This document shows, one piece after another, positions 1 to 34,399 of a stretch of 34,399 bases of DNA. Each line of letters begins with the position of its first letter. The first letter of the stretch is position 1. A program made the translations under genes and the position numbers. The stretch spans positions 1 through 34,399 of the forward strand of contig JAKSLL010000035.1 in NCBI GenBank assembly GCA_024401215.1, read 5' to 3'. The notes beneath the pieces are model-generated. The model searched no databases. It saw only the letters and a list, made by a program, of their open reading frames with translations, and had not been told where the DNA came from. The DNA is from Bacteroidaceae bacterium. GTDB lineage: Bacteria; Bacteroidota; Bacteroidia; Bacteroidales; Bacteroidaceae.

Positions 1-2
1 AA

Positions 3-113
3 GTCAATGACCTGAGCGAAGATATATTTGCCGATATTCATAATTCTGCAGTTTTAGCTGCAAAATTACTCAATCAATTTCAAATCAAAAAATCAAAGAT
101 CGCTTGTAAGTGA
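3..113 (+). CDS. C-terminal end of an unidentified protein (partial)
   Basis: An open frame enters from the left edge and ends at a TGA after 36 residues, finishing in a lysine-rich tail (KKSKIACK). It starts outside the window. The fragment is too short for me to name a family. It reads in the same direction as the helicase gene that follows 319 bp later, but a strong promoter lies between them, so they need not be cotranscribed. Confidence 0.45.
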   Translation, partial: VNDLSEDIFADIHNSAVLAAKLLNQFQIKKSKIACK

Positions 114-432
114 TTAAATATTAAATATATAAATATAGTTAAGCGAAATTTATCGCATCACTAGTAATGTTGTACTATTTCCTGTGGAAAGCTAAGGCCA
201 TCAGGATTATTTTCTTTTTTGTTTTGTCGTTTCTTAAAAACATTGTACTTTTGTGGTCGAAATCTCTTTTTGTGTTTGTATGAGTTTCAGCTCTTGTCAT
301 ACCTTATGCAAATTATATGAAGCACTATATACAAGATGAAAACATCGGGTTTGTCAAAAGTCTTTTATAGACTTTTGTAATTAATGTTCTGAAAAACTTC
401 ACTTGTTCAACTTATAATTATTTCCTTACTTT
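114..432. other. Intergenic region and leader of the NERD-helicase gene
   Basis: This 319-bp AT-rich stretch has no convincing gene. It holds the promoter listed at 223-253 and, in the predicted leader, a perfect 9-bp inverted repeat (CAAAAGTCT at 355-363, AGACTTTTG at 369-377) with a 5-nt loop. No T-run follows the hairpin, so it looks more like a leader structure than a terminator. A 19-codon open frame from 280 is probably chance. Confidence 0.5.
223..253 (+). promoter_or_regulatory. Bacteroidetes-type promoter for the NERD-helicase gene
   Basis: TTTG at 223-226, a 19-bp spacer and TACTTTTG at 246-253 match the Bacteroidetes primary sigma consensus (TTTG, then TAnnTTTG). The expected start near 260 gives a leader of about 170 nt. 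Confidence 0.65.
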
Positions 433-2409
433 ATGGCAGTAAAGGTTAGCATATTAATACATAATGAGGATGACAACTCTCCTGAGAGTAAAGCAGCAAG
501 AGAGTTGAAGGAGATGTTGGATAATGACTTCTCTAAGTGTCCTTCGGCGAAAGGTAATGTGAATATTGGATATAGTCTCACTCTGAGCGGGCAGAAGGTG
601 AGAGATATTGATCTTCTGCTGTTTGGTGAGATAAGTGGATATGCGCTTAAGTCTTTCTATGCTTCTGAGGATGATGCGTCAAAGAAAGATGTGAGTGTGG
701 AGTCTTTCTGTTATGTTATAGAACTAAAAGACCATACAGAGGATAAGGTGATGTCGGCAGATACTCATCTGTATGTCAATTACAAGGGTAGTTGGAAGGA
801 TGTGTCGGATCAGAGCGAGGCGCAGAAGTATTCGTTTATGAATTATTTCAGCAATGCGAATGGATACAAGCCATTTGTGTGTAACCTTATATGGTTCCGC
901 CAGATTTATCCCGAGAAATTGAAAAATCTTCTTGTTAAGGGTAATGCCATTAATGCGTTGCCTTCCGAGTTTGGGGTGGCAGATTTGGTGCGTCATAATA
1001 TCTCGCAACTTAATGCAGGCAAGTTTAAGCCATACGGTGGCATGTATCATATCAATGTGAACAGTCAGGGTGGCTCGTTTATGTCGGATATGCAGGAATT
1101 GCTTAAGGTGAGACGCGTGGCTGTTGGGTTGACAAGGAAGAAACTGGAGGCTCTTACACAGGAAACGGTTGATAACAGCATATCAAATATGGAGTCAAAG
1201 GATAAGCTGACAATCTTTTCTGGACGTGCTGGTACGGGTAAGACGTTCTATCTTTTGCAGACGGCGCTTAAACTGGCAAATGCTGAGGATGGCAACAGAT
1301 GTCTTCTGCTAACATATAACCAGGCTCTTGTGTCGGATATTCGCAGATTGCTTCACTTTATTGATATTCCAGATAAGGTGGATAGCTATACTGTTCAGGT
1401 ACAGCCGTTGCATGATTTTTTCCTTAACCTTATGAGGATATTGCTTGGGGACTGCCCAGCTATGGATGAACCTGATTATTTTTATAAGTATCAGGCATAC
1501 ATCAAGAAACTGGCATCCTATGTCAATGGCAGCCTTTCGGACAATGATGTGACCTATCTCAAAGAGATGGAGCAGACAGCCATTGACTGGGATTACATTT
1601 TTGTGGATGAGGCTCAGGATTGGTCGGATGCAGAGAAAATGATACTCTTGAAGATATATGGGCCCCAAAGTATTGTTGTGGCAGATGGTATTGACCAGTT
1701 TATCCGTTCTGGCGTAAAACAGCATTGGGATCGTAACCTTTCTTCTTTCTCTGTGAACAAGACTATGGGAATGCGTCAGAAGGCTAATCTTGTGTCTTTT
1801 GTCAATTCGTTTGCTATGGCATGTGGTCTGAAGTGGGAGGTGAAGGTTAACAAGAAGCTTTTGGGCGGAAAGGTTAGAATAATTCATAAGTATGACAAGG
1901 ATGAACATGCTAAGCTTGTAGAAAACTGCAAGAATAATGCTTGTGATAACTATGACATACTTTTCCTTGTTCCTCCAAAGATGGTGAATCATAATGAAGA
2001 TGAATCGCACTTTTACAAGTTAGATGAATTCTCGGAGATGGGAATTGACTTGTTTGATGGCACTAATCCTGTACTTAGAGGTCAATATCCTACTTCGGTA
2101 GAGCAATGCAGGTTGTATCAGTACGATTCTTGTCGTGGATTGGAAGGGTGGTGTACCGTATGTTTAGGTTTTGATGAACTCATAGAGTACAAGGGTAATA
2201 TATATAGGGATGACCAGCAAAATTCTCTTGCTTTGGAATCGCCTGAAGACCGCAAGCATAGGTTCGTCTATTTGTGGTCTCTTATGCCTCTTACCAGACC
2301 AATGGACACTCTTGTCATTGTCTTGGACAATCCCCAAAGCGATGTGGGGCTGATACTGAAAGATATTGCTGATAAGAACTCTGATTTTGTAGAGTGGGAT
2401 GTTGACTGA
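433..2409 (+). CDS. NERD-domain nuclease fused to a superfamily 1 helicase
   Basis: The N-terminal ~150 residues resemble a NERD (nuclease-related) domain: an acidic DIDLLLFG strand (58-65), then IELK (96-99), then QSEAQK (127-132), the usual D...ExK...Q layout. A superfamily 1 ATPase core follows: Walker A GRAGTGKT (264-271), DEAQD Walker B (392-396), a motif III-like VVADGIDQF (415-423), an arginine at 448, a motif V region around 563-579 and LTRPMD (620-625) as motif VI. A DNA- or RNA-translocating, cleaving enzyme is inferred. Fusions of this kind are often in defence islands, and DUF262 and type I restriction genes occur in this window, but no partner gene is adjacent. The gene has its own promoter and ends at a bidirectional hairpin. 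ATG start. The exact family is uncertain. Confidence 0.8.
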   Translation: MAVKVSILIHNEDDNSPESKAARELKEMLDNDFSKCPSAKGNVNIGYSLTLSGQKVRDIDLLLFGEISGYALKSFYASEDDASKKDVSVESFCYVIELKDHTEDKVMSADTHLYVNYKGSWKDVSDQSEAQKYSFMNYFSNANGYKPFVCNLIWFRQIYPEKLKNLLVKGNAINALPSEFGVADLVRHNISQLNAGKFKPYGGMYHINVNSQGGSFMSDMQELLKVRRVAVGLTRKKLEALTQETVDNSISNMESKDKLTIFSGRAGTGKTFYLLQTALKLANAEDGNRCLLLTYNQALVSDIRRLLHFIDIPDKVDSYTVQVQPLHDFFLNLMRILLGDCPAMDEPDYFYKYQAYIKKLASYVNGSLSDNDVTYLKEMEQTAIDWDYIFVDEAQDWSDAEKMILLKIYGPQSIVVADGIDQFIRSGVKQHWDRNLSSFSVNKTMGMRQKANLVSFVNSFAMACGLKWEVKVNKKLLGGKVRIIHKYDKDEHAKLVENCKNNACDNYDILFLVPPKMVNHNEDESHFYKLDEFSEMGIDLFDGTNPVLRGQYPTSVEQCRLYQYDSCRGLEGWCTVCLGFDELIEYKGNIYRDDQQNSLALESPEDRKHRFVYLWSLMPLTRPMDTLVIVLDNPQSDVGLILKDIADKNSDFVEWDVD

Positions 2410-2520
2410 TGCGTTATTGATTTTGCTTGGGTGCTATTGTAAACGCCCCATACCGCCTTGAATATAGTTGATGACACATTTCCGAGCCAGAGGTATGTGT
2501 GGAAAGGTTTGTAATACAAC

Positions 2521-2556
2521 TATGGGGGTGAACAAAATTATTTGTTCACCCCCATA
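2521..2556. terminator. Bidirectional hairpin terminator between convergent genes
   Basis: A perfect 16-bp inverted repeat (TATGGGGGTGAACAAA at 2521-2536 and its complement at 2541-2556) with a 4-nt loop lies between the convergent helicase and TPR genes. Neither side has a long T-run, so termination is inferred from stem stability and position. Confidence 0.7.
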
Positions 2557-2584
2557 GGAAAGTAATTGTGTTTGATAGATTGCG

Positions 2585-3790
2585 TCAACCTCTTCTGTGC
2601 TTGTCGCCACGCATGACGATAAAGATGAAGAGGAGGATGGCGATGATGCTCATCAGCACGGTGAATGTCTTGTTTTGTTTTGACCTCTCAACGGCACCTT
2701 CGCGTTGCTCTTCGAAGAGTGAGTTGATTTTTACATTCATGTCGGCAACGCCTTTCTTTGTGTCAGCATGTATTATTGAGTCGTGGTGTGCGATTAGCTT
2801 CTTTTGTGTCTTGAAAGCCTGCTCCCATCTGCCGCATTTCTTCAGGATATCGATACGTCGGTTGAGTGCATCTTCCTTATTGCTGAGTGAGTCGCAAAGT
2901 GAGAGAGCTGCGTCAGTCTTTCCGTTGGCTGCGAGAGTCAGGATGCGCACGTTTGTCATGTCGTCCCTATATTGCTCATTGTTCTTTGGCTTGCATTTGC
3001 GTGCCTTCTCGGCTGTCTCGGCGAGAGCCTTGGTGTTGTTCATGAAGCAGCATTCTGCGATTAGTGTGTATGCATGTGCATTGTCTGGGTTCTCGCTGAC
3101 AGCAGCCTTGGCATTTTCAAGGCATTTGGTGTAGTCGCCCATCAAGGAGTAAGTCTTTGCCAAGTCGGCAAGAATTTCTGATATATGTGTTTTGTCTTTT
3201 TTGCATCGCTTTGCGGCTTCTAAAGACTCTTTCTGTAGTTCGAGTGCGCTTTTGTAGTCGTTGACCTTTATGTAGAGTTTAGAAAGCGCGCGTGTGCCGT
3301 AGTATATTCCCTCGTCATTATTGTTTCTTCTTGCTCCGCTGATGAGTTTCATGGCTACGCGTTCTGCTTGATAGGTGTGGCCGGTGTTGAGGAGAAACTC
3401 CACGATGAGGCTTCTGTCTTTGTAATACAGAGCGTCGAACTTGCATGCCTTGGCGAGCTGCAGCTGCTTGGCTATGTATTCGCAGAACGCCACAGAATCC
3501 TTGTTTACGAACGCTTGCTGTGAGTGTAGTGACATGCCGAAATACTGGTATGCGTCATCATCGTCGTCCTCTCCAGCTTCGATGAGCGAATCAGCAAAAG
3601 TTTCCACCCACTTCTCGGATATGTGCTCCATGGCGTAGTCATAGCGTTTGCATAACTTGGCAGGCGCGTCTTTCCAGTTGTCGGATGTTGTGCTCTGTGC
3701 TTTGGCATTGCTGATGAACGCCATAATAAAGAATGATATTATTGTGAGAATGCTGTACTTCATAACTTTCATCTTGTGTTGTTTCTTCAT
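2585..3790 (-). CDS. Exported TPR-repeat protein with a C-terminal membrane anchor
   Basis: The N-terminus is a signal peptide (hydrophobic run SILTIISFFIMAFI, then NAKAQ). The body is helical with TPR-like repeats, e.g. LSKLYIKVNDYKSALELQKE and LAKTYSLMGDYTKCLENAKA. A single hydrophobic helix near the end (VLMSIIAILLFIFIV) is followed by a basic tail, so the repeats should lie in the periplasm with the C-terminus anchored in the inner membrane. The layout resembles TPR domains joined to Bacteroidetes signalling proteins, but no kinase or DNA-binding output domain follows. The signal peptide could equally start at an internal ATG nine codons in. Function is unknown; it is monocistronic. Confidence 0.75.
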   Translation of the reverse strand: MKKQHKMKVMKYSILTIISFFIMAFISNAKAQSTTSDNWKDAPAKLCKRYDYAMEHISEKWVETFADSLIEAGEDDDDDAYQYFGMSLHSQQAFVNKDSVAFCEYIAKQLQLAKACKFDALYYKDRSLIVEFLLNTGHTYQAERVAMKLISGARRNNNDEGIYYGTRALSKLYIKVNDYKSALELQKESLEAAKRCKKDKTHISEILADLAKTYSLMGDYTKCLENAKAAVSENPDNAHAYTLIAECCFMNNTKALAETAEKARKCKPKNNEQYRDDMTNVRILTLAANGKTDAALSLCDSLSNKEDALNRRIDILKKCGRWEQAFKTQKKLIAHHDSIIHADTKKGVADMNVKINSLFEEQREGAVERSKQNKTFTVLMSIIAILLFIFIVMRGDKHRRG

Positions 3791-3877
3791 GTGGTTAAGG
3801 TTTTATCCTTGATTCTTCATGGTAGTTAATAGGTCATGAGTTAACATTGGTTAACGGATGGCTACTTGTCTTTATTG

Positions 3878-3885
3878 CAAAGATA
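3878..3885 (-). promoter_or_regulatory. -7 element upstream of the TPR gene
   Basis: Read on the minus strand this is TATCTTTG, an exact TAnnTTTG match, about 90 bp before the start. No clear TTTG -33 box was found at the usual distance. Confidence 0.45.
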
Positions 3886-3971
3886 ATGATTGTTTGTGAT
3901 ACTGAAAAATATTTGAGGAGAAAAATGGGTTCAATAATAGTAAGATATAATGTATATGGCGTCAAAATTCT

Positions 3972-4011
3972 TTTGTTTTGTGCTTATTCTGCGAAAAAAT
4001 GAGTATCTTTG
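3972..4011 (+). promoter_or_regulatory. Promoter of the M6 peptidase gene
   Basis: TATCTTTG at 4004-4011 follows TTTG boxes at 3972-3975 and 3977-3980. The spacer (23 bp from the nearer box) is slightly long. The expected start lies about 25 nt before the ATG. Confidence 0.6.
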
Positions 4012-4042
4012 CGATGTAATCACCTACTTGTGATTGTAGATT

Positions 4043-6016
4043 ATGATAAAGAAAAGTTTATTGTCAGTTTTATTCTTGCTTGCCGCTTTGATGGTTTGTG
4101 CCGCTCCTGCGAGAAGGGAGTGGATAACCGTTGTGCTGCAGAGTGGCGAGTCTGTGCTGGTGACGCTTGTTGGTGATGAGACTGGCAGTTGGCTGCAGAC
4201 CCGGAGCGGAGAGGTGGTGCTGAATCTTGGCGAAGGCGTTTATCGTTATGCCACAGCAGATGAAGAGATGGAGATGAAAAATGCTGCGCGTCAGAAGAGA
4301 GAAGAGAATGACGAACGCCGAATGATGCGTCTCAACAGGGCGCGGGCGGCTGTGGGCATTGAGGGCAGTTCTTCTTTAACAAAAAAGCAGGGGATAACCT
4401 TTGCTCAGAATGTGGGTGCGCATGGAAACAAGAAAGGGCTTGTGATACTTGTTAACTTTACAGATTGCGCCATGCTTGGGGAGAATGTGAGAGATGATTA
4501 CGATCGTATGTATAATGAGATAGGGTACAGCGATGACAATCATGTTGGTTCGGTGAAAGACTATTTCTATGACCAGAGTTATGGTATGCTGAATGTAGAT
4601 TTCGACGTTGTAGGCCCTGTGACGGTAAGTGAGGCGTCAACATATTACGGACAAAGTTATTCTGCCATAGGCAGTTCTGACAGGTATGCTGCAAAGGTGG
4701 TGTGTGAAGCTGTTGACTTGGTTGACGATTTTGTTGACTTCTCCGATTATGACTGGGATGGAGATGGTGAAGTGGACCAGGTGCTTGTGGTTTATGCAGG
4801 TTGTGGTGCTAATTTTACAGACAATTCTGACAACTTGATATGGCCTCAAGAGTGGACATTGTCGTCGGCAAAAAGATATGATTGCTGCGATGGCGCGATG
4901 TATCGTGATGGCATGAAGATTGACACATACGCTTTAGTGCCGGAGATATATGGAAGTACTGCAGATAAGGAAAAGAAAAGATATGGTATAGGAGTGGCGT
5001 GCCATGAGTTCTCGCATTGCCTGGGATTTCCTGATGTGTACGACACTAAATTTTCTGGAGGCTTTGGCATGATGGCATGGGATGTCCTTGACGGGGGAAA
5101 TTATTCGGGTCCGGAAGGAAGAGGTGAGCGCCCAGTGGGCATGACGGCTCTGGAGCGTTGGATGGCAGGATGGCTCACGCCGATAGTCATTGATGATGCT
5201 TTGCATGTGAAGGAGATGCCGTGCATAGGCGATGAGCCTGTGGCATACATTATTTATAATGAGGGCAACACCAACGAGGCTTATCTTGTGGAGAATCACT
5301 ATTACAAGAGCAAGTGGTTTTCCTATGTGGATTTTTATGACTGCAGTCCTGAGAAATATAATATAAATGGTGTCCTGGTGCTTCATCTGGATTATGATGA
5401 GAAAGTGTGGGAAAGCAGGAGGATAAACGATGATAGTAATCATCAGCGCTATACTGTCGTCCCCGCTAGCAATTCCTTTGGCACGAAATATGGGGAAACT
5501 TATATCCTTACTGGCGATGATTATAGGGGGCAGCTGTATGGGAATATTGCAAGTGGCAATAACACAGAACTATCACGCACCTCGCTGCCTGCAACACGTA
5601 CGTTTGTGGCTAATGTCGATGGGGAGAAAATGTTGAATATAGACCTCACAGCGATAAGTCAGAATGCAGAGTCGGGGCTTGTCTCGTTTGATGCCTACAG
5701 CTCTTTCATGCCAGCATGCGCAACACCTACCATAAGGGTTGAGAACGGCAAATGCAGGTTTGAATGCGCAACAGAGGGGGCGAAGTGCCATCATGAATTC
5801 TCTATAGTGGCAGCAGGTGATGAAAGCGACACGGAGGTCTCTGTGCCGCAGGTGAAGGTCAGGGTGTATGCAACTGCCGACAACTACCGAGATTCGGCAG
5901 TAGCAGAATATGTGTTCTGCACGAGAGCAAGCGACAGTAAGGGTGATGTGAATGATGACGGAAGCGTTAATGTGGCTGATGTGACAGAGCTTATTGGCAT
6001 TTTACTGGGTTACTAA
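4043..6016 (+). CDS. Secreted M6-family zinc metallopeptidase with a dockerin-like tail
   Basis: A signal peptide (MIKKSLLSVLFLLAALMVCA) is followed by a propeptide-like charged segment. The catalytic domain carries the zincin motif HEFSH at 321-325 with the downstream glycines and Met expected for M6 (immune inhibitor A-like) peptidases, preceded by an Asp-rich DYDWDGDGEVD loop (235-245) typical of a calcium site. The last ~25 residues (633-657) form one F-hand dockerin-like repeat, GDVNDDGSVNVAD plus a short helix; classical cellulosomal dockerins have two. The protein should be exported and cleave extracellular proteins. What the tail docks to is unknown; a similar module begins the protein at 23585-24613. 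It has its own promoter and no operon partner. ATG start. Confidence 0.88.
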   Translation: MIKKSLLSVLFLLAALMVCAAPARREWITVVLQSGESVLVTLVGDETGSWLQTRSGEVVLNLGEGVYRYATADEEMEMKNAARQKREENDERRMMRLNRARAAVGIEGSSSLTKKQGITFAQNVGAHGNKKGLVILVNFTDCAMLGENVRDDYDRMYNEIGYSDDNHVGSVKDYFYDQSYGMLNVDFDVVGPVTVSEASTYYGQSYSAIGSSDRYAAKVVCEAVDLVDDFVDFSDYDWDGDGEVDQVLVVYAGCGANFTDNSDNLIWPQEWTLSSAKRYDCCDGAMYRDGMKIDTYALVPEIYGSTADKEKKRYGIGVACHEFSHCLGFPDVYDTKFSGGFGMMAWDVLDGGNYSGPEGRGERPVGMTALERWMAGWLTPIVIDDALHVKEMPCIGDEPVAYIIYNEGNTNEAYLVENHYYKSKWFSYVDFYDCSPEKYNINGVLVLHLDYDEKVWESRRINDDSNHQRYTVVPASNSFGTKYGETYILTGDDYRGQLYGNIASGNNTELSRTSLPATRTFVANVDGEKMLNIDLTAISQNAESGLVSFDAYSSFMPACATPTIRVENGKCRFECATEGAKCHHEFSIVAAGDESDTEVSVPQVKVRVYATADNYRDSAVAEYVFCTRASDSKGDVNDDGSVNVADVTELIGILLGY

Positions 6017-6358
6017 GTAATGGTGAATAAATAACAAACTGTACTTTATGTAATGGTCAGAATTATTTTTATCAAGAATTTAGGGAACCTCGAAGAGCTC
6101 GGCGTAGCGTAGCCAAATTAGAGATTTCTTCTTTCTGTTTGTCTGCAAAATGTTCTTGCTAAATTCCTAAAAAGCTATTTCGACATTAAATAAACTGTTT
6201 TGTTCGTTTTTTACATACGAATATTGAACATGCTGTTAGTTTTGGGAAAAGAATTGGTGTAAAAGTGGCATTCGTGTATTTTATGACGTTTATTTTATCT
6301 CATTTTTCGTGTTGCTAACTTATACGTTATTTTTTTTTGAAAAAAAGCTAACATTTTG
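6017..6358. other. Intergenic sequence downstream of the M6 peptidase
   Basis: AT-rich sequence without a credible gene. A GC-richer patch at about 6085-6120 has a GAGCTC palindrome and looks foreign to its surroundings, but I could not assign it. The T-rich region around 6330-6345 leads into the promoter at 6359-6390. Confidence 0.4.
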
Positions 6359-6390
6359 TTTGGTGGTATAAATAGAATCGTTTAACTTTG
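6359..6390 (+). promoter_or_regulatory. Orphan promoter in the queC upstream region
   Basis: TTTG at 6359-6362, a 20-bp spacer and TAACTTTG at 6383-6390 are a near-ideal Bacteroidetes promoter. No annotated gene starts behind it. The transcript would begin near 6397 and either make a small RNA ending at the hairpin at 6524-6560 or express the short frame at 6425-6589. Confidence 0.6.
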
Positions 6391-6424
6391 CAACAAATTC
6401 AATGGAAAGAGTGGACATTCTGTG

Positions 6425-6589
6425 ATGATGAGGCGAAAGGCTAAGAGGGTGATTTCTGTTGAAAATATGGTGTTTGACATAAGTACCTATTATTATATAT
6501 TGACTAACTCTGTTTTTTTTCTTGGGACTTCTATCTGTGAAGACGGGAGTTCCATTTTTTTGTGTCTTTGCAAGGATTATATATTGTGA
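6425..6589 (+). CDS. Possible 54-residue small protein (doubtful)
   Basis: An ATG-initiated frame begins MMRRKAKRVISVENMVF and runs 54 residues to a TGA, ending in a Cys-containing CLCKDYIL. It starts about 28 nt after the predicted transcript start. Against it: the frame spans a hairpin with a T-run that looks like a terminator, and I recognise no family. It may be chance coding over a non-coding RNA. Confidence 0.2.
   Translation: MMRRKAKRVISVENMVFDISTYYYILTNSVFFLGTSICEDGSSIFLCLCKDYIL
6524..6560 (+). terminator. Intrinsic terminator of the orphan transcript
   Basis: GGGACTTC (6524-6531) pairs with GGAGTTCC (6546-6553), 8 bp including G-U pairs, followed at once by ATTTTTTT. With the promoter at 6359-6390 it bounds a predicted RNA of about 160 nt. 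Confidence 0.55.
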
Positions 6590-6662
6590 AGTGCTTTGTT
6601 TGCAAATATCTCGCTGGAAGGGTTAAAGTGAAATGATGAAATGCAGAAAAACATGGATATGT

Positions 6663-6693
6663 TTTGTTAGAGAATAAATAATGACTAACTTTG
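6663..6693 (+). promoter_or_regulatory. queC promoter
   Basis: TTTG at 6663-6666, a 19-bp spacer and TAACTTTG at 6686-6693. The expected start near 6700 gives a leader of about 147 nt that contains the structured element at 6729-6800. Confidence 0.65.
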
Positions 6694-6728
6694 TATATGA
6701 GTATCAGCTTTTCAGCGAATATCCTCGG

Positions 6729-6800
6729 ATTCAGCAGATGGGATGGCGTTCGTCCGTTAATGTTATCAGCGATGGCGATAAGTTTCGATATCTGCTGAAT
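6729..6800 (+). promoter_or_regulatory. Three-way-junction leader RNA upstream of queC
   Basis: A perfect 11-bp closing stem (ATTCAGCAGAT at 6729-6739, ATCTGCTGAAT at 6790-6800) encloses two hairpins: GGATG/CGTCC (6741-6745 with 6751-6755) and TTATC/GATAA (6763-6767 with 6777-6781). Single-stranded junctions are 1, 7 and 8 nt. Nearer the gene, CTTATG (6814-6819) can pair with CATAAG (6841-6846) immediately before the ATG, which would cover the start region. It does not match the preQ1-I pattern I know. A cis-regulatory role for queuosine-related control is inferred. Confidence 0.5.
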
Positions 6801-6846
6801 GTTTGTAAGCTAAACTTATGTATAATTTTTATAATACCCCCATAAG

Positions 6847-7500
6847 ATGAAAGATAGTGTTATAGTCGTGTCGGGTGGAATGGATTCCATCACGATGCTC
6901 TACGAATATAAAGACAGCATAGCCTTAGGCATCTCCTTCGACTATGGCAGCAATCATAATGCGAACGAGATTCCGCTTGCGAAGATGCATTGTGAACGCT
7001 TGGGCATAAAGCACATCACGATACCTCTCGCCTTTATGGAGCAGTATTTCAAGTCGTCTCTACTAGCAGGAGCAGATGCCATTCCCGAAGGACATTATAC
7101 ATCGGAGAATATGGCAAGTACTGTCGTTCCTTTCCGCAACGGCATAATGCTCTCCATCGCCTGTGGTATGGCAGAGAGCTATGGCTTGACACGAGTGCTC
7201 ATTGCTAATCATGGAGGCGACCACACAATATATCCCGATTGCCGCCCTGAGTTCATCAACGCAATGAGCGAGGCGATGACGCAAGGCACGGATACGAAAG
7301 TTAGGATATACGCTCCTTACACCAACATCACAAAATCGGATATAGCTCGTCACGGCAAGGCGCTTGGCATAGACTACAGCGAGACATGGTCGTGCTACAA
7401 AGGCGGCACAAAGCATTGCGGCAAGTGCGGCACCTGCGTTGAGCGCAAGGAAGCTTTGATGGAGGCTGGAATTGTTGATACGACGGAATACGAAGGGTAG
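6847..7500 (+). CDS. queC: 7-cyano-7-deazaguanine synthase QueC
   Basis: QueC converts 7-carboxy-7-deazaguanine to preQ0 using ATP and ammonia, in queuosine biosynthesis. The sequence shows the N-type ATP-pyrophosphatase P-loop SGGMDS (9-14) and four C-terminal zinc cysteines C183, C191, C194 and C197 in the WSCYKGG...HCGKCGTC pattern. Its 217 residues match the family length. No queD, queE or queF is adjacent, and there are no dpd-type DNA-modification genes, so tRNA modification is the simplest role. It is monocistronic with its own promoter and structured leader, and converges on the DKNYY operon. ATG start. Confidence 0.93.
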   Translation: MKDSVIVVSGGMDSITMLYEYKDSIALGISFDYGSNHNANEIPLAKMHCERLGIKHITIPLAFMEQYFKSSLLAGADAIPEGHYTSENMASTVVPFRNGIMLSIACGMAESYGLTRVLIANHGGDHTIYPDCRPEFINAMSEAMTQGTDTKVRIYAPYTNITKSDIARHGKALGIDYSETWSCYKGGTKHCGKCGTCVERKEALMEAGIVDTTEYEG

Positions 7501-7567
7501 TTCTTTTTTTCTGTTTATGCCCTTCATGCTTCATGCCATCTTGAGGGCGAGTCCTTGATGATGCACT

Positions 7568-9001
7568 TTATTCCTTCTTCTCAGCCACAAACGGCCACTC
7601 GCCTTTATTAGCGCGGGGATTGTAGATATATTCGCGGTTCTTGTCGCGGAACTTCATTCCATATTTCCCCACTTCTTCAAATGTGGCAGCATCTACGCCT
7701 TTGAGAAGGTATTTCCCGCAGTACACATGCTTGTCGTCAGCAAAGATTCCATAGTCTAACACACGAAGCTTATCCACGTTGATGCGTCCCTTGAGTATCT
7801 GCTCTGGACCATCGAAAAGCATGTCGTTGATGATGCACAGATGGAAATTAGGACTTTCGAAACGAGTGATCTTGATGTCGGCGAAGAGGATGCTGTCCCT
7901 GTAAATGATGCTGTTGCCGTTTCGCAGATGGCCGCTGCTGAAAGGAATGAGATTCTCAAGTTTGGTGCGAAGAGAGTCAATCTTCTTGAAGCCACCGTAT
8001 TGCCAATACACATTGCGGTGGTCAGCATACCATCCCCATCCCACTTCCTTGAGAGTGTGAGGATCTGCTTTTGTCATGCGACCGCAATAGTATGTGTGCT
8101 TTGAGTCGCGAATCCAGTCAAGGTTGTATTCCGTAATATCGCTCTCTTCCTTGATGAAATATTCTGCCGAAGCAACATCAATCTCATCCTCTATCGGGCG
8201 ATACTCTGCCAGCCCTTGTCCATCGCGATACCACCAATACACGTGTTTTGCATCCTTTGGAATGCCTGTCTCGCCAACATAGAATGTGGCTGGGTCAACA
8301 TGCTTCATCAATTTATAGTGATTCCATGCGTGCTTGTCATCCTTGGCAAAGTCTTTGCTGAGCACAACGAAGGCATCCTCATTCACATCTTTCAGATAAT
8401 CAGGATATGGATGTTTTGCACTCCATGTGAAATAAACGCCTTTTTCATTCTTGCGATACTGTTCGAAATATGGGTTGATGGGCGTGCCAGCAAACGAATC
8501 AAACTTTGCGTTCACATGGATAAGTCCCCCAATAAGGACAACCGACACAATGCCGCAGAAGACATGTAGAGCTGTTGTCCAAGAACGGAAAAACTCGCTA
8601 TTAAGAAGTTTCTGGCGCATTATGCCCCACAGCAGCACGAAGTAGCTCAACGACCAAATGTAGCACGCATAATTTGGATACCTGCATTCCTCTTTTTCCG
8701 TGAAAAAGTTCACCACTATGTAAGCAGCTGTAATGACGAATGCTATTCCTGCAAACTTGAAAGCACGGTCAAGTTTCTTTTCCCTGAAAGTCAATGCCAA
8801 CGCATAGTAATACATGAAGTTGGACAGCCAGCAAGGAATGTATAGCGGCATAATAAACGATAGCCACCCTATCAGTACGCAACTATATCCTGGCAGATTC
8901 TCACTACCCGTCTCCACACCAATACCTGTTGGCATGAAACATGAAATGGTATAGAGTATTGCGCTGGCGATGCAGAATATCTGTGTTACGCTCTTATGCA
9001 T
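7568..9001 (-). CDS. DKNYY-repeat membrane protein
   Basis: The N-terminal ~170 residues hold about five hydrophobic segments. The rest is a soluble region with repeated (D/S)(D/S)KHVYY-type motifs: DAKHVYWWY, DSKHTYYCG, DHRNVYWQY, DDKHVYCGK, the signature of DKNYY-family proteins, whose function is not established. A longer frame begins at a TTG at 9046 and would overlap the XRE gene. The ATG at 9001, 16 bp after that gene's stop and directly before the first membrane segment (MHKSVTQIFC), is preferred, giving 477 residues. It is the last gene of a three-gene reverse operon with the XRE regulator and the small membrane protein. Confidence 0.78.
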   Translation of the reverse strand: MHKSVTQIFCIASAILYTISCFMPTGIGVETGSENLPGYSCVLIGWLSFIMPLYIPCWLSNFMYYYALALTFREKKLDRAFKFAGIAFVITAAYIVVNFFTEKEECRYPNYACYIWSLSYFVLLWGIMRQKLLNSEFFRSWTTALHVFCGIVSVVLIGGLIHVNAKFDSFAGTPINPYFEQYRKNEKGVYFTWSAKHPYPDYLKDVNEDAFVVLSKDFAKDDKHAWNHYKLMKHVDPATFYVGETGIPKDAKHVYWWYRDGQGLAEYRPIEDEIDVASAEYFIKEESDITEYNLDWIRDSKHTYYCGRMTKADPHTLKEVGWGWYADHRNVYWQYGGFKKIDSLRTKLENLIPFSSGHLRNGNSIIYRDSILFADIKITRFESPNFHLCIINDMLFDGPEQILKGRINVDKLRVLDYGIFADDKHVYCGKYLLKGVDAATFEEVGKYGMKFRDKNREYIYNPRANKGEWPFVAEKKE

Positions 9002-9017
9002 AAGCCCACTTAGTTTT

Positions 9018-9224
9018 TTATTCCCAATCCGAATCTTCAAGTTCAAAGATTTCGTTCACCGATTTTTCAAATACGGCAGCCATCTTCAGGACAAGGACTG
9101 CCGAAGGAGTGTATTTGCCTGCTTCGATGGCATTAATAGTTTGACGGCTTACACCGATTTTTTCAGCGAGTTGCTGCTGAGTCATGCGCTTTATAGCACG
9201 CTCCACACGCAGGTTATTTTTCAT
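9018..9224 (-). CDS. Small XRE-family HTH regulator
   Basis: A 68-residue protein that is almost entirely one helix-turn-helix domain: TQQQLAEKIGVSRQTINAIEAGKYTPSAVLVLKMA includes both helices of the Cro/CI fold, and FEKSVNEIFELE is the typical C-terminal strand of YozG-like regulators. The start overlaps the end of the upstream membrane-protein gene by 11 bp, implying translational coupling. Pairs of a small XRE regulator and a short multi-pass membrane protein are common; the membrane partner may sense or titrate the regulator. Direct repeats at the operon promoter (9782-9790, 9803-9811) are candidate operators. Confidence 0.88.
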   Translation of the reverse strand: MKNNLRVERAIKRMTQQQLAEKIGVSRQTINAIEAGKYTPSAVLVLKMAAVFEKSVNEIFELEDSDWE

Positions 9225-9723
9225 CTGCTGTCTCCTTTCTGAACTTATACAGTTCGATATAGAATTTTATAATGTATAAAAGGAAAAGAACGAATGGTTG
9301 CAAACTAAGCACAACAAGGAAGTTGGCACCATAGACAAGAAGAACGCTTGCCACGAACAGGATGGCGTAGGTCTTTACTGCCCACATGAGCGACTTGAGT
9401 CGAATATCTATTGTACATTCATCCTCGTCTTTCTCGGAGGCGAAACCAATGAAGATAAGTGACAGCATAGAGAATACCCATGCTATTTCGTCCATCCATG
9501 AAAAGTTGTACACTAAGAATGACAAATCGCCTATAGCATGGTCTTTGCTTGCAAGCGCATCATCTATTCCTGTAGGTATGACAGAAAATGTATAGCACGC
9601 TCCGAAATCCCAATCGGCAATTCCAGAATCGAACAGGTGTAATGCTACGAGAATAGCACTTGGTACGAACAATGCCCATCCAATTTTCTTGTAGATAGTG
9701 GCAAAGAAATAGTTCTTTTTCAT
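9214..9723 (-). CDS. Small multi-pass membrane protein, partner of the XRE regulator
   Basis: 169 residues with about four hydrophobic segments: IGWALFVPSAILVALHL near the N-terminus, a central IAWVFSMLSLIFIGF, then two close ones near the C-terminus. The tail is charged. An upstream TTG at 9735 would add four residues; the ATG at 9723 is chosen. It is the first gene of the operon and overlaps the XRE gene by 11 bp. Position and size resemble DUF2178-type proteins paired with small HTH regulators, but I cannot confirm the family. Function is unknown. Confidence 0.7.
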   Translation of the reverse strand: MKKNYFFATIYKKIGWALFVPSAILVALHLFDSGIADWDFGACYTFSVIPTGIDDALASKDHAIGDLSFLVYNFSWMDEIAWVFSMLSLIFIGFASEKDEDECTIDIRLKSLMWAVKTYAILFVASVLLVYGANFLVVLSLQPFVLFLLYIIKFYIELYKFRKETADEK

Positions 9724-9777
9724 ATCCTTCTTCAATTTTTTTTGGTTATTACTTTGTTTGTTTTTTTATTTCGGCTA

Positions 9778-9812
9778 CAAAGTAAAGCAATTTATTCTAA
9801 ATGTAAAGCAAA
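9778..9812 (-). promoter_or_regulatory. Promoter and possible operator of the membrane protein-XRE-DKNYY operon
   Basis: On the minus strand TTACTTTG (9785-9778) is one base off TAnnTTTG, with TTTG at 9812-9809, 23 bp upstream. GTAAAGCAA occurs twice in direct orientation on the plus strand (9782-9790 and 9803-9811), 21 bp or two helical turns apart, covering both boxes. Autoregulation by the operon's XRE protein would fit. Confidence 0.5.
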
Positions 9813-9924
9813 CACGACACAAGGGATACAATATTTTACACAAAACAACTTCTATCAAACAATTTTTAGGCATTTTAATGAGAAATATAAGTCTAAAAAC
9901 TGGCACATGCTTTGAAATGATTTC

Positions 9925-9964
9925 ATTTGAAATGTTTTTGTTTCAAATAAAATCATTACATTTG
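9925..9964 (+). promoter_or_regulatory. Promoter with palindromes upstream of the AAA ATPase gene
   Basis: TACATTTG at 9957-9964 is an exact -7 match, with TTTG at 9937-9940. A perfect inverted repeat, ATTTGAAA (9925-9932) and TTTCAAAT (9941-9948), overlaps the -33 box, and GAAATGATTTC (9913-9923) is a second palindrome just upstream. The arrangement suggests repressor control; the repressor is unknown. Confidence 0.5.
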
Positions 9965-9987
9965 CATCCAATACAAGAAACAAGTAT

Positions 9988-11109
9988 ATGAACATCCCTT
10001 TTGTATATGGCAGATTGGCAGAAGCTGACGACTTCACAGGTCGTGAGCAAGACATTCTGCGATTGAAACAGAATCTTACTGGCAGAATTAATACGACGAT
10101 TGTTTCTCCTCGAAGATGGGGGAAGTCGTCGTTGGTGCATCGTACGCTTGAAGTGATAAAGTCAGAGTCGGATAAATACTTGACTTGTCATGTGGATGTG
10201 TTCAACTGTAGAGATGAGGAAAGCTTCTACCATGCATATATGAATGCGGTGTTGTCTGCTGCTACAACTAAGATGGATGAGTTCGTGGCACTGGTGAAAA
10301 AGTATGTAGGATCGTTAGGGCCAAAGATTACACTTGCAGATGTAGGAGCATCAATGGAGTTCTCTCTTGGATTGGATTTCTATGAGCAAAAGTATTCGAT
10401 TGATGAAATTCTTGATTTGCCAGAGAAGATTGCTGTAGAAAAAGGTAAACAGTTGATAGTCTGTATAGATGAGTTCCAGAATGTAGAGAACTTTGAAGCC
10501 CCCGTTGCTTTTCAAGCCAGATTGCGCTCACATTGGCAGACACATCAGAATGTATGCTATTGCCTGTATGGCAGCAAGAAGCACATGCTGCTCAATATTT
10601 TTGCAGATTACGAAATGCCTTTCTATAAGTTTGGCGATATTATAATGCTGCAGAAGATTGAACGTGATGTTTGGGCGGATTTTATAGTTAAGCGTTTTAA
10701 GGACACAGGAAAATGTATAAGCAAAGATCTTGCTTTGAGCATTGCAGACAAGATGGAATGCCATTCGTACTATGTGCAGCAGCTTAGCCAATTGCTGTGG
10801 ATGCTCACTGAGGAAACCGCAAGCGAGGAAGTATTGAATGTGGCGTACCAGCAAATGATAGATAGAAGCGCATTGCTGTTTGACAATATTATTGATGGAC
10901 TTAAACCGCGCCAGATCAATTTCCTTGTCGCCATTGCAAATGGTGAGGTGAATTTCAGTTCAGCTGCTGTGCTTCGCAAATATAAACTTGGCACGTCTGC
11001 AAATATCAAAAACCTGCGTAAAGCTGTGCTGGACAGGGATTTAATCAGTATAGATGCTGGTGTGACAAGCATTCAAGATCCGGTTTTCAAACAGTGGTTG
11101 CTGAGGTGA
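9988..11109 (+). CDS. AAA ATPase of the archaeal-type (STAND-like) family
   Basis: The N-terminus FVYGRLAEADDFTGRE is typical of this large Bacteroidetes ATPase group. Walker A is SPRRWGKSSL (40-49), Walker B LIVCIDEFQN (156-164 region), followed by a GSKKHML sensor-like strand (195-201). The C-terminal ~120 residues are helical and resemble a winged-helix region (INFLVAIANGE...VLRKYKLGTSANIKNLRKAV). 373 residues is normal. Members are common in accessory regions with no agreed function. It is followed by a truncated exonuclease and a DUF262 pair, but the 97-bp gap to the exonuclease remnant's end suggests juxtaposition rather than one designed operon. ATG start, 23 nt after the -7 box. Confidence 0.82.
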   Translation: MNIPFVYGRLAEADDFTGREQDILRLKQNLTGRINTTIVSPRRWGKSSLVHRTLEVIKSESDKYLTCHVDVFNCRDEESFYHAYMNAVLSAATTKMDEFVALVKKYVGSLGPKITLADVGASMEFSLGLDFYEQKYSIDEILDLPEKIAVEKGKQLIVCIDEFQNVENFEAPVAFQARLRSHWQTHQNVCYCLYGSKKHMLLNIFADYEMPFYKFGDIIMLQKIERDVWADFIVKRFKDTGKCISKDLALSIADKMECHSYYVQQLSQLLWMLTEETASEEVLNVAYQQMIDRSALLFDNIIDGLKPRQINFLVAIANGEVNFSSAAVLRKYKLGTSANIKNLRKAVLDRDLISIDAGVTSIQDPVFKQWLLR

Positions 11110-11141
11110 TGCAAATAGGGGCTGAATATGAAAGGTGATAG

Positions 11142-11249
11142 GACGGTGGAGATTTGCCGAGAGATGTAGCTATATATTTGAAATTTCATCATCATGCATT
11201 GACAGATGCGGAAGCTTGTGCTGCCATTGCATTGGAAAAACTATATTAA
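11142..11249 (+). pseudogene. C-terminal remnant of a DnaQ-like 3'-5' exonuclease
   Basis: In the frame ending at the TAA at 11247-11249, about 35 residues read without interruption and include HHHALTDAEACAAIALEKLY. This matches the exoIII region of DEDDh exonucleases (H-x-AL-x-DA-x-A), where the His and the second Asp are metal-binding catalytic residues. The frame is closed upstream by TAG at 11139-11141, and no exoI or exoII motif precedes it, so only the last quarter of the domain survives. It lies between the ATPase stop and the first DUF262 start and marks an insertion or deletion boundary. Confidence 0.6.
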
Positions 11250-11250
11250 T

Positions 11251-13053
11251 ATGAATACAATTAAAACAATTCCAATAGGGCAATTGATTTTAAACAAGGA
11301 AACGCCTAATCGCGAAGAACGAGTGGAGCATTACATAATTCCTTCATATCAACGAGGTTATAGATGGACAGATTTACATGTTCTGGCTCTTCTTGAGGAT
11401 ATTGATAATTTTTTGAAGAGTCAATCTGTTATGGGTGCAACTAAAGAATCTTACTGCTTGCAACCCGTGGTAGTGGTAGCACAAACGGATGAAAGCGGTG
11501 ATGTGGTTTGGGAAATTGTTGATGGCCAACAGCGTCTAACTACATTGTATCTTATCCTAAAAAGATTGGGAAAGAGAAGGTATAAGATCATCTTTGACAA
11601 GAGATATAAAAGTTCTCATTTCCTTGAGAACTTGTCTCCTGCAACTTATAACGATGACACTCCTGATTTCCACTTTATGAGTGAAGCTTATCGCTGTATA
11701 GACCAATGGTTTTGCGAGAAAGAGAATGAAGACATTGCTTATGCTGATGAATTTGCAACCACAATGCTTAAGCAAGTTCAAGTCATTTGGTATAATGTGA
11801 ACTTAATCACAAAAGACCAGAATGACCAAGAGTCGGAAAAGATTGATATTTTCAACAGACTTAACATAGGAAAGATTCCTCTTGAAGATGCAGAACTGGT
11901 TAGAGCTCTGTTGATGAGTAAGATTGAGGAGAAGACCGAACATGAGAAGTTGATGCGTCAAGCTGAATTTTCAAACGAATGGTATGAGATAGAGCATTGG
12001 CTACAACAACATGGAGTGTGGCGTTTTTTAACAAACAAATCCTATGCCAACCATATACAGCTGATCTTTGAATTACTTGCAAAGAACAAAAACTCAGAGA
12101 ATTATAATACATACAAATGGTTTGAGAAAGAGATAAGAAATTCTGTAAACGAGACTGAGCAAGCAGAATATCTTTGGAAAAGAGTAAAGCAAACATTCAG
12201 CAAATTCAGATATTGGTATAATGACAGGACTTTGTATCATTACATAGGTTTTCTCTTGTCTGCAAACTTTATTAAGATAGACGAAATACTGGAAAAATCA
12301 GAAACGGATAAACAGTCTTTTGGAAAATGGGTGTATTCTAAAGTTGACGAGTTCTTAAACGATGTTGACATTGAACAATTGTCGTATGAAGGAGATCAGA
12401 CATTATTAAAGAACACATTGCTTCTGTTTAATGTTTTATCCGTTCTTCAGTTAAAGGCAAACCCTCAAAATCGTTTTCCGTTTAATTTGTACAATGAAAT
12501 CAAGAAGGGAGAGAAATGGAGCTTGGAGCATATACATGCCCAAAAATCGCAGGATCCATTACAGCGTAAGGATGTGATTAAGAATTGGATCAAAGACACG
12601 CTGGATTCTATAGACAAGATAGATTTCATAGAGAAGACAGATGGCATTGATGGGGAAAAGTGTCAAGTAGATGTGAAGTCAATGAGGGAAAAGCTCTTGG
12701 CTATGAGTCAGCAAGAAGACATAGATAATGAGGAGTTTAACTTGTTAAGGTCGCAAATTGTAGATGCATTTGACTCTCCGTCAACAAAGCATCAGTTAGA
12801 TAACATGGCTCTTCTTTCTTGCCCTGATAATGCAAGTTTGAATAACGCTATTTTCCCTGTGAAAAGAGACCGTATAATTGAAATGGAAAGACAAGGAAAG
12901 TTTATTCCACCTTGTACAAGGAATGTGTTTCTCAAGATTTATAGTAAAGCCGACAATCAGCCATACTTTTGGAGTCATTCGGATAAGCAGGAGTATATCA
13001 ATGAGATAATAACAGTGTTTGATAAGTTCAAAAAGGAGAAAAATAATGGTTAA
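11251..13053 (+). CDS. DUF262-DUF1524 protein (GmrSD/BrxU/SspE-like nuclease)
   Basis: From the ATG at 11251 the protein is 600 residues. The DUF262 (ParB-like NTPase) part shows IPSYQRGYRW (30-39) and the hallmark DGQQRLTTL (91-99). The C-terminal DUF1524 nuclease has EHIH (426-429) and the second half N...F-P-V-K-R (about 531-539), the His-Me finger residues expected in GmrSD-type enzymes, which cut modified phage DNA. An earlier in-frame ATG at 11206 only re-reads the exonuclease remnant in another frame, so it is rejected. A TATATTTG box at 11173-11180 could be its promoter. The 3' end overlaps the next gene by 8 bp. The target modification cannot be told from sequence. Confidence 0.85.
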   Translation: MNTIKTIPIGQLILNKETPNREERVEHYIIPSYQRGYRWTDLHVLALLEDIDNFLKSQSVMGATKESYCLQPVVVVAQTDESGDVVWEIVDGQQRLTTLYLILKRLGKRRYKIIFDKRYKSSHFLENLSPATYNDDTPDFHFMSEAYRCIDQWFCEKENEDIAYADEFATTMLKQVQVIWYNVNLITKDQNDQESEKIDIFNRLNIGKIPLEDAELVRALLMSKIEEKTEHEKLMRQAEFSNEWYEIEHWLQQHGVWRFLTNKSYANHIQLIFELLAKNKNSENYNTYKWFEKEIRNSVNETEQAEYLWKRVKQTFSKFRYWYNDRTLYHYIGFLLSANFIKIDEILEKSETDKQSFGKWVYSKVDEFLNDVDIEQLSYEGDQTLLKNTLLLFNVLSVLQLKANPQNRFPFNLYNEIKKGEKWSLEHIHAQKSQDPLQRKDVIKNWIKDTLDSIDKIDFIEKTDGIDGEKCQVDVKSMREKLLAMSQQEDIDNEEFNLLRSQIVDAFDSPSTKHQLDNMALLSCPDNASLNNAIFPVKRDRIIEMERQGKFIPPCTRNVFLKIYSKADNQPYFWSHSDKQEYINEIITVFDKFKKEKNNG

Positions 13054-15196
13054 TAAACATACATTATGCTCACTTTGTGATGAGTATGACAAGATAGAAA
13101 TTCCAATTATACAAAGAGATTATGCACAGGGCAGAGAGGAACAATCTGACTTGCGCAATAGATTTGTCGAGTATCTTGTTACTGCCATGGAGGAAGGCAC
13201 TTGTATAGAGTTGGATTTTGTGTATGGCAATGAGCGAGAGGATGTTGACAAAGATGGGAGGACATTGCTGAAGACATTTATTCCAATTGATGGTCAACAA
13301 CGCCTCACTACACTTTGGCTTCTTCATTGGTTCCTGTCGGTACGCGAGGCAAAGCTGCATGACATGAGAAAGGTTCTTTCTAAATTCACTTATGAAACAC
13401 GCCCTGCAACTCATGACTTTTGTAAATATCTGATAAACGAAGAGTACCCAGCTAACAGTCTTTTAAACATAGATAGTTACATCAAGAATAGAAATTGGTT
13501 TGATCCAGAATGGTTGAACGATGGCTCTATCAATGGAATGTTGCGTATGCTGAAAACTTTTTCTGCATACTCATCATTGACAAATGGCAAGGTTAAGTTG
13601 GAACAGTTACTTTCTCCACAAAACGCAATTTCTTTCTATTTTGTTCCTTTGAAGCAGTTTGGGTTATCTGAAGAGCTTTACATAAGGATGAATGCAAGAG
13701 GAAAGATTCTAACAGAGTTTGAAAATTTCAAATCGGAATTTTATAAGATCGTGAAGAGTCATCCTCGACTTGAAGAGATAAAAGATAAAATGGAGTACGA
13801 TTGGGTCAGCCATCTTTGGAGCTACAGGAAAAAGAAGGTTTTTGTCACTGACGAATGCTTTATGAGTTTTCTGTGTTTTGTAACTCGTATGCTTTATTTC
13901 TCACAAGCGAAATATCGTTCAGAAGAGGGGTACGAAGATGATTTCACAAACTTCAATCTGCTTAGAAAAATATATTTTAACAATGAAAATGTCAATTTCT
14001 TAATCTTTGCATTTGATCATATACCTTTATTAAGCTCGTTTGACGATTTCTCGATTATCAGAGTAAAAGAGAAAAAATTGTCTTTGTCTGAAATTCTTAG
14101 TATGTCAATAAAGGGTGAGAACATGCAAATCGACCAATTTGTAGTTCTGTTTTCTGCCTTATCATATTTGTATAAACACCGTTCCGTATTGGGTGAAATC
14201 ACGGATTCGGAGAGACACACGTTTTATGATAATCTTAAAGACTATGTGAGGATTGTCCGTAATCTTATTGTAAACACGAAAGACAAATCAGAACGTGAAC
14301 AGCCAAGAATATTAAGAAGCGTAATCTATTTGGCGGAAAATGCGAATGTCTATGCAATCGTCAGAAAACCAGGTTTTAATCTTGAAGGTTTGCGCGATGC
14401 CCAATGCATAGAAGAAAACATTAAATCAAAGATAATTGAAAAATATCCTGATGCGAAACCACTGATTCAAAGAATAGAAGATGACCAACATTTCTACGGT
14501 AATATAATGCCAATACTTGCCAGTGTGTACACAAGTAGAGAAAAAGAAATAGACTGTTATGTTGTTAGTGATGAGGATGTTGACAATTTTGAAACTAAGC
14601 GGCTTGATGCAATATATCAGACTTATAAGATGTTGGCACAGGATGATTTCCACGCAATATGGGGAAATATGTTGAATTCGTCACTTTACACTCATTATAA
14701 ACCGGATGCGCGACTCATTTTTGACGAAGACTATGCAAAGCATCCTGCTGTGATGGCGTTGTCAGTCAAATACACGGATTGTAAGTTTGATAGCTTAGAT
14801 GAATTCCTGCAAAACGAAGAAAAGAAATTCGTGAAAAGAGTTTCTTCAAAATATTCGGAACTCAAAGAAGTGCGTGATGTGAAAGTCCAATTATATCTCC
14901 TTTACATATTAACTATAAGAGTTATGCAATGTGACAGATCCGATTTCTTTGCCAATGGCTGGTATAATTTTGGATGGCTCAAGAAGGAAAGTGGATTTAC
15001 GTCATTGTTTGACAATGGAATAGAAGGAGATCTGCGGTATAGTGAAGTCAATCCGATATTTCAGACATACAATTCTCAATTTAGGTATAGCTGGGGACTG
15101 AATTCTGAGCATAGTTTACCTTGTGAAATTGTTGGCAATGGCAGACCACAAAAGCCATGGGAAAAACTTAAAGAATGGGCAACCAAGCAAACTTAG
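13046..15196 (+). CDS. Second DUF262 protein, without a recognisable nuclease domain
   Basis: The ATG at 13046 (MVNKHTLCSL) lies inside the last codons of the preceding gene; a longer frame from a TTG at 13019 is not preferred. 716 residues. The N-terminal DUF262 domain has IPIIQRDYAQG near residue 20 and IDGQQRLTTLW near 90, and the middle has LYIRMNARGKILTEFENFK, a segment typical of this subgroup. The remaining ~450 residues are helical, and I find no EHI(H/x)P or N...KR motif of DUF1524. The overlap predicts translational coupling with the DUF262-DUF1524 partner, so the two probably form one system, with this subunit perhaps supplying NTPase or sensing. Confidence 0.82.
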   Translation: MVNKHTLCSLCDEYDKIEIPIIQRDYAQGREEQSDLRNRFVEYLVTAMEEGTCIELDFVYGNEREDVDKDGRTLLKTFIPIDGQQRLTTLWLLHWFLSVREAKLHDMRKVLSKFTYETRPATHDFCKYLINEEYPANSLLNIDSYIKNRNWFDPEWLNDGSINGMLRMLKTFSAYSSLTNGKVKLEQLLSPQNAISFYFVPLKQFGLSEELYIRMNARGKILTEFENFKSEFYKIVKSHPRLEEIKDKMEYDWVSHLWSYRKKKVFVTDECFMSFLCFVTRMLYFSQAKYRSEEGYEDDFTNFNLLRKIYFNNENVNFLIFAFDHIPLLSSFDDFSIIRVKEKKLSLSEILSMSIKGENMQIDQFVVLFSALSYLYKHRSVLGEITDSERHTFYDNLKDYVRIVRNLIVNTKDKSEREQPRILRSVIYLAENANVYAIVRKPGFNLEGLRDAQCIEENIKSKIIEKYPDAKPLIQRIEDDQHFYGNIMPILASVYTSREKEIDCYVVSDEDVDNFETKRLDAIYQTYKMLAQDDFHAIWGNMLNSSLYTHYKPDARLIFDEDYAKHPAVMALSVKYTDCKFDSLDEFLQNEEKKFVKRVSSKYSELKEVRDVKVQLYLLYILTIRVMQCDRSDFFANGWYNFGWLKKESGFTSLFDNGIEGDLRYSEVNPIFQTYNSQFRYSWGLNSEHSLPCEIVGNGRPQKPWEKLKEWATKQT

Positions 15197-15219
15197 TTAT
15201 GTGGTACTAAGAGAGAATC

Positions 15220-15251
15220 TTTGTTTTTGAGAAAAAGAATAGTTATCTTTG
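15220..15251 (+). promoter_or_regulatory. yqeY promoter
   Basis: TTTG at 15220-15223, a 20-bp spacer and TATCTTTG at 15244-15251, 33 bp before the ATG. Confidence 0.65.
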
Positions 15252-15284
15252 CCCCCGAAATTCTATTAAACAATCATTTATACT

Positions 15285-15735
15285 ATGGCATTATTTGATC
15301 AAATCAGCAAGGACATCATGTCCGCAATGAAGGCGAGAGATGCGATGCGTCTTGACGCCCTTCGCAATGTGAAGAAGTATTTGCTGGAGGAGAAGACTCG
15401 TCCAGGGGCAAACAATGAGGTGACTGATGAAGCTGCTCTGAAGATTATGCAGAAGCTGGCAAAGCAGGGAAGAGAGTCGGCTGCATTGTTCGTTCAAAAC
15501 AATCGTCAGGACTTGGCTGACAATGAACTTGCACAGGTTGGCTGTGATTGAGGAATATCTGCCAAAGCAACTCAGTGAGGCAGAGTTGGAAGAGAAACTG
15601 AAGGCCATTATCGCTGAGGTTGGAGCATCTTCACCTCAGGATATGGGAAAGGTGATGGGTGTTGCTACAAAGAAGTTGGCAGGACTTGCTGAAGGCAGAG
15701 CTATCAGTGCATGTGTGAAGAAACTTTTAGGGTAA
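15285..15735 (+). pseudogene. yqeY: GatB/YqeY-domain protein, frameshifted
   Basis: Two overlapping frames together give one complete YqeY-type protein of about 150 residues. The first (15285-15551) runs from MALFDQISKDIMSAMKARD to ADNELAQ and then stops early at a TGA. The second continues from LAVIEEYLPKQLSEAELEEK to AISACVKKLLG. The join lies near 15533-15540, where CAGGTTGGCT needs a net one-base deletion (or two-base insertion) to restore the frame. YqeY domains resemble the tRNA-binding tail of GatB; the free-standing protein is poorly characterised. Both halves are otherwise well conserved, so the shift is either very recent or a sequencing error. It is probably monocistronic. Confidence 0.75.
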
Positions 15736-15779
15736 AAGAGAAAAATAACACCAAAAACTGCAATTTCTCTATCAATGGT

Positions 15780-15810
15780 TTTGCTGATTGGAAAAAAAAC
15801 ATTATTTTTG
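15780..15810 (+). promoter_or_regulatory. Leucine operon promoter
   Basis: TTTG at 15780-15783, a 19-bp spacer and TATTTTTG at 15803-15810. Transcription should start near 15817, about 14 nt before the leader-peptide ATG. Confidence 0.7.
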
Positions 15811-15830
15811 CATCAAATTTTGATATAGTT

Positions 15831-15884
15831 ATGGCTACATTTGCAAACATTATTATTAGCATTCTCGTACTACGACTTAGTTAG
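15831..15884 (+). CDS. Branched-chain amino acid leader peptide of the leu operon
   Basis: A 17-residue frame, MATFANIIISILVLRLS, ends at TAG 15882-15884. Eight of its last eleven residues are Ile, Leu or Val (III, I, LVL, L). It begins just after the predicted transcript start and ends 2 nt before the left arm of an alternative helix, the layout of ribosome-mediated attenuators. Stalling on uncharged Ile/Leu/Val tRNAs would leave 15887-15898 free to pair with 15936-15947 and break the terminator. The role is inferred from sequence and position upstream of leuA. Confidence 0.75.
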   Translation: MATFANIIISILVLRLS

Positions 15885-15886
15885 TC

Positions 15887-15967
15887 GCGGTGAGAAGGGT
15901 GTGTATATAGATAATGTGTGCATTTTGATATAAACCTTTCTCGCTGCAAAGTGGGGAAGGTTTTTTT
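15887..15967 (+). terminator. leu attenuator: antiterminator and terminator helices
   Basis: Terminator: AACCTTTC (15933-15940) pairs with GGAAGGTT (15955-15962), with seven T in a row at 15961-15967. Competing helix: GCGGTGAGAAGG (15887-15898) pairs over 12 positions, with three G-U, with 15936-15947. The two share 15936-15940 and cannot coexist. A ribosome that reaches the leader stop codon would cover 15887-15898 and favour termination. Confidence 0.72.
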
Positions 15968-15977
15968 AGTAATAAAA

Positions 15978-16027
15978 GACTCCTTCTGCACTTGGGCATC
16001 TCCCTCGCTATGGGGAGATGGCTGGTG
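15978..16027 (+). repeat. Diverged copy of the 53-bp repeat (left orientation)
   Basis: GACTCCTTCTGCACTTGGG and the following bases align with the repeat at 17658-17710, with substitutions and small indels. The TCTCCC...GGGGAGA hairpin is kept, while the first hairpin is decayed. It starts about 10 bp after the attenuator T-run. Confidence 0.6.
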
Positions 16028-16093
16028 ATGTGGGTCGCAAAAAGTTGGAAATTAATAACAATTAAATAAAGAAGGCTTGTAATCTGACCGAAT

Positions 16094-16141
16094 GGTTCTC
16101 CCCCATAGAGTGGGAGATGGCTGAAAGCCAGAGAGGGTCTT
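16094..16141 (-). repeat. Diverged copy of the 53-bp repeat (right orientation)
   Basis: This aligns with 18134-18186. Both internal hairpins are intact with changed sequence: TCTCCC...GGGAGA, and TGGCT-GAA-AGCCA where the other copy has TGCCC-GTA-GGGCA, so the stem changed on both sides. With 15978-16027 it forms an inverted pair enclosing about 66 bp without a gene, like a miniature derivative of the DUF559 element. It ends 12 bp before the leuA ATG. Confidence 0.6.
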
Positions 16142-16153
16142 CAATTATAATAT

Positions 16154-17653
16154 ATGGCAGATAGACTTTTTATTTTTGACACTACGCTTCGTGATGGCGA
16201 ACAGGTGCCAGGATGTCAGCTCAACACCGTTGAGAAGATCCAGGTAGCAAAGCAGCTAGAGATGCTTGGCGTAGATGTTATCGAGGCAGGATTCCCGATT
16301 TCAAGTCCTGGCGATTTCAATAGTGTTGTTGAAATCTCAAAGGCTGTTACATGGCCAACAATCTGTGCGCTCACTCGTGCAGTAGAGAAAGACATTGATG
16401 TTGCAGCTGAGGCTCTTCAGTATGCTAAGCATAAGCGTATCCACACAGGTATCGGCACTTCACCTTCACACATCAAGTATAAGTTCAACTCCACTCCAGA
16501 GGAGATCATTGAACGTGCTGTTGCTGCTGTGAAGTATGCTAAGCGATATGTGGAGGATGTTGAGTTCTACGCAGAAGATGCAGGCCGTACAGACAACGAG
16601 TATCTTGCTCGTGTCATTGACGCTGTGACAAAGGCGGGAGCTACGGTATGTAACATACCTGATACAACAGGATTCCGTGTTCCTAATGAATATCAGGAGA
16701 AGATCGCTTACCTCTACGAGCATGTTGACGCTTTTGCAGCAGGCAAGTCAATCCTTTCTACTCATTGTCACAACGACCTCGGCATGGCAACAGCCAACAC
16801 CGTAGCAGGTGTGCTTGGCGGTGCCCGTCAGGTAGAGGTGACGATAAATGGTATTGGTGAGCGTGCTGGTAATACATCTCTCGAGGAGGTTGCTATGATT
16901 TTCAAGCTCCACCCAGAATATAATATTGAGACAAACATCAATACAACAAAGATTTATCCAACATCTCGCATGATTTCGTCTCTCATGAATATGCCTGTTC
17001 AGCCAAACAAGGCTATTGTGGGTAAGAACGCTTTTGCTCACTCGTCAGGTATTCATCAGGATGGTGTGTTGAAGAATTCTGAGACATACGAGATTATGGA
17101 CCCTAAGGATGTGGGAATCGAAGAGGCGTCAATCGTGCTTACTGCGCGCTCAGGTCGTGCTGCTCTCAAATACCGCCTCCATATTAATGGCGTAGAGGTT
17201 GATGGCGAGAAGCTTGATAAGATTTATGCAGACTTCCTTGCGCTTGCCGACAAAAAGAAGGAGCTTACAGATGATGATATCCTTGTGCTTGCTGGTGCAG
17301 AACGTACAGAGGGCAAGAACATCAAGCTTGACTACCTCCAGGTGACAACAGGTAAGGGTGTTCGTTCTGTTGCTTCTATCGGCCTTGATATCGCAGGCGA
17401 GAAGTTTGAGGCAGCATCAAGCGGCAATGGCCCTGTGGATGCAGCAATCAATGCTCTCAAGGTGATCATCAAGCGCCAGATGACTCTTAAGGAATTCACT
17501 ATCCAGGCAATCTCGAAGGGTTCTGATGACCTTGGTAAGGTACACATGCAGGTTGAGTACGACAATCGCATCTACTATGGTTTTGGCGCTAACACAGACA
17601 TCGTAACTGCTTCTGTTGAGGCTTATATTGACGCAATTAATAAGTTTAAATAA
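16154..17653 (+). CDS. leuA: 2-isopropylmalate synthase LeuA
   Basis: LeuA condenses acetyl-CoA with 2-oxoisovalerate, the committed step of leucine synthesis. The catalytic TIM barrel starts with [12 protein letters not shown] (from residue 9) and has the metal-binding HCHND (204-208) and the family's NGIGERAGN motif. The C-terminal ~120 residues, including [11 protein letters not shown] and [14 protein letters not shown], form the regulatory dimer domain where leucine binds. 499 residues is standard for the bacterial type. It is the first structural gene after the attenuator, followed by the inserted DUF559 gene, leuC and leuD. leuB is absent from the window. ATG start. Confidence 0.95.
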
Positions 17654-17657
17654 AAGA

Positions 17658-17710
17658 AGACCCCCTCTGCCCTGCGGGCATCTCCCCCTCTATGGGGAGA
17701 AGGCTGGCGC
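17658..17710 (+). repeat. Left 53-bp inverted repeat of the DUF559 element
   Basis: Begins AGACCCCCTCTG, with two internal hairpins: TGCCC-TGC-GGGCA and TCTCCCC-CTCTAT-GGGGAGA, and ends GGCTGGCGC. It starts 4 bp after the leuA stop codon. Confidence 0.8.
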
Positions 17711-17731
17711 GATGAGGGCAAATGAACTTTT

Positions 17732-18106
17732 ATGATTAGGAATTATCAAACGGCTAGTTCGGACAGATATGGGTTGTTAAAGAGTTTTGCGAGAGAGAAC
17801 CGTAACAATCAGACCATTGCGGAGATTTGTTTATGGCAGCAGTTGCGTGGGGAAGCGTTGGGCGTGAAATTCAAGAGGCAGCACATCATTTATGATTTCA
17901 TAGCTGATTTTGTTTGTTTGGAGAAAAAACTTATCATAGAAGTAGATGGTGCTTACCATTTTACGGATTCACAAATTGAATACGATGCTTACAGAACGGA
18001 AAATCTAAAGCAGTTTGGTTTTCGAGTGATAAGGTTCACCAACGAGGAGGTCATAAATGAAACTAACACAGTAATATCAACAATTAAAGAAATAATCCAA
18101 AAATGA
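17732..18106 (+). CDS. DUF559 (Vsr-like PD-(D/E)XK) endonuclease-fold protein
   Basis: 124 residues with the complete DUF559 pattern: an initial helix with E-x-x-L-W-x-x-LR (31-39), [14 protein letters not shown] (47-60), the core [10 protein letters not shown] (67-76), [23 protein letters not shown] (85-107). Asp59, Glu70 and Asp72 are the likely metal ligands, as in Vsr-type nucleases; His51 and His76 are also conserved-looking. Activity has rarely been shown for this family. The gene lies between 53-bp inverted repeats and its TGA overlaps the leuC ATG (ATGA). It has no promoter of its own that I can see and would be transcribed with leuA and leuC. Confidence 0.85.
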
Positions 18107-19569
18107 ATACAGATAACAAGGTTTGCAATTCATGCGCCAGCCCTCTCCCCATAGAGGGGGAGATGCCCGTAGGGCAGAGGGGGTCTACCTTATTTGATAA
18201 AATTTGGGACGCACACGTTGTTCAGAACGTGGAGGACGGTCCTACACAATTATATATTGATCGTTTATATGCTCATGAGGTTACTTCGCCTCAGGCATTT
18301 GACACATTGAGAGACAAGGGCATTAAGGTGTTTCGCCCTGACCATGTCTATGCAATGCCTGACCACAACACACCTTCTGACCAGCAGGAGAGAATAGATG
18401 ACCCTGTGGGACGCAAGCAGGTGGAGACTCTCGCAGCAAACTGCGCAGAGTTCGGCATAAAGCACTTCGCTATGGGCACAAAGGACAATGGCATCATCCA
18501 TGTTGTTGGTCCTGAAAAGGCACTCTCTCTTCCTGGCATGACTATCGTGTGTGGTGACTCTCACACTTCCACTCATGGTGCTGTAGGTGCTATTGCTATG
18601 GGTATCGGTACAAGTGAGGTTGCCCAGGTGCTTGCTTCACAATGCATCCTTCAGAGCAAGCCAAAGACCATGCGCATTAATATTGAGGGTACACTCCCAG
18701 AGGGTACAACAGCAAAGGATGTGGCTCTCTACATAATGGCTCAGATGACAACCTCTGGTGCTACTGGCTATGCTGTCGAGTATGCTGGCTCTGCCATCCG
18801 CAATATGAGCATGGAAGGTCGTTTGACGCTCTCTAACCTCTCTATCGAGATGGGTTCACGTGCAGGTCTTATTGCACCTGATGAAATAACTTTCGCTTAC
18901 CTCAAAGATCGTGAGTACGCTCCAAAGGGTGAAGCTTGGGACAAGGCTGTTGAGGAATGGAAGATGCTCAAGAGCGATGACGATGCCGTGTTCGACAAAG
19001 AGGTCACTTACCGTGCAGAAGACATTGCTCCTCGCATCACATACGGTACAAACCCTGGTGCTGGTATTGCAATTGACGAATGCATTCCAACAACTGATGG
19101 CATGAGCGAGTCAGAGAAGGAGCAGTTCCTTGGCATGCTCGACTATATGCAGTTCAAGCCAGGTCAGAAGCTTGAAGGCACACCTGTTGACTACTGCTTC
19201 CTTGGTGCTTGTACTAACGGCCGTATCGAGGACTTCCGTGCATTCGCATCTGTTGTGAAGGGCAAGAAGAAGGCTGACAGCGTAGTGGCATGGCTCGTGC
19301 CTGGTTCATGGCTCGTGCGCCAGCAGATTATTGATGAGGGCATTGACAAGATTCTTGAAGAGGCAGGTTTCGAACTCCGTCTCCCATCTTGTTCAAGCTG
19401 TCTTGCTATGAATCCAGACAAGGTGCCAGCAGGCAAGCTCTCAATCTCTACCAGCAACCGTAACTTTGTTGGTCGTCAGGGACCTGGTGCTCGTACCATT
19501 CTTGCTTCTCCACTTGTTGTGGCTGCAAGTGCTATCACAGGAGTCATCACAGATCCAAGAAAACTCTAG
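18103..19569 (+). CDS. leuC: 3-isopropylmalate dehydratase large subunit LeuC, with a repeat-encoded N-terminus
   Basis: LeuC and LeuD isomerise 2- to 3-isopropylmalate using a 4Fe-4S cluster. The ligands are visible as C370 (in GACTNGR) and C430/C433 (in SCSSC), and [10 protein letters not shown] is present. Normal LeuC proteins start within a few residues of [11 protein letters not shown]; here about 26 extra residues precede it, translated from the inverted repeat at 18134-18186 ([17 protein letters not shown]). Possible starts are the ATG at 18103, overlapping the DUF559 stop, or the ATG at 18163, which lies inside the repeat and gives [16 protein letters not shown]. The core is intact, so the enzyme is probably active. 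leuD follows after 108 bp. Confidence 0.93.
18134..18186 (-). repeat. Right 53-bp inverted repeat, inside the leuC reading frame
   Basis: Reverse complement of 17658-17710 with two differences. It carries the hairpins TCTCCCC/GGGGAGA and TGCCC/GGGCA, the latter around GTA. It is open in the leuC frame and contributes an in-frame ATG at 18163. Confidence 0.8.
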
Positions 19570-19574
19570 TAATC

Positions 19575-19660
19575 CTAGAATTCATAGAATTCCTAGATAA
19601 ACGAGACATTCTAGAAAACTAGAATAAATAGAAATCACTAGAATCACTAGAAAAAACTAG
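19575..19660 (+). repeat. TAGAA-rich periodic tract between leuC and leuD
   Basis: About eight copies of TAGAA or TAGAT/CTAG occur at 8-18 bp spacing, including CCTAGAATTC and CACTAGAATCACTAGAAAAAACTAG-type neighbours. It has no coding potential, and the spacer is untypically long for an operon whose other junctions overlap. Origin and role are unknown. Confidence 0.55.
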
Positions 19661-19677
19661 CAAAACTGGAAATAACC

Positions 19678-20292
19678 ATGGCTAAAGAAAAATTCGACAT
19701 AATACAGTCAACTTGTATTCCTATTGCAATTGACAACAACAATACAGATAATATCATTCCTGCACGATTCTTGGCGTTCACTACTCGTGACCCTAAGTTT
19801 TATGGTGATGCTTTCATGCACGACATCCGTTATGATGCAGATGGCAATCTTGTTGCAGACTTTGTAATGAATCAGGCTCCTTTCAATGAGCTTCCTTCAA
19901 AGGGTAACCGTGAAATAATCATCGGTGGACAGAACTGGGGGTCAGGCTCTTCGCGTGAGCATGCAGCATGGGCTATCGCAGGTTATGGCATCCGTGTGGT
20001 AATCTCAAATTCATTTGCTGATATCCATCGCAATAACCTTCTCAACTGCTTCGTGCTTCCTGTCATCGTGTCACGTGAGTTCCAGCTTGAACTCTTCGAC
20101 ACAGTAGCAAAGAATCCTAATGCTGAGGTGAAGGTTGACGTGCCTAATCAGACTGTCACAAATGTCACAACAGGCAACTCTGAGCATTTCGATATTAACA
20201 GCTACAAGAAGTACTGCCTTATGAATGCTTATGATGATATTGACTTCCTCCTCTCAAACACAGACAAGATTGAGAAGTACGAAAACAAGTAA
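19678..20292 (+). CDS. leuD: 3-isopropylmalate dehydratase small subunit LeuD
   Basis: The swivelling small subunit that completes the LeuCD isomerase. Recognisable segments are IDNNNTDNIIPARF near residue 20, GGQNWGSGSSREHA (about 82-95) that shapes the substrate pocket, and VVISNSFADIHRNNLLNCFVLPV. 204 residues is normal for the bacterial form. Its stop codon overlaps the start of the next gene (TAATG). Regulation is through the leu attenuator upstream of leuA unless there is an internal promoter in the leuC-leuD gap; I found no TAnnTTTG box there. Confidence 0.95.
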   Translation: MAKEKFDIIQSTCIPIAIDNNNTDNIIPARFLAFTTRDPKFYGDAFMHDIRYDADGNLVADFVMNQAPFNELPSKGNREIIIGGQNWGSGSSREHAAWAIAGYGIRVVISNSFADIHRNNLLNCFVLPVIVSREFQLELFDTVAKNPNAEVKVDVPNQTVTNVTTGNSEHFDINSYKKYCLMNAYDDIDFLLSNTDKIEKYENK

Positions 20293-20684
20293 TGGGAAGA
20301 AATAAATATTCAGAAAAAGAAATCCGTATTATCCGCATGCTTCTTGGCAAGAAGTGTGCGGGTACTCGTTTCCAGCAGAAGGAAATACGCCATCAGCTGC
20401 GTTGCAACTTTGAATTCAACATCTCGGACTTTGGAGAACAGGGCAAGGCTTTTGGCCCCGAAGAACTCGACCGATGCGTAGAGCATGGTGTGATAAAGAT
20501 TCTCGATGACGCCACTATCGCCGACATGAAAGCTAAACGTGAGCGTGACCGTCAGCGTGATGCAGAAGCGCAGGCGGCTCTTGCTGCCGAGTCAGGAGAG
20601 CAGGGCACAGCAGCAGAAGGCGCCGACTGGGAGAAAGCACTTGCCGACTGGGAGGCTTGGGAGAAGAGCCAGAAGGAGCAGTAA
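20292..20684 (+). CDS. Unknown 130-residue protein ending the leu operon
   Basis: It starts on the leuD stop (TAATG), so it is translationally coupled and last in the operon before the terminator at 20711. The N-terminal half is a compact basic region (KYSEKEIRIIRMLLGKKC...) with pattern typical of small helical nucleic-acid-binding folds, though no motif is clear. From about residue 78 it becomes a charged, Ala/Glu-rich helix (KAKRERDRQRDAEAQAAL) with a tryptophan-containing tail (WEKALADWEAWEKSQ). I do not recognise the family. Coupling to leuD may be historical or hint at a role linked to leucine status. Confidence 0.6.
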   Translation: MGRNKYSEKEIRIIRMLLGKKCAGTRFQQKEIRHQLRCNFEFNISDFGEQGKAFGPEELDRCVEHGVIKILDDATIADMKAKRERDRQRDAEAQAALAAESGEQGTAAEGADWEKALADWEAWEKSQKEQ

Positions 20685-20710
20685 GACTAGCTAATCCTTT
20701 TGTCAAACAA

Positions 20711-20758
20711 AACAGAAGAGCGACTACAATCAGTTTTGTAGCCGCTCTTCTGTTTTTT
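20711..20758 (+). terminator. Leucine operon terminator
   Basis: A 19-nt arm (20711-20729, AACAGAAGAGCGACTACAA) pairs with 20736-20754 with one mismatch, followed by a T-run. Strong intrinsic terminator 26 bp after the last gene. Confidence 0.85.
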
Positions 20759-21120
20759 GTATCAAGCACATCAACCATTTTTCTTCAAGACAATCTTTGA
20801 AGATAGCAATGCTGATATTTTGTTAAGGAATGCACAAACTTCTTCGTATCTGTCGTCTAATGATGATACAAAGTTACTGCAATTTCAAAATTAGAGAAAG
20901 CTTTATCAGAAAAATCTGCGATTAGGTCTATTAAATACTCTGCTTTAGCATTTGCTTTCAGCTGACAGGTTATGGCAGTTATACGGTCGCAACGCTTTTA
21001 GGTTTTATGGTTTTGAAGCCTTCAGACAGAATTTTAATGCAACTACAGGCCAACCGTATAACCGCATAACTCTTGTAACCGTAAGACTTAGCTAGCTGAA
21101 GTCAGTTAAGTAGGGTCAAC
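20759..21120. repeat. Intergenic region with a GGTTATGCGGTTATACGG-type inverted repeat
   Basis: There is no gene in this stretch. GTTATACGGT (20978-20987) and ACCGTATAAC (21053-21062) are perfect inverted copies, and the match extends imperfectly to about 20 bp per side (20968-20987, 21053-21071). A further related CTTGTAACCGTAAG follows. Short arrays of this flavour look like dispersed intergenic repeats; function unknown. Confidence 0.5.
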
Positions 21121-21123
21121 AAA

Positions 21124-21173
21124 AATTCTCAAAGAGGCAATATGTATGGAAACATCTTGCTTCTTTGAGAATT
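21124..21173 (-). terminator. tex terminator
   Basis: AATTCTCAAAGAGGCAA (21124-21140) pairs with 21157-21173 over 17 bp with one G-T, and on the minus strand the stem runs into a T-tract (AATTTTTG). It lies 22 bp beyond the tex stop codon. Confidence 0.75.
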
Positions 21174-21194
21174 CCTATTGTAAGTTTTACTTGT

Positions 21195-23366
21195 TCAATC
21201 TATTCCTTTCATCGACAAAGCCATTCTTCCTCTTTTAAGGTCAACGTCCTTCACTCTGACGGTGACGTGCTGATGGAGCTGCACCTCCTCTGATGGGTCT
21301 TTCACAAAATGGTCAGCAAGTTCGCTGACATGCACAAGTCCCTTTGTGTGAACGCCGACATCCACGAAGCATCCGAAATTGGTGATGTTGGTGATGATGC
21401 CAGGCAGAAGCATGCCAACCTGCACATCCTCGAGTTCCTTGACGTCTTTTGAAAATTCAAACACGGTGAGCTGCTCTCGAGGGTCACGTCCTGGCTTGTC
21501 AAGTTCCTGCATTATATCCTGGAGGGTAGGGAGTCCTACCTTATCGGTCACATACTTCTTGATGTCTATCTTCTCGCGTAACTCCTTGCTGCCCATAAGT
21601 TCGGCAACGCTGCATTTCTGGTCTTTCGCCATCTTCTCTACGATAGCATAGCTTTCTGGATGCACAGCGCTGTTGTCGAGAGGCTGCTTCCCTCCACTCA
21701 CACGGAGGAATCCTGCAGCCTGTTCAAAAGCCTTTGGACCGAGCTTAGGCACTTTCAGCAGTTCTTTGCGAGATGTGAATGCGCCATTCTCTGCGCGGTA
21801 AGTGACGATATTCTGCGCTATAGCAGGACCGAGGCCGGAGATGTAAGTGAGTAGATGCTTTGACGCTGTGTTGACATTCACGCCAACCTTGTTAACGCAC
21901 ATCTCTACTGTTTGGTCGAGCGAATGCTTCAGTTCTTTCTGGTCAACATCCTTCTGGTACTGGCCCACACCGATGGAGTTAGGGTCAATCTTCACAAGTT
22001 CGGCAAGAGGGTCCATAAGGCGGCGGCCGATGCTCACAGCTCCACGCACCGTCACATCGTAGTCGGGGAACTCCTCGCGTGCCACCTTTGAAGCTGAGTA
22101 GATGCTTGCGCCATCCTCGCTGACAACAAATATCTGTATGTTTTTTGGCAGACCTAATCCGCGCACAAACTCCTCTGTTTCGCGGCTTGCTGTGCCGTTG
22201 CCGATGGATATTGCCTCAATCTTATATTGCTTCAAGAGAGTCCAAAGTTTGCTGCTCGCTGCCGCTTTCTCGTTCTTTGGAGGATGAGGGTAGATTGCTT
22301 CGTTATGGAGCAGATTGCCTTCTGCGTCGAGGCATACAACCTTGCAGCCTGTGCGGAATCCAGGGTCGAGTGCCAGCACTCGCTTCTGTCCGAGAGGAGC
22401 CGACATGAGCAGCTGCTCAAGATTCTTGACGAAGATGCGGATAGCCTCTTTGTCGGCAAGTTCCTTGGATGAGTTCGCGAACTCCGTCTCGATGCTTGGC
22501 TTGATGAGTCGCTTGAAACCATCTTCTATAGCGTCCCATACGAGTTCGGCGCTTCTGCTCGAATTGCGAAGGAACTGGCGGTCAAGACGGTCGAGGCAGC
22601 GCTCGTCGTCACCGCTGATGCTGATGCGCAGATAACCTTCTGCCTCGCCTCGGCGCATAGCGAGAAGGCGGTGAGAGGCGCATTTGGCAAGCTTCTCTGA
22701 AAATTCAAAGTAGTCGCGGTATTTCTGTGATGCATCCTCCCATTCCTTCTCCTCCTCTTCATTCTTGAACTTCTTAGGCTTGGTCTTCACCGATGAGATG
22801 ACAGCCCCCTTCTTGAAGTCGAATCTTACTATATTTCGTGCCTCTTCGCTTTCGCTCACCATCTCAGCGATGATGTCTTGAGCACCTTGTATTGCCTCTT
22901 CTGCATTGTTCACACCCTTATCAGCAGAGATGAACTCTTTGACCTTCTTGTCAATGTCGGCATTAGGGTTTTGCAGCATAAGGAATGTGGCGAGTGGTTC
23001 AAGTCCTTTCTGTCGTGCCACCTCTGCTCGTGTCTTGCGCTTTGGCTTGTAAGGCAGGTAGATGTCCTCGAGTTCGGTGCTGTCCCATGACTTATCGATG
23101 CGAGTCTTCAGTTCGGGAGTGAGTTTGCCTTGCTCGTCGATAGTCTTGAGTATTGTCTCTTTGCGCTTCTCTAGTTCAATGAGTTTCTCCAGATTGTCGT
23201 TGATGCTTGCCACCTGCACCTCGTCAAGAGTGCCTGTCACCTCCTTGCGATAACGGCTGATGAAAGGAATAGTGCATCCCTCTTCGAGGAGCCCTATTGT
23301 ATTGGCAACCTGTTTTTCGCTTATACCCGTTGCCTTTGATATAAGCACAGAAAATATTGTATTCAT
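21195..23366 (-). CDS. tex: Tex-family RNA-binding transcription accessory protein
   Basis: 723 residues, as usual for Tex. Domains in order: an N-terminal helical region with FISRYRKEVTGTLDE near residue 35 and YLPYKPKRKTRAE-like signature; a YqgF/RuvX-like nuclease fold (RVLALDPGFRTGCKVV around 330-345); a helix-hairpin-helix region (YISGLGPAIAQNIV, about 510-525); and a C-terminal S1 RNA-binding domain from about 650 (GIITNITNFGCFVDVGVHTKGLVHVSELAD). Tex homologues bind nucleic acid and associate with RNA polymerase; the precise role varies. The gene is monocistronic with its own promoter, divergent from the dockerin-like gene. ATG start. Confidence 0.93.
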   Translation of the reverse strand: MNTIFSVLISKATGISEKQVANTIGLLEEGCTIPFISRYRKEVTGTLDEVQVASINDNLEKLIELEKRKETILKTIDEQGKLTPELKTRIDKSWDSTELEDIYLPYKPKRKTRAEVARQKGLEPLATFLMLQNPNADIDKKVKEFISADKGVNNAEEAIQGAQDIIAEMVSESEEARNIVRFDFKKGAVISSVKTKPKKFKNEEEEKEWEDASQKYRDYFEFSEKLAKCASHRLLAMRRGEAEGYLRISISGDDERCLDRLDRQFLRNSSRSAELVWDAIEDGFKRLIKPSIETEFANSSKELADKEAIRIFVKNLEQLLMSAPLGQKRVLALDPGFRTGCKVVCLDAEGNLLHNEAIYPHPPKNEKAAASSKLWTLLKQYKIEAISIGNGTASRETEEFVRGLGLPKNIQIFVVSEDGASIYSASKVAREEFPDYDVTVRGAVSIGRRLMDPLAELVKIDPNSIGVGQYQKDVDQKELKHSLDQTVEMCVNKVGVNVNTASKHLLTYISGLGPAIAQNIVTYRAENGAFTSRKELLKVPKLGPKAFEQAAGFLRVSGGKQPLDNSAVHPESYAIVEKMAKDQKCSVAELMGSKELREKIDIKKYVTDKVGLPTLQDIMQELDKPGRDPREQLTVFEFSKDVKELEDVQVGMLLPGIITNITNFGCFVDVGVHTKGLVHVSELADHFVKDPSEEVQLHQHVTVRVKDVDLKRGRMALSMKGID

Positions 23367-23404
23367 TTGGTGTTGTTAATCAGTAGTAATGTTGAAAGCG
23401 ACTA

Positions 23405-23435
23405 CAAAATTAAGCATATTTCTTCATCGGTCAAA
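23405..23435 (-). promoter_or_regulatory. tex promoter
   Basis: On the minus strand TTTG (23435-23432), a 19-bp spacer and TAATTTTG (23412-23405), about 40 bp before the tex ATG. Confidence 0.65.
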
Positions 23436-23451
23436 ACAATAAATGGAATTA

Positions 23452-23481
23452 TTTGTTTGTTTGGTTGTTATATGGTAACTT
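23452..23481 (+). promoter_or_regulatory. Promoter of the dockerin-like/FISUMP gene
   Basis: TTTG at 23452-23455, an 18-bp spacer and TAACTTTG at 23474-23481. It is divergent from the tex promoter 17 bp away and leaves a leader of about 95 nt. Confidence 0.62.
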
Positions 23482-23584
23482 TGCAGCACGAAAACGGAAT
23501 AAGTGTTAGGTTCGACAGTTTGTGCTGTTTTTTTCGTGTGCTTTTCGGACTGTTTTATTATCTTGCTAAGGATAAAAAGATTAT

Positions 23585-24613
23585 ATGTTTTTCAAGTTTC
23601 TTTTATTGTCATTTTTATGTTGGAGTTTGAGCGTGAGTACAGCTTGCGCCCAGGGTATTCTTGTTGGTGACATGAATGATGACGACGCTCTCAATATCTC
23701 TGATGTGGCTGTTATGGTGAACACATTAATAGGAAAGACAGAGCAGAGGAGGGTCACCCCTTATGCTTCAGGCGAAAAGTCTATTATCGGCACATGGTAT
23801 CTGAATGAGCTGAGTAATATCACTTTCAACGAAGACGGCACAACAGACTATGGCAAAGGCTACACTTATAAATATGATGAGCTTCTTGGCAGGATACTCT
23901 TTTTCGATGCAGACAACATCCTTGTCGCTTCAGAGGAGGTGATGGATGTGAGTGAGGATTATATCATTTTGAGTCCAAGAGGTGAGAAGAAATACCTCTA
24001 TTATTATCGCACAGAGGAGATGATGGTTAAAGCAGCTCATAGTGTGCTTGGTCATGAATATGCCGACTTGGGCTTGTCTGTGAGATGGGCAACCTGCAAT
24101 GTTGGTGCAGATGCGCCATACTCTCCTGGCTATTTCTTTGCGTGGGGCGAGAAAGACACGAAGGCCAGCTTCACACAGTCCAACTACCTTGCCACATCAT
24201 ACGACCCTGTTACTGCAAACTGGGGCGGAACATGGCGTTTGCCGACGCAGAAGGAGATAGCTGAGCTTGTGAACAGCTGTACATGGATTTGGTATGACGG
24301 GGTAACGAAGAAGTATCAGGGCTCGTCAACTCCAGGCTATCTTGTTGTAAGCAAAGATGAGATGTATGAAGGTAATTGCATCTTCCTTCCTGTCAGCGGA
24401 TATAAGAATGGGGATAACGTCATTGACGGAAATGATAGAGGTTCATACTGGTCAAGCACGTCAAACTACACAAACACGGCTGTTGTGCTGAATTTCACTT
24501 CTACATCTGTGACAGGCTCAAACCCTGTGCGTTATGTCGGTCGTCAGCTTCGAGGTGTCAGTCCGCGCCGAAAAGTTGAGGATGACGAAGGCTCATTCGG
24601 ATTGCAATTTTAA
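23585..24613 (+). CDS. Secreted protein with dockerin-like repeat and FISUMP/Lcl-type domain
   Basis: A signal peptide (MFFKFLLLSFLCWSLSVSTA) is followed directly by one dockerin-like F-hand, GDMNDDDALNISD plus VAVMVNTLIGK (about 28-51). A middle segment (IIGTWYLNELSNITFNEDGT...) resembles the lipocalin-like strands of Bacteroidetes surface proteins. From about 160 the sequence follows the Fibrobacter-paralogous/Lcl (DUF1566-like) pattern: YADLGLSVRWATCNVGA, YFFAWGE, TWRLPTQKEIAELVN, FLPVSGY, SYWSSTS, ending with VRYVGRQLRGVSP. These domains are C-type-lectin-like and probably bind surface ligands; the ligand is unknown. The dockerin-like module is at the opposite end from that of the M6 peptidase. 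ATG start. Confidence 0.8.
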   Translation: MFFKFLLLSFLCWSLSVSTACAQGILVGDMNDDDALNISDVAVMVNTLIGKTEQRRVTPYASGEKSIIGTWYLNELSNITFNEDGTTDYGKGYTYKYDELLGRILFFDADNILVASEEVMDVSEDYIILSPRGEKKYLYYYRTEEMMVKAAHSVLGHEYADLGLSVRWATCNVGADAPYSPGYFFAWGEKDTKASFTQSNYLATSYDPVTANWGGTWRLPTQKEIAELVNSCTWIWYDGVTKKYQGSSTPGYLVVSKDEMYEGNCIFLPVSGYKNGDNVIDGNDRGSYWSSTSNYTNTAVVLNFTSTSVTGSNPVRYVGRQLRGVSPRRKVEDDEGSFGLQF

Positions 24614-24792
24614 TGACGTGAAAAAAACTTACACGTTACTTAGTTCATCATAGGGATAACATTAGTTGTCGGAAGTTTTTCGCAGTTGATCAAGGCGCTA
24701 ACGAGTGAATGCTTTGAGTATGCATTGGCTGAAGATTGCTGAAATGTCGTCAGCCATCTTCCTGCCAACTTCTTGGATATTACAACGATTAT

Positions 24793-26133
24793 ATGACTCT
24801 GAATCTTAAAAAAGACTTGGCAAGACTTGCCGCTCCGATATTTATAGAAACGCTGCTCATAGCTTTGATGGGTGGTGTTGACACTTTTATGCTTAGCAAC
24901 TACAGCGATGAGGCTGTGGGTGCTGTGGGGCTTGTCAATCAGCTTGTGACATTCGCCTTTCTGATATTCCAGATTATCAATCTCGGAACTTCCGTTTTGT
25001 GTTCGCAGTATCTTGGTGCAGGTCAGCGCAGTCGCATGGTGCAAGTCACAAGTGTTGCCCTTGTTCTTAATCTCATTCTTGGACTTCTGATGAGTGCGTT
25101 CCTCTTCTTTGCTGCAGAGTGGCTGCTCACCGTCATGAATCTGCGTCCTGAACTCATGTGTCACGGACTGCCGTATATGCGTATTGTTGGTGTGTTCGTG
25201 TTTTTTCAGTCGCTCCACATGACAATCTCTGCTTCCTTGAGGGCAAACAAGAAAGCATCCTATCCGATGATCGTGTCTGTTATAGTAAATGTGGTGAACA
25301 TCTTTGGCAACTACTGCCTCATCTTCGGTAAGTTTGGATTCCCAGCCTTAGGAGTTGAGGGTGCTGCCATATCTACTGCTTTCTCACGCGGTACAGCCAT
25401 GGTGCTGCTTTTTGGCATTTTGTTTGCCAAGCATATTCCTTTGTCTGAGTTTGCTAAAATCAAGTCACGCGCTGAGGGACTGCTTAACGAAGTGAAGAAT
25501 CTTCTCAGGATAGGTCTTCCTTCGGCAGGAGAGAATATGTCATACAATGCACAGCAGATAGTCATTATCTACCTTGCCAATATGATAGGCAATAATGAAG
25601 TGACGACATTCACGCTCATCAACAATATTGTGATGTTCGTGTATATCTTCTGTATCTGCATGGCGCAGGCAGGCGCGATAAGCATTGGCCATCTTGTTGG
25701 CGAGCATAAACCAAAGGCTGCTTATGTGCTTGGTAAATATGTGATGAAGCTCTCCGTTATTGTCACAATCATCCTCTCTGCTGGGAGCGCCTTTGTGGGC
25801 AAGCCGATATTTGGGGCGCTTACGGAGAATGCCGACATCATAAGTCTTGGATGCATGATACTTTTCGTTAATATCGGCAGAGAGTTCGGGCGCACAATCA
25901 ATATCTACGCTACAAATGTGCTTCGTGCCACAGGCGATGTCAATTTCCCGTTCTATGTGGGCGTTGTTGTTCAGTGGCTTGCTGGAGTGCTGCTCGGCTA
26001 TATGTTCAGCATTGTGCTCGGATGGGGACTTGTAGGCATGTGGATAGCCTTTATATTAGATGAGAACATAAGAGGTGTGATTTTCATCTGGCGTTGGCGC
26101 AGCATGAAATGGGCGAAGAAGGCATTTGTGTAA
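24793..26133 (+). CDS. MATE-family efflux transporter
   Basis: 446 residues with about twelve hydrophobic segments and the two-fold MATE layout: N-terminal LAAPIFIETLLIALMGGVD leading to DTFMLSNYSDEAVGAVG, then a second bundle from LLRIGLPSAGENMSYN around residue 245. MATE proteins export cationic compounds using sodium or proton gradients in the inner membrane; substrate cannot be predicted. A longer frame opens at a TTG at 24736; the ATG at 24793 (MTLNLKKDLARLA) fits family length and is chosen. It ends at a strong terminator shared with the convergent gene pair. Confidence 0.9.
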   Translation: MTLNLKKDLARLAAPIFIETLLIALMGGVDTFMLSNYSDEAVGAVGLVNQLVTFAFLIFQIINLGTSVLCSQYLGAGQRSRMVQVTSVALVLNLILGLLMSAFLFFAAEWLLTVMNLRPELMCHGLPYMRIVGVFVFFQSLHMTISASLRANKKASYPMIVSVIVNVVNIFGNYCLIFGKFGFPALGVEGAAISTAFSRGTAMVLLFGILFAKHIPLSEFAKIKSRAEGLLNEVKNLLRIGLPSAGENMSYNAQQIVIIYLANMIGNNEVTTFTLINNIVMFVYIFCICMAQAGAISIGHLVGEHKPKAAYVLGKYVMKLSVIVTIILSAGSAFVGKPIFGALTENADIISLGCMILFVNIGREFGRTINIYATNVLRATGDVNFPFYVGVVVQWLAGVLLGYMFSIVLGWGLVGMWIAFILDENIRGVIFIWRWRSMKWAKKAFV

Positions 26134-26141
26134 ATAAGAAG

Positions 26142-26183
26142 TCTGCCACGCTGAGCGATATGCTTAGCGTGGCAGATTTTTTT
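26142..26183 (+). terminator. Terminator of the MATE gene
   Basis: TCTGCCACGCTGAGC (26142-26156) pairs with 26162-26176 with one mismatch, followed by seven T. The stem could also end the convergent minus-strand transcript, though with a poorer T-run. Confidence 0.85.
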
Positions 26184-26187
26184 ATAA

Positions 26188-27129
26188 CTACTTATTATCA
26201 AAAGGCTTGTCCATATACTCACGAAGAGAGCATAGCGCCGTCTTGATTCTTTCTGTCAGCTCTTCGTCAACAAACATGGCAGAGAAGATATACTTTGAAT
26301 CTTTTCCATTCGCGTATAAATATACGTATCGATGACTTGCTGCGTCAATTTTTGATTCTTGCTTGTGGTTTGCCTCCCAGTGGAGATTTAGACTGTCAAC
26401 CAGAGTGTTGATACCTGTATAATATTCGTCGGGTATTGCCACCGTGCCATCAGAGATTTCATTGTTGGTCTTTTGTTCGTAAACTATGCGCATGAGCATC
26501 TGCCCATCATCATGTCTGATGTTGTCATACCAATGCACTATGCCGTCGCCGTCGGAGTATTTAAGAGTGATGCGCTCTATCTGAGGAAATTCGGCAGGCG
26601 TGGCAAACGCCCTGTTGCCGTGCGACAGCATTTGTTCGCGCACATATCTAAACAGTTCTATCTGCCACATGTTCATAGGATTGTTGTTGATGCAGTATGC
26701 TATATCTTCGCCGCTTGCGTAGGTTGCTTTGAAGTGCATGGGTTGGTATTCAGGCGGCAGTCCTGCTGTGATGTCTGTCACACCATTATTCTCCATCAGC
26801 TTATACTTTGCTATGATGTTCTGAATGTCATCTGCCACTTCATTGCCAACCATGATTGTCTCGTTGTTGCATGAGAGGGTGAATCTTTCATTGTCAGCAG
26901 GTAGAAGTTCTATAGCATAGTGCCCTTTGAAGGCAGAACCGTATGCTAAAGGAGCTATGTAGAAGCTTGTGGATAGCGACTTCAGCTCTGTGCTTTTGAC
27001 AGGCTCTCTCTTTTCGTAACGCCTGATGTGCTGGCCTCCTCTTGCATCGTGTTTCTTGCTTTGAGCGAAAAGGTTGAAGAATCCCATGGTTAAAAAGAGT
27101 ATGGTGAACAGTATCCTGAGAGTATGCAT
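26188..27129 (-). CDS. Secreted protein of unknown function
   Basis: 313 residues beginning with a clear signal peptide (MHTLRILFTILFLTMGFFNLFA, cleavage near FAQ). The mature part has no cysteine cluster or repeat I recognise; it alternates strands and helices, with segments such as RITLKYSDGDGIVHWYDNI. It starts 6 bp after the stop of the CapA-like gene on the same strand and should be cotranscribed with it. I cannot assign a family; a role in the periplasm or at the envelope is inferred from export alone. ATG start. Confidence 0.65.
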   Translation of the reverse strand: MHTLRILFTILFLTMGFFNLFAQSKKHDARGGQHIRRYEKREPVKSTELKSLSTSFYIAPLAYGSAFKGHYAIELLPADNERFTLSCNNETIMVGNEVADDIQNIIAKYKLMENNGVTDITAGLPPEYQPMHFKATYASGEDIAYCINNNPMNMWQIELFRYVREQMLSHGNRAFATPAEFPQIERITLKYSDGDGIVHWYDNIRHDDGQMLMRIVYEQKTNNEISDGTVAIPDEYYTGINTLVDSLNLHWEANHKQESKIDAASHRYVYLYANGKDSKYIFSAMFVDEELTERIKTALCSLREYMDKPFDNK

Positions 27130-27135
27130 GTCTCG

Positions 27136-28263
27136 TTATTTTGCTGTTACAATGTCGCCGTCGTCAGAGATGCTTAATCCTGCCTCGGGGATGTCCTGGT
27201 TGGTGAGTGAGCGTATAGTTTTTGCTACAGAGTTATTGCTGTCTGTGCGTGGACCTACTCCTCGTGTCTGCAGGTAAGAGTGAATCTTGCCTGACTCGAA
27301 TGTGCCGTCTTTAGTGTTAAGCTTGACCTCGAGCAGAGCAGCCTGTCCGCTCACACCTGCAAGGTTCACCTTGTATGGTGTGCAGAAATTGCCGAGTGAG
27401 TAGGCGATGAAGTGTCCGTTGTAGAGTTCGACAGCTCGTGGCACATGAGGGCCGTGTCCTATTACTATGTCTGCTCCGTTGTCAATGCAGAAGTGGGCGA
27501 ACTTATGCACATTGCCTCTGTTCTCACCGAGGAATGTCTCGCTTCTGCGTGTCACATGCTGAGCCTTTGACCCCTCAGCGCCTCCATGGAAACTGACGAT
27601 TAGCACATCGCATTTAGGACGGTATTTCTTGATGAGCGTCTTCACCTCCTCCTCGTTATTGAGGTCGAGAGTGCCTTTGCACGAAGCGGCGAAAGCTATA
27701 TAGGCATATTTCACGCCATCGCGTTCAAACTCGGCAGCCTCTGTGAGGTCTTTGATGCCGGAATGCTTGATGCCTGCCTCGTCGAGAGTCTGCACGGTGC
27801 GCTTGCGGCCGTCCATGCCGAAGTCGTTGGAGTGGTTGTTAGCACATCCCACAGCGTCGATGCCGCAGTCAACGAGATGCTGCATGTGGTCGCCTGGCAT
27901 GCGGAAAATGTATGAGTTTGCTCCGTTAGGATTCTTTGTCGTCTGACCTATAGCACCATGGTAGCATGCGCCTTCCAGGTTGGCGATTGCCACATCAGCA
28001 TTCTTGAGCAGGTCTTTGCAGTCTTTGAAGAGTGTCTTGCCGCGGTCGGCTGTGACAAACTCGTCTGAAGGGAAATTTGTGCCCATCATCACATCGCCAA
28101 CGAAGGCGAGAGTGACGCTTTTCTCTGGACGCGCTTCTGCCTGTGATGTCATCTGTGCTGTTGATGGAGCTACTTCTTTTGCTGTCTCTTCTGTATTTGC
28201 TGCGGGTTGATTGCAGGTGCTGATAGCCATCAGCAGACCTAATGTGAGTGAAGTCTTTATCAT
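27136..28263 (-). CDS. CapA-family (PGA_cap) exported metallophosphoesterase-like protein
   Basis: From the ATG at 28263 the protein is 375 residues with a lipoprotein-like signal (LLMAISTC, Cys17). The domain shows LAFVGDVMMG, VAIANLEG, NNHSNDFG, IVSFHGGAE and GHGPHVPRAVELY...YSLGNF, the ordered motifs of the PGA_cap family, related to calcineurin-like phosphoesterases. CapA proteins act in poly-gamma-glutamate capsule synthesis in Bacillus, but no capB or capC is here and the family is broad, so the substrate is unknown. An earlier in-frame ATG at 28320 lies upstream of the likely promoter and is rejected. First gene of a two-gene operon. Confidence 0.85.
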   Translation of the reverse strand: MIKTSLTLGLLMAISTCNQPAANTEETAKEVAPSTAQMTSQAEARPEKSVTLAFVGDVMMGTNFPSDEFVTADRGKTLFKDCKDLLKNADVAIANLEGACYHGAIGQTTKNPNGANSYIFRMPGDHMQHLVDCGIDAVGCANNHSNDFGMDGRKRTVQTLDEAGIKHSGIKDLTEAAEFERDGVKYAYIAFAASCKGTLDLNNEEEVKTLIKKYRPKCDVLIVSFHGGAEGSKAQHVTRRSETFLGENRGNVHKFAHFCIDNGADIVIGHGPHVPRAVELYNGHFIAYSLGNFCTPYKVNLAGVSGQAALLEVKLNTKDGTFESGKIHSYLQTRGVGPRTDSNNSVAKTIRSLTNQDIPEAGLSISDDGDIVTAK

Positions 28264-28287
28264 AATCTTGTGTTTCTTATTTCTATG

Positions 28288-28295
28288 CAAAATTA
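28288..28295 (-). promoter_or_regulatory. -7 element of the CapA-like operon
   Basis: TAATTTTG on the minus strand, 24 bp before the chosen ATG. It argues for that start over the ATG at 28320. No clear -33 TTTG. Confidence 0.5.
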
Positions 28296-28368
28296 GGTAT
28301 TTATTCTGTAAGTGGCACATCTTTTTATGTAAATACGTGTTTCTTGGTATTTAAAATATGTGAAAAGC

Positions 28369-28399
28369 TTTGTTTTTCCCTTAAAAAGTTGTTACTTTG
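28369..28399 (+). promoter_or_regulatory. Promoter of the alpha/beta hydrolase gene
   Basis: TTTG at 28369-28372, a 19-bp spacer and TTACTTTG at 28392-28399 (one base off consensus). Start near 28406, leader about 87 nt. Confidence 0.6.
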
Positions 28400-28492
28400 C
28401 ATAACCTCCATAGGGAGAGTGGGCTGTATGGTAAAAAGATTATGTCAGCCCTTCTGCAAAAATCCTTACATCAAATAGAAAAAATAAGTAAT

Positions 28493-29290
28493 ATGAAATA
28501 TGTATTAATGGTGCTTGCCTTTATGGTAAGCATGCTCGTAAGTGCCCAGACAAATTGTAAGTCATATACTAATGCTGTACCTGATGGGTACAACTTCTGG
28601 TTTTATCGTCCAGACGACGAGGAGGGAGAATCTGTGCATCGTCCGCTGCTTGTGTTCCTTCATGGCGCAAGCCTCTGTGGTCGCAACCTTGAGAAGGTGC
28701 GCCGCTATGGCCCTATGGATGCCCTCAAGAGAGGACGCGCCATCGACTGCTATGTCATCGCCCCTCAGAATCCGGGCGGCTCATGGAGTCCGCAGAAGGT
28801 GATGAACCTCATTGAGTGGGCGGAGAAGAACTGGAATGTGGACAGCGACCGTATATATGTGTATGGCATGAGTCTTGGCGGCTATGGCACAATAGATGTT
28901 TGCGCCACATATCCTGACCGCATTGCTGCCGGCATGGCGATGTGCGGAGGTGCAACGGTGAGAGATGTCAGCGGACTTAACAAGATGCCTTTGTGGATTA
29001 TACATGGCACAGCAGACAGGGCGGTGCCAGTGTCGGCATCCGACAAGGTGGTTGAGGCTATGAAGAGCGCTGGCAGCACCGAGCGACTCATCTATACTCG
29101 CATGCCTGGCGTTGACCACGGTCGCCCAGCACGTCTGTTTTATTGCCACCAGACTTACGACTGGATGTTCTCACACTCTTTGAAAGATGAGAATCGTGAG
29201 ATAAACCGTGACTTCAAAATCGACAACGAACTTCTCAATAATGCCTATAAGGATTTCGGCAGCGATGCCAATTTCGAGTATTATGAGTAA
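28493..29290 (+). CDS. Secreted alpha/beta hydrolase (esterase, LpqC/feruloyl-esterase-like)
   Basis: A signal peptide (MKYVLMVLAFMVSMLVSAQ) precedes an alpha/beta hydrolase fold. The catalytic triad is readable: Ser127 in GMSLGGYG, Asp175 in GTADRAVP, His209 in GVDHGR; the oxyanion strand is LVFLHGASLCG. The pattern resembles PHB-depolymerase/LpqC and dienelactone-hydrolase-like esterases that act on polysaccharide-linked or small esters; substrate unknown. An in-frame ATG at 28397 lies within the -7 box, so the ATG before the signal peptide is chosen. The phosphatase gene follows within 50 bp and may be cotranscribed. Confidence 0.85.
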   Translation: MKYVLMVLAFMVSMLVSAQTNCKSYTNAVPDGYNFWFYRPDDEEGESVHRPLLVFLHGASLCGRNLEKVRRYGPMDALKRGRAIDCYVIAPQNPGGSWSPQKVMNLIEWAEKNWNVDSDRIYVYGMSLGGYGTIDVCATYPDRIAAGMAMCGGATVRDVSGLNKMPLWIIHGTADRAVPVSASDKVVEAMKSAGSTERLIYTRMPGVDHGRPARLFYCHQTYDWMFSHSLKDENREINRDFKIDNELLNNAYKDFGSDANFEYYE

Positions 29291-29336
29291 GCTTTAAACT
29301 TGTGTATAAATGACTATATACCCCTTGAATCCAATC

Positions 29337-30638
29337 ATGAAGACTTCTAAATTATTGCTTGGTGCATCGTTTTTTGTATGCCAGGCTCTGTTTTCCGCTG
29401 CATCAGCGCAGACAGCAAAGGAGGAGATATATGCTGACATCTTGAAGTCGGCAAGTAATCACATGGCATACCAGGCGCCAACGCAGAAGTTAACACCTGC
29501 ACCCAAAGGCTATAAGCCATTTTATATGACGCATTATGGACGCCATGGCAGTCGATGGCTGCTTGGCGATGGCGAATATATGTCGGTCATCAACGCTTTG
29601 CGCTCAGCACAGCGTCAGGGCGTTCTCACCCCTCTTGGCATAGAGGCTCTTGCAAAGCTTGAGAGATTCTATCCATGTACCAAGGGGCGTCTTGGCGACC
29701 TCACAGACATTGGCGAAATCCAGCATCATGGCATAGGAAAGCGCATGACAGAGCATTTCCCTGAGGTGTTTGCTGGCAAGACAGCAGAGGTTGACGCTCG
29801 AAGCACAGTGGTGCTCCGCTGCATCTTGTCGATGACAGCAGAATGTGAGGAAATCACAGCTTTTAATCCGCAGATAAGGATGCACAATGATGTGAGCGAG
29901 GCTTTCCAGTGGTATCTCAATGCAGGATGGAACCGCCAGCTCAATGAGGCGAATGGCGCACGTGGGGGCATAGTGAATAGCTATAAGCGTAAATATACGC
30001 ATCCTGAGCGTTTGTGCCGCAGCCTTTTCACCGATGAGAATTATTGGGATAATGAAGATTTCCGTCCGAAGAGCTTCATGCGCAACCTTTTCCGTGTGGT
30101 CAACAACATGCAGAGCCATGGCAATGGCGAGGATATGTGGAATCTGTACACAAAGGAAGAATGCTATGATTTGTGGAAGATAGAGAATATCGACTGGTAT
30201 CTTGGATATGGAGCAGCGCCTCAGACAAAAGGCGTCATGCCTTTCTCACAGGCTAACCTCCTTCGTAATATGATTGAGACGACCGACACCGTCATGGCGA
30301 GCAAGACCTACACCAATGGAGCTGCCCTCCGCTTTGGACATGAGGTGTGCGTCATGCCGCTTGCATGCCTTATGGAGCTTGACTCCTGTGGACGCAAGGT
30401 TGACGACCTCGACCATCTCGAAGACTCGTGGGTGAACTACCGTATCTACCCTATGGGATGCAATATTCAGCTTGTGTTTTACCGACCAACAAAGGGCAAT
30501 GGGGCTGTGCTTGTCAAGGCTCTCCTTAACGAGAAGGAAGCGTCGCTGCCTGTGCATACCGACCAGTATCCATATTACAAATGGGATGACCTACGCGCTT
30601 ATTACATCAAGAAGCTTGATGACTTCGAGAAAAAATAG
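29337..30638 (+). CDS. Exported histidine-type phosphatase (phytase/MINPP-like)
   Basis: A signal peptide (KTSKLLLGASFFVCQALFSA) is followed by THYGRHGSRW, with the phosphohistidine RHG at 69-71, and DARSTVVLRC, which resembles the second substrate-binding arginine region. The proton-donor motif is FGHE (His335, Glu336); most acid phosphatases have HD, whereas MINPP-type phytases use a glutamate (HAE), so a phytate- or sugar-phosphate-cleaving enzyme is plausible. Start is either the ATG at 29310 or the one at 29337; the latter begins the signal peptide and is chosen (433 residues). It lies between the esterase and the FNT channel on the same strand with gaps under 50 bp. Confidence 0.85.
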   Translation: MKTSKLLLGASFFVCQALFSAASAQTAKEEIYADILKSASNHMAYQAPTQKLTPAPKGYKPFYMTHYGRHGSRWLLGDGEYMSVINALRSAQRQGVLTPLGIEALAKLERFYPCTKGRLGDLTDIGEIQHHGIGKRMTEHFPEVFAGKTAEVDARSTVVLRCILSMTAECEEITAFNPQIRMHNDVSEAFQWYLNAGWNRQLNEANGARGGIVNSYKRKYTHPERLCRSLFTDENYWDNEDFRPKSFMRNLFRVVNNMQSHGNGEDMWNLYTKEECYDLWKIENIDWYLGYGAAPQTKGVMPFSQANLLRNMIETTDTVMASKTYTNGAALRFGHEVCVMPLACLMELDSCGRKVDDLDHLEDSWVNYRIYPMGCNIQLVFYRPTKGNGAVLVKALLNEKEASLPVHTDQYPYYKWDDLRAYYIKKLDDFEKK

Positions 30639-30665
30639 TAGGAAAGTTTAGCACAAACATAAAGG

Positions 30666-31298
30666 ATGATTAAGGAAATATCTAATTTTTACATACAGTC
30701 TCTGCTTGCAGGCGTGATTATAGGACTGGGTGACATTGTGTATGTGGTGAATGAAAACCATATTGTCGGCTCATTCCTCTTCTCTCTTGGCTTGATAAGC
30801 ATACTCTTGAAAGGCTATCCTCTCTATACGGGTAGGATAGGGTATGTTGAGAAGTGGGGCGATTTTTACAAGCCTGTAGGCGGCATGCTTCCTATCATTG
30901 TCATGAACTTCATAGGGATAGCTGTCGTGTGCAGCGCAGCAAACGCCTCTCGCCTTGACTTGTCGGCTGTCGATGCAATGGTGAGTGTCAAGGTGGAGCA
31001 GTCATGGTATTCTGCCCTGTTCCTCTCTTGGGGATGTGGCGTGATGATGTATCTTGCTGTTAATGGATGGAAAAAGACAAACAACCCTATCGCTGTCATC
31101 CTGCCGATCATGTTCTTCATCCTCTGCGGTTTTGAACATTGCATCGCCAACTATGGATATTTCTGGCTGTGGATTACGGGTGATGGATACAGCCACATGG
31201 CAGAGCGACTTGCCGAACTTCCTGCTGGCTTTTCTGTCAACCTCCTTATTATGATTGTAGGGAATGCTCTTGGCAGTTTGACATTCTCCAAGATTTAA
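30666..31298 (+). CDS. Formate/nitrite transporter (FNT) family channel
   Basis: About six hydrophobic segments and the FNT signatures: SLLAGVIIGLGDIVY at the N-terminus and CGFEHCIANYGYF near residue 155, where the His lines the channel in FocA and NirC. FNT pentamers pass formate, nitrite or related small anions across the inner membrane; the substrate is not predictable. 210 residues is short against the usual 250-290, with brief loops and little C-terminal tail. The gene starts 27 bp after the phosphatase and is probably in that operon. It ends in front of a repeat tract that may act as terminator. ATG start. Confidence 0.82.
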   Translation: MIKEISNFYIQSLLAGVIIGLGDIVYVVNENHIVGSFLFSLGLISILLKGYPLYTGRIGYVEKWGDFYKPVGGMLPIIVMNFIGIAVVCSAANASRLDLSAVDAMVSVKVEQSWYSALFLSWGCGVMMYLAVNGWKKTNNPIAVILPIMFFILCGFEHCIANYGYFWLWITGDGYSHMAERLAELPAGFSVNLLIMIVGNALGSLTFSKI

Positions 31299-31307
31299 CC
31301 CACTATT

Positions 31308-31438
31308 GAGAGTTAAGAATTGAGAGTTAAGAATTAAGAGTTAAGAATTAAGAGTTAAGAATTAAGAGTTAAGAATTAAGAATTAAGAGTTAAAAGTCTA
31401 TCTGCTAAATCTTAACTCTTAAATCTTAACTCTTAATT
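31308..31438. repeat. Tandem AGAGTTAAGAATTA repeats facing an inverted copy
   Basis: About six 14-bp units (GAGTTAAGAATTAA and close variants) run from 31308 to 31395, followed at 31404-31438 by two units in reverse orientation (CTTAACTCTTAAATCTTAAC). Together they can fold into a long AT-rich hairpin between the convergent FNT and lipoprotein genes and may terminate both. The right end touches the lipoprotein stop codon. Confidence 0.75.
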
Positions 31439-33069
31439 TATCTAACAACGCTGAAGTTCTCTTCAATCTTGAATGTCTTTGCGTAATCCTTGGTCTTGGC
31501 TGTGTAAGTCTTGCCCTTGATGAATTGCGGACAGGTGACAAGGCTTGAACTGTTGTTGAAGGAGAATGGGATTGTGACATCGAAGATTGGTTCTCCTTTT
31601 GTGTTGCCTTTGTCGTCAGACTCGTAGAATGCTATCTTCTCGTTCTTCACGATGTTGATGCCAACAAGCAGAAGGGTAGGCTGTGTTGCTGTCTTGTTTG
31701 TTGGCACAGAAGGCATCTCTCCCATGCCTGCACCTACAGAGAACACCTTGCCTCCACTAATCTTTATTGGAGAGAAGTCGCAATCCAGACCTTCTTCGGG
31801 CGAACCCACATGACTCCATGCATAAACTTCTGCTCCGTTAATGATGATGGCTGGCTCTGGCTCTTTCTCATTCTTCTTGCTGGCATTGTCTTTGTCGCCT
31901 CCACCCATCATGAATGGTGGAGGGCCGAAGCCCATCATGCCGTCGCCGTAGTTTGCGTCAACAGCGTCGTTGTTTTTGCTCTCGGCAGTAATCTTTCCTC
32001 CATTGAAGAATATCTGCGCATTGGCGTTGATGGCATCATCTACAGAGCTGACTGTCACCTCGCCTCCGTTGACTGTCACGCCTTTCTTGCCTTCTATGCC
32101 TTCCGATCCAGGCGATGATGTCTTCACAGTCACCTTACCAGAGTTGATGGTCACCATGCCTGACGACTTTATGCCTTTAGTCGTTGCAATGTATTTCTGC
32201 TTGAAACCGTCTTCTGACTTTGGCTGGTCAGGGTCACCAGAAGGACCTCCAAATCCACCGAAACCGCCGAAACCACCCATAGGTCCTCCAGGGAATCCAC
32301 CTCCGAAGCCTCCGCCATTGCCTGGTCCACCAGGTGGCATCATGCCAGGTCCTCCCATAGGTCCTCCAGGGAAACTGAAATCACCGCTTTCCATCCTCTT
32401 TCTCATCTCCTCAATCATAGCCTTGATGGAATCAGGGAGGTTGTCGAAGTTGAAGTCAGGTGGCGGGCCTGGCATCCCTCCGCCAAATCCGAAGCCGCCC
32501 TCTTTCTTGCCCAGGTGCATGCCTGTCGTTGTGACGTTGAGAGTGATGTCGTTGATTTCTATGTCTTTCTTGGCGTTTATGCCTTTGCAGCCGTCGCCAG
32601 TGGCTGTGGCGTCGATAGTGCCGCTGCCGGAGAATACAAGTTTGTTTTTAGACCATATAACTGCCTGCTTGTTGTTGGCTGTGTCTTTGCATGCAGTAAT
32701 GGTGAGTGTGTTTCTTGTGCCGTCGGCAGCGATAATCTCTGTGCGCTTCTTTGTCTTAAAGCATAGTGGCGCACCTTCGTTGCTTGTGATGTCTGCGCCG
32801 TCGAGAGTCACGACAGCCTTTCCGTCACCTTTAATCAAGAGCGACCCGTCATTAGTCTTGCCTGTGAGGCGCACTTTGAGTTCGTGGCTCTTGTATGAGC
32901 TTGTGATTTTTACGTTTGCGTCTGTCACTTCAACCTTGAGGCTGTCAGACTTCTCTTGTTTTATTTCTGCTATGTTGCCATTGAATCTCACCACTATATC
33001 GTCTGCGCTGCAAGATGCGCAGCATAGGGCGGAAAAGGCAAGTAGAAGCAAAGGATTTTTCGTGTTCAT
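31438..33069 (-). CDS. Beta-helix carbohydrate-binding lipoprotein (Cthe_2159-like) with Gly/Pro/Met-rich insert
   Basis: A lipoprotein signal (LLLLAFSALCCASC) precedes ~190 residues of short repeated strands (VTLDGADITSNEGAPLCF, IEINDITLNVTTTGMHL) like the Cthe_2159/PF14262 carbohydrate-binding beta-helix family. An insert at about 190-285 is extremely rich in Gly, Pro, Phe and Met. The helix then resumes (KGIKSSGMVTINSGKVTVKTSS, EGIEGKKGVTVNGGEVTV), with a smaller Gly/Met loop near 385. A C-terminal strand-rich segment closes the protein. Likely outer-membrane-anchored, binding acidic polysaccharide or calcium; function inferred. The insert may be a flexible or metal-binding loop. Monocistronic. 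ATG start. Confidence 0.8.
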   Translation of the reverse strand: MNTKNPLLLLAFSALCCASCSADDIVVRFNGNIAEIKQEKSDSLKVEVTDANVKITSSYKSHELKVRLTGKTNDGSLLIKGDGKAVVTLDGADITSNEGAPLCFKTKKRTEIIAADGTRNTLTITACKDTANNKQAVIWSKNKLVFSGSGTIDATATGDGCKGINAKKDIEINDITLNVTTTGMHLGKKEGGFGFGGGMPGPPPDFNFDNLPDSIKAMIEEMRKRMESGDFSFPGGPMGGPGMMPPGGPGNGGGFGGGFPGGPMGGFGGFGGFGGPSGDPDQPKSEDGFKQKYIATTKGIKSSGMVTINSGKVTVKTSSPGSEGIEGKKGVTVNGGEVTVSSVDDAINANAQIFFNGGKITAESKNNDAVDANYGDGMMGFGPPPFMMGGGDKDNASKKNEKEPEPAIIINGAEVYAWSHVGSPEEGLDCDFSPIKISGGKVFSVGAGMGEMPSVPTNKTATQPTLLLVGINIVKNEKIAFYESDDKGNTKGEPIFDVTIPFSFNNSSSLVTCPQFIKGKTYTAKTKDYAKTFKIEENFSVVR

Positions 33070-33178
33070 TTGTACCTTGATTAGATTGTTGTTTTTATCC
33101 GTTTTATGTGATGTTAGATAGTTAAATGTATGAAAGGTTTAGTTGCTGCATGAATATCTTATTGAATTTGTATAGATG

Positions 33179-33186
33179 CAAAATTC
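33179..33186 (-). promoter_or_regulatory. Probable -7 element of the beta-helix lipoprotein gene
   Basis: GAATTTTG on the minus strand, one base off TAnnTTTG, about 110 bp before the ATG. No good -33 box was found, and the tandem repeat at 33221-33358 begins just upstream. Confidence 0.4.
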
Positions 33187-33220
33187 TCCCGAAAAATCAA
33201 CCCTTTGTTTATTCTGCAAT

Positions 33221-33358
33221 TCGTAACACGTGCAACATACTCGGTGTAACACGTGCAACATACTCGGTGTTACGCGTGTAACATACTCGGTGTTACGCGT
33301 GTAACATACTCGGTGTTACGCATGTAACACAAGGCGTGTGACGCGTGTAACATGTATG
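33221..33358 (+). repeat. Six 23-bp tandem repeats with palindromic cores
   Basis: Units start at 33221, 33244, 33267, 33290, 33313 and 33336. Units 3 and 4 are identical (GTGTTACGCGTGTAACATAC plus TCG); units 1-2 have GTAACACGTGCAAC, and units 5-6 have decayed ends. Each middle unit holds GTTAC-GCGT-GTAAC, a 5-bp inverted repeat around a CpG-rich core. It is not a CRISPR array because there are no spacers. It may be an iteron-like protein-binding array or a simple repeat expansion. Confidence 0.85.
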
Positions 33359-33370
33359 GTACTGGTTTTA

Positions 33371-33440
33371 GTTGACACATTCATTAGTTAATACTGCTCA
33401 GGTTGACACTTGCCTTGAATGCGTCCTGATTTAGTTGACA
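33371..33440 (-). repeat. Three phased GTTGACA motifs, possible insertion-sequence end remnant
   Basis: GTTGACA occurs at 33371, 33402 and 33434, direct orientation, 31 and 32 bp apart. On the minus strand each reads TGTCAAC, twice followed by TAAA. Phased TGTCAAC repeats resemble the multiple transposase-binding ends of IS21-type elements. No transposase gene is nearby, so this would be a relic. Confidence 0.35.
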
Positions 33441-33496
33441 AAGAGTTTTTGAAATTAAGGATGTGGTTATCTTTTTTGTATCTCCGCTTTTTTAGT

Positions 33497-33540
33497 TAGC
33501 GTTGCCCCGCAAAGCTAACTTGCGTTGCGAGGCAACGCTA
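33497..33540. repeat. Overlapping inverted repeats upstream of the XRE-hsdM genes
   Basis: TAGCGTTGCC (33497-33506) pairs perfectly with GGCAACGCTA (33531-33540), while AGTTAGC (33494-33500) pairs with GCTAACT (33514-33520). The two stems share TAGC and exclude each other. The sequence is more GC-rich than its surroundings. Terminator, attenuator or mobile-element relic cannot be told apart. Confidence 0.5.
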
Positions 33541-33695
33541 CTTTGCTTTACCCCACAACGCCACATAACTTTGTGGAATTAGACAATGTGGTTTCTCTAC
33601 AAACTAATATTTACTGCTAATTTTGCGGTTTATTTATTCTGGTTGAACTAAAAAGCAAAGAAAATGATTGCTGTTTGTCATAATTTTGTTAATTC

Positions 33696-33728
33696 TTGTA
33701 CGTGTTATGTGAAAAATCAATATTTTTG
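33696..33728 (+). promoter_or_regulatory. Promoter of the XRE-hsdM genes
   Basis: TATTTTTG at 33721-33728 matches the -7 consensus, with TTG at 33696-33698 as a weak -33 box. It is 20 bp before the XRE ATG. Confidence 0.55.
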
Positions 33729-33748
33729 TTCCATTAAAATTTCGTACA

Positions 33749-33958
33749 ATGGTAAATAACGACCTCAACAGATTGAAAGTGGTGCTTGTAGAACAGCATA
33801 AAACAGCAAAATGGTTAGCAGAACAAATGAAAAAAGATCCTGCAACTATCAGCAAGTGGTGTACCAACAAAGCACAACCTTCATTAGAGACCATCAAAAA
33901 GATTGCAGAAATATTACAGGTTAAGATGAGCGACCTTGTAAACAATGAACAACCTTAA
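33749..33958 (+). CDS. XRE-family HTH regulator preceding a type I methyltransferase gene
   Basis: 69 residues, essentially one Cro/CI-type helix-turn-helix: TAKWLAEQMKKDPATISKWCTNKAQPSLETIKKIAEIL, then VKMSDLV. The stop lies 10 bp before the hsdM ATG, or overlaps it if the ATG at 33945 is used. Small XRE genes directly ahead of hsdM are frequent in Bacteroidetes type I restriction loci, where they probably time expression of the methylase and nuclease, by analogy with controller proteins. ATG start. Confidence 0.88.
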   Translation: MVNNDLNRLKVVLVEQHKTAKWLAEQMKKDPATISKWCTNKAQPSLETIKKIAEILQVKMSDLVNNEQP

Positions 33959-33968
33959 AATTGAGGAA

Positions 33969-34399
33969 ATGACTGAAAAGATAAATATACGCAAACTTGA
34001 AGCTGACCTTTGGGAGTCGGCAGATCTTCTTCGCGCTGGCTCAAAACTAACCAGTAGCCAATATTGTATGCCTGTGTTGGCATTACTTTTCTTGCGCTAC
34101 GCTTATAGTCGCTTCAAAATGGTTGAAGCTGAGCTGCTTAAAAACCGACCAAGTCGTGGTGGTCGTGTGATGCCAGTTGAGCCAAGCGACTTTGCCGCCA
34201 AGAGTGCCCTGTTCCTGCCTCGTGAAGCTCAGTTTGACTATCTGGTAAATCTCTCAGATGATCAGCCTTTGGGTGAAGCCGTCAATCATGCCATGACATT
34301 GGTCGAAGAACAAAGCGAACAGTTGACAGGTATTCTGCCTAAGTCATACACCATGTTCAGCGACGAACTCTTGCGTGAACTCCTTCGCATATTCAATAA
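33969..34399 (+). CDS. hsdM: Type I restriction-modification methyltransferase subunit HsdM (N-terminal part)
   Basis: The frame runs open to the right edge (143 codons). It reads KLEADLWESADLLRAGSKL, MPVLALLFLRYAYSRF and RVMPVEPSDFAAKSALFLP, then SDELLRELLRIFN, the helical HsdM N-terminal domain that contacts the specificity subunit. The adenine-methyltransferase motifs (F-G-G, NPPF/Y) would lie beyond the window. The ATG at 33969 follows GAGGAA and is chosen; an in-frame ATG at 33945 would overlap the XRE gene by 14 bp. hsdS and hsdR are expected downstream but cannot be seen. Confidence 0.9.
   Translation, partial: MTEKINIRKLEADLWESADLLRAGSKLTSSQYCMPVLALLFLRYAYSRFKMVEAELLKNRPSRGGRVMPVEPSDFAAKSALFLPREAQFDYLVNLSDDQPLGEAVNHAMTLVEEQSEQLTGILPKSYTMFSDELLRELLRIFN

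Follow-up and report, generated by a model that had tools for sequence, protein, structure and literature searches.

A DUF559 nuclease gene boxed by REP-like inverted repeats between leuA and leuC is probably a compact mobile element

A candidate mobile element at the leuA-leuC junction

We examined a 34,399-nucleotide stretch of DNA from a Bacteroidaceae bacterium (hereafter the window) and found at its leuA-leuC junction a locus that is best read as a compact mobile element, in which two inverted REP-like ends box a 124-aa nuclease that would drive movement in a manner resembling both REP/RAYT systems and homing, with cleavage as a presumed step. We assign this reading a probability of about 0.72. 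Its mobile-element part is well supported by the sequence comparisons described below, and that the nuclease itself performs the movement is our best inference from the same comparisons. The left terminal repeat (17658..17710, + strand) consists of an outer tag, AGACCCCC, and the hairpins TGCCC/GGGCA and TCTCCCC/GGGGAGA, and the right terminal repeat (18134..18186, - strand) is an inverted copy of the left, identical at 51 of 53 positions when the agreement was recomputed. A repeat finder drew the arms at 58 nt (17653-17710 and 18134-18191, 93% identity), and this pair scored 100, against scores of 27 or less for all 586 other placements of the same geometry in the window. The sole open reading frame of at least 80 aa between the repeats (17732..18106, + strand) matches Pfam DUF559 (E 7e-34) and is assigned by profile and fold to the Vsr/EDxHD-related PD-(D/E)XK nucleases; there is no transposase gene in the element. 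NCBIfam profiles identify the neighbours as leuA (2-isopropylmalate synthase, 16154..17653, + strand), which lies upstream of the insertion, leuC (3-isopropylmalate dehydratase large subunit, 18103..19569, + strand) and leuD. A previous sequence-only reading of this DNA had described a single DUF559 gene, free of any transposase, inserted between leuA and leuC and bounded by repeats with 51 of 53 matching positions and two hairpins each, and all of these points were borne out.

The leuC frame opens inside the element at 18103, where its start codon overlaps the DUF559 stop, and crosses the right repeat as an in-frame linker of 28 residues (18103..18186, + strand), so the right repeat cannot be called purely intergenic; the element start and linker stand in place of the MGK start found in empty relatives. 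A related repeat lies 5′ of leuA as the left copy (15970..16025, + strand) of a gene-less pair at approximately 15970-16145. This left copy aligns to the window's left repeat with a score of 61, and a degenerate right copy (16096..16145, - strand), placed by eye, matches the left copy weakly (score 28). Together with a further related copy without a gene on contig C90, it agrees with the expectation that the repeat would recur elsewhere in the genome. The source assembly contains three small DUF559 genes and a fourth, weak match inside a large ORF. All three small genes are boxed by inverted repeats, at leuA-leuC, at ilvD-ilvB (a copy with a stop) and 5′ of uxuA, and the repeats at the latter two sites differ in sequence from those of the window and have the same layout of a tag and a C-rich hairpin. 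The assemblies used here are mostly MAGs, and the source assembly (4.35 Mb in 234 contigs, 7% contamination; genus relatives approximately 2.1-3.7 Mb) is possibly a mixed bin. Separately, the window encodes two adjacent, slightly overlapping GmrSD_N (PF03235) proteins (11206-13053 and 13019-15196), which are candidate defence or restriction genes.

Occupied, empty and decayed sites within the genus

A leuC match was obtained in 43 of 45 genomes of the genus, and the junctions upstream of it, classified by eye with two doubly listed genomes counted once, comprised 29 empty sites, 7 full elements, 1 gene-less pair, 4 remnants that keep a repeat tip at one end or at both, and 2 spacers of other kinds. 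The empty junctions are short, with leuC starting ATGGGAAAG or a near variant. At argG-argC, matched in 40 of 45 genomes, we read 31 by eye (30 loci plus genome G013) and assigned 16 as short and empty, 5 as full, 1 as decayed, 1 as a gene-less pair and 8 as other or unaligned. Judged from these alignments, genomes of the genus differ in whether a given fixed site holds the unit from repeat to repeat, the occupied and empty alleles at leuC and argC being found between species of one genus. The uninterrupted leuA-leuC junction that the sequence-only reading had looked for in relatives was thus found in 29 of 43 genomes, and none of the three outcomes named beforehand as counting against the element occurred, namely no other copies of the repeat, no homologues linked to repeats, and no empty junction.

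Nuclease fragments persist at two of these sites, the decayed argC element at locus L245 (E 2.8e-11) and the leuC pair that has no gene, L154 (E 2.4e-4), and profile matches revealed none in L256, L146, L147 or the window's gene-less pair 5′ of leuA; gene-less pairs are therefore traceable to internal deletion in some cases, not all. No target-site duplication was visible by eye at leuC, at argC or at the two copies of locus L116 described below. Approximately 6-9 bp of the target start region are lost at the leuC and argC junctions (by eye), a loss that names no mechanism.

Association of DUF559 genes with inverted repeats

To define how general the arrangement is, we used a first set of 125 DUF559 loci, which remained from 142 hits after 17 with identical cores were dropped (near-identical loci were kept). 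An inverted repeat with a local-alignment score of at least 30 spans the DUF559 gene in 85 of 125 loci, in line with the prediction that homologues in relatives would sit between such repeats, compared with 27 of 1922 shifted placements of the same size in the same loci. At a score of at least 50 the counts were 53/125 and 3/1922, respectively. The 40 loci with no inverted repeat at score 30 include all six recG copies. Of 296 Bacteroidota genomes sampled, 126 contain DUF559 at E<=1e-15, and a second set of 30 Bacteroidota loci, drawn from the best-scoring DUF559 genes of the 296 genomes and having no identical core in common with the first set, showed inverted repeats in 19 of 30 loci versus 0 of 30 cold-shock genes. 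Swapping flanks among DUF559 loci also produced matches at score 30 (155/2000 in the first set, 103/1000 in the second) because a repeat theme is common to DUF559 loci; this theme inflates the flank swaps, which makes shifted windows and cold-shock genes the better basis for comparison. A perfect stem of at least 6 bp is present in 113 of 132 arms compared with 230 of 2640 letter-shuffled arms, and 37 different left stems occur among 58 elements. The hairpin is retained while its sequence changes.

Insertion with preservation of the host reading frame

The native start codon is missing in every full copy at leuC (7/7) and argC (5/5), where an element ATG, overlapping or just past the DUF559 stop, opens a frame that continues via the right repeat into the host gene. 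The gene-less pair at argC (L256) leaves the native start intact. Frame classes were assigned for the 81 loci whose repeat reaches score 30 and whose right arm lies within 250 bp: 32 have the element-ATG layout, 13 lie wholly in frame within a longer protein and 6 are direct fusions of DUF559 to the next gene; in a further 21 the next ORF begins at the repeat, beyond it or without an ATG, and the last 9 lack an ORF at this position. DUF559 lies inside genes in 28 of 125 loci of the first set and 11 of 30 of the second. Pfam matches place it within LeuS, RecG, IleS-type, MiaB-type, mutase and AAA-helicase proteins and at the N-terminus of guanylate kinase. In a Pedobacter glucosidilyticus MAG, LeuS carries an insertion of approximately 170 residues relative to LeuS 1h3n, between positions 235 and 238 of the latter, and RecG of Flavobacterium celericrescens carries one of approximately 150 relative to RecG 1gm5, between positions 514 and 519. 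The insertions stay harmless in one of two ways: the element supplies its own start codon and keeps a frame open, or it is readable along its whole length and sits in frame. Inteins were considered and rejected, as no protein-splicing (Hint) domain was found in the 7 fused ORFs scanned.

Two further observations concern coding insertions. In mutase genes at L086 and L087, gene-less repeat pairs encode in-frame peptides of the form LTPALSKGEG...LSFGEDLGEA at several places in one gene. At L275, L279 and L288, DUF559 stands in frame directly before GVIWHTQGSGKSLSM, a Walker A motif, in what appears by eye to be the type I restriction gene hsdR. Names for ilvD, ilvB, leuB, uxuA, mnmA, carB, tsaC, argG, argC, metH, hsdR, korB and others were likewise given by eye from the peptide, and those for LeuS, RecG, the IleS-type, MiaB-type, mutase and AAA-helicase proteins, guanylate kinase, leuA, leuC and leuD were checked by profile or PDB match.

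The DUF559 enzyme

Pfam labels DUF559 as a protein of unknown function. A profile built from 43 DUF559 proteins matched 3hrl at E 1.9e-30 and, at E 1.7e-7, the homing endonuclease I-Bth0305I (3r3p). Foldseek searches with a predicted fold (pLDDT 83) returned 3hrl (1e-7) and then 3r3p (3.5e-4), with Vsr (1cw0) at 0.03, behind mitoribosomal proteins and PvuRts1I-type enzymes (0.01-0.02). By profile and predicted fold, DUF559 is thus homologous to I-Bth0305I (described in PDB titles and PMC3943268). Eleven positions are invariant in the 43 proteins (T28, E31, W35, D59, E70, D72, G73, H76, D85, R101 and N104). Median dN/dS was 0.12 in the leuC group (12 of 136 pairs computable, many being saturated), 0.11 in recG (14/15) and 0.10 in argC (16/28), and these low values indicate that the nuclease is kept by purifying selection, even when locked inside RecG. 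A reading as a defence gene was discarded, since PADLOC matched nothing except its homing endonuclease model (E 2.8e-5). Published excerpts place YcjD near Vsr (PMC1189080), assign a DUF559 gene to the EDxHD homing-endonuclease family (PMC9403480) and describe Caulobacter VsrA, the one experimentally studied DUF559 protein in the texts covered, as a DUF559 protein of the PD-(D/E)XK type, proposed as a mismatch-repair-type nuclease, that triggers an SOS response upon methylation loss (PMC12907096).

Movement to new sites and the role of the ends

Support for the earlier proposal that the element moves as a unit comes from genome G064, where two units (L116) lie on one contig, beside leuC and beside a second leuA-like gene. 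The two 508 bp copies are 87% identical, their similarity spans from AGACCC to GGGTC, which are the repeat tips, their flanks are unrelated, and they are sisters in the DUF559 tree (100/99). Among the other aligned pairs at different places, similarity sets in close to the repeat tip for L108 with itself and for L022/L109 and does not for the two pairs of genome G085; the right ends of all of these run on without stopping at the repeat tip, and the pair L108/L119 aligns within the gene only. In a tree of 121 rows labelled by target gene in 19 groups, which had few alignment columns for that number of rows, the labels required 22 changes (all 19 groups) versus 55.7 in shuffles, so same-site copies cluster. 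Part of this clustering is surely vertical descent. The leuC, argC, uxuA and gmk groups and one transporter group each require at least 2 changes by starred branches, and such splits mean repeated gain or loss of copies at the same sites, the tree being silent on which.

Repeats also occur without the gene. An exact pattern of the window repeat type gave 82 matches at 81 distinct sites in 21 of the 45 genus genomes, and the reversed control pattern gave 0. Counted by hand, 14 of the 81 sites adjoin DUF559, and the gene is present in 16 of the 21 genomes with the pattern versus 6 of the 24 without (Fisher p 0.0009). Five genomes have the exact pattern with no DUF559 at E<=1e-15, including G030 with 13 sites. 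Of 23 pattern loci away from DUF559, 15 have an inverted partner that reaches score 30 and lies no more than 700 bp away, a count made with no control and with one pair counted from both sides.

These observations bear on pure homing, in which DUF559 would be a free-standing homing endonuclease for each conserved gene and the repeats hitchhiking linkers. Such an account overlaps with the mobile-element reading, with which it is compatible, and draws on the homology to I-Bth0305I, the conserved-gene targets and the clustering of same-site copies in the tree. We nevertheless regard it as a possible but rather unlikely full explanation, given the many sites that have repeats and no gene (81 sites, 14 beside DUF559) and the recent jump of L116 to a new gene. 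Taken together, the gene-less repeats and this jump suggest that the ends matter.

Other nuclease families and the choice of engine

GIY-YIG genes of Bacteroidota (L297-L326) were taken as a negative control and failed as such, inverted repeats at score 30 being present in 15 of 29 loci (L306 was too short to test), and the cold-shock genes (0/30) therefore served as a second control. Since GIY-YIG genes are flanked about as often, flanking repeats are not unique to DUF559. The GIY-YIG repeats are mostly of their own type, TGTCATCCTGAGC...GTCGAAGG, with a TCGA core. This core is present in 11 of 14 GIY-YIG arms (14 of the 15 loci, without L321, which is near a contig end) versus 2 of 85 DUF559 arms, and C-rich runs are present in 80/85 DUF559 arms versus 1/14 GIY-YIG arms. 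At argG-argC of G031 (L257:915-1460), a hot spot also used by DUF559 elements, a PDDEXK_3 gene lies within perfect 41-bp A+T-rich inverted repeats of yet another sequence. Each nuclease family thus seems, from these comparisons, to have its own ends, which argues for a causal pairing of nuclease and repeat.

The same pairing weakens the idea that an HUH (IS200/RAYT-type) transposase encoded elsewhere moves the REP-like ends with DUF559 as a passenger. The architecture does resemble REPINs, and a Y1 transposase match above the Pfam cut-off occurs in 14 of 45 genus genomes, the source genome included. Yet it is DUF559 itself that sits, conserved, between the repeats, and a different nuclease family carries a different repeat. 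Among the genomes with the exact pattern, a Y1 match was counted by hand in 9 of 21 versus DUF559 in 16 of 21, absences being soft because many assemblies are incomplete. As Y1 matches track the repeat less well than DUF559 does, we rejected a RAYT/HUH engine and consider a passenger role for the nuclease improbable. That DUF559 is a Vsr-like repair nuclease, the palindromes being terminators or regulatory repeats spread via ordinary recombination between dispersed copies, is equally improbable, for the fold and profile similarity to Vsr (PMC1189080, in part) and the SOS response elicited by Caulobacter VsrA on methylation loss (as excerpted from PMC12907096) stand against patchy occupancy of fixed sites, unit breakpoints at repeat tips, in-frame insertion within essential-type enzymes and several copies per genome at different genes.

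For the nuclease-driven mobile element, we propose that ends composed of an outer tag and GC-rich hairpins would serve a PD-(D/E)XK nuclease of the Vsr/EDxHD branch that cuts the unoccupied target and/or the hairpin ends, the element then being copied in by recombinational repair as in homing. Gene-less pairs would be its non-autonomous relatives, as REPINs are to RAYTs, and could arise via internal deletion of the nuclease. Insertion would be tolerated when the element's own start codon and open frame replace the first codons of the next gene or, alternatively, when the element is open from end to end and lies in frame inside a protein.

Comparison with known systems

The sequence-only reading had likened the locus to REP elements and their RAYT enzyme with an unrelated nuclease in its place, and this comparison holds: flanking palindromes and gene-less copies are present and the enzyme is PD-(D/E)XK, not HUH. 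As in REP/REPIN and RAYT systems, tagged palindromes form inverted pairs around a single nuclease gene, together with dispersed gene-less pairs. The enzyme differs, being of the PD-(D/E)XK/Vsr type rather than HUH-Y1 (TnpAREP), and the window ends are without a GTAG foot. REPs inside genes and in frame are reported for one RAYT subclass in the available text of PMC6006769. The element shares with I-Bth0305I/EDxHD homing endonucleases a homologous catalytic domain, conserved-gene targets and occupied and empty alleles; unlike them, it is without a visible intron or intein, is bounded by hairpin repeats, and either brings a start codon or becomes a domain that is not spliced out. Rickettsia palindromic elements (RPE) also lie in frame in protein genes, a trait found in 32 + 13 + 6 of the 81 frame-classified DUF559 loci that are read through, whereas the part of the RPE source available to us mentions no nuclease gene between the palindromes (PMC10969869). 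Insertion sequences and classical MITEs are unlike the window element in that it has no transposase gene and no target-site duplication was seen. Caulobacter VsrA is alike in being a DUF559 protein of the PD-(D/E)XK type and unlike in its proposed role as a mismatch-repair nuclease, as far as the excerpted text goes (PMC12907096).

A link of DUF559 or YcjD to palindromic repeats or in-frame insertion was not found in the portion of the full-text literature covered. A nuclease gene boxed by palindromes that enters gene starts and interiors without breaking the genes seems to be an undescribed genome parasite. If the reading is true, REP-like repeats gain a partner that is not an HUH enzyme, and central genes (leuS, recG, ileS) can take up a mobile element without splicing, via an open frame or a start codon of the element's own. 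If DUF559 drives palindromic repeats, it becomes a candidate origin for orphan repeats such as that beside E. coli ycjD.

DUF559 loci in Escherichia coli and other bacteria

In phage and plasmid collections, searches yielded 42 records (39 from plasmids and 3 from phages), and 14 of them were examined. These 14 loci come from across phyla, and 7 have an inverted repeat with a score of at least 30, one of which (on a gut phage contig) is not C-rich. The loci of Azospirillum, Sinorhizobium, Shinella and Methylobacterium carry a strong C-rich repeat pair on one side of DUF559, and those of Photobacterium and Synechocystis have weak repeats. A generic hairpin pattern gave 0-10 forward matches per genome or record in the 12 searched, so high copy number was not seen there. 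The E. coli gene, ycjD, has an A+T-rich palindrome upstream and C-rich palindromes downstream; C-rich repeats are thus on a single side of DUF559 in E. coli and in the four alphaproteobacteria.

One of the E. coli K-12 palindromes lies approximately 158 bp downstream of ycjD (NC_000913, approximately 1351189-1351249, L296; L197:3500-3560) and is matched in 5375 of 5426 E. coli genomes, with a median of 18 places per genome and at most 32. BoxC is present in 22 to 32 copies according to the available part of PMC2267715, and by copy number the palindrome adjoining ycjD is BoxC-like, falling in the BoxC range. In the rhizobial case, the likeness is that a Sinorhizobium DUF559 gene adjoins a pair like the window repeat, which may be related to RIME. 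At these E. coli and rhizobial loci, unlike in the window, C-rich repeats are confined to a single side of the gene. We give even odds to a broader proposal of a general class of bacterial elements, in which small unrelated nucleases (DUF559/Vsr-type, GIY-YIG and PDDEXK_3), each enclosed by its own terminal palindromes and specific for them, would travel with these ends as single units and settle, in frame, at gene starts and in protein loops. Non-autonomous relatives of such elements would then include some orphan repeats (E. coli BoxC with YcjD, rhizobial RIME-like pairs).

Two minor observations belong to these loci. A partial copy of the ycjD-adjacent palindrome overlaps the 3′ end of ycjD itself. 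In Sinorhizobium (L195, approximately 3347-3500), the inverted pair adjoining the DUF559 gene reads ACCCCCTCTGCCC...GGGCATCTCCCCC, is very like the window repeat, and is perhaps a RIME element.
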